46,332 nt of DNA, from positions 1 to 46,332 of the IMG/VR virus record IMGVR_UViG_3300032677_000052. The stretch is one strand, 5' to 3'. Numbering within the stretch: position 1 is the stretch's first letter; every line of letters starts with the position of its first letter. Below are positions 1 to 46,332 of the stretch, piece by piece. Under the pieces are notes generated by a model. That model searched no databases, had not been told where the DNA came from, and was given only the letters and a program-made list of their open reading frames with translations. The position numbers were made by a program, and so were the translations under genes. This DNA comes from a virus.

Positions 1-1488
1 ACTGGTTATACTGGTTACACCGGGTATACTGGTTACACAGGCCCGGGCGTAACGGGACCAACCGGATATACTGGCTATACTGGTTACACAGGATACACTG
101 GTTACACAGGCCCACAGTTAATAACGATTAATTCAACGCCAATTGGAAGTGGCACGTCTGGTCGTATTCTTTATGACAATGCTGGCACTGTAGGCGAGCT
201 TGTTATACCGCTTTCTATCTCAAATGGCGGAACAAATAACTCATCTGCTTATACTGCTGGATCTGTTATATTTTCTAATGGCACTTCATTAACCCAGGAT
301 AATGCAACTTTCTTTTGGGATGACACGAATACGCAATTGTCAGTTGGAACTAATGTAACAGCTACTACGCCAGCGAATATTCAGCTGCAAATATTTAAAG
401 ACGCATTAATTAATGGCATGACTGTCGGTCTTGGAACTGCGCAGCTAACGACAAATACCGCAGTTGGCTATCAAACACTTTTAGGTGTGACAACAGGAGC
501 TTCCAACACAGCTGTTGGTTATCAGGTTCTTAAAGTAAATACTATTGGAACTCAGAATACGGGTGTTGGAAACCTTGTTCTATCTGCCAATACGACAGGA
601 AACTACAACGCTGCTGTCGGTCAGGCTTGTCTGTTTAAGAATACGACCGGATCTCAAAATTCAGCATTAGGTCAAGGTTGTCTTTTCAATAATACCACAG
701 GTGCCAGTAATTCTGCGATTGGTGGGTCTGCGTTATTCAACAATTCTACAGGCTCTAACAACACAGCCCTTGGCCAAGCGGCTATGAACACTAATACCAC
801 GGGGGCCACAAATACAGCTGTTGGCACGTCGTCTCTCTATTCTAATACAATTGGAACAAACAACTGCGCCGTTGGTTATCAGGCTCTTTATTTTAACACT
901 ACCGGAACACCCAACACAGGCGTTGGAACGTTAGCCCTTAGAGCAAACCAGACTGGAACAAATAACGTCGCTGTTGGTGATAGTGCATTAACAGCATGCA
1001 CTGGAAATCAAAATACATCTCTTGGTTCCAGCGCTGGTTCTTCGGTTACGAGTGGTTCAAATTTAACAATAATTGGCTATAATGCCCAAGCAACATCTGC
1101 GACTGCTACTAACGAAATCACTCTTGGAAATTCGTCAGTTGCAACTCTACGTTGTCAAACTACAACTATTACATCTCTTTCTGACGCAAGGGATAAAACT
1201 GAAATAAGAGTTTTACTGGCTGGAATTAATTTTATAAAAACACTTAAGCCTGTGTCGTTTATATGGTCAATGCGCGATGGAGGTAAGGTTGGTATAGAAG
1301 ATTCTGGTTTTATTGCTCAAGATTTACTTGAGTCCCAAAATATTACTGGAATTAAAATTCCTGGTCTTGTTTACGATGTAAATCCAGATAGACTCGAGGC
1401 TTCTTACGGCAAGCTTATACCTGTATTAGTAAAGGCAGTTAAAGAGCTGATCGAAGAAATTGATGCCTTAAAAGGGAAAGTTGGCTGA
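1..1488 (+). CDS. Tail fibre, collagen-like repeats plus S74 chaperone domain (5' partial)
   Basis: The reading frame is open from the first base, so the gene begins outside the window; the ATG at 337 is internal. The first 38 residues are a collagen-like run with nine Gly-Tyr-Thr triplets plus single GVT and GPT triplets. A long middle part (about 145-370 from the window start) repeats NTAVGYQ/NTxVGxxxL units spaced about 23 residues apart, resembling the beta-roll head repeats of trimeric adhesins. The C-terminus (SDARDK ... GFIAQDLLE ... LVKAVKELIEEI) is a Peptidase_S74 intramolecular chaperone: in this family Ser and Lys of the SDxRxK motif cut the chaperone off after trimerisation. It is a receptor-binding fibre. 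The glycosyltransferase cluster downstream could act on the Thr-rich collagen part (inference). Confidence 0.9.
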   Translation, partial: TGYTGYTGYTGYTGPGVTGPTGYTGYTGYTGYTGYTGPQLITINSTPIGSGTSGRILYDNAGTVGELVIPLSISNGGTNNSSAYTAGSVIFSNGTSLTQDNATFFWDDTNTQLSVGTNVTATTPANIQLQIFKDALINGMTVGLGTAQLTTNTAVGYQTLLGVTTGASNTAVGYQVLKVNTIGTQNTGVGNLVLSANTTGNYNAAVGQACLFKNTTGSQNSALGQGCLFNNTTGASNSAIGGSALFNNSTGSNNTALGQAAMNTNTTGATNTAVGTSSLYSNTIGTNNCAVGYQALYFNTTGTPNTGVGTLALRANQTGTNNVAVGDSALTACTGNQNTSLGSSAGSSVTSGSNLTIIGYNAQATSATATNEITLGNSSVATLRCQTTTITSLSDARDKTEIRVLLAGINFIKTLKPVSFIWSMRDGGKVGIEDSGFIAQDLLESQNITGIKIPGLVYDVNPDRLEASYGKLIPVLVKAVKELIEEIDALKGKVG

Positions 1489-1489
1489 T

Positions 1490-1783
1490 ATGTCTATTAA
1501 AAAAACAATAAAAGCAGCGCGCCCGACCGTCAACTCTGTTTCCGGATATGTTTTAAGTTGGGATGTTGATATTACTTTAAGAGAAGGTAGCTTTGAATAT
1601 AATTACAACTATTCAAAAGATGTTGCTAATTTAAATAAAATACCATCTGATTTCTCTGAACCAGAAGTTTTAGGATATATGCCAGAAGGTCTGGAAGATG
1701 TATTTAAACACCACAAAGAATTTTTGGGTGGAAATAATTCTTCTGAAACAATTATTGTCGATGATTTTACGTTTAGCAATTAA
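1490..1783 (+). CDS. Hypothetical protein, 97 aa, after tail fibre
   Basis: Unrecognised protein, rich in Asn, Ser and acidic residues, without a membrane segment. It starts at the ATG at 1490, 1 base after the fibre stop; a TTG at 1481 in the same frame would overlap the fibre and is less likely. Its place between fibre and glycosyltransferases suggests a small fibre accessory or assembly protein, but nothing in the sequence proves this. Confidence 0.6.
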   Translation: MSIKKTIKAARPTVNSVSGYVLSWDVDITLREGSFEYNYNYSKDVANLNKIPSDFSEPEVLGYMPEGLEDVFKHHKEFLGGNNSSETIIVDDFTFSN

Positions 1784-1792
1784 TAGGAGTAA

Positions 1793-2464
1793 ATTGAAAT
1801 TCGCACCGTTCTTCTTTCAGCGCCATCTTATGACGGCAAAGTAAACGTATGGCACTGCACGTCTTTAACTGAAACGGTAAAAATAGGTATATCAAAAAAT
1901 ATTAACATTGTGGCTGTTTATATGTCTTACGATGCCTTAGTTCAAAGGGCTCGTAACGATATATTTAAACTAGCATATGATAATGATGTTGATGATCTGG
2001 TTTTTATCGATTGCGATCAAGATTGGCAACCGGAAGATTTTTTTAAGCTTCTTTCACATGATGTCCCAATTGTTGCCGCACCAGTCATAAAAAAATCTGA
2101 CGACCCTCAATATAATGTAAAATTATTAGGAAATTATATTATAAATGAAAAAGGGTTGGTTGAGGTAGACGGAGTTGGCACTGGATTTATGAGAATAAGA
2201 AAAGATGCTATTAAAAAAATGTGGTCTGCCTCAAGTGAATATCGTGAAAGACATAAGGAAGATTCGTCTCGTATGGTATTTGAAGTAAAAGTTATGAATG
2301 GGGAAATCTGGGCAGAAGACATTGTTTTTTGTGATAAATGGATTAAATTGGGCGGTAAGGTATATATTGACCCATCCATTAATTGCGGCCATTCAGGTGA
2401 AAAAAGATGGGTAGGGAATTTTTCGTCTTGGATCAAGACCTTAAACTTAAAAGGAGGGGTGTAA
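1793..2464 (+). CDS. GT-A fold glycosyltransferase-like protein, apparent ATT start
   Basis: The protein has the pattern of small phage GT-A glycosyltransferases: N-terminal strand RTVLLSAPSYDGKV, then MSYDALVQRARND, a metal-binding type acidic motif FIDCDQDW (about residue 74), and GVGTGFMRIRKDAI before a C-terminal AEDIVFCDKW. The first ATG/GTG (GTG 1910) would remove about 39 residues, including the first strand of the nucleotide-binding fold. The frame is open back to a stop at 1790, and a GGAG lies at 1786-1789, so translation probably begins at ATT 1793. An alternative is a one-base error next to TTG 1794. It is the first gene of a sugar-transfer cluster with the genes at 3321, 3926 and 4794. 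Confidence 0.7.
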   Translation: MEIRTVLLSAPSYDGKVNVWHCTSLTETVKIGISKNINIVAVYMSYDALVQRARNDIFKLAYDNDVDDLVFIDCDQDWQPEDFFKLLSHDVPIVAAPVIKKSDDPQYNVKLLGNYIINEKGLVEVDGVGTGFMRIRKDAIKKMWSASSEYRERHKEDSSRMVFEVKVMNGEIWAEDIVFCDKWIKLGGKVYIDPSINCGHSGEKRWVGNFSSWIKTLNLKGGV

Positions 2465-2465
2465 A

Positions 2466-2654
2466 ATGGAAAACGAAATTATCAAGCTGGAGTTAACACT
2501 AGGTCAGGTTAACCACATTTTGGCTGTGTTAGGTGAGGCATCTTTTGTAAAAGCCGCAGACCCCGTAAACTGGATACGCGAGCAGGCGATTCCGCAGCAT
2601 GCGGAAATAGCTAAGAAATATCCTGCTGAAGAAATAGCGCAAGCAGCAGAATAA
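2466..2654 (+). CDS. Small phage protein, 62 aa
   Basis: A strong AAGGAGGGG ribosome-binding site sits just before the ATG, one base after the previous stop. The sequence (LELTLGQVNHILAVLGEASFVKAADPVNWIREQAIPQ) is of a type common in phage genomes next to structural genes; I know no function. It is probably a helical cytoplasmic or virion accessory protein. Its position inside the glycosyltransferase cluster may be incidental. Confidence 0.65.
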   Translation: MENEIIKLELTLGQVNHILAVLGEASFVKAADPVNWIREQAIPQHAEIAKKYPAEEIAQAAE

Positions 2655-2688
2655 ATATAAATTCGCATAAGAGAGGAAGGGTCTCGTT

Positions 2689-3324
2689 ATGCATACATCG
2701 GCGTATAATCATGCGCAGCGTTTTTACGACTGCTATAACGGGGCTTTCCCTGATGGGTTTAAGGTAATTGAAATTGGTTCTCAAGACGTCAATGGCTCTT
2801 TGCGGCCTATTTTTGAAAGAGACTGCGACTATACGGGCGTAGACTTTGTGGCTGGTAAGGGCGTAGATCTTGTCTTAACCGACCCATACAAACTGCCTCT
2901 TCCAGACAAATGCGCAGATATCGTTGTTTCAAGCTCATGTTTTGAACATTCAGAAATGTTTTGGCTGACGTTCCTAGAGATCATGCGCATATTAAAGCCG
3001 CATGGTTTGTTTTATCTAAATGTTCCATCCAACGGTATTTATCATACTTACCCCGTTGACTGCTGGCGGTTCTTTCCAGACAGCGGAAAGGCGCTCGTAA
3101 CATGGGCCAAGCGCAATGGAATAAACGCAGCTCTTCTTGAATCCTATATTGGCTTCAAAGAAGGTGAAATGATTTGGAACGATTTTACGGCTATTTTTCT
3201 TAAAGACGAAAAGAATATAGAAAAACATAAAAAGCGCATTCTTAGCGTCCTGAAAGATTTCCATAACGGATATGTTTATGAAAATCCTGAGATTATGAAC
3301 CGCGTTTATTGGCACGATAAATGA
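2689..3324 (+). CDS. Class I SAM-dependent methyltransferase
   Basis: A Methyltransf_11-type fold: motif I VIEIGSQDVNGS (about residues 26-37), acidic strand end YTGVDF (53), then DIVVSSSCFEH (83-93) and ILKPHGLFYLNVPS (105-118). Such proteins transfer a methyl group from SAM to small molecules or sugars. It shares a cluster with glycosyltransferases and overlaps the next gene by 4 bases, so sugar O-methylation or capping is the most likely role (inference). There is a AGAGAGGAAGG ribosome-binding site about 9 bases before the ATG. No DNA-methylase DPPY motif is present, which argues against DNA modification. Confidence 0.8.
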   Translation: MHTSAYNHAQRFYDCYNGAFPDGFKVIEIGSQDVNGSLRPIFERDCDYTGVDFVAGKGVDLVLTDPYKLPLPDKCADIVVSSSCFEHSEMFWLTFLEIMRILKPHGLFYLNVPSNGIYHTYPVDCWRFFPDSGKALVTWAKRNGINAALLESYIGFKEGEMIWNDFTAIFLKDEKNIEKHKKRILSVLKDFHNGYVYENPEIMNRVYWHDK

Positions 3325-3929
3325 CTCCGATACTCGTATGCACGGTTACGGGGCGTAGCCTTCCAGTTCTTGAAGCGAGCGTTAAAGCTTATTGCTCGGA
3401 CGTTTCGTTGATCGCGCATCACGTTGATCGGTCAACTTTTGGTCAATCGTATAACACCGCATTAGATGAGGCCTTTAAACAATACGATGAAGTTATTATC
3501 GCAAATGACGATGTTGTTTTGACGCCATCTACATATACGACTTTACTTGAAGATGTGGCCGCGTTAAAATCAGAGCATGGCGATAAGGTAGGTATAGTTG
3601 GCGCTAGGTCTGATTGCGTTCGAGAAGCGCAAAATATTAAAGAGAATCTGCCAGAAGAAGTTTTCTCAACGCTGTATGTATCCCCATTATTCGCTTGGAT
3701 TCCAAAGATCGTTTTTGATATTACGCGCTTCCCGCATACAAACTGGTTTAGCGACGATATGATTTGTATGGATTTGAATTATGCTGGCTTTACCAATTGG
3801 GTGTCTCGGGCGTATGTCCATCATGCCGGATCTCAGACGGTCGGCAATAATACATGGGAAATGTATTTACAGGCCATAGACTGGATAGAAAAGAATAGAC
3901 CAGAACGTCTACATAGGTTTAAACGATGA
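3321..3929 (+). CDS. Family 2-like glycosyltransferase
   Basis: 202 residues. The N-terminus ILVCTVTGRSLPVLEASVKAY followed by EVIIANDDVVL (about residues 57-67) is the nucleotide-binding strand and DxD-like site of a GT-A glycosyltransferase; WFSDDMICMDLNYAGF (about 142-157) resembles the acceptor-side ED motif. It overlaps the methyltransferase by 4 bases and the next glycosyltransferase by 4 bases, so the three are translationally coupled. Substrate unknown. Presumed cytoplasmic, transferring a sugar from a nucleotide donor to a virion protein or host glycan. Confidence 0.7.
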   Translation: MTPILVCTVTGRSLPVLEASVKAYCSDVSLIAHHVDRSTFGQSYNTALDEAFKQYDEVIIANDDVVLTPSTYTTLLEDVAALKSEHGDKVGIVGARSDCVREAQNIKENLPEEVFSTLYVSPLFAWIPKIVFDITRFPHTNWFSDDMICMDLNYAGFTNWVSRAYVHHAGSQTVGNNTWEMYLQAIDWIEKNRPERLHRFKR

Positions 3930-4780
3930 AAATTATAGATGCTTTTACGTTTTATAATAATGTAGACATATTAAAAATGAGGCTCCAGCTTCATTTTGAT
4001 CATGTGGACGAATTTTATATTTGCGAATCTGACCATACATATTCCGGCAGACCAAAAGAATTTATTTTAGAGCAGCATTTGCATGAGATAAATCCCTGGA
4101 TAGATAAGGTTCGATATATAAAATATCATGCCGACCCAAGTGGATTAGATTTTTCTCAGGAATTTAAAGACGAAATTCTCAATCTTAGCAATCCCGGCTG
4201 GATTATGGAGTTCAGGCAACGCAACCAACTAAAAGAACATATCCAAGATTTTGGCGATAATGATGTTATTGCAATTTGCGATATTGATGAATTTATTAGC
4301 CATGATGTTTTTAACTATATTAGGCAAAATGGTCTCGGGCCAGATGAGTTACGTTTAAATCTCGTCATGCATCACTATTACATGAATTGCATACAACCTG
4401 GAAGGATATGGACACAACCATTTATGTGCAAGGGGTCCAGATTTCGGCAGATAGATGACGTATCCTTTCACCGGCACTGCGTAGGTATGTATCATTGGTG
4501 GCCTAATGCTGGCTGGCATTTTTCCAACCTTGGCGGCTATGAAGCCATAATGGATAAGATGCTTGCCACTTGTCATACAGAGTTTATTACCAATGGCGTA
4601 AATGACCCTGAATATATAAAAAATTGTATGAAATATGGGATCTTACCTAACATAAAAAAACCAACGCCATCTCTGGCTACATGTGAATTGGCTTTTGTGA
4701 AATTAGACGCATATCCCCCCTATTTGCGTAAAATTATGCTAGATAATCCAAAATATATTGTTACCGATTTGACGGTTTAA
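3926..4780 (+). CDS. Glycosyltransferase family 17-like
   Basis: 284 residues. MKIIDAFTFYNNVDILKMRLQL, then YICESDHTYSGRPKE, an acidic ICDIDEF site at about 115-121 and YPPYLRKI near the end, follow the GT17 family (relatives of N-acetylglucosaminyltransferase III, MGAT3). Bacterial and phage members are uncharacterised or act on surface glycans. It is the third enzyme of the cluster and overlaps the previous gene by 4 bases. Members of this family in a phage genome are infrequent in my recollection. Donor and acceptor cannot be read from the sequence. Confidence 0.8.
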   Translation: MKIIDAFTFYNNVDILKMRLQLHFDHVDEFYICESDHTYSGRPKEFILEQHLHEINPWIDKVRYIKYHADPSGLDFSQEFKDEILNLSNPGWIMEFRQRNQLKEHIQDFGDNDVIAICDIDEFISHDVFNYIRQNGLGPDELRLNLVMHHYYMNCIQPGRIWTQPFMCKGSRFRQIDDVSFHRHCVGMYHWWPNAGWHFSNLGGYEAIMDKMLATCHTEFITNGVNDPEYIKNCMKYGILPNIKKPTPSLATCELAFVKLDAYPPYLRKIMLDNPKYIVTDLTV

Positions 4781-4793
4781 GGAAGGGAAAACA

Positions 4794-5903
4794 ATGGAAA
4801 CTATAGAATTAACGGCGACGGAAATTATCCCGGAAAAGAAAAAGCTGAAGATATGCGTCTACGGTATCTCAAAAAACGAAGAAATGTTTATTCAGCGATG
4901 GGCTGATTCTGCTAGGCAGGCAGACCTTATTCTCCTTGCTGATACAGGCAGCGACGACGATACCGTCAAGCTGGCAAAGGAAAGCGGCGTCCAAGTCCAT
5001 CATATCCACATCAAGCCGTGGCGCTTTGACCATGCCAGAAACGCCGCTCTTTGCCTGATCCCAGGCGACTTTGATGTCTGCGTCAGCCTAGACATTGACG
5101 AAATCTTGGAGCCCGGTTGGCGCGAAGAAATTGAGCGCCTATGGGAACCAGATACGACCCGTATGCGCTATATCTTTGACTGGGGGATGGGTAAGAAATT
5201 TTACCATGTCAAAATTCATAGCCGCCATAGCCACTTCTGGAAACATGCCTGCCACGAAGTTCCTGTCACAGACATGCGGACTCCAGAAAAGTTCTGTTTT
5301 ACCGAGAAGCAGATGGTGACGCATTACCCAGATCATACCAAAAGCCGGGCGCAATATTTTGGCATCCTAAAGGTTGCTGTGGACGAAGACCCAAGCTGCC
5401 CCCGCAACGCTTTTTACTGGGCCCGTGAGCTTTCCTACTACAGCAAATGGGAAGAGGCGCTAGTAGCGCTTAAAAAATACCTTGATATGCCTAGCGCAAC
5501 ATGGAACTGCGAGCGATGCTACGCTTACATAACCATGGCAAAATGTTATGGAGCGCTTGGAAATCCTGTTGAAGAAGAAAAATCGCTCCTCAAGGCGGCT
5601 ATGGAAGCAGGCGAAACGCGGGAACCGTGGGTGGCAATGGCGGACTTAATGTATCGACAAAACCGCTGGGCTGAATGCTTTGCTTACGCCATGCGGGCGG
5701 TAAATATTACCTACCGGGCCAACAATTATACGGAAGATCCAAATTGCTGGGGATGGCGTCCGCATGACTTTGCCGCTATCGCAGCTTTCCGGTTGGGATT
5801 GAAGGAAATAAGTATCCAACAGGGGCAGATTGCGGTAGAATTGGAGCCGGAAGATCAACGCCTAAAAGATAATCTTTTGTGGTATATTGGTGAAAAGTCA
5901 TGA
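4794..5903 (+). CDS. Glycosyltransferase family 2 with C-terminal TPR-like repeats
   Basis: 369 residues. The N-terminal half is GT2: KICVYGISKNEEMFIQRW, LADTGSDDDTV (about 48-58) and the DxD-like SLDIDEILEPGW (97-108). The C-terminal half (about 200-360) consists of helical pairs such as PRNAFYWARELSYYSKWEEALVAL and AYITMAKCYGALGNPVEEEKSLLKA, typical of TPR repeats. The combination is seen in protein O-glycosyltransferases and in SPBc2-like phage enzymes, where the TPR part binds the protein acceptor. This makes a phage protein such as the collagen-like fibre a plausible substrate (inference). A GGAAGGGAA site precedes the ATG. Confidence 0.8.
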   Translation: METIELTATEIIPEKKKLKICVYGISKNEEMFIQRWADSARQADLILLADTGSDDDTVKLAKESGVQVHHIHIKPWRFDHARNAALCLIPGDFDVCVSLDIDEILEPGWREEIERLWEPDTTRMRYIFDWGMGKKFYHVKIHSRHSHFWKHACHEVPVTDMRTPEKFCFTEKQMVTHYPDHTKSRAQYFGILKVAVDEDPSCPRNAFYWARELSYYSKWEEALVALKKYLDMPSATWNCERCYAYITMAKCYGALGNPVEEEKSLLKAAMEAGETREPWVAMADLMYRQNRWAECFAYAMRAVNITYRANNYTEDPNCWGWRPHDFAAIAAFRLGLKEISIQQGQIAVELEPEDQRLKDNLLWYIGEKS

Positions 5904-6163
5904 TGGAGACAGGGATGGAGCCGCAAACAGTTATTAATATTGTGGCAGGCACCGTCCTGATGGTAGCCGGGTGGCTTTTTAGGGAGCTTTGGCAAGCTGT
6001 CAAAGCTCTCCAAGCCGACCTTCGTAAGATAGAAGTAGACTTGCCATCGAATTATATCCGAAAAGACGAATTTGGCGAGGGGATGCGTGAAATAAAAGAA
6101 ATGCTCGCTAAGATATTCGACAAATTAGACGGTAAAGTAGACAAACATTGGGGCGATAAATGA
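5900..6163 (+). CDS. Small membrane protein with coiled coil, possible holin or lysis accessory
   Basis: 87 residues. One hydrophobic segment (VINIVAGTVLMVAGWLF, about 11-27) is followed by an amphipathic, charged coiled coil to the end. It overlaps the glycosyltransferase stop by 4 bases and the endolysin start by 4 bases, which places it in the lysis cassette. A single N-terminal membrane anchor with a coiled coil fits a class III-type holin or a holin partner; the 2-TM protein at 6825 is the competing holin candidate. Confidence 0.65.
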   Translation: MMETGMEPQTVINIVAGTVLMVAGWLFRELWQAVKALQADLRKIEVDLPSNYIRKDEFGEGMREIKEMLAKIFDKLDGKVDKHWGDK

Positions 6164-6630
6164 CCTGGCCCCTTCAGTCCGAATGTTTAAAAATGTTTGG
6201 CAACCCCTATGCGCCCGGCTGGGGGAATACGCACATTGTCCATATTAATTGCCCGTGGCAGCTCTATATGGGGCCGCTGCATATTCCGTATATTAAAATA
6301 AATAAGATTGCCGCCGAGTCTTTAACTCGTGTCTTAAACCATGTCTGGGATGAATGCGGAAAGGACCCAGACAAAATACACGCCATCCATGCCGACCAGT
6401 TCTCAGGGGACTGGGTCATCCGTCAGGCGCGCGGCCTGAAGATGATATCAATGCATAGCTATGGCCTAGCAATAGATTGGGACGCTCCCCACAACCAGCT
6501 AGGTTCAAGAACGCATTTTTTTACGGCTGATAACCCACTCATTAAGGCTTTTCTTGATGAGGGATGGATTTGGGGAGGCCAATGGAGCAGACCGGACGCA
6601 ATGCACGTTCAAGCGGCGAGGGTTGGTTAA
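6160..6630 (+). CDS. Endolysin, M15/VanY-type peptidase
   Basis: 156 residues. The motif HSYGLAID (about residues 99-106; His-x6-Asp) and the C-terminal DAMHVQ (His about 149) are the zinc ligands of M15 D-Ala-D-Ala carboxypeptidase/L-Ala-D-Glu endopeptidase-type lysins, and a Glu-like or Asp residue before the last His serves as general base in this family. It cuts the peptidoglycan stem peptide at lysis. There is no signal peptide, so release through a holin is expected; the holin-like genes are directly beside it. The end of the gene overlaps the small lipoprotein gene at 6582. Confidence 0.85.
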   Translation: MTWPLQSECLKMFGNPYAPGWGNTHIVHINCPWQLYMGPLHIPYIKINKIAAESLTRVLNHVWDECGKDPDKIHAIHADQFSGDWVIRQARGLKMISMHSYGLAIDWDAPHNQLGSRTHFFTADNPLIKAFLDEGWIWGGQWSRPDAMHVQAARVG

Positions 6631-6815
6631 ATAGGCAAACGGTAGGGGCGCTTGTGGCGGCCATATCATACAGTATCGTATTAATAAGTTTGGCAGCCCT
6701 TGCAGGCTGCACTCAGATAGAAGGTGATGGATTTTCTAACAATGGCCATGAGTATGGTCCTGTTAGATGCGTTAAGGCGAAAGATAACGTTCTTCGTTGT
6801 TATACGATTAAATAG
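6582..6815 (+). CDS. Small lipoprotein-like protein overlapping endolysin end
   Basis: 77 residues from the ATG at 6582, which has a GGGGAGG site 4 bases upstream; an ATG at 6564 in frame lacks this spacing. The hydrophobic stretch VGALVAAISYSIVLISLAALAGC ends in a lipobox-like LAGC, so the protein may be exported and lipid-modified. The short mature part contains two further Cys residues. It overlaps the endolysin by 49 bases in another frame. It could be a second outer-membrane lysis factor or a superinfection-exclusion lipoprotein; the canonical spanin pair lies just downstream. Confidence 0.6.
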   Translation: MEQTGRNARSSGEGWLNRQTVGALVAAISYSIVLISLAALAGCTQIEGDGFSNNGHEYGPVRCVKAKDNVLRCYTIK

Positions 6816-6824
6816 GAGACAGAC

Positions 6825-6998
6825 ATGGGTTCAATTGGTTCTTTTGTAGTTGCCAAACTGCGTGAAGGCTCAACCTGGGCCGGTATCGCTACGCTGATTG
6901 CTGGCGCAAGCTTTATTCCTCATGCTCAAGAGATCGGTGCTTTGGTTCCAACTGTTGGCACGCTGGTAGCTGGCGTTTTGGCGATCTGGTTTAAATAA
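6825..6998 (+). CDS. Small two-TM protein, probable holin
   Basis: 57 residues starting at the ATG at 6825, preceded by AGGAGACAGAC. The composition is that of a membrane protein with two hydrophobic helices (about WAGIATLIAGASFI and VPTVGTLVAGVLAIWF) separated by HAQEIG and ending in a short FK tail. It sits between the endolysin/lipoprotein and the spanin pair and its stop codon overlaps the next ATG by one base. The size, topology and location fit a small class II-type holin, but the family is not one I can name. Confidence 0.65.
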   Translation: MGSIGSFVVAKLREGSTWAGIATLIAGASFIPHAQEIGALVPTVGTLVAGVLAIWFK

Positions 6999-7237
6999 TG
7001 GTCGCTACAATCTTATCTCTTATCGGCGCGCTATTTACGCTTGCCGGTAAGATATTTGATTGGTTAAACGCACAACAATTAATTGATGTCGGCAAGACGG
7101 CGCAGCAGGTTCAGGATTTAAAGGGGCAAGTAGATGCTGCACATGAGGCGCTTCAAGCCCGTCTGGATATTGAGCGCGATAGCATTGACAAGCCTGACAG
7201 CGTGTCAGTCGACGACGGGTTCAAGCGCCCTGACTGA
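6998..7237 (+). CDS. Inner-membrane spanin (Rz-like)
   Basis: 79 residues: an N-terminal membrane anchor (ATILSLIGALFTLAGKIF) and a helical, charged coiled-coil part (QQLIDVGKTAQQVQDLKGQVDAAHEALQARLDIERD). A lipoprotein gene begins inside it in another frame at 7134. This nested or overlapping arrangement is the hallmark of Rz/Rz1 spanin pairs, in which the inner-membrane protein spans the periplasm and joins the outer-membrane lipoprotein to fuse the membranes at lysis. Identity rests on architecture rather than on residue identity. Confidence 0.7.
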   Translation: MVATILSLIGALFTLAGKIFDWLNAQQLIDVGKTAQQVQDLKGQVDAAHEALQARLDIERDSIDKPDSVSVDDGFKRPD

Positions 7238-7358
7238 TAGGCTGGCTTTTTGTGATGGGGCAAAACCTATTTATTGGTCAAAAAAAGATACGGACAAAAC
7301 AATTTGGCAGGTGAAGGCGCATAACAATGTAGGCAAGGAAGCCTGCAACTGGAGATAG
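7134..7358 (+). CDS. Outer-membrane spanin lipoprotein (Rz1-like)
   Basis: 74 residues in a frame that overlaps the Rz-like gene by 104 bases. The N-terminus has a basic start (MRRFK), a hydrophobic core and the lipobox LTAC with Cys at about residue 24, followed by a short mature domain with two Cys (FCDGAKPIYWSKKDTDKTIWQVKAHNNVGKEAC). Start at 7134 has AAGGGGC eight bases upstream; ATG 7143 is an alternative. The WSKKDTDKT..VK.HN pattern is common in short phage lipoproteins annotated as spanins. It is unlike the Pro-rich lambda Rz1, so function is inferred from position and lipobox. Confidence 0.7.
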   Translation: MLHMRRFKPVWILSAIALTSLTACQSTTGSSALTDRLAFCDGAKPIYWSKKDTDKTIWQVKAHNNVGKEACNWR

Positions 7359-7361
7359 GTA

Positions 7362-8102
7362 ATGACTACTGGCCTTAGTTATGATGGATCTGTAGCAGGG
7401 ACGACTTCGTATGTCGCTCAGATATCAACTATGGCCGTCGTTGATCCGACAGATCCAGCGTTTTTGACCATTTTACCACAAATGATAACTTATGCTGAAA
7501 ATAGAATATATCGTGAAGTCGACTTTTTATTTACATCAATTTCTACAACTTCTTATGGATTAACTGTTGGTAGTCGTATTATTTCTGTTCCAGCAGGAAC
7601 GCTAGTAGTCCCAGAGCAAATAAACGTCCTAACGCCAGCAGGGACAACTAATCCCGATGCGGCAACAAGAAACCCATTGCTGCCAACAACCAAAGAATAT
7701 CTGGATGCGGTGTGGGGCAATTACGCCAATACTGGTTTGCCCGTCTATTGGTGCCCCTTTGACGACTATACCTTCTTGGTAGGGCCCTATCCAGATCAAA
7801 ATTATACAGTAGAAATAGTAGGAACATATCGCCCTAATAGCTTGTCGGCTTCTAATTTAACAACATTTATTAGCCTATATCTCCCCGATCTATTTATTAT
7901 GGCATCAATGATATACGTCTCAGCATACCAAAGAAATTTTTCAAGCGCTGCTGGCAACGATCCGCAAATGCCTGTTACTTATGAAACGCAATATCAGACG
8001 CTTCTCAAATCTGCCCTTAGCGAAGAGAATCGCAAAAAATTTGAGGCAGCAGCGTGGTCGTCTCAAGGTGTTTCTACTTCAGCTACGCCGACTAGAGGTT
8101 AA
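7362..8102 (+). CDS. Head-tail adaptor (T7 gp11-like)
   Basis: 246 residues. The layout (TTSYVAQISTMAVVDPTDPAFLTILPQMITYAENRIYREVDFLFT near the start, GTYRPNSLSASNLTTFISLYLPDLFIMASMIY near the middle, a charged helical end) matches the podoviral adaptor/tail-tube A proteins that bind beneath the portal. The next gene is the large nozzle-type protein, the usual T7/P22-like order. Expected to form a dodecameric ring in the tail. It has a weak AGGTA ribosome-binding site. Confidence 0.75.
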   Translation: MTTGLSYDGSVAGTTSYVAQISTMAVVDPTDPAFLTILPQMITYAENRIYREVDFLFTSISTTSYGLTVGSRIISVPAGTLVVPEQINVLTPAGTTNPDAATRNPLLPTTKEYLDAVWGNYANTGLPVYWCPFDDYTFLVGPYPDQNYTVEIVGTYRPNSLSASNLTTFISLYLPDLFIMASMIYVSAYQRNFSSAAGNDPQMPVTYETQYQTLLKSALSEENRKKFEAAAWSSQGVSTSATPTRG

Positions 8103-8107
8103 GTATA

Positions 8108-10723
8108 ATGCCGCACGCCACATTAAAGCTAACAGGCGGCGTCGACCAAAACCGCACACCCGCCTTAAACGAGGCGGCAATTTCTGCTACAAATCTTGTT
8201 CGGTTCGTTCCAGATAAGCAGGGTTTGACGCTTGTTCAAAAGCTTGGCGGCTGGACAAAATATCCTAATGCAGCAGACGCAAAATTTCCTAGTGTTATAC
8301 GCGCACTTTGGGCATGGGAAGATCTTAACGCTAAATCTTATCTTGCTGTTGGGTGCGCAACAGATCCGTTAAGTTTAGAAAGTCTTTACGTTATACCGAT
8401 TGGTTCTAGCGCTGCAACAATACCTATTACACCTAAAACAAGCACATTAAATGTTCCTTTTGCGTCTACTTGGACATACTCAATAACGACTGCGACGACT
8501 ACCGGCACAACTGCAAGCGTCAATTTTACAGGTTATCATTATTTTTCTGCAACTGAATCAATTTATATATCTGGCAATACAGTCTCAGGATATGATGGTT
8601 TTCAGCCGCAAGTTGCTTTAGATACCCTCGTTTCTCCAACATATGCCCAAGTTCAGTTCCAAATAACAGCAGGAACAGGCGCAGGCACAGGCGGAACAAT
8701 TGCACCCCCTAATGGCTGCATAACAAACGCTGGCGACCCTACTGTTACAATTAACGTATATGGATCTAATGTTAATAGTTATGATGCTGTAGACATAAGG
8801 ACTCAAATTAGCGTCGGCGGTCTTATATTATTTGGAACATATCCTTGTATTTTTTATGATATTAATGGCTTCCAAATTATAGCAAGAGACGCTTTAGGCG
8901 CTCCCCTTTCAGCTACAACTACAATCCCGGGCCCAATAGGCGGCGGCGTATTACCTACGTTTGATATGACAGTTAATCAGGCAACGATTACTGTCACTCT
9001 TCCAGATCATGGATATGCAGTAGGAGACACGTTCCCAGTTCTTATACCTATTAATTCTGGAACAGTAATTATATATGGTAATTATGTTATTCAAAACGTT
9101 TTATCATCAAGCCAGTTTACAATAAGCAACAACACCAGCGCCACCGCTGTCACACCTCTGTCCTTTAGTGGTGACGGAACATACGCAACAGTTGAATACC
9201 CATTAAGTTATACCTTTAATATTGGCGATCAGATAGATATTACAAATTCCGGATCAGGATATGATACAACAGCGGCAATAATTGTTAAAGTAACTACTGG
9301 CGTAAATTCAAGTTTTGCGACATATGCCAATACAACAACAGGATCAATTGTTGTCCCAGCAAACTGCACGCTATTCAATACTTTAACATTATTAAACGGT
9401 GGAAAGGCGCAATTTGTTATTTACAGAACCCCCGCTCCGCTTCCTACCGGCGTAGGATATGGAATTGGGGGATATGGCGATGGTGGTTATGGGACAGGCG
9501 TTATTCCGCCTTATGGCGGTGGTGGAACTCAGATAACCGTAACAGATTGGACGTTGGATAACTGGGGTGAGATATTAATTTCTTGCCCTGTTAATGGGGC
9601 AACTGGCGGACCTATTTATCAGTGGGGGCCAAATATTGGCTCAACGATCGCATCTGTCATCCCACAAGCTCCGCCCATAAATGATGGCGTGTTTGTCGCA
9701 ATGCCACAGCGTCAGCTTGTTGCATGGGGTAGCACTTTTACCGGTATTCAAGATCCGCTGCTTATTCTTTGGAGCGATGTTGCAGATTTTAATTCTTGGA
9801 TTCCGACGCTTACAAATCAAGCTGGTTCTTACAGAATCCCGCGCGGCTCTCGTATTGTCTCTGCTGGTCAGGGCCCACAACAGGGTATTGTATGGACTGA
9901 CATTGGCGTATGGGCCATGCAATATTCTGGTCCTCCTTACGTCTATCAATTTAACGAGATAGGAACAGGTTGCGGATTAATTTCTCGCAAAGCCGCATGT
10001 TCAATGAATGGTGTAATCTATTGGATGGGGCAGTCTCAGTTCTTTCAGATGGGTGGAACATCAATTCAACCTATTACCTGTCCGGTTTGGGACGTTATAT
10101 TCCAGGATCTAGATACAACTCATTTAGATAAAATCCGCACAGCCCCAAACTCAAATTTTGGTGAGATTGCTTGGTATTATCCGTCTAAGAATAATGGCGG
10201 AGAAGTAAATAAGTATGTCAAATACAATATACTTCTAAATCAATGGGACTTTGGCACGTTGTCACGCACAGCGTGGATTAATCAGTCCGTTCTAGGACCT
10301 CCTGTTGGCGCAGGTATTACAAGCGATAATAGCTATTACGTTTATCAGCATGAAACATCTCCCGATGCTGATGGCACTGTTATGGATTCATGGTTCCAGA
10401 CTGGATACTTCATTATATCTGAAGCGGAATATAAGGTTTTTGTGGACCAGGTATGGCCAGATATGAAGTGGGGACTCTACGATGGTATTCAGAACGCGCA
10501 TGTAAATATGACGTTCTATTATACAGACTATCCTGCGCCATTTAATGATCCCAAAGTTAGACAAACACAACCTTATAATATTTCTTTAAGCACGGATTAC
10601 GTTACACCTCGTTTTAGAGGTAGGTTAATGTCTATCCGTCTTGAGAGTGATCCAAATGAAATTGGAACTTTCTGGCGTCTAGGTGCGATGCGCTATCGCT
10701 GGGAACAGGATGGTAAGTTCTAA
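8108..10723 (+). CDS. Tail nozzle / hub protein (gp12/gp10-like)
   Basis: 871 residues, beta-rich. The start LKLTGGVDQNRTPALNEAAISATNLVRF and the C-terminal half (WTDIGVWAMQYSGPPYVYQFNEIGTGCGLISRKAACSMNGVIYWMGQSQFFQM) are typical of podoviral tail nozzle/stabilisation proteins with a beta-propeller. Between about 110 and 470 there are inserted repeats of a small beta domain with YxxGDxxxI and TYA-type strands; the same type of domain recurs in the next gene. A Gly-Tyr-rich loop (GYGIGGYGDGGYGTG, about 447-461) links the parts. Likely a hexameric tail tip that opens for DNA ejection. Confidence 0.75.
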   Translation: MPHATLKLTGGVDQNRTPALNEAAISATNLVRFVPDKQGLTLVQKLGGWTKYPNAADAKFPSVIRALWAWEDLNAKSYLAVGCATDPLSLESLYVIPIGSSAATIPITPKTSTLNVPFASTWTYSITTATTTGTTASVNFTGYHYFSATESIYISGNTVSGYDGFQPQVALDTLVSPTYAQVQFQITAGTGAGTGGTIAPPNGCITNAGDPTVTINVYGSNVNSYDAVDIRTQISVGGLILFGTYPCIFYDINGFQIIARDALGAPLSATTTIPGPIGGGVLPTFDMTVNQATITVTLPDHGYAVGDTFPVLIPINSGTVIIYGNYVIQNVLSSSQFTISNNTSATAVTPLSFSGDGTYATVEYPLSYTFNIGDQIDITNSGSGYDTTAAIIVKVTTGVNSSFATYANTTTGSIVVPANCTLFNTLTLLNGGKAQFVIYRTPAPLPTGVGYGIGGYGDGGYGTGVIPPYGGGGTQITVTDWTLDNWGEILISCPVNGATGGPIYQWGPNIGSTIASVIPQAPPINDGVFVAMPQRQLVAWGSTFTGIQDPLLILWSDVADFNSWIPTLTNQAGSYRIPRGSRIVSAGQGPQQGIVWTDIGVWAMQYSGPPYVYQFNEIGTGCGLISRKAACSMNGVIYWMGQSQFFQMGGTSIQPITCPVWDVIFQDLDTTHLDKIRTAPNSNFGEIAWYYPSKNNGGEVNKYVKYNILLNQWDFGTLSRTAWINQSVLGPPVGAGITSDNSYYVYQHETSPDADGTVMDSWFQTGYFIISEAEYKVFVDQVWPDMKWGLYDGIQNAHVNMTFYYTDYPAPFNDPKVRQTQPYNISLSTDYVTPRFRGRLMSIRLESDPNEIGTFWRLGAMRYRWEQDGKF

Positions 10724-11298
10724 TGGCTACTCTTGACGATATCCTCACATGCCAAAAGAACGGCGTTGTTGCGATCAATAACTTATCTCAATCGCTTACG
10801 TCCTTTTACAATTCGTATACGTATTTATCTGGCAAGACGACATCACCAACTGTTGCTGTTCCTACAATACTTACTCAAGGCGCTGGCAGGCTAGTCAGCT
10901 ATAATACAATCGTTGCCGGTTCAGCGGGAACAATTGTCGATACTGTTGCCTATAATATCAAAAGCGCCTCGTTTGCAGCAGGCGTAGCAACAATTACCTA
11001 TGCAGGTCTGAAAGCCTATGCTTTAGGTGACACCATAACAATTGCGGGTTGTGGCGGATATGATGGAACGTTTGTTGTGACATCTCAAACGCCTCCAGCG
11101 ACTATCACATATGCTATAGCTGGTCCCCTTTCGACCATTACAAACCAGGGCGTAATATATGTTAAAAGCGCCTCTCAGGTTCTAACAGGTCTTTCTACGA
11201 CAGTAGATACACATTTGGTCGGGTGCAATTTTACAAATGGACTATTGGCGCTTCCTGGAGCTGGCCAGTCAGTCAACGTCACTTATAGCTTGAGTTAA
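10723..11298 (+). CDS. Small virion protein with beta domain
   Basis: 191 residues; its ATG overlaps the last base of the nozzle gene stop, so the two are coupled. The N-terminal MATLDDILTCQKNGVVAINNLSQ is a short helical tag often seen in phage genes next to the tail nozzle. The middle (ASFAAGVATITYAGLKAYALGDTITIAGCGGYDGTFVVTS) is a beta domain like those inserted in the nozzle protein. Probably a tail accessory or decoration protein; I do not recognise a named family. Confidence 0.6.
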   Translation: MATLDDILTCQKNGVVAINNLSQSLTSFYNSYTYLSGKTTSPTVAVPTILTQGAGRLVSYNTIVAGSAGTIVDTVAYNIKSASFAAGVATITYAGLKAYALGDTITIAGCGGYDGTFVVTSQTPPATITYAIAGPLSTITNQGVIYVKSASQVLTGLSTTVDTHLVGCNFTNGLLALPGAGQSVNVTYSLS

Positions 11299-11306
11299 GG
11301 TGCGAT

Positions 11307-11684
11307 ATGGATGATCAAGCAAAGATGTTTGTGGGGCCCATCCATAGTGATGTGGCGGGACGGACAGACCATTTACCCTGCAATGTGCCCTCCGGTTCTT
11401 ACGTCATTCCTGCGGATATAATTTCCGGTATGGGCGAGGGGAATACGATGAATGGCTTTAAAATAGCCAATCGTCTATGGGGTAAACAGAAACTTTATGG
11501 AGATGAAACGCCTACGGAAGTTGTCGTTGCTGGTGGTGAATATGTGATTTGCCCACATTCTGTTAGAGATATCGGTGGCGGAGATATAAACGAAGGCCAT
11601 AATCAGCTAGATAGATTTGTTAAGTTGGCTAGGGAAGATTTAATTAAAACTCTGAAAAATCTTCCAGGGCCGCGTCGGGACTAA
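11307..11684 (+). CDS. Conserved phage protein, 125 aa
   Basis: The sequence MFVGPIHSDVAGRTDHLPCNVPSGSYVIPADIISGMGEGNTMNGFKIANRLWG is a kind of protein I associate with podoviral late operons between tail and ejection genes; its function is unknown. It has no membrane segment. It lies 8 bases after the previous stop and 10 bases before the acetyltransferase gene, in the same late operon. Confidence 0.65.
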   Translation: MDDQAKMFVGPIHSDVAGRTDHLPCNVPSGSYVIPADIISGMGEGNTMNGFKIANRLWGKQKLYGDETPTEVVVAGGEYVICPHSVRDIGGGDINEGHNQLDRFVKLAREDLIKTLKNLPGPRRD

Positions 11685-11694
11685 GGGGAAGAAC

Positions 11695-12192
11695 ATGAGT
11701 GAGGAAGTTCATGTTAGGGTAGGGACGCCACAAGATATGGATGCTCTTATGGTGCTTTCTGATGAGGTTGCTAAAGAAAATGGCATATCTCAACCTGATT
11801 TTAATAGAGTAGCGGCTGAAATGTGGGCCGCTCTAAATCACGATCATGGTATTGTTGGGGTTGTTGGAGAAGTTGGTAAGCCATTGGAAGCCTTCGTGCT
11901 TCTAAGAATTGGCCAAACGTGGTATTCTGAGGGAAATATCATTGAAGAGCGGACGGTATTTGTCAGCAAAAAGTATCGTAGCGCCAAGGGCGGCAGGGCT
12001 AGAAAATTATGTGAGTTTTCCAAAAAAGTGGCCGAGGAATTAGGGATGCCGCTTTTGATCGGAGTTTTAAGCCATCAGCAAACAGAAGCCAAAATGAGAT
12101 TATACAGAAGATTATTTGGCGAACCTTCTGGGGCTTTTTGGTTATGGGGCGCTGAAACTGGTGAGTGGAGTAATCGGCTGGCTGCCGAATAA
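11695..12192 (+). CDS. GNAT-type N-acetyltransferase
   Basis: 165 residues. N-terminal VRVGTPQDMDALMVLSDEVAKENG, central VVGEVGKPLEAFVLLRIG strands, and FVSKKYRSAKGGRARKLCEFSKKVAEELGMPLLIGVL (about 90-125), where RSAKGGRARKL is in the place of the acetyl-CoA-binding (R/Q)xxGxG/A loop. Such GNAT proteins are common in this position in podoviruses of proteobacteria, directly before the internal virion proteins; whether they modify a virion protein or a host target is not known. It has an AGGGGAAGAAC ribosome-binding site. Confidence 0.8.
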   Translation: MSEEVHVRVGTPQDMDALMVLSDEVAKENGISQPDFNRVAAEMWAALNHDHGIVGVVGEVGKPLEAFVLLRIGQTWYSEGNIIEERTVFVSKKYRSAKGGRARKLCEFSKKVAEELGMPLLIGVLSHQQTEAKMRLYRRLFGEPSGAFWLWGAETGEWSNRLAAE

Positions 12193-12217
12193 TCCTTAAG
12201 GTTTTTGGAGAAGCAAT

Positions 12218-15200
12218 ATGTGTGGTGGCGGCGGCAAAGGAACTGGTGGATATAACCCAATGGGTGGCCAGTGGGGCAATTTAACGCCTCAACAGCAGCA
12301 AACCACCACAGCATCTCCGCAGGCTATTGGTTGGTATCAAGATGCTATGGCCAAGGCTCAACAGGCCGCTGCTACTCCTTGGCAAAATTATAGCACCGAT
12401 CCTGCTGCGTTTGTTGCTCAACTAAATTCGCAGCAGCAAGCTGCACAGCAAGGAATAGCCGGTCAAGCTGCCGCTACTGCCCCGTTTGCACAAATGGGTG
12501 CAGGTATGCAGGCCGCAGCTGGTTTGGGCAATGCCGCTCAGATGGCTGGCTCTTATATGAGCCCTTTTATGCAGCAGGTTGTTTCACCTGTGCAGCAGGC
12601 TCTTCAACAACAGCAGGGACAACAACTAGCTCAACAGCAAGCAGACGCTATTAGCGGCGGAGCATTTGGCGGCGAGCGCGCTGGTTTGCAACGTGCAACC
12701 CTTCAGGGCCAGCAGGAGCTGGCTATGGGTCAGGCGTTAAGCCCTCTATATCAAACTGGCTATGGTCAAGCTCTAGGCGCGGCTCAAACAGACCTGGAGC
12801 GTCAATTACAAGCTGGTCAAGGATTATCTCAAGCTGGCCTTGCGGCACAACAAGCATCGTTAGGGGCTGGCACGCTTGGGCAGCAGACTCAGCAAGCTGG
12901 CCTATCCGCTTTATATAATCAGTGGCAGCAAGCACGTATGTATCCGTATCAGCAAGCTCAATTCCTTGCTGGTATCGCTGGCGGTCTTGGTCCTCTTATG
13001 GGCCAGCAGTCATATCAGTCTCAGGCAACAAATCCTTTCGGCATGTTCCTAGCTGATGGCGGAGCTGTTGACGAAAACCGCATGGGCGGCGCTGTTACCA
13101 ATGGCGGAGACTTTGCGCGTGGTGGGTATGCAACCAGAGGCGGCGTAGATGAAGATCCTCTGGCCATCCAAGAACAAATGTATAAAGATATTGAGAAACC
13201 GGTAGAAACTTCTCTTCCTACTGGCCAGGTTCAAGCTGCTCAAGGATTAAAGCCAGCAGATTTTGCTCCTACTCCAAAACAGGAATCTGCTCTTGATAAA
13301 GCCAGCAAAGTCGCTGGTTTGGCTAAAGAAGGCATTGGCGGCCTAAAAAATGCTTATGATTGGCTTACAGGTCCTACTAAAGTTACTGGAGCGGCAGGTA
13401 GCTTGGCTGTCCCAACATACGGCGGTGGCATTCTCGGAGGACTTGGGAGCACTCTTTCAGAAATAGGCAGTGGTATTGCGTCTTTTCTTCCGTTTGCTTT
13501 GAATGAAGGCGGTGTTGTTCCACGCGATGGTTATGCCGATCGTGGCGCTGTTGAACCAGATGACAGATCCGCCGATTATATGGCGCGCACCATGCTCAAA
13601 GAAGCAGGTGGAGAAGGTCCAGAAGGAATGGAGGCTGTAGGCCATGTGATCAGCAATAGGCTTGAAGCAGGGCGTTACGGCAAAGACATACCTTCGGTTG
13701 TAACAGCTCCTAAACAATTTTCTCCTTGGAATACTGAGGCGCGTGGCACTTCAGCAGATCCTCGTTTAGTTGATACTTCAAGTAAATCATATCAAAATGC
13801 ACTTGGTCTTGCTCGCAAAGTGTTGGCAGGTGAAACTGAAGACCCAACGGGCGGAGCGACTCATTTTTATAATCCTAAACTTGCCAGTCCAAAATGGGGC
13901 GCAGGTATGGAAAACGCAATTCAACTTGGTCAACATAGGTTTGGTCGTGCTGATGCTGGTGCAGATCAAGCAGGTGTAGCTGCGGCTTTAAAGAGAGCTA
14001 CTCCAGAGCAGCGCAAGATGATGGCGCTTGATACGTCTGATCGTAGCGGTGTAGCCGCAGCAGCGCCAGAAAATGATAGCATATTTAAAGAGGAAAACGT
14101 TCTTCCCGCTATTTCCGGTCTTGGCGCAGCGCTTGAAGGAATGGTTACGTCTCCAACTGTTGGTCTTGGGGGAGCTCTTCTTAGAGGCGCTGGCGCTGGC
14201 ATGAAAGAAGGTGTGCGGTCTGCTCTTGAGGTTCCAAAAGTTAGAGCTGAAACTCTTGAGCGTCAACATCTGGCTCAAAAGGCCCTCGAAGAGGCCAGAT
14301 ACAGGGCGGCTGAAATACCTAAAGTTGGCGCTGAAATTGGCGAGATTGGTGCAAGAACAGATCAAATCAAAGGCGCAACTGAAAAACTTGCTTCTGAAAC
14401 GGTTGATAGCTCGATTCAGGTTAAGGATGGCAGAACGTTTATTCGTTACGTTGATCCTAATACTGGAACATATAACTGGATGCCATTCCAGGATTATTAT
14501 GCGCTTGATCCTAGCAAACGGCCAATTGTCGATCCACGAGCCGTTCAAAAAATTATTGTATCCGATCCGTCAAGTATTGTTACAAAGCCATCTCCCACAA
14601 CAGCTGAAGGGAAACCTCAAACAGAAATATCTTCTGGGGCGGCTGGTTCTGGAGTAGGTTCTGGAGCAAAGCCTCAAACTTCAATTTCTACCAATCCAGA
14701 ACAAGCAACTACAGCTTTTGAAATAACCAAAAACAAGGCTGGCTGGCCTTCTGAGCGTAGAAATTCTGAACCTGACTATTTCACGCCACAAGATGAAATA
14801 GCAAAAGGCATTCAGAACCAGAAACAATTAATTGTCCCATTGGCGGGAGCTTTGGCTGCTTTGCCACAGGATAAAAGTATTCTTGCTTCCGGTAAGGCAC
14901 AGGAAATATTGAGTCCGGTTGCTGGTATTTTAAATAACATAGCTGCTGTTGCTGGCTATCCTGGTCTTATCGTTGACCCTAAATCTCTTACAAGCCAAGA
15001 AGAGGTTAACAAGCTTGTTAATCAACTTCAGCAAGCCGCTACTACAGCTTCTCAGCAACATGCTTTTGCGGCTTTTAAAGAAATGGCTCAAGGAATACCA
15101 GGAATTACCAATTCTCCTGGTGGCCAAGCAAAGCTTATTGCGCAGATTCTGACAAACAATCAAAGAGAGATCGATAAAAATCATTTCTTTGCTGATTGGG

Positions 15201-15493
15201 CAGATAAGGCGTCTGGACCAAATAAACGATTTAGTGAATTTGCACGTCTTTCAAGCCGTGAGGCTAATAGAGCTTTTGATGATAAATATACAAATGCCTA
15301 TTACGCTGGCGATAGAGCTGAATTAGAAAAAATGTTTAATAAGAAAATACGATATAAAGAAGATGGTAAGACTGAAGAGATGAGCTACCTAACCGCCCTT
15401 GCTCAACATCCATCAATGTTCAAGCCAGAACAGCTTGATAGAATTGAAAAAGAGCATCCAGGCGTTCTTCGTTATTTTGGCATTAACCGTTGA
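12218..15493 (+). CDS. Internal/ejection virion protein with SleB-type cell-wall hydrolase domain
   Basis: 1091 residues. N-terminus MCGGGGKGTGG, then a Gln/Ala-rich helical region (about 15-265). A linker with short repeats (ADGGAV, RMGGAV, FARGGYATRGG; about 277-310) follows. Residues about 450-580 (DYMARTMLKEAGGEGPEGMEAVGHVISNRL ... GGATHFYNP ... FGRAD) are a Hydrolase_2/SleB-like transglycosylase domain, with Glu after the KEA motif as probable catalytic acid. The remaining 500 residues are mainly helical. Virion proteins of this kind are ejected and open peptidoglycan locally for DNA entry. Membrane-like Ala/Gly stretches appear near 390-430 and 620-660. Confidence 0.8.
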   Translation: MCGGGGKGTGGYNPMGGQWGNLTPQQQQTTTASPQAIGWYQDAMAKAQQAAATPWQNYSTDPAAFVAQLNSQQQAAQQGIAGQAAATAPFAQMGAGMQAAAGLGNAAQMAGSYMSPFMQQVVSPVQQALQQQQGQQLAQQQADAISGGAFGGERAGLQRATLQGQQELAMGQALSPLYQTGYGQALGAAQTDLERQLQAGQGLSQAGLAAQQASLGAGTLGQQTQQAGLSALYNQWQQARMYPYQQAQFLAGIAGGLGPLMGQQSYQSQATNPFGMFLADGGAVDENRMGGAVTNGGDFARGGYATRGGVDEDPLAIQEQMYKDIEKPVETSLPTGQVQAAQGLKPADFAPTPKQESALDKASKVAGLAKEGIGGLKNAYDWLTGPTKVTGAAGSLAVPTYGGGILGGLGSTLSEIGSGIASFLPFALNEGGVVPRDGYADRGAVEPDDRSADYMARTMLKEAGGEGPEGMEAVGHVISNRLEAGRYGKDIPSVVTAPKQFSPWNTEARGTSADPRLVDTSSKSYQNALGLARKVLAGETEDPTGGATHFYNPKLASPKWGAGMENAIQLGQHRFGRADAGADQAGVAAALKRATPEQRKMMALDTSDRSGVAAAAPENDSIFKEENVLPAISGLGAALEGMVTSPTVGLGGALLRGAGAGMKEGVRSALEVPKVRAETLERQHLAQKALEEARYRAAEIPKVGAEIGEIGARTDQIKGATEKLASETVDSSIQVKDGRTFIRYVDPNTGTYNWMPFQDYYALDPSKRPIVDPRAVQKIIVSDPSSIVTKPSPTTAEGKPQTEISSGAAGSGVGSGAKPQTSISTNPEQATTAFEITKNKAGWPSERRNSEPDYFTPQDEIAKGIQNQKQLIVPLAGALAALPQDKSILASGKAQEILSPVAGILNNIAAVAGYPGLIVDPKSLTSQEEVNKLVNQLQQAATTASQQHAFAAFKEMAQGIPGITNSPGGQAKLIAQILTNNQREIDKNHFFADWADKASGPNKRFSEFARLSSREANRAFDDKYTNAYYAGDRAELEKMFNKKIRYKEDGKTEEMSYLTALAQHPSMFKPEQLDRIEKEHPGVLRYFGINR

Positions 15494-15502
15494 GACTAAA
15501 CA

Positions 15503-17890
15503 ATGGCTGGTGAATTTGAGTTTGTTGAAGAACAACCAGCAGCCGCTCCAAGCGGAGGCGGTGCTTTTGAATTTATTGAAGAGCCAGCACGCGTTCAAAG
15601 GCTTCCTGGCATAGATGTTGGGAAGACGCCTGAACAAATTCGTATGATGCGAGGTAGAACGCCTGAACAGCAACGCGCTGTTGATGAGGCTCAGGCTAAA
15701 GAAACATACGAAAAGATGTTATTAAGCGGTAGGTCTCCAGCAGAAAAAGGCGCTTTATCTTTCCTTGGCTCTTATGGTCAAGCATTTGCACCAGGTGTAT
15801 TTGAATGGGCTCCAGCCGCTGGCGCTAAATTGCTTGGTAAGGTTGGCGTTCCTGGATATGAAAGCTATGCAGAGCAGCCTGTAGAAGACATTAGGCAGAA
15901 AGCTAAAGGGATAATAGGCGGCGCTCAGGCAGAATATCCAAAGACTTCTGCCGCTGGAACGGTCACAGGCCTGGGGGCTGGCGTAGCAGCTTTACCAGCC
16001 GTAACCAAATTGCCCGTAGTAGGAGAACTTGGAACTGTTGGTTCTGGAGCTGCTACTGGCGCTCTTTATGATGGCCTATCTGAAGGAGCCGAAAAAGGCG
16101 ACTTAGGTAGTGCGCTTAGGGCGTCTATAATGGGCGGCGGATTGGGTGCAACATTAGCCCCAGTTGCCGAAAAAGCTATTTCTGGTTTGACCACTTTAGT
16201 TAAAGGCGGTCGTCCTGTCGTTGACGCTCAAGGAAACTTGACGCAAGAAGCAATAGACATTGCGCAAAAAGCTGGCCTAACTCCAGAGCAAATAAATTAT
16301 TTTGCACCTTCATTAGTTCAAACATTTGAGAAGCGCGGGTTAACTGAAGCTGCGGCGAGAGAAGCTCCATTTGCAGAATTTGGTATTGAGCCAAAACGCG
16401 GAATGGTTAGCCTTGAGCCTAAACAATTGGCGAGAGAAGAAAAATTTGGTGAATATGAACCAATCGCGGCTCAAGCAACAGCAGAGGCTGAAAGGGCGTT
16501 TGGAGCACCTGTTCCGTTAAGAGACGCCGTAGAGCAAGCTGTGGCCAAGGGGCAATCTGAGGCGGCTAAGTTAAAGTCTGATTATGAGCAGGCTTATAAA
16601 ACGGCTGCAAGTGTTCCTGGTAAATTTAGCCGGGAGACACTAACGAGCGTTGGCGATAAGCTTTTAGGTAATTTGGCAAAAGATGAAAAAGCTCTTGCTT
16701 TCCGTAATAGCGATGTCGTCCAAAGCGCCGCTAAAAAGCTTAACGAAACTCTTGGCCAAGCCTTACCGACTGGCCCAGAAGTTGGCGCTCCACGTATTGT
16801 TCATCAAACTTTTGGCGCTGTTGAAGAAGCTAGAAAGACACTTAACCAAGCTTTTGGCGCGGCTAAAGATAAAACAGATCGTGCTGGTGTCCGTCGATTG
16901 ATCAACGATTTTGACCAATATGTTGAAGACTCCATTAGCAACGGCGCTTTTTCTGGCGATAAAAATGTTGTCCAACAATGGCGTGATGCTCGTAAATTGT
17001 TTTCTAAGTATCAAGACAAATACGGCGTAAAGAAAACAGGCGAAGAGTCTGGTATGCTTTTAAAGCAAATTATGGACGGAACAAAAAGCCCTGAAGACGT
17101 CGGCAATATGATGTTTAACTTTGCCAGCACAGGTGAGGCAAAAGCAAAAGCATCTGCTCTTAAAACATATTTTCAACTGCAAAGAGCGCTTGGACCTAAT
17201 GCTCCAGAATTGCAACAGGTCACAAGATCTTTTTTACAGCAGCTTGTAACGCCAACTATTAAGGCTGGAGAGGCAGTATCTCCAAAAACATTTACTGCTA
17301 CAGCTAATCAAATAGATAATTTTCTTAGCGGCAATCAAGCCAGCTTTGCCAGAAGACTTTTAGCCCCAGATGATATTAAATATTTAAAAGAATACGCCAA
17401 TGTGATGAGGGCAGCTGGAACTAAGGCTCCTAAAGATGTTCAGCCAACATTAGGTGCTTTTGGCCAAGCGGCAGCGGCTTCAGCTCCGTTGGTTTTAGAA
17501 GCTACTGCTGCCGCTTTAGGCCATATACATCCAGGTTGGGCCGCATTAATTGCTGCTCCCACTGCTCTTTCATCAAGGTTTAGCGCCGTTAAAGGTAGCG
17601 AATGGCTGGCCCGAAGAGCTGCAAATCTTGCTCCTGAATCAGTTGGCAGACCTTATGAGACACCTGGTATCAGAACTGGAATACCTCTTTTGGAACAGGC
17701 GGCGTTAAGAGATCAAGAGAGACAACCAAGGGCCACAGGCGGCAAAACCGGTCGCGTCTACACCGCAGAGCAAATGCTTTCAAGATCAAAGGTTGCTAGA
17801 AAAGCGATTGGCGATCAGACTAAATCAATCTTAGAACAGCCAGATGAGCGCGTTGTTAGTGCTCTTAAAGCTGTAAGTGATCACATATAA
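15503..17890 (+). CDS. Large internal virion / DNA ejection protein
   Basis: 795 residues, helical, no catalytic motif found. It opens with a duplicated tag (FEFVEEQ and FEFIEEP in the first 35 residues), followed by Gly/Ala-rich hydrophobic stretches (about 155-235) suited to membrane insertion, then long helices. Near the C-terminus there is RATGGKTGRVYTAEQM (about 745-760), which carries the RATGG motif shared with other virion proteins here. It comes after the SleB-containing protein as in other podoviral ejection-protein pairs or triplets, so a role in the trans-envelope channel is likely. Confidence 0.7.
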   Translation: MAGEFEFVEEQPAAAPSGGGAFEFIEEPARVQRLPGIDVGKTPEQIRMMRGRTPEQQRAVDEAQAKETYEKMLLSGRSPAEKGALSFLGSYGQAFAPGVFEWAPAAGAKLLGKVGVPGYESYAEQPVEDIRQKAKGIIGGAQAEYPKTSAAGTVTGLGAGVAALPAVTKLPVVGELGTVGSGAATGALYDGLSEGAEKGDLGSALRASIMGGGLGATLAPVAEKAISGLTTLVKGGRPVVDAQGNLTQEAIDIAQKAGLTPEQINYFAPSLVQTFEKRGLTEAAAREAPFAEFGIEPKRGMVSLEPKQLAREEKFGEYEPIAAQATAEAERAFGAPVPLRDAVEQAVAKGQSEAAKLKSDYEQAYKTAASVPGKFSRETLTSVGDKLLGNLAKDEKALAFRNSDVVQSAAKKLNETLGQALPTGPEVGAPRIVHQTFGAVEEARKTLNQAFGAAKDKTDRAGVRRLINDFDQYVEDSISNGAFSGDKNVVQQWRDARKLFSKYQDKYGVKKTGEESGMLLKQIMDGTKSPEDVGNMMFNFASTGEAKAKASALKTYFQLQRALGPNAPELQQVTRSFLQQLVTPTIKAGEAVSPKTFTATANQIDNFLSGNQASFARRLLAPDDIKYLKEYANVMRAAGTKAPKDVQPTLGAFGQAAAASAPLVLEATAAALGHIHPGWAALIAAPTALSSRFSAVKGSEWLARRAANLAPESVGRPYETPGIRTGIPLLEQAALRDQERQPRATGGKTGRVYTAEQMLSRSKVARKAIGDQTKSILEQPDERVVSALKAVSDHI

Positions 17891-17902
17891 GAGGACGTTT
17901 TA

Positions 17903-18724
17903 ATGGCTAACAATCCATCACCAAATAAGCTTCTTGATCGTCCAGACAAAGGTGATTTGGATTGGTCAACGCCGCTTAATTATAACTTTACGGATCTTGA
18001 TAGCATCCTTGGCGCGACAGTCCAGCCAGTTAACGTCGCCAATGTTTATACGTTGAGTAGCACGGACATACAAAACTCACGCATTAACGTAACTGGCACA
18101 ATTACGGCTGATGCTAATGTTACAATTCCAGCTACATTTGGCGGTTATTGGATTGTTTCAAATAACACGACTGGCGCTTTTAATGTTCGCGTTAAAGTAT
18201 TGACTGGCGCAAATCTCGTTACGGTTCCTCAAGGATTTTCAACGATCGTCTTTAGCAACGGCACAGAGGCATACGACGCTTTAAGTAGCAAGCTAAATGT
18301 CACGGGTGGAACGGTATCGGGCAATCTTTCTCTTGGCGGCGTCCTGAATGTTGGAACAGGTAAGTTGGTATTTGATCCTACATCAACTTCTCCTGTTTTA
18401 AACGTTTCTGGTAATATCGTAGCTTCTGGAAATGTTACAGCTTTTGGAACAATCCCTTCCGACGAAAGATTAAAAGAAGACGTCAGAACGCTTGAAGATT
18501 CTCTGGATATTATTAAGCGATTGCGTGGGGTTAGCTTTATCTTAAAAAATACCAAGAAGCCATCTCTTGGTCTTATCGCGCAAGAAGTTCAAGAAGTTTT
18601 GCCATCTCTTGTATATCAGGGCCCAGATGAGATGTTGAGTGTTGCATACGCCAACATGGTCGGTGTTCTCATTGAAGCTGTTAAAGAGTTGTCCGATCGT
18701 GTCGAACAATTAGAGAAGAAATAA
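17903..18724 (+). CDS. Second tail fibre/appendage with S74 chaperone domain
   Basis: 273 residues. The N-terminus (NPSPNKLLDRPDKGDLDWSTPLNYNFTDLDSILG) is the short virion-attachment type used in phage fibres; a beta-rich shaft (about 45-185) follows; the C-terminus SDERLKEDVRTL ... GLIAQEVQEVLPSLV ... LIEAVKELSDRVEQLE is a Peptidase_S74 intramolecular chaperone with the Ser-Lys pair in SDERLK. It overlaps the glycine-rich adhesin gene by one base. With the gene at 1-1488 this gives two S74-matured appendages in one phage. Confidence 0.85.
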   Translation: MANNPSPNKLLDRPDKGDLDWSTPLNYNFTDLDSILGATVQPVNVANVYTLSSTDIQNSRINVTGTITADANVTIPATFGGYWIVSNNTTGAFNVRVKVLTGANLVTVPQGFSTIVFSNGTEAYDALSSKLNVTGGTVSGNLSLGGVLNVGTGKLVFDPTSTSPVLNVSGNIVASGNVTAFGTIPSDERLKEDVRTLEDSLDIIKRLRGVSFILKNTKKPSLGLIAQEVQEVLPSLVYQGPDEMLSVAYANMVGVLIEAVKELSDRVEQLEKK

Positions 18725-19407
18725 TGACTCTTCCTGCAAGCGGTCCTCTTGTTCTTGGGTTGGCTAGTGGAGGCAACTCCATCAATAGCGAATTTGGCTA
18801 CGGGAATGATTTAGGGTCGTATCGTGGCGTTTATTATGGTTTAGGAGGTCAAGAATTTAGATTTCCTGTTTCTCCTAATTCTATTGCAATGAATTTATTT
18901 TATAGCACATATAAAATTGTTGGCGGGTCTCGGACTTTTAATAGCACACAATCTTTTGTTATTCCTGTTTATAATACAATTACGATTACTGTCCAAGGAG
19001 GACAGGGAGGCGCATCTGGCGCTCCTGGATATATTAGTTCTCCTTGTACGGGAGCCGGCAAATTCACTTCAGGTTCTTCCGGAGGATACGGTTCCGGATC
19101 TTCTTTTGGCGGCTATTTATCTGCGGCAGGCGGAGCTGGTGGAGCAGGTTCTGCTTCATCAAGCAATCCAGGACAGTCTGGTCAGGTTATTTCAACAACT
19201 TATACTAATCCAGTTCAAGGAGGATCAGGCCCTCCATCTGGAACAACCGTTACTGTTTCAATTGGCGGGGGCGGTTCTGGTGGCGGTGGTGGCTGTCTTG
19301 TTTATCAACTTATAGTTGGAACAACTAATTTTGGTTGCGCATGTTGGAACAATGCCGCTTCTGGCAGTGGAGGCGCAGCAGGCGTTGTCACTGTAACGTG
19401 GGCATAA
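18724..19407 (+). CDS. Glycine-rich tail adhesin
   Basis: 227 residues. The start MTLPASGPLVLGLASGGNSINSEFGYG is typical of phage receptor-binding and distal tail proteins. From about residue 75 there is a lectin-like strand set and Gly-rich loops (GGQGGASGAPG, GGAGGAGSASSSNPG, GGGGSGGGGG) resembling polyglycine-helix adhesins such as T-even gp38. It is coupled to the S74 fibre and ends the late operon. It probably makes the host contact; the Gly-rich loops are the expected variable region. Confidence 0.7.
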   Translation: MTLPASGPLVLGLASGGNSINSEFGYGNDLGSYRGVYYGLGGQEFRFPVSPNSIAMNLFYSTYKIVGGSRTFNSTQSFVIPVYNTITITVQGGQGGASGAPGYISSPCTGAGKFTSGSSGGYGSGSSFGGYLSAAGGAGGAGSASSSNPGQSGQVISTTYTNPVQGGSGPPSGTTVTVSIGGGGSGGGGGCLVYQLIVGTTNFGCACWNNAASGSGGAAGVVTVTWA

Positions 19408-19432
19408 ATATTTGCATCCCGACCACGAACAA

Positions 19433-19537
19433 ATGTTAATGGCGATTATAAAAGCAGCTTTGCTTATCTTAATCGCCATTTATAGTTTTAAGTTAGGTCG
19501 CGTGTTTTATGACTTTATGCAATTAACGCTTGAGTAG
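19433..19537 (+). CDS. Possible tiny membrane protein, 34 aa
   Basis: A short frame reads MLMAIIKAALLILIAIYSFKLGRVFYDFMQLTLE, with one hydrophobic helix and a basic end. No good ribosome-binding site precedes the ATG, though a TTG at 19412 in frame would add HPDHEQ-type residues. The frame coincides with a perfect 11-bp inverted repeat, so the conserved feature may be the hairpin and not a protein. Confidence 0.3.
   Translation: MLMAIIKAALLILIAIYSFKLGRVFYDFMQLTLE
19438..19480. terminator. Long hairpin between convergent genes, likely bidirectional terminator
   Basis: AATGGCGATTA (19438-19448) and TAATCGCCATT (19470-19480) are perfect 11-nt inverted arms; the 21-nt loop contains a second small stem, AAGCA with TGCTT. 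It lies between the plus-strand adhesin gene and the minus-strand gcrA-like gene, where transcription from both sides must stop. No long U-run follows on the plus side (TATAGTTTTAAG), so terminator strength is uncertain. Confidence 0.5.
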
Positions 19538-19539
19538 AT

Positions 19540-20019
19540 TTACATATTTTTGCGAAGCATTTTTTCCAAATTACCGCGTGCAGGGTAGTAGCATATCGAG
19601 TAATGCTCGGCGCAATAAGAACCACGCGTCTGCATCTCACCACAGTATTTAACAGGCGTTTCGTCACCTGAAATAATAAATCTACATGAGTTCAGTTTAA
19701 GATCCAGTAATTCTATGCCACCTGAACGCGTTGGCAGTGAAGGAACATTTTCTATTTGTAAATCTTTAGGTATTATATTTATTGCTTTTGGGTTATGTCT
19801 TTTGGCGTAATCTTCTTCTCTAACTTTTCTTGCTTCAACAACTCTTTTCTTATGCTGTTCTTTTTCATCACGCGCAAAAACGTGACCCTTGCGTCTTAGT
19901 CTATTAACCATGCCAATAACGGCATTGCGCGTCATATTAAGCTTCTCGCCAATTTGGCTGCCGCTTAACCCCTCTTCCCAATATTTAATAAGTTGGTCTC
20001 TTTGCTTTGAACTGATCAT
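19540..20019 (-). CDS. gcrA: GcrA-like cell-cycle transcriptional regulator
   Basis: 159 residues from the ATG at 20019, which has AAGGA 8 bases upstream; earlier in-frame starts lack one. The N-terminal helix-turn-helix (LIKYWEEGLSGSQIGEKLNMTRNAVIGMVNRLRRKGH, about 8-45) matches the GcrA DNA-binding domain, and the C-terminal Cys/His module (SCRFIISGD ... YCGE ... GSYCAEHYSICYYPARG) matches the conserved GcrA sigma-70-binding end. In Alphaproteobacteria GcrA binds RNA polymerase sigma-70 and stimulates promoters carrying CcrM-methylated GANTC. A phage copy could redirect host transcription or time expression to the cell cycle (inference). It is transcribed alone, divergently from the phosphoesterase gene. 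Confidence 0.85.
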   Translation of the reverse strand: MISSKQRDQLIKYWEEGLSGSQIGEKLNMTRNAVIGMVNRLRRKGHVFARDEKEQHKKRVVEARKVREEDYAKRHNPKAINIIPKDLQIENVPSLPTRSGGIELLDLKLNSCRFIISGDETPVKYCGEMQTRGSYCAEHYSICYYPARGNLEKMLRKNM

Positions 20020-20039
20020 GTCGATTTCCTTGCTATATT

Positions 20040-20047
20040 TCGATATT
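20040..20047 (-). promoter_or_regulatory. AATATCGA leader element of gcrA-like gene
   Basis: On the minus strand AATATCGA ends 20 bases before the gcrA-like ATG. The same octamer, as part of the 12-nt palindrome AATATCGATATT, ends 22 bases before the gapR-like gene at 35419. The near-equal spacing suggests a shared leader or operator; this is inference from two sites. Confidence 0.35.
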
Positions 20048-20068
20048 AAATGTAAAATACATAACCCA

Positions 20069-20103
20069 TTGACATAAAACGACAATAATTAACGTCTATA
20101 GGG
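20069..20103 (+). promoter_or_regulatory. Candidate promoter for the phosphoesterase operon
   Basis: A perfect TTGACA (20069-20074) lies in the divergent gap upstream of 20133. The region 17 bases further is a poor -10 match; TATAGG at 20097 is at 22 bases. The run TATAGGGT is also found behind the TTGACA at 26576. Treat as candidate only. Confidence 0.35.
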
Positions 20104-20132
20104 TTAGTGCCCCGATATTACAGGGAACGCCA

Positions 20133-21425
20133 ATGATTGCAAGAGAAGAAGCTGAAGAACTAATCAGCTTAATTGAACAGGCGCTCCGTAACGGGGATTA
20201 TCCAGACGGACATAAATGCGTTAACCATCAAAGGCTGGCAACAGCAACTATCGCAAAAAAATTAGGTGTTCACAGATCGGTTATTGCCAGAAAGCTGGGA
20301 GAGTCAAAGAGAGAACATGGGTTAGAACCAAATTGGAAAATATTTACTGGTATCAAAGAAGAAAACGCCGACCACATCATTGTCCGACGCCTTAAAGATA
20401 AATTGGCAATAGCAGAGACAAGAGCGGCCAAGGCTGAACGCACCAACATTAGCTCAGAGGCGATTAGGGAAGGCATTTTAGGTCTTGCCGCCACGCCACT
20501 AGAGCCGCAGCCCTGGAAGCCATCTAAAGGCGATAAGAAGGGACAGAAAGAGGCGCTGGTTCTTATGGTATCGGACGTCCATATGGGCGAGACGATCGAC
20601 AAGAATCAGATGGGCGGCAGGAATACATTTGATAAAAAGATTTGCGGTAAACGTCTTGAGCGTCTATTCCAAGGCGTCGTCAAAATGGGGACTGTCCACT
20701 GGTCTGGTCCTCCGCCTGGCGTGATATATGTTATACTTGGCGGCGATCTTATCAGCGGTGAAATCCACGAAGAATTAGCGAAGTCTAATGATCTACTTGC
20801 TATCCCCGCTGTCAGAGAACTTGCAACGCATATCATATCTGGGCTTGAACTCCTTCTCGAATCCTTTGACTGCGAAATTCGAGTCGTCTCCGTTCCGGGC
20901 AACCATGGACGGACAACCCGTAAGCCAGAATCAAAGGGATTTGTCCTCAACTCCTACGACACCCTCGTCGCCTGGCTCGTCGAAAGCTGGTTCATGGCAA
21001 AAGGGACCAAGCGGATATCATTTGCAGCCCCGGCGTCGGGTGATGCGTTAATCAATATCTGCGGCTGGAATTTCCTTTTCACTCATGGCGATAGGATAGG
21101 GTCGCGGGGTGGCATGGGTATGGTTGGTCCGGTTGCAACAATTGCTCGTGGTATGCAACGCGTTATTCAGGACTATGCGGCAGAGCAAATCGTGGTAGAC
21201 TATGTGGTTGTTGGCCATTTCCACACCAGCGTCGAGCTGGAGCAAGGATTTTGTAATGGCTCAGTCTCAGGTCCCAGTGAGTATAGCCGCTCTGGTCGTA
21301 TGCGTAGCAGCCCTTGCAGCCAGTGGCTCCTTAGTGTTCATCCTAATCACGGCGTTGCTAGACGCTGGAAACTCATACTCGGCGCGCCCGATGAAGGCAG
21401 TATATATAAGGGAAGGGCGGCGTAA
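20133..21425 (+). CDS. HTH-metallophosphoesterase (calcineurin-like)
   Basis: 430 residues. N-terminal helix-turn-helix (RLATATIAKKLGVHRSVIARKL, about 34-55) and a coiled linker, then the five metallophosphoesterase motifs in order: SDVHMGE (147), GGDLISGE (203), PGNHGR (255), THGDR (316) and GHFHT (360). These bind two metal ions. Enzymes of this group in phages are believed to act as nucleases or phosphodiesterases in DNA processing; the added DNA-binding domain supports a DNA role. It starts the short plus-strand operon opposite the gcrA-like gene. GGGAACGCC precedes the ATG. Confidence 0.8.
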   Translation: MIAREEAEELISLIEQALRNGDYPDGHKCVNHQRLATATIAKKLGVHRSVIARKLGESKREHGLEPNWKIFTGIKEENADHIIVRRLKDKLAIAETRAAKAERTNISSEAIREGILGLAATPLEPQPWKPSKGDKKGQKEALVLMVSDVHMGETIDKNQMGGRNTFDKKICGKRLERLFQGVVKMGTVHWSGPPPGVIYVILGGDLISGEIHEELAKSNDLLAIPAVRELATHIISGLELLLESFDCEIRVVSVPGNHGRTTRKPESKGFVLNSYDTLVAWLVESWFMAKGTKRISFAAPASGDALINICGWNFLFTHGDRIGSRGGMGMVGPVATIARGMQRVIQDYAAEQIVVDYVVVGHFHTSVELEQGFCNGSVSGPSEYSRSGRMRSSPCSQWLLSVHPNHGVARRWKLILGAPDEGSIYKGRAA

Positions 21426-21438
21426 GCGTCCGTTCTGA
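21256..21438 (+). CDS. Possible overlapping small membrane protein
   Basis: In another frame inside the end of the phosphoesterase gene, an ATG at 21256 with GGAGCAAGGA upstream opens 60 codons that encode a long hydrophobic stretch (VSIAALVVCVAALAASGSLVFILITALL) and a basic tail, ending 11 bases before the next gene. The ending outside the host gene and the ribosome-binding site favour a real gene; the hydrophobic content could equally come from reading a conserved domain out of frame. Confidence 0.3.
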   Translation: MAQSQVPVSIAALVVCVAALAASGSLVFILITALLDAGNSYSARPMKAVYIREGRRKRPF

Positions 21439-21449
21439 GGGAGACTGAT

Positions 21450-21677
21450 ATGATTGACGACGAAGACGACATCGTTGAAATCGATACGTCTGATGGAGAC
21501 GAGTTTCCGTTAGATAGCGTGGCAGCTAGGGTCGTGGCATTTACGAAGTTAATTGCTCTTGTCGATCATTTGAAGAACGAGGACGCAAAGAAAGAAGCCA
21601 TTATGATGCTTGGAGCTGTCAGGCGTTCGTTTAAGACGATTCCAACGGCTGAAGGGGTTACGCCGATAAAGTCATAG
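21450..21677 (+). CDS. Small acidic hypothetical protein, 75 aa
   Basis: Starts within the recurrent initiation sequence GGGAGACTGATATG. The N-terminal 20 residues are very acidic (DDEDDIVEIDTSDGDEF), followed by an amphipathic helix (ARVVAFTKLIALVDHLKNEDAKKEAIMML). No family recognised. It ends the plus operon that begins with the phosphoesterase. An acidic small early protein could be a DNA mimic or a protein-interaction module, but this is speculation. Confidence 0.6.
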   Translation: MIDDEDDIVEIDTSDGDEFPLDSVAARVVAFTKLIALVDHLKNEDAKKEAIMMLGAVRRSFKTIPTAEGVTPIKS

Positions 21678-21785
21678 TCTGACTATGTATTTTTGATGCT
21701 TTGTAAACTTCGTGCGTCATATTTGGATCATATGAAGGCTTTGTGAGCCATATATGGATTACGGCATTATACCGTATCTGAAATA

Positions 21786-21801
21786 TTTACTGTTCAGTAA
21801 A
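21786..21801. repeat. 16-nt inverted repeat, copy 1
   Basis: TTTACTG-TT-CAGTAAA, perfect 7-nt arms. It covers the stop of the minus-strand gene at 21787 and is followed on the plus strand by T-rich sequence. A related palindrome lies 49 bases away with a matched base-pair change in the arms. It may be an operator or part of a terminator between the convergent operons. Confidence 0.5.
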
Positions 21802-22029
21802 ATTTTTACCTTTTTTTATTTGAGAACTATTATATTTACCGTTCGGTAAAATCTGCCAAAAGTGTTCACACGGGCCTTTGTAATCATCAGGCCAAATGAA
21901 ATACGATTGCCAATATTCACTGGCCTTTGTGCCGCTATCTTTGTGTCGGTAACACTCGTTCGACTTTGGGCAAATGGTTACGGCGCACATGCTGATGTCA
22001 GGCACTGTCCTTCTCTCCCAAAATAGCAT
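21787..22029 (-). CDS. Small Cys-rich protein, possible metal-binding
   Basis: 80 residues from the ATG at 22029; an internal ATG at 21990 (MCAVTICPKSNECYRHKDSGT) would fit the conserved part better and avoid most of the overlap with the upstream gene. The pattern CxxxxCxxxxxCYRHxxSGTxxxxxWQSYxxW ... CEHFW has four Cys and two His, suggesting a zinc-binding fold. I associate this kind of protein with early regions of many phages, without known function. Confidence 0.65.
   Translation of the reverse strand: MLFWERRTVPDISMCAVTICPKSNECYRHKDSGTKASEYWQSYFIWPDDYKGPCEHFWQILPNGKYNSSQIKKGKNFTEQ
21835..21850. repeat. 16-nt inverted repeat, copy 2
   Basis: TTTACCG-TT-CGGTAAA, perfect 7-nt arms. Relative to copy 1 the sixth base is C instead of T and its partner is G instead of A, so the symmetry is kept. 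It lies inside the coding end of the gene at 21787, where it encodes LPNGK. Confidence 0.5.
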
Positions 22030-22234
22030 GTTCTATTTCAGTATCTATTTCCTCATGCGACATATAAGGAAAACAACGCAGCATATTGACACGAAATGCC
22101 GCTTTTAGCAGCATATTCTCAGTGCAGAGGTGTTCAATAGCGTCAGCTGCTGTTTTAGCTGCTGGGTTTATTTGCCAAGGATCAGTCCCGTGTTCGCCAC
22201 GCAAACGCTCTAAGAGGGATGTATAGTCAGTCAT
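21998..22234 (-). CDS. Hypothetical protein, 78 aa
   Basis: MTDYTSLLERLRGEHGTDPWQINPAAKTAADAIEHLCTENMLLKAAF is the kind of short helical protein (ending in a coiled part with AADAIEHLxxEN) that recurs in phage early regions; the gene at 27531 has a similar theme (AATVIEHLHAENEELK). Function unknown. It overlaps its upstream neighbour by 4 bases, so it is part of the minus-strand operon. Confidence 0.65.
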   Translation of the reverse strand: MTDYTSLLERLRGEHGTDPWQINPAAKTAADAIEHLCTENMLLKAAFRVNMLRCFPYMSHEEIDTEIEHAILGEKDSA

Positions 22235-22602
22235 TCTGCCTTCTCCAAATCTGATCTTTCCTCAAGATGATGCAAAATATCCTCGCCCTCTCGTATCAAA
22301 GAGTCAGGTATTTCTGTCGTCATTGTCAGCTCATTGCGTCTTGCTTCCGGCAAACTGCCGTATTTAAACAACTTTTCCATCCAATATTCTAAAAGCGCAA
22401 TACGTCTCGACATTCGTTTACGGTGCCAAAGATAGGTGTCACACTCGAATTTCAGTCGATGTTCTAGTTCAGCGGTGCGCTTATCTTTTCTATCTAAATC
22501 ATACAGCGACTTCACGCATATCTTGGCGTCATCATATCTGCTTTCAAATTGCAGCTTTGATATAAGCTCAACAAGCTCAGGGTATGACTTTTTGTCGGTC
22601 AT
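22231..22602 (-). CDS. Hypothetical protein, 123 aa, helical
   Basis: Strongly helical and charged with no membrane segment (ELVELISKLQFESRYDDAKICVKSLYDLDRKDKRTAELEHRLKF). No family recognised. Start and stop overlap the neighbours by 4 bases (ATGA), consistent with a translationally coupled early operon. Confidence 0.65.
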   Translation of the reverse strand: MTDKKSYPELVELISKLQFESRYDDAKICVKSLYDLDRKDKRTAELEHRLKFECDTYLWHRKRMSRRIALLEYWMEKLFKYGSLPEARRNELTMTTEIPDSLIREGEDILHHLEERSDLEKAE

Positions 22603-22733
22603 TTTGATGCCCTCACCGAACGTCTCAATTTCTTAAACTTCTTCTTTAATTTCTTTAACTCCTTGGCAAGACCGCTAATAGGATCTTTCTTCTCTTCTTC
22701 AGAATACGGAACTTTTGAATCATCTTTTTTCAT
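22599..22733 (-). CDS. Small Lys-rich protein, 44 aa
   Basis: The ATG at 22733 forms an ATGA overlap with the upstream gene's stop and follows GGGGAAACC; a longer frame from 22868 would overlap the neighbour by more than 130 bases and reads as a shadow. The protein is acidic at first (DDSKVPYSEEEKKDP) and then very basic (LKKLKKKFKKLRRSVRASK), like a nucleic-acid-binding tail. Function unknown. Confidence 0.55.
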   Translation of the reverse strand: MKKDDSKVPYSEEEKKDPISGLAKELKKLKKKFKKLRRSVRASK

Positions 22734-22918
22734 GGTTTCCCCGACCGTATTTCTTCTTGAATGCTTTTCACGACTTTTAGTAAAACCAGCAAGGAATGAG
22801 CGTCTATATCGCCATAATGCGTTGCTATGTAACTCGACCTTTGCCATTCTTCCGTAATTGCAATGCATCTTGCACGTTCGTTTTTGATCCCATCTGCGTA
22901 TGTTGGATCGTCATTCAT
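22730..22918 (-). CDS. Hypothetical protein, 62 aa
   Basis: MNDDPTYADGIKNERARCIAITEEWQRSSYIATHYGDIDAHSLLVLLKVVKSIQEEIRSGKP resembles the many phage proteins with a G-x-x-x-ER-x-RCIAI helix, whose role is unknown. It overlaps the upstream gene by 8 bases and the downstream gene by 4 bases. Confidence 0.6.
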   Translation of the reverse strand: MNDDPTYADGIKNERARCIAITEEWQRSSYIATHYGDIDAHSLLVLLKVVKSIQEEIRSGKP

Positions 22919-23111
22919 CTGTCTTTTCCTTTTTAACTGGGTAAACCGTTATCTCTATTTCTGGATCTACAGGTTCACCTTCTCCCCGCCAAACATACAG
23001 GCTGGCGTAGCAGGCGTGTGGAAGCGGTAGATAAGACTCAAACTCCCATCCTAATCTCTCAAAGTCTTTTTCCTTCGAGAAAGGCACATACCTGTAAAAC
23101 TTCTCTGTCAT
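22911..23111 (-). CDS. Hypothetical protein, 66 aa
   Basis: MTEKFYRYVPFSKEKDFERLGWEFE followed by a short beta part (YASLYVWRGEGEPVDPEIEI). The YxPFSKxxDFxxLGW pattern occurs in small phage proteins of unknown function. It begins at the stop of the DnaA-like gene (one-base overlap). Confidence 0.6.
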   Translation of the reverse strand: MTEKFYRYVPFSKEKDFERLGWEFESYLPLPHACYASLYVWRGEGEPVDPEIEITVYPVKKEKTDE

Positions 23112-23467
23112 TACGCCACCTTGTAAATCGGCTGTATTGGGAAGATCGTTTTCGGTGGCATCATATCATCATTTTTATCGTAATTTGGAATTTTCATTTT
23201 AACTTTAGGAGGGTCCCAACGGCGCTCTTCGATAGGCATGGACTCAATGCGCTTAACGCCATGCAATACGCTGGTATGATCTCTGTTCCCAAAATATCTG
23301 CCTATGGCGGGGTAAGAAAAACCCGTCTCAATCTTTGCTCGCCACATACAGTAATGACGCAAGTGGCATAATTCATGTGTTCTTTTTTCACCAGTAATGT
23401 CTGACGCAGGAACGCCGGTTCTTTCAGACTCTTGGCGGATTATGTCCATAACTTTTACTTTTCGCAT
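23111..23467 (-). CDS. Orphan DnaA domain IV (DnaA-box binding) protein
   Basis: 118 residues from the ATG at 23467, which follows GAGGTTGAG. The region about 10-75 (IIRQESERTGVPASDITGEKRTHELCHLRHYCMWRAKIETGFSYPAIGRYFGNRDHTSVLHGVKRIE) matches the C-terminal DnaA domain, including the signature GRYFGNRDHTSVLHGVKRI that contacts the DnaA box. The AAA+ domain is absent. The C-terminal extension of about 40 residues is not DnaA-like. A stand-alone domain IV could compete with host DnaA or recruit it to phage DNA (inference). Confidence 0.85.
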   Translation of the reverse strand: MRKVKVMDIIRQESERTGVPASDITGEKRTHELCHLRHYCMWRAKIETGFSYPAIGRYFGNRDHTSVLHGVKRIESMPIEERRWDPPKVKMKIPNYDKNDDMMPPKTIFPIQPIYKVA

Positions 23468-23512
23468 CTCAACCTCAATAAAATAAGGGGGAGATATCTC
23501 CCCCATAAAGTA

Positions 23513-23938
23513 TTAAACCGGCGTCACAATCTCGTCTTCAAGAGCATCAAGATTGATCGCAATCTTAGGAGGCATTTTTGTTTTTAGCGTCGTAATGTTT
23601 GCAGGCTTACGATCGGCTTTGCGCTGATAGCCAAGCTCAACTTCTGGCGTCTCACTGCGCTGCTTAACATAATCAGGCGCAAATACTGCTGCAAAAGCCT
23701 CGTAGTTGATGCTATCCAGATGGCTGTCCATGTGATCAGGCGTCGCAAATGAACGTGCGTTTTTAACGCAAGCCATAATGACTGCAATCTCATATGGGTG
23801 GAAATCGCGGCCAAGACGTAATGAAGACAGATCGGCAATAAGCTGGAAGTTGTCTTCAATCTGGCCGTAGTTCTGGCCTCTCTGACCTATAATTTCACTT
23901 GCTTGCTGTAATAAAGTATGTGGATCTTGCTTAGTCAT
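23513..23938 (-). CDS. DUF6378-type protein
   Basis: 141 residues. RGQNYGQIEDNFQLIADLSSLRLGRDFHPYEIAVIMACVKNARSFATPDHMDSHLDSINYEAFA (about 19-80) follows the DUF6378 pattern, a helical family that looks related to MazG-like nucleotide pyrophosphohydrolases and is common in phages. The tail (about 90-141) is less conserved. Possible role in nucleotide metabolism during phage DNA synthesis; no assay-based function is known to me. Confidence 0.7.
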   Translation of the reverse strand: MTKQDPHTLLQQASEIIGQRGQNYGQIEDNFQLIADLSSLRLGRDFHPYEIAVIMACVKNARSFATPDHMDSHLDSINYEAFAAVFAPDYVKQRSETPEVELGYQRKADRKPANITTLKTKMPPKIAINLDALEDEIVTPV

Positions 23939-23939
23939 T

Positions 23940-24197
23940 TTATTCCTTTCTGAAGCTGGCGGGATCGTTGTTCATAACCTTAACTTTCCCAACATATCGA
24001 TAGTTAATTGCCATATGCCCTCTACTATAATCCTCCTTCGTATTTTGATCTCGATAAAATTCTTGCACTATAACGAAATCATTTTCCGTTAATGCATCTA
24101 CAAATTCTTCCAAACTATTAACTGGATACTCAGCTTGGATCTGGTGAACTAGATTGCCGCTATAGGACGGCATAGACATGGTAATTAAAAACCTCAT
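23940..24197 (-). CDS. Hypothetical protein, 85 aa
   Basis: MRFLITMSMPSYSGNLVHQIQAEYPVNSLEEFVDALTENDFVIVQEFYRD is a small alpha/beta protein I do not assign to a family. Its ribosome-binding site (AGAGGCGG) lies in the end of the HNH gene, and its ATG comes one base after the HNH stop. This suggests the HNH gene was inserted so as to keep expression of this gene. Confidence 0.6.
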   Translation of the reverse strand: MRFLITMSMPSYSGNLVHQIQAEYPVNSLEEFVDALTENDFVIVQEFYRDQNTKEDYSRGHMAINYRYVGKVKVMNNDPASFRKE

Positions 24198-24680
24198 TTA
24201 CGCCGCCTCTTGTGTAAGATGTGACCATCTTTTGTTGTTTCTAATTAAAGAAACCAGCGCAATGCTAATGTTAAACATTTTAGCTATTTCTTCATGAGTT
24301 ATAACACCGCATAATTCTTTAATTTTATAAATATCTTCGTCAGATAATTTATGTTTAGAATGTTTTTCGCCTCTATTATGAGTTCCATGACGCAATTTAT
24401 CTGCCATATTACCTTTTCTTATGTCCCATCTTAAATGATTAGGATTAACGCATAATCTATTTCCACAATCGTGTGCAGCCTCGTGCTTATCTGTAGGCTT
24501 TGGCCCATGCAACATTTCGCATGAAATCCAAAAAGCCAAAACTCTTGACCCATTTAAAGTCATGCGGCCATATCCATGGCCATTGGTCCCAAATGGCCAG
24601 TTTATACAATCTTCTTTTGCAGAAGAGATATTTTCATAAAACCATTCAAGCATTTGCTTATTTTTTGCTTGATTACTCAT
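24198..24680 (-). CDS. HNH endonuclease, likely homing type
   Basis: 160 residues from the ATG at 24680 (GGAACAGATATG initiation sequence); a longer frame to 24737 has no ribosome-binding site. The core INWPFGTNGHGYGRM ... HEAAHDCGNRLCVNPNHLRWDIRKGN (about 27-94) is an HNH_3 nuclease, with the His of AHDCGNRLCVNPNHL as catalytic/metal residues. A helix-turn-helix (DEDIYKIKELCGVITHEEIAKMFNISIALVSLIRNNKRW) follows for DNA binding. Partial direct repeats flank the gene (24209 and 24689), consistent with a mobile gene inserted in the minus operon. Confidence 0.85.
   Translation of the reverse strand: MSNQAKNKQMLEWFYENISSAKEDCINWPFGTNGHGYGRMTLNGSRVLAFWISCEMLHGPKPTDKHEAAHDCGNRLCVNPNHLRWDIRKGNMADKLRHGTHNRGEKHSKHKLSDEDIYKIKELCGVITHEEIAKMFNISIALVSLIRNNKRWSHLTQEAA
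24209..24225. repeat. Direct repeat flanking HNH gene, left copy
   Basis: CTTGTGTAAGA followed directly by TGTGAC. The right copy at 24689 has the same two blocks with three extra bases between them. This copy lies in the C-terminal codons of the HNH gene. Confidence 0.45.
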
Positions 24681-24688
24681 ATCTGTTC

Positions 24689-24708
24689 CTTGTGTAAGAG
24701 GGTGTGAC
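24689..24708. repeat. Direct repeat flanking HNH gene, right copy
   Basis: CTTGTGTAAGA-GGG-TGTGAC, just upstream of the HNH start. With the left copy it brackets about 480 bases. It may be a trace of how the endonuclease gene entered, or chance. Confidence 0.45.
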
Positions 24709-24741
24709 GCGGCTTTGCAAAGTAACGCCACACCCAATATC

Positions 24742-24763
24742 AGACGAAGTTAGGGCTCCGTCT
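24742..24763. terminator. Hairpin after ssDNA-binding gene
   Basis: AGACGAAG and CTCCGTCT form an 8-bp stem (one G-T pair) with a 6-base loop, between the ssDNA-binding-like gene and the HNH gene on the minus strand. There is no U-run after it, so it is a weak terminator or an mRNA-stability element. Confidence 0.3.
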
Positions 24764-24772
24764 AATGGTCAA

Positions 24773-25429
24773 TTAACCGAAATCATCCTCATCTTCCGAA
24801 ACAGGGGCTGACACTTTTGTCGAACCAGTTGACGGAGGAGCTGATGGCGCAGAAGAAGCTGCCGACGAATTACGCGGCTTATATGTAAGATCAGAAGGAC
24901 GAGCAACCCATCCGGTAATCTCCCATACAGGAACGTAATTCGTCGACTTTCTGGCCCCTTCACCAGAGGTTTTTGCCACTGCGTCCTTAAGGACAACAAC
25001 TGGCAATTTATCAGGGTTAGACTTAACACCTTCGTTATAGGCGTCAGCTAATTTCTTAGCGCCATCAAGGAACGCAGCTGCATTGCTGGCGAACTCTCTG
25101 ACGTCACCACCACATTCCTTGGATAACTTGATAACGAAGCGGACTCCGCGCTTGTAACCATCACCAGGATTATCGACAGAAACACCGTCGGAGAGACGAA
25201 CCATACGAAAGTCTGGAGCGCCGCCGGTAGCGAAATTGATGAAACCAACTTCCACGTTCGGGAAGTCGATGATCGCTTTAAAGTTCTTCGTGATATCAAC
25301 TTCTGTTGTCTCCCCGTTATTTCGATCACGGCGCGAAATACGTCCGCTACGCGAGTCAAATTTAACGATAGGCAAAAAGTCTGCACCACCTGTGCCGACA
25401 CCATCAAAAAAACCACCAAATGCTGACAT
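24773..25429 (-). CDS. Putative single-stranded DNA-binding protein
   Basis: 218 residues. A beta-rich N-terminal part (FLPIVKFDSRSGRISRRDR ... ITKNFKAIIDFPNVEVGFINFATGGAPDFRMV) with a following GVRFVIKLSKE strand, a Ser/Ala/Pro linker (SSAASSAPSAPPSTGS) and an acidic end EDEDDFG. Structured core, flexible linker and acidic tip is the plan of SSB and T7 gp2.5 proteins. Genes of this kind lie next to a PD-(D/E)XK nuclease in related phages, as here. The OB-fold itself cannot be proven by eye. Confidence 0.6.
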   Translation of the reverse strand: MSAFGGFFDGVGTGGADFLPIVKFDSRSGRISRRDRNNGETTEVDITKNFKAIIDFPNVEVGFINFATGGAPDFRMVRLSDGVSVDNPGDGYKRGVRFVIKLSKECGGDVREFASNAAAFLDGAKKLADAYNEGVKSNPDKLPVVVLKDAVAKTSGEGARKSTNYVPVWEITGWVARPSDLTYKPRNSSAASSAPSAPPSTGSTKVSAPVSEDEDDFG

Positions 25430-25445
25430 AGTCTTTCTCCTTTGC

Positions 25446-25487
25446 GCGACAGTCTGGCCTGTCGCAAGCCTCTTCCCGTTTCGGGAA
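25446..25487 (-). promoter_or_regulatory. Two tandem hairpins in the leader of the ssDNA-binding gene
   Basis: On the minus strand TTCCCG-AAA-CGGGAA (25487-25473) is followed by GCGACAG-GCCAGA-CTGTCGC (25465-25446), both perfect, directly before the AAGGAG ribosome-binding site and ATG at 25429. Neither is followed by U-rich sequence, so an mRNA-stability or translational-control role fits better than termination. Confidence 0.45.
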
Positions 25488-25494
25488 ATTCCGT

Positions 25495-25740
25495 TTAACG
25501 CATGTGAGGATGTATTGACTCTAGTTGATCAAGGATCTGTTCAAGCGTTTCTTTAACGTAGAAATCAACTTCGTCGGCTATCCTAATGATAGTGAAACTA
25601 TATTCATTATCATCTTCGTCTGTAGATACGCGATTATGAATTCCAGCGATCTTATCAGCCTTAACTAAAATCCGACCTTCATCATCAGCATCCGTTAAAG
25701 CCAAATATCCAAATTGCTGTGCTGGTGTTGTATGCGCCAT
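25495..25740 (-). CDS. Hypothetical acidic protein, 81 aa
   Basis: The ATG at 25740 overlaps the stop of the nuclease gene (TAATG). The product is acidic with a beta-type core (ILVKADKIAGIHNRVSTDEDDNEYSFTIIRIADEVDFYVKETLEQILDQL) and resembles small phage proteins with a 'VNxxxITxI-like' strand order, but I do not assign a family. Co-expressed with the nuclease. Confidence 0.6.
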   Translation of the reverse strand: MAHTTPAQQFGYLALTDADDEGRILVKADKIAGIHNRVSTDEDDNEYSFTIIRIADEVDFYVKETLEQILDQLESIHPHMR

Positions 25741-26495
25741 TATACGCCCCAAATCTCAAACGCGGCTTGTCTTGCCTCGTCATCGTTAAAGTAAAAAGAG
25801 CTCGTGTCTGGAACAACGTAAGACGCAAGCTCCTGCGGATCTGTCGATAAAGACAGGAATCTTTGAATCGTCATTCCAATGCGCTTCAAAGCTTTTAAAT
25901 GTTCATCAACTGAATCAACCGCATATGTCGCAGACTTCTTTGGCGTAACATATGTCACGCGGCCTTCAGTTGCACCTTCTACGGCAGCAACATACAGACT
26001 TACTTGGCGTGCATGTTTCGCGCTGATTTTGCTTGGTAACGCGTGCGTAGTTTTGAGGTCGACAACAATTTTGTCTTTGAACAGGAAATCATAAAACCCG
26101 GTGAACGGCACTGCAATTTCATCAAAGGTGTATTGTATTTGGATCTGGGTCGACGATGGTTTACCGTATGGTAATAGTTCGGCCAAACCCACATTAACAA
26201 AGTCTGAAATAGACCCTTCTTCTTTGTCACGACGTGGATCGGACGATAAAGCATTGAGGCTCCAGAACTCTTTCTGCGCCACATCAATGCAGTCTTTAAC
26301 CGACGCACCAGTGAGAAGGCCATGCTCAATTCCTTTCTCGACAGCTGTTCCGCGATAAGCTGCGGCACCAACCTTACCCCCACGCTTTAATACTTTATTA
26401 AGCACAAAAGCAGCAGGGCTGGCCTCAAACAAATTACAGGTTGAAGGGGAAAGATGCTCAATGCCATGCGCGGCGAATGGGTCGTTGGATGTCAA
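25740..26495 (-). CDS. PD-(D/E)XK nuclease (Cas4/RecB-like exonuclease)
   Basis: About 251 residues. HLSPSTCNLFEASPAAFVLNKVL (about 14-36) is the usual N-terminal motif of PDDEXK_1 nucleases, AYRGTAVEKGIEHG follows, and GFYDFLFKDKIVVDLKTTHALP (about 133-155) contains the Asp and DLK catalytic residues, with HARQVSLYVAA (Gln-x3-Tyr) after it. These enzymes trim DNA ends in recombination and replication. The start is a TTG: 26495 has AGGA 7 bases upstream, whereas the other TTG at 26501 is too close. It is the first gene of the minus operon and probably works with the ssDNA-binding protein. Confidence 0.8.
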   Translation of the reverse strand: MTSNDPFAAHGIEHLSPSTCNLFEASPAAFVLNKVLKRGGKVGAAAYRGTAVEKGIEHGLLTGASVKDCIDVAQKEFWSLNALSSDPRRDKEEGSISDFVNVGLAELLPYGKPSSTQIQIQYTFDEIAVPFTGFYDFLFKDKIVVDLKTTHALPSKISAKHARQVSLYVAAVEGATEGRVTYVTPKKSATYAVDSVDEHLKALKRIGMTIQRFLSLSTDPQELASYVVPDTSSFYFNDDEARQAAFEIWGV

Positions 26496-26531
26496 TGTCA
26501 ATTCCTATGTCAACTCAAATCAAGACCACAA

Positions 26532-26559
26532 CATATAGTCTTGGCGGTGGGTGTCAAGC
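26532..26559 (-). promoter_or_regulatory. Promoter of the minus-strand replication operon
   Basis: On the minus strand TTGACA (26559-26554) is followed after 16 bases by TATGTT, a reasonable sigma-70 -10, and then by the nuclease gene start about 35 bases downstream. It faces the plus-strand promoter at 26576, so the gap is a divergent promoter region. Confidence 0.5.
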
Positions 26560-26575
26560 ACTTTTAAAATGATCG

Positions 26576-26603
26576 TTGACAAAATTTAATGTAAGGATAT
26601 AGG
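26576..26603 (+). promoter_or_regulatory. Promoter of the plus-strand replication operon
   Basis: TTGACA (26576-26581), a 16-base spacer and TATAGG (26598-26603) lie 26 bases before the first plus gene. The segment TAAT..A.G..TATAGGGT is shared with the candidate promoter at 20069. Confidence 0.5.
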
Positions 26604-26628
26604 GTCTGTTATCGGTATGGAGATTGAT

Positions 26629-26901
26629 ATGTCTATGTTCAGCAGGCCACCACGGCAAGAATATATATTTTTCGTCCAATGTGAAAACTACGTCAAAATA
26701 GCGCGATCGATAAGCCCTGATTATTTTCTAAAGGACATGTCTTATCACAATCCTTTTGAGCTAAAAATGCTCAAGAAATTATGTGGCAATATAAAAAATG
26801 AGCAAAGCTTGAAAAGAAAGTTTTCAGGCTATCGCCACAATGGCGCGTGGTATCGGTATGAAGGTAAATTGAAAGAATTTATAGAAGGAACATTAGTTTG
26901 A
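26629..26901 (+). CDS. Mug113/T5orf172-like (GIY-YIG superfamily) protein
   Basis: 90 residues from the ATG at 26629, which is the end of the initiation sequence GGAGATTGATATG. The pattern EYIFFVQCENYVKIARSISPDYFLKDMSYHNPFELKMLKKLCGN ... LKRKFSGYRHNGAWYRYEGKLKEFIE fits the Mug113/T5orf172 GIY-YIG-like family (YIxFVQxxxxVKIxxSxxPxxRLxxL...N ... LHxxFxxxRxxGEWF). The GIY half appears as YIFFVQ and the usual Arg and Glu are replaced, so it may not be a nuclease. First gene of the plus operon. Confidence 0.65.
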   Translation: MSMFSRPPRQEYIFFVQCENYVKIARSISPDYFLKDMSYHNPFELKMLKKLCGNIKNEQSLKRKFSGYRHNGAWYRYEGKLKEFIEGTLV

Positions 26902-27371
26902 CTTATAACTGCATCCTTGGCGTAGACCCAGGACTAACAGGCGCTTGTGCTTTTTACTTCCCATCACATCCTATGTTGGTGGGAATACACGATATGCCAA
27001 TAGACGGGAAATCAGTAGATGGTTACGAACTTTCTAAAATCATTCGCCAATATAATCCAGACGTTGCTTTCATTGAAGCCGTGCACTCTTTCAGTGGACA
27101 AGGAGTTGCATCATCATTCAACTTCGGATGTTCATATGGCGTGGTTAGAGGCGTGGTCGCAGCGTGTAACATACCGGCTATATTGGTAAGCCCACAAAAG
27201 TGGAAACGCGCATTAGAATTAAGCAAAGATAAAAATCAATCATTAGAAATGGCGCGCATGATGTGGCCTGACAGTGATAAGTTTAAACGTCGCAAAGATG
27301 ATGGAAGAGCAGAGTCGGCATTGATAGCAATGTATGGATATAAGTCTCAGTTTGATGTGAAGGAAAAATAA
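26898..27371 (+). CDS. RuvC-like Holliday junction resolvase
   Basis: 157 residues. The RNase H-fold order is clear: ILGVDPGLTGACAFY (first acidic Asp at about 10), VAFIEAVHSFSGQGVASSFNFGCSYGVVRG (Glu about 58), SPQKWKRALELSKDKNQ, and KDDGRAESALIAMYG (acidic Asp/Glu near 136-140). Such phage RuvC proteins cut branched DNA before packaging. The start is TTG, overlapping the previous stop by 4 bases, with AAGGAA 8 bases upstream. Confidence 0.85.
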   Translation: MTYNCILGVDPGLTGACAFYFPSHPMLVGIHDMPIDGKSVDGYELSKIIRQYNPDVAFIEAVHSFSGQGVASSFNFGCSYGVVRGVVAACNIPAILVSPQKWKRALELSKDKNQSLEMARMMWPDSDKFKRRKDDGRAESALIAMYGYKSQFDVKEK

Positions 27372-27373
27372 TC

Positions 27374-27550
27374 ATGAAATCTAAAGACTATGAAAAAGGC
27401 TGGAACGACGCGTTTGATGCAATATCAAAATATATTGAGGAAGAGCTTTGCCTTATCACAGGATCAATGATCAGACGTATGAAATATGATTGGTGGAGAT
27501 TTGAAGAAGAAGAGAAAAAGGAAGAAACAAATGTCGGAACTGATACCTGA
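27374..27550 (+). CDS. Hypothetical charged protein, 58 aa
   Basis: ATG at 27374, two bases after the resolvase stop. MKSKDYEKGWNDAFDAISKYIEEELC is followed by a basic stretch and WWRFEEEEKKEE. The KDYEKGWNDAFDAI type of N-terminus recurs in small phage proteins. It overlaps the next gene by 20 bases. No function recognised. Confidence 0.55.
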   Translation: MKSKDYEKGWNDAFDAISKYIEEELCLITGSMIRRMKYDWWRFEEEEKKEETNVGTDT

Positions 27551-27710
27551 ATTAAAGATGCTAATTTCATATCTGCGCACTAAAGGTCAACCTCGTGGTT
27601 GCGCAGAATGTCAATCACCAGAATGGGCGGCTGCAACAGTTATTGAACACTTGCATGCAGAAAACGAAGAATTGAAATTGAAAATCAAACAGCTGGAGTC
27701 GAAAAAATGA
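27531..27710 (+). CDS. Hypothetical coiled-coil protein, 59 aa
   Basis: ATG at 27531 with AAAAAGGAAGAAAC upstream. The protein has PELKMLISYLRTKGQPRGCAECQSPEWAAATVIEHLHAENEELKLKIKQLESKK: a Cys pair (CAEC), then a coiled coil. It resembles the minus-strand protein at 21998 in its AA..IEHL..EN segment, which may reflect an old duplication or a common small-protein theme. Confidence 0.6.
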   Translation: MSELIPELKMLISYLRTKGQPRGCAECQSPEWAAATVIEHLHAENEELKLKIKQLESKK

Positions 27711-27793
27711 TACCTGTTCAAGTAGTCATAACCGCTATGTTTGCATGTGTAGGTGGATCAATACTCGTTGTCGTAACTGAGTATTTTATCTAA
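27707..27793 (+). CDS. Tiny single-TM protein, 28 aa
   Basis: ATG at 27707 overlaps the previous stop (ATGA) and has GGAG eight bases upstream. The product is one hydrophobic helix (VVITAMFACVGGSILVVV) with a short EYFI end. Coupling and the ribosome-binding site favour a real gene, but the size makes this tentative. Confidence 0.45.
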   Translation: MIPVQVVITAMFACVGGSILVVVTEYFI

Positions 27794-27814
27794 TCATCTT
27801 GATTTGTGGTGAAT

Positions 27815-27866
27815 TTTGGGTGTATGCCCAAATTGTCCGACCAAGAGACCGGACTTAATGTCTCTT
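27815..27866 (+). promoter_or_regulatory. Structured 5' leader of the ParB-like gene
   Basis: The 90-base gap before 27884 holds three inverted-repeat pairs: TTTGGG/CCCAAA (27815-27820 and 27827-27832), GTCCG/CGGAC (27835-27839 and 27850-27854) and AAGAGAC/GTCTCTT (27843-27849 and 27860-27866). The last pair begins in the loop of the second and ends outside it, so they form either a pseudoknot or two exclusive hairpins. The ribosome-binding site TAGGAAG follows 5 bases later. A translational or transcriptional switch is possible. Confidence 0.45.
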
Positions 27867-27883
27867 AAAGTAGGAAGTATAAA

Positions 27884-28942
27884 ATGTTAAACAATGATCA
27901 GATCGCCCAGGTCAAGGGCTTACTTAAGTTCGGCCATAAACAGCATGACATCGCTGCATACTTTGGCGTTAACGGCGGCAGAATTGCTGAAGTTAGCACA
28001 GGTAAAGTTGGAGCAGGTATAGCTCCTGCAAAAGCTGAGAACCTCCCAAACATAAATCATCAAAAAGTTAGATATTTCACAACAAAACAATCAGTTAAGG
28101 AGCAAGAAGAAATTCTTGCAGACTTGATTGAACGCCCTAGCGAGGCAGCTCGCGTATATACAATTTCACCCGAGCTGGCTGAAATCATACTTGAAAAAAG
28201 AAATGGCGGTAATCGCCAGCCAAGTTCAAAGAAGATTGCTGAATACATTGAGGCAATGAACGAAAATCGTTGGCCAATCACCGGGGCAACGATTGTGTTT
28301 TCTAAATCAGGTTTCCTTCTTGACGGTCAACACCGTTTGCTTGCCTGCGTGAGATCTCAAATACCATTAAAAACATTTGTGGTATTTGGAATTGATGATG
28401 GAGCTTTTACGCTTATTGATATTGGTCGTAAAAGAACAAACGTTGATGCTTTTGCCATTGCTAAGGTTCAAAACTCAAGAGTTGCGGCCAAGGTAACAAG
28501 ATGGCTTGTTATTTTTGATAATGATCCTAATGATCGCGGAATTACATTATCAAATGACGAAGCTCTACGTTGGTATAATGACCATGTAGATAAGAAATTG
28601 TTTGAAGAATGTGTTCGACTTTCTATTCAAATAGAAAAAGAAACAAAGGCGCGAAGGACGGCACTTCCTTGCGGGTCAATGGGTGCTATGCTGTATCTAT
28701 TTGCAAAAAAATCAAAGAAAGATATGCAAGAATTTGCAAGTCTTTTTATTGCGCATAAAGGTGCAGCAAGAACATGCTCTATTGTTCTTAAAGAAGCTAT
28801 GCATAAAAGTGGTGGTCGTATACACGAAGTGTATCGTAACGCTGTTATTGTATTAGCTTGGAATGCTTTCCGAGAAGGAAAAAGAACTTCGTCAGCTACA
28901 TTAGAATGGACTGGCGAAAAAGATTTTCCAGTAATCAAGTAA
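27884..28942 (+). CDS. ParB/Srx-fold-like protein with HTH N-terminus
   Basis: 352 residues. The first 40 residues (QIAQVKGLLKFGHKQHDIAAYFGVNGGRIAEV) form a helix-turn-helix. A later motif SGFLLDGQHRLLACVRS (about 143-159) is the ParB-type catalytic/nucleotide-binding core (DGxHR), preceded by a ParB-like helical part (SSKKIAEYIEAMNENRWPITGATIVF). The remaining half is helical. Phage proteins of this type are common but of unknown role; DNA binding with an NTP/nuclease-like ParB fold is the safest reading. It lies between a structured leader and a strong terminator, so it is probably a separately controlled unit. Confidence 0.7.
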   Translation: MLNNDQIAQVKGLLKFGHKQHDIAAYFGVNGGRIAEVSTGKVGAGIAPAKAENLPNINHQKVRYFTTKQSVKEQEEILADLIERPSEAARVYTISPELAEIILEKRNGGNRQPSSKKIAEYIEAMNENRWPITGATIVFSKSGFLLDGQHRLLACVRSQIPLKTFVVFGIDDGAFTLIDIGRKRTNVDAFAIAKVQNSRVAAKVTRWLVIFDNDPNDRGITLSNDEALRWYNDHVDKKLFEECVRLSIQIEKETKARRTALPCGSMGAMLYLFAKKSKKDMQEFASLFIAHKGAARTCSIVLKEAMHKSGGRIHEVYRNAVIVLAWNAFREGKRTSSATLEWTGEKDFPVIK

Positions 28943-28951
28943 AACAAACTA

Positions 28952-28975
28952 GGCGGGGGAAACCCCGCCATTTTT
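28952..28975 (+). terminator. Intrinsic terminator after ParB-like gene
   Basis: GGCGGGG (28952-28958), a GAAA tetraloop, CCCCGCC (28963-28969), then ATTTTT. A 7-bp GC-only stem with a GNRA loop and a U-run is a textbook intrinsic terminator, 10 bases after the stop codon. Confidence 0.9.
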
Positions 28976-28994
28976 CTCACTTTATGAGGATGCT

Positions 28995-30128
28995 ATGCGC
29001 GAATACGATATTCACTCACTATCTTTGATATTTCCTCCAATGAGTAAAGGTGATTTTGATCAACTTGCTTCTGATATATCTTCAAACGGTTTGCTTGAAC
29101 CGATTACTCTTTATGAGGATCAAATACTTGATGGCCGTAATAGATATAGAGCTTGTGTTAATACGGGTGTTTCTCCAAAGTTTGTAGATTACGAAGGTGA
29201 TGATCCTCTTACATTTGTCATTTCAAAAAATTTATCCCGCCGCCATTTAGATGAATCTCAACGTGCGATGGTTGCCGCTCGTTTAGCAAACATGAAACAG
29301 CATTCTAATCAATATAATAATGGTCAGGCAAATTTGCCGGACCACATTTCTCAAAAGAATGCAGCTGAAAAATTAAATGTCGGAGATAGATCCGTTCGCA
29401 GTGCTAGAAAAGTTATCGAAAGCGGCGACAAGAATTTAATTCAGGCAGTAGAAAATGGATCAATAGCTGTATCAGTTGCTGAAAAGATTGCTCGCCTTGA
29501 TCCAGAAGAAAGAGAGCAAGTTATATCTGCATCTCGTCCAGAACAGGCGATTAAAAAAGCTACGCGTCAAAAGAAAGAAGTTGAGTTGGCGCAACGTCAA
29601 ACTGCTTTACCGCAAAAAAAATACGGCGTTATTTATGCAGATCCTGAATGGAAGTTTGAAACATTTTCTGAAAATGGCATGGACCGTTCAGCCGATAATC
29701 ATTACCCAACAAGCGTAACTGATGATATTTGCCAACGTCCTGTTTGGGAAATAGCCGCAGAAGATAGCGTTCTATTTCTTTGGGCAACAGTGCCAATGAT
29801 TAAGGATGCCTTTAAAGTAATGGACGCATGGGGATTCACTTATAAGTCTCAAGCCATATGGGTAAAGGACCGTATAGGAACAGGTTATTGGTTCCGTAAT
29901 AAACATGAAATACTTCTTGTTGGCACTAAAGGTAAAATACCCGCGCCAGCAATGGGTGATCAATTTAATTCAATAATTGAAGCACCTCTTGGCGCACATA
30001 GTGAAAAGCCAAAAGTTTTTCATGAAATGATTGAAGCATATTTCCCAACACTTCCAAAAATAGAATTAAACGCGAGAGATGCGCGTGAAGGTTGGGATAT
30101 TTGGGGCTATGAAGCTCCAATAAAATAA
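28995..30128 (+). CDS. ParB-domain / MT-A70-type adenine methyltransferase fusion
   Basis: 377 residues. The N-terminal half is ParB-like: LIFPPMSKGDFDQLASDISSNGLLEPITLYEDQILDGRNRYRAC (about 10-53), then helices with AAEKLNVGDRSVRSARKVI (about 120-140). The C-terminal half (about 210-377) is an MT-A70 family methyltransferase: VIYADPEWKFE (the DPPW motif as DPEW), DRSADNHYPT, VLFLWATVPMIKDAFKVMDAWGFTYKSQAIWVKD, and EAPLGAHSEKPKVFHEMIEAYFP. It should methylate adenine N6 in phage DNA, perhaps at ParB-selected sites. It sits between two hairpins and carries one copy of the 24-nt palindromic repeat. Confidence 0.85.
   Translation: MREYDIHSLSLIFPPMSKGDFDQLASDISSNGLLEPITLYEDQILDGRNRYRACVNTGVSPKFVDYEGDDPLTFVISKNLSRRHLDESQRAMVAARLANMKQHSNQYNNGQANLPDHISQKNAAEKLNVGDRSVRSARKVIESGDKNLIQAVENGSIAVSVAEKIARLDPEEREQVISASRPEQAIKKATRQKKEVELAQRQTALPQKKYGVIYADPEWKFETFSENGMDRSADNHYPTSVTDDICQRPVWEIAAEDSVLFLWATVPMIKDAFKVMDAWGFTYKSQAIWVKDRIGTGYWFRNKHEILLVGTKGKIPAPAMGDQFNSIIEAPLGAHSEKPKVFHEMIEAYFPTLPKIELNARDAREGWDIWGYEAPIK
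29326..29349 (+). repeat. 24-nt repeat with 12-nt palindrome, copy 1 (inside methyltransferase gene)
   Basis: The 24 bases are identical to 32761-32784 and contain the perfect palindrome GGCAAATTTGCC (29327-29338), followed by GGACCACATTT. Three of the four bases before it also match the other copy. This copy encodes QANLPDHI in the ParB-MT-A70 protein. Confidence 0.8.
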
Positions 30129-30132
30129 AAAA

Positions 30133-30157
30133 AACGACGCCTTGTGGGGGCGTCGTT
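30133..30157 (-). terminator. Hairpin with U-run on the minus side
   Basis: AACGACGCC (30133-30141) and GGCGTCGTT (30149-30157) pair perfectly over 9 bp with a 7-base loop. The A-run lies on the left, so on the minus strand the stem is followed by a run of T: an intrinsic terminator for antisense transcription. On the plus strand no U-run follows, so it may instead protect the mRNA end of the methyltransferase gene. Confidence 0.6.
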
Positions 30158-30176
30158 AAGGTGCTTAGAAACCAAG

Positions 30177-30200
30177 CTTCAAAGTTCTGGAACTTCGAAG
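30177..30200. promoter_or_regulatory. Imperfect 11-nt inverted repeat before primase-helicase gene
   Basis: CTTCAAAGTTC and GAACTTCGAAG are inverted arms (10 of 11 matched) with a 2-base centre, ending 24 bases before the ATG at 30225. It can be an operator or an mRNA hairpin that controls the primase-helicase gene. The ribosome-binding site is CGAAGGAAG. Confidence 0.45.
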
Positions 30201-30224
30201 AAGTGAACAGCGAAGGAAGTCGCT

Positions 30225-32489
30225 ATGACTGAAGAATTTAATGAATTACCTTTAGAATGTCAATCATTTGATGATGAGTTTGCATCACTCATTGACTATG
30301 CAAAAATGTATAGAAGTCTGGGACTGCAAGTTGTGCCGGCCATATCGCCATCAAGCGGCAAGAACTGGAAAAGACCTGCCCTTCCCACCTGGAAAGAGTT
30401 TACACATCAGCTTGCAAGCGATGAACAGTTTGAACAGTTCTTTGCAGGTCATGCTAATTTAACTAATATTGGCCTACTTACCGGCCCATGTTCTAATAAC
30501 CTATTCATTGTTGATTTAGACATACACAAGAACCCTAATGCAATGGTCTGGTGGGAAGGTATTCACGCCGACCACAATGCCGGAATTATGTCTGAGGCCC
30601 CTACCCAAAGAACGGGCGGCGGCGGCTTGCAGATGCTTTTCTTTGCTCCAAAGGGCTGGAACCCTCCAACAATCAAAACATCTATTGGCGTCGATATTAG
30701 AGGCGTTGGCGGCTTTGCGGTTGTCGCCCCTTCCCGTCATGAAGCGCAAGGAAGCGAATATGCGTGGATTGAAGGCCAAGAGCCATACACCATCCCCATT
30801 CCTGTAGCAGATACGTGGCTATGCCAGGAAGTCGACGCGCTGGCAGCTAAGTATGGCGGACACGTTACGAATGAAGCTGGCGAGAGGGTTAGGACTGAGA
30901 CGCCTCAACATCAAACTGACGAATGGGGAAAGATCATTGATGGTCGTGAAGACCGAATGTATCGCATGATCTGGAGGACAATGCTTGACCTCTACCGCGA
31001 CTCTCCAATTATCCCAAGCGAAAGTGACCAAGTAAAATTAAAAAAGGATCTATTTGATTCTTATGTTGAGTCAGTCGAGAGCCGCTTGCGTGAACCTGGA
31101 ACGCCTAAGCATATGCTTCTTGAAAAAGAAGATCGCGGCATATCGATGTTTAATCTTAAATGGCGCGCTGCGGTTAAACAGTGGGATACAAAGGTAAGGG
31201 AACAGGCGGCAGAACCTTGGATCTACGACGAACATAAGCAGAACTACAATTTTAAAGAAAAAGTAGACTTCACCACCGATAACTCAGATGCCGTGAACGG
31301 AGAGGGAACACCAATCCGCCCCCCAGACCTTTTTAGAGTTTGGGACATAGATGATTTGGATAAACAACCGCCAGCTGTTTTTATATGGGATGGCATAGTT
31401 GTTGAGGGTGGATCACATTACTTTGCTGCTGCTCCAGGCATAGGGAAGACGTTTATCGGTCTTGGCCTAGCAGGAGCCATTGCGACAGGCATGGATAGCT
31501 TTCTTGGTAAGAAGGTCAATAGGCACGGGCTGGTGATCTACATCACTACAGAGGGCTTATATGACCATAGGAAGCGTCTCAGGGCGTTTGAGAAGACGTA
31601 TGGCGTGAAGGTGCCAAAAGAGAACTATCTTCTTATCCCAGATTCCATGAACCTTATGAATGAACGTGACCGCTCAAGGCTGATGCGGACATTGGCATGG
31701 GAAACAAAGATAAGAAACAAAATGCCCGTAATGGTCGTATTCGATACGGTCTCAAAAGTGACGCCTGGTGCTGACGAGAATACCCAGAAGGACACGACCC
31801 TTTTTATCAAGGCAAAGGCCGATATAAAGCAGGAGTTTAATTGCGCCGATCTTTGTATGCACCACCGTTCAAGAAATGGCGATGGGGCTATGCGTGGCTC
31901 AACAACCTATGAGGGCGAAGCAGACGGCATATACGTGTTTGAACGCGAGAAAGGATCAGAAGAACTTACCTTCACCGCTGCCAAGATTAAGGCCGCGCCA
32001 GACGGTTGGGACATGAAGGTGTTATTAAAGACCGTTGATCTGGACAACTTAGATACGAGCCTTGTTGCCGTTCTCCCAGATGCTCCGGGTGTTAGAGAGA
32101 AACATGATTTTGGCGGCCAACAAGAGACCGGGTATATCTTTGCAGCTGGCGTTAAGATGAGTGTGGCAGAACGAGATGAAATCCTAAGATCTGCCAAAGA
32201 AGCATGGGATGGTGGAGACCCATGGTCTATCGCTTCTCAAACAAAATATACCATGAGATATGCTCCAATATGGATTGAGAAGGTTCTTAAAAAAAGAATC
32301 AAAAACGATACACATGCTCTTTTGGTCGCCAGCGCGTTTGTCCAAATGGGCCTTTGGAGCAACGAATTAAGAAACTCAGATACAAAAATTAGAGGATTAA
32401 AGGTGTCTAATATGTATCAAAATGGCACAGAAAATACACGGAAGTCCTCAGATAGCAATAACAACGACTTCCGTGAGAATGAGGAATAA
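30225..32489 (+). CDS. Primase-polymerase / AAA+ helicase replication protein
   Basis: 754 residues. The N-terminal 280 residues are a bifunctional primase/polymerase domain: FIVDLDIHKNP (about 93-103), TGGGGLQMLFF (130-140) and GVDIRGVGGFAVVAPS (154-169) are its acidic and DIKxxGG-like motifs. From about 380 there is a RepA/AAA_25-type ATPase: AAPGIGKTFIG (Walker A, about 402-412) and MPVMVVFDTV (Walker B, about 499-508), then HHRSRNGDGAMRGSTTYEGEAD (sensor part). The protein should prime and unwind at the phage origin. Downstream lies a repeat array that could be that origin. No separate DNA polymerase is in the window. Confidence 0.85.
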   Translation: MTEEFNELPLECQSFDDEFASLIDYAKMYRSLGLQVVPAISPSSGKNWKRPALPTWKEFTHQLASDEQFEQFFAGHANLTNIGLLTGPCSNNLFIVDLDIHKNPNAMVWWEGIHADHNAGIMSEAPTQRTGGGGLQMLFFAPKGWNPPTIKTSIGVDIRGVGGFAVVAPSRHEAQGSEYAWIEGQEPYTIPIPVADTWLCQEVDALAAKYGGHVTNEAGERVRTETPQHQTDEWGKIIDGREDRMYRMIWRTMLDLYRDSPIIPSESDQVKLKKDLFDSYVESVESRLREPGTPKHMLLEKEDRGISMFNLKWRAAVKQWDTKVREQAAEPWIYDEHKQNYNFKEKVDFTTDNSDAVNGEGTPIRPPDLFRVWDIDDLDKQPPAVFIWDGIVVEGGSHYFAAAPGIGKTFIGLGLAGAIATGMDSFLGKKVNRHGLVIYITTEGLYDHRKRLRAFEKTYGVKVPKENYLLIPDSMNLMNERDRSRLMRTLAWETKIRNKMPVMVVFDTVSKVTPGADENTQKDTTLFIKAKADIKQEFNCADLCMHHRSRNGDGAMRGSTTYEGEADGIYVFEREKGSEELTFTAAKIKAAPDGWDMKVLLKTVDLDNLDTSLVAVLPDAPGVREKHDFGGQQETGYIFAAGVKMSVAERDEILRSAKEAWDGGDPWSIASQTKYTMRYAPIWIEKVLKKRIKNDTHALLVASAFVQMGLWSNELRNSDTKIRGLKVSNMYQNGTENTRKSSDSNNNDFRENEE

Positions 32490-32609
32490 TATCAATGCTT
32501 TACTATATTACGAAAGTCTCTAACTTCCGTAGTGGTTTGTTCCGTATCTACAGTATCAAAAACGTTATTGAAAATAAAGGGTTTTTATACGGAAGTAAGA
32601 CACGGAAGT
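32438..32609. repeat. Iteron-like array of ACGGAAGT octamers
   Basis: Five exact copies of ACGGAAGT or its complement: 32438-32445 (+), 32467-32474 (-), 32523-32530 (-), 32589-32596 (+), 32602-32609 (+), plus ACGAAAGT at 32510. Copies 1 and 2 extend to 9-nt inverted arms (CACGGAAGT / ACTTCCGTG), as do 3 and 4 (ACTTCCGTA / TACGGAAGT). The first two lie in the last codons of the primase-helicase gene, the others in the gap after it. Such spacing is like binding sites of a replication initiator; see the structured GC-rich stretch following. Confidence 0.7.
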
Positions 32610-32610
32610 T

Positions 32611-32680
32611 ACCCCCCTGTTCCCTACGGGAACTACCCCCCGCTCGCGCTGCGCGCCTTGAGGGCGCTCGCGCTCGCCAA
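32611..32680. other. Structured GC-rich segment, possible origin part
   Basis: Within the 308-base gap between the primase-helicase gene and the gene at 32798: ACCCCCC (32611) and ACCCCCC (32635) flank the hairpin GTTCCC-TAC-GGGAAC (32619-32633); then the 10-nt direct repeat CGCTCGCGCT (32641 and 32665) surrounds a GCGCC/GGCGC stem. GC content is far above the neighbouring sequence. No convincing gene is seen: the open frame at 32495 reads through repeats and codes Arg/Ala-rich sequence. Origin, packaging or recombination site are all possible. Confidence 0.5.
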
Positions 32681-32760
32681 ATTGAAATGGCTCTTGACGG
32701 CAAAACGAAATGGCGATACGGATATCGGCATTCGTATGATTGATATTAGTATTTTTGGTT

Positions 32761-32784
32761 AGGCAAATTTGCCGGACCACATTT
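32761..32784 (+). repeat. 24-nt repeat with 12-nt palindrome, copy 2 (before gene at 32798)
   Basis: Identical to 29326-29349. Here it is non-coding, directly before the AGGATTGATATACATG initiation sequence, a position fit for an operator. Palindrome GGCAAATTTGCC is at 32762-32773. Confidence 0.8.
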
Positions 32785-32797
32785 AGGATTGATATAC

Positions 32798-33481
32798 ATG
32801 GCATCCAAACCTAAAATCAAAAAGTCAAACGTCGACCGTGGCGTAGTCGTATCGGAATATACGTCGGTCCCATGGATGGTCACTCCTGGAGCTTACTTGG
32901 CTGGCAGAGCGGCGCTTGATGAGGCCGACGCGCTTGAAGTTGAGTTTGAGTTGAAGTGGGGCAGGGATCGGCTTCGGCTTCTTGTCGATACGGCTCTCAG
33001 AGAGAAGTTTGACCGGCAGCGCTACCTCACCAGCCAAGCACGGTGGACAGGCACGCTGGAGGACGTCCAACGCGAAGGTAAGCGTATGGCAGCGGCGTGG
33101 AAGGCGTTAGACAAGGCGGCGACAGCGGCAGGCGCTAAAGTCCTCGACCCTTCCATTTGGGAGGTGACGCTTGAGGATGGCACAGTCGCCACACTTGTCC
33201 GCGAACCACAACTAGCCAACCGCGTTCTGGCAGACGGCAGAAGAATTAACGTCTACACGCTGGAAGAAATAGCCAATATGATTTCGGCCTTTCCAGAAGT
33301 CGTGAAGGCAAAAAGAGAGTTTGCAGGGGCAACTGTAACGCGGACAAAGTCTAGCGTAATTGACCCTCTTGATATGCCTACAGGCGGAAAAAACTCAGAA
33401 GGAATATTTGATGCTACTGCTCCTATAGATGGACCACCTGAAGGCTTTGACTGGGAAAAGGGTGATGATATACCGTTTTGA
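32798..33481 (+). CDS. Hypothetical replication-associated protein with SSB-type C-terminal tail
   Basis: 227 residues starting at ATG 32798. The N-terminal part is helical (GAYLAGRAALDEADALEVEFELKWGRDRLRLLVDTALREKFDRQRYLTSQARWTG); a beta part with VTLEDGTVATLVRE (about 128-141) follows, then a flexible Pro/Gly end finishing in WEKGDDIPF. The last residues GDDIPF match the conserved DDDIPF tip by which SSB recruits replication and repair proteins. The body is not an obvious OB fold. Its ATG is just after the palindromic repeat. It could be an ssDNA-binding or SSB-mimicking protein. Confidence 0.65.
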   Translation: MASKPKIKKSNVDRGVVVSEYTSVPWMVTPGAYLAGRAALDEADALEVEFELKWGRDRLRLLVDTALREKFDRQRYLTSQARWTGTLEDVQREGKRMAAAWKALDKAATAAGAKVLDPSIWEVTLEDGTVATLVREPQLANRVLADGRRINVYTLEEIANMISAFPEVVKAKREFAGATVTRTKSSVIDPLDMPTGGKNSEGIFDATAPIDGPPEGFDWEKGDDIPF

Positions 33482-33504
33482 TATACAAACTGATGGAGAT
33501 CGAT

Positions 33505-33690
33505 ATGAAAGTGAAAGACTCTTACCTCTACGTAGCCGTTTCAATAGATAAGATCCTAAAGAAGAAAATGGCGGAATTGTATGACGCAGAGTTTGAAGGT
33601 GACGCCAAAAAGGTTGAAGATTTAAACGAGGAAATAAAAAAGTATAAGACCATGTGGTCTGTTGGCGAACGATATGAAACGAACTTTTAA
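33505..33690 (+). CDS. Hypothetical protein, 61 aa
   Basis: The ATG at 33505 ends the initiation sequence GGAGATCGATATG; the in-frame ATG at 33493 is part of that sequence, not the start. Helical, charged: KDSYLYVAVSIDKILKKKMAELYDAEFEGDAKKVEDLNEEIKKYKTMW. No family recognised. Confidence 0.6.
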   Translation: MKVKDSYLYVAVSIDKILKKKMAELYDAEFEGDAKKVEDLNEEIKKYKTMWSVGERYETNF

Positions 33691-33700
33691 GGAGTGAAAC

Positions 33701-33877
33701 ATGGCAGAGGAAGAGATTATACCGCAGGTCGAAAAGATTTACGACTTTTTACCTAATCAAGATATTGGCGTTGCTGACATAGCGGCAATTTGGACAGCGG
33801 CTCAACTGGCGGTCGGTGAAGCCATTTATGAAAAACTGCCAGACAAAACAAAAGTTCACTTCTCAGAGCGCAAATAA
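33701..33877 (+). CDS. Hypothetical acidic protein, 58 aa
   Basis: AAGGAGTGAAAC precedes the ATG at 33701. MAEEEIIPQVEKIYDFLPNQDIGVADIAAIWTAAQLAVGEAIYEKLPDKTKVHF is a helical, acidic small protein. It is the last gene of the plus operon, 6 bases before a strong bidirectional terminator. Function unknown. Confidence 0.55.
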   Translation: MAEEEIIPQVEKIYDFLPNQDIGVADIAAIWTAAQLAVGEAIYEKLPDKTKVHFSERK

Positions 33878-33883
33878 AAATAA

Positions 33884-33905
33884 GGGGGCACTTAGCCCCC
33901 TTTTT
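33884..33905. terminator. Bidirectional intrinsic terminator
   Basis: GGGGGC (33884-33889), loop ACTTA, GCCCCC (33895-33900), then TTTTT; the left flank is A-rich, so a U-run follows on both strands. It separates the convergent plus (to 33877) and minus (from 33904) operons. Confidence 0.9.
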
Positions 33906-34131
33906 AGTCTATCAGTTCACGTAATTCGTTTTCTACTTTTGGCAACAGCCACCCTTGATCAATTACTCCTTCGTCCATGCCAATCATAAAAATGGATACA
34001 AGGCGAGGGATAGGGTAAGCGCCAGTAAGCCAGCTTCTAACCTGGCGATCCGTCACGCCCACAATCGTTGCTAAGTCCGAGTTGCTGAGATTTTGATTGA
34101 CCATAATGCTTTTCAAATACTTGGGCGTCAT
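33904..34131 (-). CDS. Small HTH (XRE-like) DNA-binding protein
   Basis: 75 residues. YLKSIMVNQNLSNSDLATIVGVTDRQVRSWLTGAYPIPRLVSIFM (about 5-50) is a helix-turn-helix of the Cro/XRE type with the recognition helix at DRQVRSWLTG. It could be a repressor or anti-repressor of the early genes. It overlaps the upstream gene by 95 bases in another frame; GAGGA precedes its ATG. Its stop is at the terminator stem. Confidence 0.7.
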   Translation of the reverse strand: MTPKYLKSIMVNQNLSNSDLATIVGVTDRQVRSWLTGAYPIPRLVSIFMIGMDEGVIDQGWLLPKVENELRELID

Positions 34132-34288
34132 AGCCTAATCCTCGTGAGATAAGATATTGAACAACGTCTTGCTCGGTCCAATTGTAATTTGGAACGTCGT
34201 AAGGTCGGTTGGTTAAAACACAGAACACGCGCCACAATGTAGGGTTGTGCTCATAGCAAGGTTCAAGCGTGGCAAGTATGTATGTCAT
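34037..34288 (-). CDS. Hypothetical protein, 83 aa, overlapping HTH gene
   Basis: The ATG at 34288 ends the initiation sequence GGAGGATTGATATG. The sequence LEPCYEHNPTLWRVFCVLTNRPYDVPNYNWTEQDVVQYLISRGL is protein-like; the end (SKSQQLGLSNDCGRDGSPG) reads as a random frame across the HTH gene. The 95-base overlap suggests either a true overlap or a lost stop near 34140. Function unknown. Confidence 0.5.
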   Translation of the reverse strand: MTYILATLEPCYEHNPTLWRVFCVLTNRPYDVPNYNWTEQDVVQYLISRGLGYDAQVFEKHYGQSKSQQLGLSNDCGRDGSPG

Positions 34289-34289
34289 A

Positions 34290-34622
34290 TCAATCCTCCA
34301 GATAATCAGGTGCGTTATACTCTTCGCCAATTTTAGTTAAGATGTGGTCTTCGTAGTCTTTTATTAAACGTTCCTCAATGAGATCCCAAAGAGGGTTAGC
34401 GCCATCAAGATTAAGCTTCGACCCTTTTGGCGTCTCATGGTCAATCAGAATGGCCTTGATGCTATATGAGAAGCCGTCTTGGTATCCTGAGTAGGCGTCA
34501 CCACCGTCATAATACCAATCTATCTCGGCTTCGCCATGAACGAACAGGCAGTATTCTGGATAAGGTTGCAGCTCTTCAAAAGAATACATGATGCTGCCGC
34601 TATCTGATCTACGTCTACGCAT
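34290..34622 (-). CDS. Hypothetical protein, 110 aa
   Basis: Starts at the ATG at 34622 in GGAGATTGACATG. N-terminal Arg run (MRRRRSDSG), then aromatic-rich strands (SFEELQPYPEYCLFVHGEAEIDWYYDGGDAYSGYQDGFSYSIKAILIDHE) and an acidic end. Not recognised. Confidence 0.6.
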   Translation of the reverse strand: MRRRRSDSGSIMYSFEELQPYPEYCLFVHGEAEIDWYYDGGDAYSGYQDGFSYSIKAILIDHETPKGSKLNLDGANPLWDLIEERLIKDYEDHILTKIGEEYNAPDYLED

Positions 34623-34633
34623 GTCAATCTCCA

Positions 34634-34765
34634 TTAGAAGGGGAATAAAACGAAAGTTATTGCAGCAAAAATCAAAGCTCCAATCAAAGGTGGACGGTCA
34701 TCAGAGTCAGATCCGAAGTAGCTGGCCATAATGATAAGAGCTGCGGAAAGCCCAAGAATGTGCAT
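34634..34765 (-). CDS. Tiny two-TM protein, 43 aa
   Basis: ATG at 34765 in the initiation sequence AGGAGATCGATATG. Two hydrophobic helices (LGLSAALIIMASYF and LIGALIFAAITFVLFPF) joined by the acidic turn GSDSDDRPP. The strong initiation sequence supports a real gene. Possible membrane-active early protein. Confidence 0.55.
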   Translation of the reverse strand: MHILGLSAALIIMASYFGSDSDDRPPLIGALIFAAITFVLFPF

Positions 34766-34778
34766 ATCGATCTCCTGT

Positions 34779-34883
34779 TTATTTAATGTTAAATTGCATG
34801 ACGAACCAAACGACGAATATACCAAACCATAACGGCCAGAGATAAACTGCGGCGCAAATGAATAAGGCGAGAGCTGTTTCCAT
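34779..34883 (-). CDS. Tiny membrane protein, 34 aa
   Basis: Reading from an ATG at 34883: METALALFICAAVYLWPLWFGIFVVW then a short basic end, i.e. a single hydrophobic, Trp-rich helix. The ribosome-binding site is weak (TTGGATGATGATC). The stop lies 13 bases before the next initiation sequence, as expected for a polycistronic gene. Confidence 0.4.
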   Translation of the reverse strand: METALALFICAAVYLWPLWFGIFVVWFVMQFNIK

Positions 34884-34924
34884 GATCATCATCCAATGTG
34901 AGAGAAGTGAGGGGAAGTATCCCC

Positions 34925-35212
34925 TCAAGCTGCTACAGCTGTTTTAGAAGAAAGTTTAACGCGGATGGTCGTAACCAAAGACGTTGAGCTGCAAGCTGTG
35001 ATCTGAGCTGGCGTCAGGAGCTCCTTGACCTTTTTGTTGTCAAGAGTTGAGCGCTCTGACAAGCCGATGGTGACGGTGAAGTTTGTGCCAACGATCTCTT
35101 CTACGCCTGTGGCTTTGATCTCAGCTTTTACTTCGTCAAGCTTCTTGGCCCATGCGTCAGCTTCTGCTTTGATCTGGGCGTAACGGTCAGCGAGGTTGTT
35201 GAAGTTAGACAT
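34925..35212 (-). CDS. Hypothetical coiled-coil protein, 95 aa
   Basis: ATG at 35212 with CGGAGATTCACA upstream; the longer frame to 35281 would run through the promoter. NNLADRYAQIKAEADAWAKKLDEVKAEIKATGVEEIVG is a helical hairpin followed by a small beta part (NFTVTIGLSERSTLDNKKVKELLTPAQITACS ... TIRVKL). Similar proteins are frequent in phage early regions; no function known. First gene of the minus operon. Confidence 0.7.
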   Translation of the reverse strand: MSNFNNLADRYAQIKAEADAWAKKLDEVKAEIKATGVEEIVGTNFTVTIGLSERSTLDNKKVKELLTPAQITACSSTSLVTTIRVKLSSKTAVAA

Positions 35213-35248
35213 TGTGAATCTCCGTTTCAATCTCAATTCGATGAGTGG

Positions 35249-35277
35249 AAGATACTTCCACGAATAGAGGTTGTCAA
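35249..35277 (-). promoter_or_regulatory. Promoter of minus-strand small-gene operon
   Basis: On the minus strand TTGACA (35277-35272), 17-base spacer, TATCTT (35254-35249), ending 36 bases before the ATG at 35212. Good sigma-70 match. Confidence 0.65.
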
Positions 35278-35335
35278 GCACAAAAAGGAAAAAATTTCCA
35301 AAATAATTTAAAATAATTTGTTTACAGATAAGATG

Positions 35336-35364
35336 TTGACAACAGCCAATGGTTTATAAGATAT
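35336..35364 (+). promoter_or_regulatory. Candidate promoter of the gapR-like gene
   Basis: TTGACA (35336-35341), 17-base spacer and AGATAT; the -10 is imperfect. It faces the minus promoter at 35277 in an AT-rich gap. Confidence 0.45.
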
Positions 35365-35388
35365 TGCGTCGTTGCCGTTGGCAGCTTA

Positions 35389-35400
35389 AATATCGATATT
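35389..35400. promoter_or_regulatory. Palindrome AATATCGATATT in gapR-like leader
   Basis: A perfect 12-nt palindrome, 18 bases before the gapR-like ATG and downstream of its candidate promoter; half of it is also in the gcrA-like leader (20040). A regulator site acting on both genes is possible. Confidence 0.4.
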
Positions 35401-35418
35401 GAAATGGAAGGATCAGAT

Positions 35419-35748
35419 ATGACGAACAACCAGTTGCAAGCCATTGTCAGTCGCATAGAAAGCCTTGAAGAAGAAAAGGCCAATATTGCGGAAGACATCA
35501 AAAGCATCTACGCAGAGGCTAAAGGAAATGGCTTTGACACCAAGATCATTAAAAAGATTATCTCGCTACGCAAGCAAGATGCGACTAAGCGCGCTGAAGA
35601 ACAGGCTCTCATTGCCACTTATATGGACGCTCTGGGGATGCTGGCAGACCTACCCTTGGGGAAGGCGGCGTTGGCTTCTGCGAAAGCTCCGAGAGCAGCG
35701 GCTGCGTCATCTTACGAAAACTTAGACGACGATTCCGATTTTATCTGA
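35419..35748 (+). CDS. gapR: GapR-like nucleoid-associated protein (DUF2312)
   Basis: 109 residues from ATG 35419 (GGAAGGATCAGATATG). LQAIVSRIESLEEEKANIAEDIKSIYAEAKGNGFDTKIIKKIISLRKQDATKRAEEQALIATYMDALGML (about 5-75) is a full DUF2312/GapR domain, including the strongly conserved EEEK.NI..DIK..YAEAKGNGFD.KI..KI..LRKQD. In Alphaproteobacteria GapR clamps overtwisted AT-rich DNA ahead of forks and RNA polymerase. The phage copy adds an Ala-rich linker and an acidic tail (LDDDSDFI) not typical of the host protein. It may organise phage DNA or interfere with host GapR. Confidence 0.85.
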   Translation: MTNNQLQAIVSRIESLEEEKANIAEDIKSIYAEAKGNGFDTKIIKKIISLRKQDATKRAEEQALIATYMDALGMLADLPLGKAALASAKAPRAAAASSYENLDDDSDFI

Positions 35749-35760
35749 TTTAACTAAAAG

Positions 35761-35789
35761 ACTGGGATGTGTTATCATGTCCCAGTTTT
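35761..35789 (+). terminator. Intrinsic terminator after gapR-like gene
   Basis: ACTGGGA (35761-35767) and TCCCAGT (35780-35786) form a 7-bp stem with TTTT after and AAAA before, between the gapR-like gene and the terminase genes. It may separate early from late transcription. Confidence 0.7.
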
Positions 35790-35805
35790 CACAGTGTGGT
35801 TTGAT

Positions 35806-36267
35806 ATGAGCGAAGAGGTCAAACAAAAACGCCCAGTTGGAAGGCCGAGCAAATATGATCCGGCCTTTTGTGATGCCGTTTTGGAAATGGCCGCTGACGG
35901 AAAAGGTTGGGCTCATTACGCTTCAAAGTTCGGAATTGATCGTCCTACGCTTTACGATTGGGCCGCAAAACACGAAGAATTTTCGACAGCTTTAACGCGT
36001 GCGAAGGTTTTGGAGCAGGAATGGTGGGAAGAACAAGCCCGTTCCAACCTGAAATCAAAAGAGTTTAACGCTAATCTTTGGATCAAATCTGCGTCTGCTC
36101 GTTTCCGCGATGACTACACAGAACGCAAGGAAACGCAGCTTACTGGCGCTAATGGCGGCGCGATCCAGGTTGAGACGACAAAAAAGCTTAACATAAATGA
36201 GTTAGACCCAGAGCAGCGTGATGTGTTGAAGCAAGCGTTACTGGCTGCGAAGGGTGCAAAAAAATGA
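35806..36267 (+). CDS. terS: Terminase small subunit
   Basis: 153 residues from ATG 35806; an earlier frame to 35767 runs through the terminator. KRPVGRPSKYDPAFCDAVLEMAADGKGWAHYASKFGIDRPTLYDWAAKHEEFSTALTRAKVLEQEWWEEQA (about 8-77) is the terminase small-subunit pattern: DNA-binding helix-turn-helix followed by an oligomerisation helix. The NLKSKEFNANLWIKSASARFRDDYTER region is also typical. It recognises the packaging site and recruits the large subunit encoded downstream. Confidence 0.8.
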   Translation: MSEEVKQKRPVGRPSKYDPAFCDAVLEMAADGKGWAHYASKFGIDRPTLYDWAAKHEEFSTALTRAKVLEQEWWEEQARSNLKSKEFNANLWIKSASARFRDDYTERKETQLTGANGGAIQVETTKKLNINELDPEQRDVLKQALLAAKGAKK

Positions 36268-36542
36268 GTGATGAAGGTGAGTCTGTCGAACTAACGTCTG
36301 AACAACTTCAGTCGATAGTTCAACTGACGAACCAAATCATTTATCTCATTAGCGATGCCCAGGATGGCGTTATCGTTTTGAGGTCATTGTCTTCAGCGCT
36401 TACGTTTGTAATTTGCAACGGGCCTGAAACGCATGAGGAGGCGGAGAACGCTTTCGACTTTTTCGTTGCGTCAGTTGACGAAGCAATGGGTCAGGCCGAC
36501 TTATATGGAATGGCGCGATGGTCACGGGGAACGGCACATTAA
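36264..36542 (+). CDS. Hypothetical protein, 92 aa, between terminase genes
   Basis: ATG overlaps the TerS stop by 4 bases. Helical acidic protein (VELTSEQLQSIVQLTNQIIYLISDAQDGVIVLRSLSSALTFVICNGPETHEEAENAFDFFVASVDEAMG). I recognise no family. Position suggests a packaging accessory, unproven. Confidence 0.65.
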   Translation: MSDEGESVELTSEQLQSIVQLTNQIIYLISDAQDGVIVLRSLSSALTFVICNGPETHEEAENAFDFFVASVDEAMGQADLYGMARWSRGTAH

Positions 36543-36721
36543 ATCTTGATTACGTCATTGAAACCGTTCGCAGAGAAGAGCGTGAACGTGCGGCTGATAT
36601 CATAAGAGGTTGGGAAATCTATTCGCCTTATATCGTTGGCAAAATGAAAATCGACGATAGGAAGCGTGCAATCATTGCCGCGATCAGAGGTGAAGAAGAG
36701 GACTATTATTCAGGTGCGTAA
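36518..36721 (+). CDS. Hypothetical protein, 67 aa
   Basis: Overlaps the previous gene by 25 bases and its last base is the first base of the large terminase ATG. IETVRREERERAADIIRGWEIYSPYIVGKMKIDDRKRAIIAAIRGEEEDYY contains a helical EREAD.I..W motif seen in many small phage proteins. Function unknown. Confidence 0.6.
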   Translation: MVTGNGTLNLDYVIETVRREERERAADIIRGWEIYSPYIVGKMKIDDRKRAIIAAIRGEEEDYYSGA

Positions 36722-38358
36722 TGGGCGAAGTTATTTATATTGATGGCGATCTTTATGACGTAGATGAAGAGCTCCTGGACATATCAAGATTAGAATGCAA
36801 AGAAAGCCTCAGTGAGTTTGTCCGCCAAGCGTGGCATGTTATTGAGCCTGGATCAGAATATATCCACAACTGGCACATCGATTTTATCGCAGAGCACCTT
36901 CAAGCCATAACAGATGAAGTCGAGCTTGATGATGGCTCGCCTTACAATCGTTTAGCTATCGCCATTGTGCCAGGCGCGATGAAATCGCTTATGGTCAATG
37001 TGTTCTGGCCCAGTTGGGAACTTGGACCAATGGGCATGTCTCACATGAGATACATTTGCGTATCGCATAGCCAAGAGCTGGCGATCCGCGACGGTCTCAA
37101 GATGCGCCGCCTCATCGAATCTGATTGGTATCAGGAGCGTTGGGGCAAAACCGTTAAGATCGCCAAAGATCAAAACCAGAAACAGAAATTCGAATTTGAA
37201 GGCGGAGGCTTTCGCCAATGCTGCGCTGCCGGTTCAATAACAGGCGCAAGAGCTGATCGCGTCATCGTCGACGATATGCTGTCAGTTCAAGATGCAACAT
37301 CTAAGCAGATCATGGAAAGCACGACGCAACAATTCTTTGAAGCTATCCCAACGCGTCTCGTTAATCCTAAGAAGTCTGCCATCGTCGTGATCCAGCAAAG
37401 GCTCGCAGAGAACGATATCATTGGCTCAATCAAAGAACGCGGTCTGCCTTACGATCACATCATGCTTCCTATGCGTTATGAGTCTGCTAGGGCAGAAGCC
37501 ACGATGCTTGGCATGGAAGACCCACGCAGCGAGGAAGGCGAGCTCTTATTCCCTGATCGCTTTCCAATTGACGTTGTTGAGCGCGACGAAGCAATCATGG
37601 GAAGATGGGCGACAGCTGCTCAGTTCCAGCAGAATCCAATTCCACGCGGCGGCGGTGTCATTCAAGCCGAATGGTGGCGTGAGTTTGAAGGATCAAGCTA
37701 TCCGCCATTTTCATACGTCATTGCAGCCGTCGACGGTGCGTTCACTGTCAAGCAGGAGAACGATCCCAGCGCCATGACCGTCTGGGGCGTATGGGATGGC
37801 GGCGATCAGATGGCGCTGCCTACCAGATCGATAAACACAAAAGGCGAGATCATCTACGACAAGGAGCGCGTCTACCAAGTTGGCAAGAACAGCGTCATGC
37901 TCATCTACGCCTGGGCGGAGCGCTTGGAGTTCCATGAGCTCGTTGAGCGTGTCAGAGATACGATGCTGACTTACAGCGTCGACAAACTGCTGGTCGAGAA
38001 CAAAGCCAATGGCTACTCCATAGCGCAAGAGATGCGACGTCTATACGGCCATGAAGACTTTGGCGTTCAGCTGATCGACCCGAAAGGTCTTGACAAGCTT
38101 GCGCGCCTTTACGCCGTCCAGCATCTGTTCACTGACGGTCTGATCTACGCGCCAGATACGCAATTTGCGCGAATGGTCATTAACGAAGTTTCTACATTTC
38201 CAAAAGGTCGCCATGATGATTTGACCGATACGACGTCTATGGCCTTGACCTATTTGCGTCAGGCTGGCTTATTGACAAGACAGGCTGAACACGTTGCACA
38301 GATGGACCGCGAGATGGAGCACTCTGGCCATCCCGCAGATCCTCTTTATCCAGTTTAA
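36721..38358 (+). CDS. terL: Terminase large subunit
   Basis: 545 residues. ATPase: AIVPGAMKSLM (deviant Walker A, about 81-91), RVIVDDML (Walker B, about 178-185) with DATSKQI after, and the coupling region SAIVVIQQRLAENDIIG (about 222-238). Nuclease: IAAVDGAFTVKQENDPSAMTVWG (first Asp about 337), DKLLVENKANGYSIAQEM (about 421-438) and PKGRHDDLTDTTSMAL (about 495-510), the three acidic positions of an RNase H-like nuclease. It drives ATP-dependent packaging and cuts the concatemer. Confidence 0.95.
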   Translation: MGEVIYIDGDLYDVDEELLDISRLECKESLSEFVRQAWHVIEPGSEYIHNWHIDFIAEHLQAITDEVELDDGSPYNRLAIAIVPGAMKSLMVNVFWPSWELGPMGMSHMRYICVSHSQELAIRDGLKMRRLIESDWYQERWGKTVKIAKDQNQKQKFEFEGGGFRQCCAAGSITGARADRVIVDDMLSVQDATSKQIMESTTQQFFEAIPTRLVNPKKSAIVVIQQRLAENDIIGSIKERGLPYDHIMLPMRYESARAEATMLGMEDPRSEEGELLFPDRFPIDVVERDEAIMGRWATAAQFQQNPIPRGGGVIQAEWWREFEGSSYPPFSYVIAAVDGAFTVKQENDPSAMTVWGVWDGGDQMALPTRSINTKGEIIYDKERVYQVGKNSVMLIYAWAERLEFHELVERVRDTMLTYSVDKLLVENKANGYSIAQEMRRLYGHEDFGVQLIDPKGLDKLARLYAVQHLFTDGLIYAPDTQFARMVINEVSTFPKGRHDDLTDTTSMALTYLRQAGLLTRQAEHVAQMDREMEHSGHPADPLYPV

Positions 38359-38373
38359 TCAAGGAACAGTAAG

Positions 38374-38592
38374 ATGATTTACGCTAACGCCGTCGTTGAC
38401 GTTATTGATAAACCGCCAGCGCATGGTCAGGGGCTTGGCAAGTTCCGCGTGGAGGTCTGGGGGCGCGCCCCACACGACTTCGTTCGCATATATGATATTC
38501 GCGCAAAATCTGATAATGTGGCTGCTCGGGAAGGGCTCGACCGTTTCGTTGAAGAAATTGGAAAGCTCGTCGGAGATGTTCAAGGAATTTAA
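38374..38592 (+). CDS. Hypothetical protein, 72 aa
   Basis: AAGGAACAG precedes the ATG. MIYANAVVDVIDKPPAHGQGLGKFRVEVWGRAPHDFVRIYDIRAKSDNVAAREGLDRFVEEIGKLV is a small alpha/beta protein found next to terminase or portal in related phages as far as I recall; no function. It ends 2 bases before the portal gene. Confidence 0.65.
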   Translation: MIYANAVVDVIDKPPAHGQGLGKFRVEVWGRAPHDFVRIYDIRAKSDNVAAREGLDRFVEEIGKLVGDVQGI

Positions 38593-38594
38593 TT

Positions 38595-40997
38595 ATGCCA
38601 ATTACGCCAGGGCTCAATCCAAACATTCGTCAGGAACAGGAAGAGCCCCAAGGGCTTGGCGCTGTCAGTGACCTTCTCGTCGAGATCGTAGAGGATGGCG
38701 ATAAGCCAGAGACAGATGACAAAGGAAACATTCTTCGCCTGGATCATGGCGACGGTAGCGTTACTGTTTCACTTGATGGACGTCCTGTTGAGGGTGCCGA
38801 GGCCGAGTATAACAAAGAGTTCTTTTCTAATCTCGTTGACGATATTGATAGCTTTGAGCTTTCTCGTATTTCTGAAGAGCTGCTCAGAGGAGTTCGGGAC
38901 GACCTCGACAGCCGTAACGACTGGATTGAAGATAGAGCACAAGGCATCAAGCTCCTTGGCTTAAAGGTTGAGATCCCAGGTCTTCAAGGCGCGTCTGACG
39001 GAGCGCCAGTTGATGGCATGAGCCGCGTCCGCCATCCGCTATTGCTTGAGGCCGTTCTTCGGTTCCAAGCCAATGCTCGTTCCGAGATGCTTCCGACGGA
39101 TGGTCCTGTCAAAGTCAGGAACGACGATTACCTTGCGACAGTGCAAGAGGACGGACTGGCCGATGCGCTCGAAAAAGATCTCAACCACTATCTCACGGCC
39201 ATTGCGAAAGAATACTATCCTGATACTGACCGAATGCTGTTTATGCTGGGCTTCGGCGGGACCGCATTCAAGAAAGTATACTTTTGTCCACTCAGAGGCA
39301 GGCCGGTCTCTGAAACAGTTGATGCGGACGACCTCATCGTCAACAACGCAGCAACGACGTTAACAGACGCAAAGCGTATCACGCATCGCGTTTACATGCG
39401 TCCGTCAACTGTAAGAAGGTTGCAGATTCTTGGCGTTTACCGAGACATTGATCTCATGACGCCAAGCATGGAGAACCCTGACGCGGTTCAGCGTGAGAAG
39501 GCCAGCCAGCAAGGTATATCAGTTGATTCAAAAGATCCTGAAGATCGTGACCGCGAGATTTATGAGATCTATTGCGAGTTAGATATTCGCGGCTTTGAAC
39601 ATAAATATAAAGGAAAAGAAACAGGATTAGAGATTCCCTATCGCGTCACAATTGATGTATCATCGCGTGAGATACTGTCCATTGTTCGTAACTATAACGA
39701 ACCCACGGGCGAAGAAGGCGATGAACTTCCTGAAGCACGCATTAACATCGTCAAGTATTCTTTTGTCCCTGGCATGGGCTTTTACGACATTGGTCTGCTG
39801 CATATTCTTGGCAACACTACAAATGCGGTGACAGCTGCATGGCGCGAAATGCTGGACGCGGGAATGTATGCAAACTTCCCCGGCTTCCTAATGGCAGACA
39901 CAGGCGCTCGCCAAAACACGAACATATTTCGCGTGCCACCTGGTGGGGGCGCGTTGGTGAAAACGGGTGGAATGCCAATCAACCAAGCGATCATGCCTTT
40001 GCCCTACAAGGAGCCTGGGCAGGCGATGATGAACTTGGTTCAGAACATGGTGGAGACGGGCCAGAGAGTTGGGTCGACAAGCGAGTTGCAGGTTGGCGAG
40101 GGCCGATCTGACGCGCCAGTTGGCACAACGCTAGCAATGATTGATCAAGCCACAAAAATCATCAACAGCGTTCACAAAAGACTTCATGCGTCACAGGCGG
40201 AAGAGTTTCAGCTATTGGCGCAATGCTTCCGCGAACATCCTGAAAGCTTCTTTAAAAAGCGCAAAGGGCCGTCGCTGCAATGGAACGCGCAGCTATTCCT
40301 GCAAGCCTTGGATAATCATGAGATTGTCCCGCAGGCAGACCCAAACACCGCAAGCCATACGCAGCGCTTGATGAAAGTCATGGCGCTGAAGCAGTTGCAG
40401 GCGACAAATCCTGCTATGTTTGACGCGACAAAGATTGACATGGAGGCTATGCGCGCAATTGGTTGGTCTAACCCAGAACAGTTCATGGCGACCAACCAAG
40501 GTCCGCCGCCACCTCCGCCAGAAGTTATGGCAAAGATGGAAGAGCTGAAGATCAAGAAGCAAGACGCCGACACAAAGACAATGCTGGCTCAAGCTCAGAT
40601 CCAGAAAGATATGCAGGGCCAGCAGGGCGTTCCGCTTGACCAGAATAAGTTGATTGACTTGCAGCTTAAGCAGCAAGACATGAAGCAAAAGCAGCTGGAC
40701 GCGCAGATTAAGCAAATGGACATTGCGGCTAAGATGCGTGAGTCCATGATGCAGATGCAGACTGAACGTGCAGATACGCAAGTTCGTTTGCATGAGGCAG
40801 AGTTGAAGAATCAAGACGATCGGTTTGAAGCCGCCAACCGTCAGCGTGATCGTGAAAGCGCTGAGAGGATTGCAGCGGTGAAGCTGGCGCAGGACGTCAT
40901 GCGCACACCTGGCGCGGATAAGGTTGTAGAGAAGTTGTTGCCGCAAGATATGCTTAAGCGCCTTCAGTCTGACGAGCCGCCGATTGAGGATCAATAA
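38595..40997 (+). CDS. Portal protein
   Basis: 800 residues. N-terminal acidic region, then SRIRHPLLLEAVLRFQANARSEMLPTDGPVKV-like clamp/wing part (about 139-175), LMFMLGFGGTAFKKVYF (about 213-230), LHILGNTTNAVTAAWREMLDAGMYANFPGFLM (about 398-430) and GSTSELQVGEGRSDAPVGTTLAMIDQ (about 492-517): the order fits the large podoviral portal proteins. The C-terminal 170 residues are Gln/Lys-rich coiled coil after a Pro run (PPPPPPE, about 636), expected to form the barrel. Dodecameric portal at the packaging vertex. Confidence 0.85.
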   Translation: MPITPGLNPNIRQEQEEPQGLGAVSDLLVEIVEDGDKPETDDKGNILRLDHGDGSVTVSLDGRPVEGAEAEYNKEFFSNLVDDIDSFELSRISEELLRGVRDDLDSRNDWIEDRAQGIKLLGLKVEIPGLQGASDGAPVDGMSRVRHPLLLEAVLRFQANARSEMLPTDGPVKVRNDDYLATVQEDGLADALEKDLNHYLTAIAKEYYPDTDRMLFMLGFGGTAFKKVYFCPLRGRPVSETVDADDLIVNNAATTLTDAKRITHRVYMRPSTVRRLQILGVYRDIDLMTPSMENPDAVQREKASQQGISVDSKDPEDRDREIYEIYCELDIRGFEHKYKGKETGLEIPYRVTIDVSSREILSIVRNYNEPTGEEGDELPEARINIVKYSFVPGMGFYDIGLLHILGNTTNAVTAAWREMLDAGMYANFPGFLMADTGARQNTNIFRVPPGGGALVKTGGMPINQAIMPLPYKEPGQAMMNLVQNMVETGQRVGSTSELQVGEGRSDAPVGTTLAMIDQATKIINSVHKRLHASQAEEFQLLAQCFREHPESFFKKRKGPSLQWNAQLFLQALDNHEIVPQADPNTASHTQRLMKVMALKQLQATNPAMFDATKIDMEAMRAIGWSNPEQFMATNQGPPPPPPEVMAKMEELKIKKQDADTKTMLAQAQIQKDMQGQQGVPLDQNKLIDLQLKQQDMKQKQLDAQIKQMDIAAKMRESMMQMQTERADTQVRLHEAELKNQDDRFEAANRQRDRESAERIAAVKLAQDVMRTPGADKVVEKLLPQDMLKRLQSDEPPIEDQ

Positions 40998-42760
40998 TGG
41001 CTAAGATCAAAGTCGATTATCCTCTCAAAAAGTCAAAGTCGTTAGACAAAGCTTTGGAGCCTGGCAACAAGACCGGCTTTGTTACGGTGATGAGCCCGAC
41101 GGATTTTCTGAAGCACGCTAAGAGGCTAAAAGAAACAAAAGAAGACAAACTCCTTATTTCCTCATTTAAGGAGGGGATGAAGGATGGCAAAAAGTTCAAA
41201 GCTCTTAAACTTCTTGATCATAACCTCGCTGATGGTCGCCACCGTGCTACTGCTGCTGAAGAGCTTGGGATCAAGAAGATACCGGTAATTGATTATCGTG
41301 AGAGCGACCTAGCCAAAGAACCAGATGGGATTCATGCCGTGAGCAAGAAGTCAAACAGAGTTGGCAAAGCAACAGGCGGCGCAATGAATTTACCATTAGG
41401 CAGCGACGACCCAAATGATGCTTTCCGTCGACTGATTACCTGGAGCTTTGCAACTGCGCCTCTGTTTCACAGGGCTGCGGGCGGAGGTGTTCAAGGCGAT
41501 GTTCAGTTTGCGCCTGAAGATGAAACGTCACGCCTTCCGACGTTTACGCAACCAGAAGCACAGGCTGTGTCACGGGCTCTTGATGTGGCTAATGCCGTTC
41601 CTAAAAAAGAATACAAGCCATTTGGCGTATTGCCATTTCGTGAAGATGAATCAGGTATTCACTTTGACCCACATGCCGGTGTGCTGGGAAAGATCATAGG
41701 CGGCGTAACCGCGCCAGGAGATGTAGTTACTGGCAAACTTGATCCTATGTCTGACGAGGGAATTAATAGAATTGTTGATTTAGCAGGAGTGGCTGGCGGA
41801 GGTGGCACCGCGTTTAATGAAGCACCTGCTGGTTCTATTGGTATGTTTATTGGCAGAAACGCAAAAACAGCAGATTTGGATGCCCTTAGAGAAGCTCAAA
41901 AAATGGCTCTGAGCCGAGAAGGGCGTGACGCCATTTGGGATAAAACAGGTTGGTATGAAGGAAGGGACAAGAATTGGCGCAGTGAAATATCAGATCATCG
42001 TTCTGATTTTCATCCTGAAGTTTTTGACAAACTAATGGATAAGGGAATTGTTTATGGGAAGATGGGGGATATTTATAATCACCCGGATTTATATAAAGCC
42101 TATCCCCATCTTGCCGATCTTGGCGTAGTTGTCGAGCATGGAGCATGGCATAACCCAAGCGGTTTATATGAACAATACAAACAAATACCGGGAATTGAGG
42201 TAAAGAGTAACCAAATTGAAGGTCCTAATGGATTGCGTTCTATATTATTGCATGAATTGCAACATGCAGTTCAGCATCACGAAGCACATGCCCCCGGCGG
42301 AAGCCCTGCGCATTTTACTCAGCAAAAGGAAGCTGAAGCAGCTCATAGTGCATTAACTTTAAGAAAAGAAATGGATCAGGTAGCAAAAGAAAATCCTGAT
42401 TTAGCAGGAAAGCACCAAGAATTATTGTCACGTGTATTTGATGACTATGCCAATATGGGTGCGGCTGATTGGTTCCCTAATTCAATGGCTCAAAAAATGT
42501 CCATTGATTATGAAAATAATCCAACTAAAATTTTGGAAGATTTAACTAAAATATATGGCACAAACAGACAAACATCTGCTTTCACTCCAATGGAAATGTA
42601 TAAAAAGATTTTAGGCGAAGTTGAATCCAGAAATACTCAAAAACGTATGGACATGCTTGATTTAGCTAGGCAAATTCATCGTCCTTGGAAAACTCAGAGT
42701 GTTCCTGATGAGGAGCAATTGGTTCTTTCTCCAAGCGGGAGAGAGGTAATTGTTGATTAA
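40997..42760 (+). CDS. Polyvalent virion protein: ParB-like domain plus HExxH zincin
   Basis: 587 residues, coupled to the portal gene by one base. The N-terminal 110 residues are ParB/Srx-like (LLISSFKEGMKDGKKFKALKLLDHNLADGRHRATAAEELGIKKIPVI; DGRHR motif about 77-81). After a RVGKATGGAMNLPLG linker (about 118-132) the rest leads to SILLHELQHAVQHHEAHAPGG (about 413-433), a zincin-type HExxH site as in LPD23/LPD38-like domains of polyvalent proteins, with helices behind it. Such proteins are packaged and delivered, where the protease could cut host or capsid proteins. Position between portal and scaffold also allows a maturation-protease role. Confidence 0.75.
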   Translation: MAKIKVDYPLKKSKSLDKALEPGNKTGFVTVMSPTDFLKHAKRLKETKEDKLLISSFKEGMKDGKKFKALKLLDHNLADGRHRATAAEELGIKKIPVIDYRESDLAKEPDGIHAVSKKSNRVGKATGGAMNLPLGSDDPNDAFRRLITWSFATAPLFHRAAGGGVQGDVQFAPEDETSRLPTFTQPEAQAVSRALDVANAVPKKEYKPFGVLPFREDESGIHFDPHAGVLGKIIGGVTAPGDVVTGKLDPMSDEGINRIVDLAGVAGGGGTAFNEAPAGSIGMFIGRNAKTADLDALREAQKMALSREGRDAIWDKTGWYEGRDKNWRSEISDHRSDFHPEVFDKLMDKGIVYGKMGDIYNHPDLYKAYPHLADLGVVVEHGAWHNPSGLYEQYKQIPGIEVKSNQIEGPNGLRSILLHELQHAVQHHEAHAPGGSPAHFTQQKEAEAAHSALTLRKEMDQVAKENPDLAGKHQELLSRVFDDYANMGAADWFPNSMAQKMSIDYENNPTKILEDLTKIYGTNRQTSAFTPMEMYKKILGEVESRNTQKRMDMLDLARQIHRPWKTQSVPDEEQLVLSPSGREVIVD

Positions 42761-42942
42761 ACAGCTCTGAAAAATCAACGTCTTGGTCTATTGCCACATT
42801 GTCTGGTAGGTTTAATTTTATCTTTGTAGCCATTTCGATCCCCATATCGACACTATTAATAATCCCGACGTTAGTATATTATCTGATCTTCCGCAAGGAC
42901 GGAGACCGGGACGCCGGTTATTTCTAGCTAGGAATAGATAAA
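42761..42942 (+). promoter_or_regulatory. 182-base leader before the basic repeat protein
   Basis: No gene is seen here. It holds TCCG/CGGA and ACCGG-GACG-CCGGT (42905-42918) small stems followed by TATTTCT, and an AT-rich stretch with TATATTATC-like -10 material around 42870-42880. The break in the otherwise gapless late operon suggests an attenuator or an internal promoter. The ribosome-binding site GCTAGGAATAG precedes ATG 42943. Confidence 0.4.
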
Positions 42943-44376
42943 ATGTCTGAATACTCTTCAAAAACATTACGGGGTAAGATGAAGGATAAGGCAAAGCGCC
43001 TTGCCTCCCCAGGTAATTATTCCAAGGATCAGGAAGTATCAAGCGCCGATTGGTCGCCTGCTGCTCCTATCAATGCAGACGTAAAGACGGGTCTGCGTCC
43101 TGTTTCCCCACGAAATTATAAGCGTGGCGGTGCCGTTAAAAGAGCCGAAGGCGGCGCTACTAAAGGCAGCAAATGGACAGACGAATTTATTAACCGCAAC
43201 GTCAAATCAGCTAACGCAGAGCGCCCAGGCGGCAAAGATCACGTTGGCGCTTTGAAAAAAGGCGGCAAGGTTAAGCGCGCAAGTGGCGGCTTGGCTGAAG
43301 AATTATCAAAACCTGTTTCTGATTTAAGAACCCGTCTTTCACGGGAAGATCGCCGCAGAAAAGAGATGGAGCCTGACAGCAAAGGCAGCGGTATGTTAAG
43401 CGGGTTGCTGGGTAAAAGGCATGGCGGCAAAATTAAGCGCGCTACTGGTGGCAATGTCCCGTCGGACAAAGAAACGCAAACGGACAAAGCCCGTATCGGC
43501 ACAGAAAAGATCAAGCCAGTTCGCGCCAAGGCTGAACACTACAAGAAGGGCGGGAAGATTAAACGCGCTTGTGGTGGTTACGATGATGGCGGTCGCCTTC
43601 CTTCTCCCGAAGAGGCAATTGGCTCAGAGGTTCGCATGAAGGGCCTTAAGGTTATGCCTTCTCAGTCCGCCAGCAAAGCCGCTATGGTTCCTCCTTCAAC
43701 GCTGCGTCGTGAAGAGGGCTATGCCGCTGCCGACATGAAAGCCAAGCGTCCAGGACGTAAAGACGGTGGCGCTAAGTGGATTCAGTCAGCAATTAAAAAG
43801 CCCGGTGCTCTTCACAAGCAGCTTGGCGTTCCTGCTGGCGAGAAGATCCCCGCGAAGAAACTTGCTAAAGCCGCCGATAAGCCAGGTAAGCTTGGCCAAC
43901 GTGCGCGCCTAGCAGAGACGCTGAAGGGTCTACGCAAAGGCCGCGCTACAGGTGGCGCAGCTGATGCAAGCCCACTTAGCACAGCTGCTAAGTCTGTTCG
44001 TGATGGCCGTGCAACGGGTGGACGCAAGTCTGGTAAGACAGACATTAAAATTAACATTTTAGCTGGCGGTGCAAAGCCACCTATGCCTGGCGCAATGATG
44101 CCGCCTCCAGTTGTGCCAATGTTGCCGCCTACAGGCGGACCTGGCGCTGGTCCTGCTCCTATGCCACCTGCGGCTGTTCCTGCTGCTGGTCTTCCAACAC
44201 AGGGTATTCCGATGGGTCGCAAAGCAGGTGGACGTATTACCAAAGTAGCCAAGTCATATAAAGACATGCAGGCTGGTTCAGCTAGTGGAGAAGGTCGTCT
44301 TCAGAAGACGGATATCGCCAAGCTTCATAAAGATGCGCCTTCACGCAAGTCTGGTGGTAAAGTTCGCGGGAAGTAG
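42943..44376 (+). CDS. Basic Gly-rich repeat protein
   Basis: 477 residues, strongly basic, low complexity, no known fold. It carries repeated 12-residue units: YKRGGAVKRAEGG (about 58-70), KKGGKVKRASGG (104-115), RHGGKIKRATGG (158-170), KKGGKIKRACGG (200-211), then GRATGG twice (about 333 and 355), RKAGGRI and SRKSGGKVRGK at the end. A Pro/Met stretch (about 380-420) separates them. It is likely a DNA-binding or internal-head protein of the capsid module; the same (K/R)A-x-GG motif occurs in three other virion proteins of the window. Confidence 0.7.
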   Translation: MSEYSSKTLRGKMKDKAKRLASPGNYSKDQEVSSADWSPAAPINADVKTGLRPVSPRNYKRGGAVKRAEGGATKGSKWTDEFINRNVKSANAERPGGKDHVGALKKGGKVKRASGGLAEELSKPVSDLRTRLSREDRRRKEMEPDSKGSGMLSGLLGKRHGGKIKRATGGNVPSDKETQTDKARIGTEKIKPVRAKAEHYKKGGKIKRACGGYDDGGRLPSPEEAIGSEVRMKGLKVMPSQSASKAAMVPPSTLRREEGYAAADMKAKRPGRKDGGAKWIQSAIKKPGALHKQLGVPAGEKIPAKKLAKAADKPGKLGQRARLAETLKGLRKGRATGGAADASPLSTAAKSVRDGRATGGRKSGKTDIKINILAGGAKPPMPGAMMPPPVVPMLPPTGGPGAGPAPMPPAAVPAAGLPTQGIPMGRKAGGRITKVAKSYKDMQAGSASGEGRLQKTDIAKLHKDAPSRKSGGKVRGK

Positions 44377-44387
44377 TTCTCGTGCCG

Positions 44388-44420
44388 GGGGCGGCTCTTC
44401 CCCTTCCTCAGAGTCGCCCC
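44388..44420 (+). terminator. Hairpin after the repeat protein
   Basis: GGGGCGGCTCT (44388-44398) and AGAGTCGCCCC (44410-44420) pair over 11 positions with one G-T pair and an 11-base loop. Only a weak U-content follows (TACTTATAAG), so it could be a partial terminator or mRNA processing/stability element inside the late operon. Confidence 0.5.
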
Positions 44421-44455
44421 TACTTATAAGAGGAAGGCCAGAGTGGAAGCTGGTC

Positions 44456-44665
44456 ATGGGAACGTTAACGCAAGTAAGTGTCTATATACGCGAACTCGAG
44501 CATCTTATTAATATTGAGATTGAGAGGTTAGTTGAGCAGATGGCTCTTGGTAGGCTTGAACGCATAGAAGAATACAAACATTTAGCTGGCAGGATTGCAG
44601 GTCTTGCGCAGGCAAAAGAATATCTTGGCGAGGCCGACAAGATATGCGCCGAGAAGTATCGTTAA
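44456..44665 (+). CDS. Hypothetical helical protein, 69 aa
   Basis: The ATG at 44456 follows TGGAAGC; a longer frame reaching 44285 runs through the hairpin and the previous gene. The whole protein is helical (VSVYIRELEHLINIEIERLVEQMALGRLERIEEYKHLAGRIAGLAQAKEYL), of a kind found before scaffold and capsid genes. Function unknown. Confidence 0.65.
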   Translation: MGTLTQVSVYIRELEHLINIEIERLVEQMALGRLERIEEYKHLAGRIAGLAQAKEYLGEADKICAEKYR

Positions 44666-44679
44666 CGAGGAAGGGTAAT

Positions 44680-45072
44680 ATGAAACAACTAGAAATGAGC
44701 CATGACGTAGATCCAAAGCAAAAGCTGATAGAAGATTTGGGTGACATCTCAAACATTGAGATATTTAACAATCAGCTTCTTGTTGCGGTTTATATTCGCC
44801 CTGAGAAAACCAAGAGCGGTTTGTATCTGAGCGATAAGTATCGTGACGAAGATCGTTTTCAGTCTAAGATTGGATTGATTGTTGGCATGGGTCCAACTGC
44901 TTTCCAAGACGATACGGGTGTTTGGTTTAACAATTCCAGCTTTGCGGTAGGAGACTGGGTTGTGTTTAGGCCATCAGACGGCTGGAGCGTCACGGTTAAT
45001 GGCTCTTTATGCCGAATGTTGTCGGATACGCAGGTAAAAGCTCGCGTCCCGAACCCAGATATCATGTGGTAA
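44680..45072 (+). CDS. GroES-like co-chaperonin
   Basis: 130 residues from ATG 44680 (GAGGAAGG site). FNNQLLVAVYIRPEKTKSGLYLSDKYRDEDRFQSKIGLIVGMGPTAF ... FAVGDWVVFRPSDGWSVTVNGSLCRMLSDTQVKARV (about 28-123) has the Cpn10 order: strand, mobile-loop region with a Gly-Leu (TKSGLYL) that contacts GroEL, GxVxxVG-type strand, then GDWVVFR. Such phage co-chaperonins help host GroEL fold the capsid protein, as T4 gp31 does. It lies between the repeat protein and the scaffold in the morphogenesis module, in line with this. Confidence 0.8.
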   Translation: MKQLEMSHDVDPKQKLIEDLGDISNIEIFNNQLLVAVYIRPEKTKSGLYLSDKYRDEDRFQSKIGLIVGMGPTAFQDDTGVWFNNSSFAVGDWVVFRPSDGWSVTVNGSLCRMLSDTQVKARVPNPDIMW

Positions 45073-45082
45073 GGAGATTTAT

Positions 45083-46045
45083 ATGTCTGATGAACCAGAG
45101 AACCAGGAAGACAGCATTGAGATTGTGTTAGAAACAGTTGAAAAGGCTGAATCTAACGAGCCAAAAGTAGAAATTGAGGACGATAAGCCAGAAGTTGAGG
45201 CTAAAAAGCAAGAAATTACCGAAGTTTCTCCTGATCAGGGTATTCAAGAGCTAAAGAAACGCCTTGAAGACGAGAAGCAAGCCCGTCGTGAAGCTGAAAG
45301 GCTTGCGCGAGAGGCTCATGAACGTGCCGCAAAAGCCAATACAGACAAATCTGAGTCTCAATACCAGCTTGTTGTGAACGCAATTGAGACAGTTAAGGAG
45401 CGTGCCAAGGCTCTTGAGACGGCTTATGCAGAAGCTTTAAGCGTTGGCGATACCACAAAGGCCGCAGAGATCGTTTCTGCTATTTCCGTCAACAACGGAC
45501 AACTGGAACGCTTGAAAGACGGCAAGAAGGCCATGAAGCGCCAGATGAAGGAGGCGGAAGAGCAGGCTAAACAGCCTATTCAGCCTCTTCAACCGCGTGG
45601 CAGCATCGTTGATCAGATGATCGAAAATGTCGGACAGACGTCAAGAGCTTCTGCTGAATGGCTTGATCGCAACAGAGACAACATCCGCAACGAGCGTGAC
45701 GTCAGAAAAATGATACGTGCTCATGAGGATGCGGTTGATGATGGTATCCGAGTGGATACACCTGAATACTTTTCATTTATTGAGGGGCGTTTAGGTATCA
45801 GTAATAAAGTCAACGAGACGGTTTCAGAAGAAAGCGCAGAAAATCCAATGTCTTCTGCTTCGGCTCCTGCTCAAAAGCGCTCAACTCAGCCACCTCCAGC
45901 TCCAGTTTCTCGCGCAACGTCTCGTCCTAATACAATGAGGCTTTCACGCGATGAGGCCGACACGGCTAGAGCTTTAGGTTTCACGCCTGAAGAGTATGCC
46001 AAGAACAAAGCTTTACTAATCAAAGAAGGCCGCTACGGCCATTAA
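45083..46045 (+). CDS. Probable scaffolding protein
   Basis: 320 residues, acidic start (SDEPENQEDSIEIVLETVEKAESNEPKVEIEDDKPEVEAKK), then long coiled coil (ELKKRLEDEKQARREAERLAREAHERAAKANTD ... IETVKERAKALETAYAEAL), a helical C-terminal part and a Ser/Pro linker. This composition and position (portal, chaperonin, then before the capsid) are those of phage scaffolding proteins. The C-terminal SRDEADTARALGFTPEEYAKNKALLIKEGRYGH matches the EYAxxKxxLIxEGR end that I associate with podoviral scaffolds. Confidence 0.75.
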   Translation: MSDEPENQEDSIEIVLETVEKAESNEPKVEIEDDKPEVEAKKQEITEVSPDQGIQELKKRLEDEKQARREAERLAREAHERAAKANTDKSESQYQLVVNAIETVKERAKALETAYAEALSVGDTTKAAEIVSAISVNNGQLERLKDGKKAMKRQMKEAEEQAKQPIQPLQPRGSIVDQMIENVGQTSRASAEWLDRNRDNIRNERDVRKMIRAHEDAVDDGIRVDTPEYFSFIEGRLGISNKVNETVSEESAENPMSSASAPAQKRSTQPPPAPVSRATSRPNTMRLSRDEADTARALGFTPEEYAKNKALLIKEGRYGH

Positions 46046-46058
46046 AGGATATTGAGAC

Positions 46059-46332
46059 ATGGAAGCAAATACACCACCAACACGAGGCCGCAGAGGCGGC
46101 ATGTTTTCTAAGAAAGCATTAGAGGCGGTTGTTAGAGACGACGCAGATGAAATGATTGAAGCTGTCAATGCTTCTGCGCCAGCTGCTCCGTCAATTCGTC
46201 CAGCTTTGCGTGAAGACGATTCCGCTGCACGCGCTAAACAGCGTGCTGCTGAACTTCGTGGACACCTTGAAGGTGAAATTGTTGATGGCACTGACGAGTT
46301 TTATATTGACCCGTCTGTCATCCCAGATGGCT
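46059..46332 (+). CDS. Hypothetical protein upstream of capsid gene (3' partial)
   Basis: ATG 46059 begins MEANTPPTRGRRGGMFSKKALEAVVRDDADEMIEAVNASAP and the frame stays open to the window edge. There is a basic RGRRGG start and a final segment EFYIDPSVIPDGW. I recall this last motif in phage proteins next to the major capsid gene; they are of unknown function. The gene is cut by the end of the window. Confidence 0.7.
   Translation, partial: MEANTPPTRGRRGGMFSKKALEAVVRDDADEMIEAVNASAPAAPSIRPALREDDSAARAKQRAAELRGHLEGEIVDGTDEFYIDPSVIPDG

Follow-up and report, generated by a model that had tools for sequence, protein, structure and literature searches.

A candidate replication origin in the iteron array behind a primase-helicase gene of an environmental phage

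Environmental phages with a mapped replication origin are few. In the window analysed here, a stretch of 46,332 bases (positions 1 to 46,332 of the IMG/VR virus record IMGVR_UViG_3300032677_000052), copies of a short repeat crowd around the end of a primase-helicase gene. This raises the question of whether replication starts at the array and, if so, which protein reads the repeats.

The array and the protein encoded before it

The octamer ACGGAAGT is present in six exact copies on the two strands of the window (11514+, 32438+, 32467-, 32523-, 32589+ and 32602+), and five of the six lie within the 172 bases 32438-32609. In 100 shuffles of the whole window the mean count was 1.05 and the largest five, which scaled to 172 bases gives about 0.004. 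The crowding noted in the preliminary description is thus borne out, and the octamer is not equally common genome-wide, since one copy lies outside the array and about one is expected per 46 kb. The arrangement as two inverted pairs plus one octamer also holds, except that the arms are 10 nt long instead of 9: CACGGAAGTC pairs with GACTTCCGTG (32437-32446 and 32466-32475) and TAACTTCCGT with ACGGAAGTTA (32521-32530 and 32602-32611). As described, the array straddles the gene end, with two octamers within the last codons and three past the stop. The features of the region are as follows.

30225-32489, plus strand: primase-helicase, 754 aa (Pfam Prim-Pol and AAA_25)
32438-32445, plus strand: iteron 1, exact ACGGAAGT, located within the final codons of the primase-helicase gene
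32467-32474, minus strand: iteron 2, exact ACGGAAGT, 10-nt inverted pair with iteron 1
32490-32502, plus strand: exact IHF-consensus site TATCAATGCTTTA between iterons, one of three exact matches in the whole window
32523-32530, minus strand: iteron 3, exact ACGGAAGT
32538-32545, minus strand: degenerate iteron ACGGAACA, 6/8 match, read from the sequence
32557-32582, no strand: A+T-rich spacer TCAAAAACGTTATTGAAAATAAAGGG, candidate unwinding element; relatives carry a second spacer element there
32589-32596, plus strand: iteron 4, exact ACGGAAGT
32602-32609, plus strand: iteron 5, exact ACGGAAGT
32610-32641, plus strand: two C-runs flanking the hairpin GTTCCC-TAC-GGGAAC (32619-32633), from sequence and fold
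32641-32676, plus strand: predicted G+C-rich imperfect hairpin past the array, from the fold
32798-33481, plus strand: downstream gene, with a homologue behind the array in 29/36 loci

Pfam confirmed the array-adjoining gene as a primase-helicase, with a Prim-Pol domain (aa 29-189, E 4.8e-17) and an AAA_25/RepA-type RecA motor (aa 369-552, E 4.2e-26). The protein gave a profile match to RSF1010 RepA (1g8y, E 2.3e-5), Foldseek matched the motor to the RSF1010 RepA-type fold with an E of about 1e-11, and structural comparison of the motor with RSF1010 RepA gave VIA Z 24.0 over 219 residues (2.3 A, 19% identity). By its RecA-type RepA fold as well as by sequence, the motor belongs with the RSF1010 RepA helicase family. 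In the AlphaFold2 model of aa 360-754 (pLDDT 87.7) the C-terminus has the topology helix-helix-helix-strand-strand, a predicted winged helix at about aa 647-727, and the codons of the low-confidence tail (aa 733-754) contain two of the iterons. A fold search with the C-terminal domain alone yielded nothing at E 0.001 or below; many of the weak matches (best Foldseek E 0.6) are titled MarR, Fur or winged-helix proteins, and neither a known family nor novelty is asserted for the domain from this search.

Arrays in related phages and plasmids

The protein-based sample of relatives comprised 92 loci forming 48 clusters at 90% identity, with one representative per cluster, and an array was defined as a 7-mer present at least five times in 300 bp. 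Sampling favoured relatives of the helicase in the window, and motif scans had supplied four of the seven proteins in the search profile. Such repeat clusters were found in 38 of the 48 representatives; in all 38 the densest one either followed the helicase or overlapped its final 150 bp, and the cluster word had a CGGA core in 30. Resampled loci reached at most 4-5 copies of a 7-mer. Other representatives, picked for flanking DNA on both sides, gave nearly the same result (38/48 with a cluster, 37/38 downstream, 29/38 with CGGA). Among all 89 loci with a helicase stop there were 66 clusters, 63 downstream and three upstream, the latter outranking or replacing the downstream one (L215, L216 and L235); 55 of the 63 downstream clusters had CGGA, about equal DNA having been searched on either side.

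Ten of the 48 representatives had no cluster of at least five copies. L257 (60 bp) and L240 (606 bp) lack one because the contig ends early, and L224, L255 and L258 have none despite more than 3.8 kb of DNA. Two of the 38 top clusters were doubtful and were left out later, one having a top word that is not its iteron (L212) and the other resembling a coding repeat (L225).

Comparison with related phages thus revealed similar arrays behind the same helicase kind in most diverged relatives sampled, and this lends support to the earlier proposal of the array as the best origin candidate. A relative with a 57% identical helicase carries eight octamers, spread over 172 bp, in the equivalent position. 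The iteron words differ across lineages and include ACGGAAGT, GCGGAGGT, GCGGAGAT, GTCGGGTTT, TGGTTCA, CGCAACA, GTATAAA and perhaps TGTCCG. In 11 of 36 arrays the start lies more than 200 bp past the helicase stop, up to 4 kb. Over 30 arrays, the partial correlation of iteron distance with the distance between C-terminal domains, controlled for motor distance, was r 0.26 (p 0.008); with motor distance, controlled for the C-terminal domain, it was 0.15 (p 0.079). The repeat type shows a modestly closer tie to the C-terminal domain than to the motor. At one locus (L193) DnaB_N replaces Prim-Pol and the array is kept; the array therefore goes with the motor and the C-terminal part.

Two circular records listed as plasmids, with phage genes, have 12 copies of TGCGGAA or eight of CGCAACA directly after the AAA ATPase gene. 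Among 11 further named records, four had at least eight copies behind the helicase, BcepGomr four copies and a Vibrio phage three, and the other five (BFK20, GB2A, a Polaromonas plasmid, a Photobacterium plasmid and ctyzp037) had no array behind the helicase; ctyzp037 has a seven-copy cluster upstream of it. Arrays behind the gene were seen also in L189 (AAA_25) and L190 (D5-type), which were excluded from the counts. Among the 35 loci of MT-A70 relatives, in which only ACGGAAGT was scored, the full array was present in L083 alone, the window's own phage; the L084 contig ends inside the array and the other loci had 0 or 1 octamer. The DNA-level search of 32400-32800 against named phages and plasmids gave just short matches (E at least 0.4) among the matches listed. 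In the literature searched, mostly open-access journals without preprints, no title or abstract opening among the results listed dealt with arrays of this kind next to phage helicases of the RepA type.

The repeats could also be a neutral or coding coincidence. Two octamers do lie within coding sequence, and octamer runs occur in repeat proteins elsewhere: in the scan with ACGGAAGTNACGGAAGT (78 loci) several clusters were set aside as coding repeats (L121, L131, L133 and L167). However, the recurrence behind the helicase in 38/48 representatives, with repeats in either orientation and mostly not within the gene, makes a coincidence hardly credible.

Spacer elements, neighbouring genes and competing readings

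Bending sites of the IHF type are frequent, though not universal, among the iterons of such origins, and the arrays were scanned with the IHF consensus (WATCAANNNNTTR) and the DnaA consensus (TTATNCACA). Exact IHF-consensus matches numbered 13, distributed over 10 of the 36 arrays (shuffles: mean 0.2, maximum 1), at a density of 1.54 per kb, whereas the DNA preceding the arrays has 0.02 per kb. When one mismatch was allowed the count rose to 44 sites in 30/36 arrays, compared with 7.4 in shuffles. When 48 spacer elements were aligned, conservation within the core was lowest at the four positions that the IHF consensus leaves free, and a single position sets the commonest form apart from the consensus. 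In the window the second spacer element is degenerate and falls below the 12-of-18 cut. The A+T content of the arrays is in slight excess, 51% against an average of 45% for their loci.

A scan with the 18-mer TAAGTCATTGAAATCATT gave at least 120 matches; of the 80 loci among the matches listed, 22 match the helicase profile and 58 do not. In 21 of the 22 the 18-mer lies on the downstream side of the helicase (0-2.3 kb), the exception being L302. The 22 loci are not independent, as L126, L296/L353 and L331 are contigs already sampled and L342, L348 and L349 resemble one another; for L302, L325 and L358 the profile gave weak matches (E 2e-4 to 2e-8). The 58 loci without a helicase match are probably largely chance occurrences in A+T-rich phages. 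Helical phasing of the spacer elements was not retained, in view of a broad peak (R 0.67-0.79 over periods 9.5-11.5) and of the kinship among the arrays, although none of 5000 random sets reached the observed value. The palindrome GGCAAATTTGCC was likewise rejected as a family rule, being near an MT-A70/ParB homologue in just six of 80 viral loci among the matches listed.

Beyond the iterons, CCCC occurs within about 30 bp in 20/36 arrays and further on in 4/36. Hairpin folding had a mean z of -0.75 against -0.28 in control stretches, with z < -2 in 2/36, which weakened the hairpin as a defining feature; a hairpin across the array family is weakly supported. In an earlier fold set, five of ten segments start too late to include it.

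The GC skew, proposed earlier as a check, was run and is uninformative on the origin, because it tracks gene direction without a switch at the array: the cumulative skew of the whole window goes upward almost throughout and falls mainly at about 22-26 kb, in a block of minus-strand genes.

The array could be an origin whose iterons are bound by a separate initiator, the helicase being merely recruited. Lambda uses a separate iteron-binding protein. RSF1010 likewise has a distinct one (PMC4234260), and a candidate is encoded in the window, a 131-aa DnaA domain-IV protein at 23111-23506 on the minus strand (Bac_DnaA_C, E 7.2e-18). However, no DnaA box was found in any of the 36 family arrays, exact or with one mismatch, nor with one mismatch in 32401-32800 of the window. 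The array also stays with the helicase gene, and the iteron type follows the helicase's C-terminal domain. A separate initiator is therefore unlikely. Of the two binders first suggested, the DnaA-like protein is disfavoured and the primase-helicase favoured; since the arrays are free of DnaA boxes, its own C-terminal winged helix is the likely iteron binder.

An operator for the downstream gene or for the helicase operon would fit the position of the window's array upstream of the 32798-33481 gene start, and also the homologue of this gene in 29/36 loci, either directly behind the array or up to 3.1 kb off. The gene gave no trustworthy Pfam or PHROG match, in scans that covered some of the window's genes. 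In the remaining 7/36 loci the homologue was not found in the fetched DNA, and in Rhizobium phage RHph_N65 the array sits between convergent genes and can therefore be no ordinary operator. Operators seldom have five to twelve repeat copies in blocks with IHF-like sites, as these arrays do, and this reading is very unlikely.

Plasmid iterons double as incompatibility sites, which would be in line with a partition or incompatibility site, and terminase genes, which lie some kb past the array in the window as well as in the Caenibius plasmid, would be in line with a packaging signal. The position of the array is, however, tied to the replicative helicase, and the window's large terminase gene is 4 kb off; either function is highly improbable.

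Proposed initiation and comparison with known systems

As judged from the sequence comparisons, the array is very probably the replication origin of the phage, and there is a strong likelihood that its iterons are recognised by the C-terminal winged helix of the upstream Prim-Pol/RepA-type helicase. The computed support consists of the iterons, their site behind the gene, their recurrence and diversification in relatives, the IHF-like sites, the kinship with RSF1010 RepA and the winged-helix topology. In the proposed mechanism the winged helix would bind the iteron blocks, IHF or a similar bending protein would bind between the blocks and fold them together, and the A+T-rich spacer DNA would melt. 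The RecA-type hexamer would reach the opened strands through the DNA-binding domain it carries, and priming by the fused primase would take place close by, perhaps at the C-run and hairpin, which is the weakest step.

The chances are about even that this extends to many phages and phage-plasmids, with the RepA-type (RecA-fold) helicase as a one-protein initiator: its C-terminal winged helix would read a lineage-private iteron word just behind the gene, IHF would fold the array and the helicase would need neither a separate initiator nor a loader to load itself, the word varying and the place staying. Used as a search rule, iteron blocks that have IHF-like sites between them and lie behind a RepA-type helicase gene would mark candidate origins in a large number of phages and phage-plasmids not yet cultured. 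Should the helicase indeed bind the origin next to its gene, a RecA-fold replicative helicase would double as initiator; to our knowledge, the helicases documented as initiators too are SF3 and MCM-like.

Compared by description, PrimPol-PV1 (PrimQH) proteins with a RepA-type motor and a C-terminal winged helix resemble the window's protein. For most of this family the description gives other motors, together with either a PriCT or a Zn-binding domain; no origin sequence is named in the section on them, and 'iteron' is absent from the main text (PMC5862659). The archaeal plasmid pRN1 encodes in orf904 an AEP primase, a helicase and a C-terminal winged helix, with the origin downstream of the gene (PMC4234260), resembling the window's primase-helicase with its predicted C-terminal winged helix and the candidate origin past the gene. 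In pRN1, by contrast, the helicase is of the SF3 type and the origin is a stem-loop of 100 nt that has no iterons (PMC4234260).

At the oriV of RSF1010 (IncQ) the tasks of helicase, primase and iteron binding are divided among separate polypeptides, RepA, RepB' and RepC (PMC4234260), RepB' being an AEP-type primase (PMC5862659). A RepA-type hexameric helicase, a primase and iterons are common to RSF1010 and the window, where the three functions seem to be combined in a single protein whose gene adjoins the array.

In SaPI Rep with its origin and in Cch2 of SCCmec, the initiator helicase uses its C-terminal domain to bind short iterons that immediately follow its gene (PMC7581432). The window's helicase likewise has iterons adjoining the gene end, their binding here being predicted. 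The motors differ, being DUF927 or Primase_Cterm/D5 in SaPI Rep and Cch2 (PMC7581432) and a RecA-type RepA/AAA_25 motor fused to Prim-Pol in the window, and the IHF-like sites within the window's array are a further difference from SaPI Rep/ori. Because the motor is AAA_25 and like RSF1010 RepA, a SaPI-like working is possible but the protein is not a member of the SaPI Rep family; the system of the window may work like SaPI Rep/ori with an RSF1010-RepA-type motor.

The octamer array and its surroundings

The octamer ACGGAAGT is present six times in the 46332 bases of this virus record, the mean in 100 shuffles of the whole window being 1.05, and five of the copies lie within 32438–32609. The preliminary description had reported five exact octamers in 172 bases, rare by chance, straddling the end of the primase-helicase gene, and both statements held, two copies falling within the gene's final codons and three past its stop. 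The inverted pairs were also found, with arms of 10 nt instead of the 9 nt reported. Both coding copies belong to a helicase tail of low model confidence (residues 374–395 of the modelled segment, pLDDT <50). The features of the region and two elements elsewhere in the window are:

23111–23506, minus strand: stand-alone 131-aa protein with the DnaA domain-IV DNA-binding domain (Bac_DnaA_C)
29321–29349: first copy of the 29-bp stretch TGGTyAGGCAAATTTGCCGGACCACATTT, with a near-perfect palindrome, inside the ParB/MT-A70 gene
30225–32489, plus strand: primase-helicase gene (754 aa)
32438–32609: octamer array
32490–32502: exact IHF-consensus site TATCAATGCTTTA of the array; the second spacer element is degenerate
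32495–32743: 82-aa ORF
32756–32784: second copy of the 29-bp stretch, about 147 bp past the array and right before the next gene
32798–33481: conserved gene with no trustworthy family match

The 82-aa ORF is probably not a gene, since it overlaps the array and the hairpin, and a similar ORF covers the array of the related locus L043. The core palindrome of the 29-bp stretch recurs in the MT-A70 locus of L088 and of L089; the stretch may have arisen as a copied scar or may serve as a binding site. A homologue of the gene at 32798–33481 lies behind the array in 29 of the 36 family loci, and no DnaA boxes were found in the arrays. An alphaproteobacterial host is suggested by a predicted protein of the window, which we take to be GcrA-like, and by some relatives.

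Arrays behind related helicases

Two contigs, L002 (57 kb) and L003, represent the window's own phage (99.98–99.99% identity across the fetched stretches). The L003 contig terminates within the array, perhaps because the inverted repeats broke the assembly there. Among the 79 stretches obtained with ACGGAAGTTACCCC, a cluster beyond the window's own phage was present only in L043, where a 172-bp stretch, over the end of a helicase and behind it, holds eight octamers in the two orientations. This helicase is 57% identical to that of the window, and the octamers are followed by a C-run and a hairpin resembling those of the window. The tandem-iteron scan (78 loci) added three diverged helicases with an array behind them: L122 (43%), L126 (32%) and L193 (25–28%). 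Two other genes, one of them presumably a cytosine methyltransferase, separate helicase and array in L122, and a DnaB_N domain replaces Prim-Pol in L193. Rhizobium phage RHph_N65 has GCGGAGAT iterons in three blocks, separated by TAAGTCATTGAAATCATT and TAAGTGCTTGAAATCATT and followed by AAACCCCC, the next annotated gene being convergent. The iterons of EBPR siphovirus 5 are GGCGGAAGTA.

The search profile, AAA_25 with the C-terminal domain, was built from seven proteins, four of which (L043, L122, L126 and L193) had come via the motif and the other two relatives via the helicase. The best 80 of 218 viral loci and 10 genome loci, with RHph_N65 and EBPR siphovirus 5 included, gave a sample of 92 loci, which fell into 48 clusters at 90% identity. 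The densest 7-mer cluster per 300 bp was sought over the whole locus of each representative, with a cut of at least five copies. Such a cluster was found in 38 of the 48 representatives, while resampled loci (30 per locus) reached a maximum of 4–5 copies. All 38 clusters were past the helicase stop or started no more than 150 bp ahead of it, and 30 had CGGA or TCCG in their word, compared with about 3% of all 7-mers by arithmetic. When the clusters of the window and L043 were excluded, 36 of 46 had an array, all 36 downstream and 28 with CGGA/TCCG. Similar arrays were found behind diverged helicases of related phages, with which the preliminary description had proposed a comparison.

Because these representatives had been chosen for long downstream DNA, nine having less than 2 kb upstream, the count was repeated with representatives chosen for flank on both sides (189 kb upstream and 172 kb downstream searched). 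Again 38 of 48 had a cluster, 37 of them downstream and 29 with CGGA. A stop was present in 89 loci of the sample, of which 66 had a cluster: 63 downstream (55 with CGGA) and three upstream (L215, L216, L235). Ten representatives had no cluster of at least five copies (L224, L239, L240, L255, L257, L258, L270, L276, L286, L289); downstream repeats below the cut occur in L239 (four CCTCCGC) and L286 (four CGGTAAG). Two doubtful cases (L212, L225) were dropped from the 38, leaving 36 arrays, 11 of which start more than 200 bp past the helicase stop (maximum 4 kb).

The 18-mer spacer scan gave at least 120 stretches. Among the 80 examined, 22 loci matched the helicase profile, several of them redundant or already in the sample, and in 21 of the 22 the element was downstream of the helicase. 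Other iteron words in these loci included GTCGGGTTT (L336) and TGTCCAGA (L300). Locus L344 has ACTAGTCCA repeats and several IHF-like spacer copies around the 18-mer element, with no helicase-profile match within the fetched locus. Inverted GTGACGGAA repeats lie immediately behind a D5_N/Pox_D5-type helicase (L190:6918–7031), so similar iterons may also accompany another motor family.

Eleven further named records were analyzed, and four had a cluster of at least eight copies starting at most 15 bp from the helicase stop:

Further named records with a cluster at the helicase stop
Caenibius plasmid p1: 12 TGCGGAA; circular, 38 kb, with a terminase gene
Methylobacterium currus plasmid: 8 CGCAACA; circular, 35 kb, with a tape-measure gene
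Alteromonas phage XX1924: 8 TGGTTCA
Roseobacter phage CRP-821: 10 GTATAAA

In Vibrio phage 1.076.O, TGTCCG-like words are spaced out and an IHF site matches the consensus exactly, but any 7-mer reaches at most three copies. BcepGomr has four copies. No downstream cluster was found in five of the eleven (Photobacterium plasmid, Polaromonas plasmid, GB2A, BFK20, ctyzp037); ctyzp037 has a seven-copy cluster upstream.

Composition of the arrays

In many of the arrays inspected, an A+T-rich element, YAANNNNTTGAWW, present once or twice, separates the iteron blocks. The iteron word differs among arrays (ACGGAAGT, GCGGAAGT, GCGGAGGT, GCGGAACT, GCGGAGAT, GCGGAGC), some using CGGGAGTA, GCGGGTCTG, GCGAGG or TGGAAGT. 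The reverse complement of the element is close to what we take to be the IHF consensus, WATCAANNNNTTR. The exact consensus was present at 13 sites in 10 of the 36 arrays (shuffles 0.2, maximum 1), or 1.54 per kb compared with 0.02 per kb in the DNA preceding the arrays. With one mismatch allowed, 44 sites were found in 30 arrays, compared with 7.4 in shuffles. The commonest form has TTTCAA instead of WATCAA, one position off the consensus. Conservation within the core was lowest at the four positions that the consensus leaves free (48 elements, 29 arrays), in a logo flattered by picking on seed similarity. In the 19 arrays with two elements the spacings were 56–57, 66–70, 76–78 and 97, which look like helical steps, although the periodicity peak is broad and the arrays share ancestry.

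Behind the iterons, 20 of the 36 arrays have CCCC, compared with four of 36 control stretches 300 bp further on. Hairpins were seen by eye in many arrays, and their folding signal was statistically weak (mean z −0.75, controls −0.28; z < −2 in two of 36 arrays and no controls). A+T averages 51% in the arrays and 45% in their loci.

The helicase and known replication systems

The protein carries Prim-Pol (E 4.8e-17) and AAA_25 (E 4.2e-26) domains. Residues 360–754 were modelled from 54 sequences (pLDDT 87.7, pTM 0.67) as a RecA core with a C-terminal helix-helix-helix-strand-strand unit. The closest solved fold was RSF1010 RepA (Foldseek E ~1e-11; VIA Z 24.0, 219 residues, 2.3 A), also matched by sequence profile (E 2.3e-5). 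Modelled alone, the C-terminal domain (pLDDT 80) gave only weak fold matches, a large share of which bear MarR, Fur or WH titles. In 30 arrays, with motor distance held constant, iteron distance followed C-terminal-domain distance (partial r 0.26, p 0.008); the reverse relation was weaker (0.15, p 0.079). This lends modest support to this domain as a candidate reader of the iterons.

The array had been proposed as the best candidate for the replication origin. What the analysis establishes is the array's sequence, position, recurrence and spacer signature, and the homology of the helicase motor. Judged from sequence, it is very probably the origin of the phage, and very probably also one member of a conserved arrangement travelling with RepA-type helicases that bear a C-terminal winged helix. 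The recount changed 38/38 to 37/38 and the hairpin was weakened, but the odds for an origin are unchanged, as that reading depends on neither. At such an origin the iterons would be bound and the DNA bent and melted, the helicase would load itself, and priming would follow.

Such arrays were not described in the titles and abstract openings among the matches listed in a literature search. A RepA-like, AAA_25-related phage helicase has been characterized biochemically, and the available part of that report does not mention iterons beside its gene (PMC8965321). Primases have been described that are fused to RepA-type and other motors and a WH domain that might recognize origins (PMC5862659). Orf904 of pRN1 joins a primase to an SF3 helicase and a winged helix, and its stem-loop origin lies downstream (PMC4234260, where also RSF1010 is summarized), and in SaPI Rep the C-terminal domain recognizes iterons immediately downstream of the rep gene (PMC7581432).
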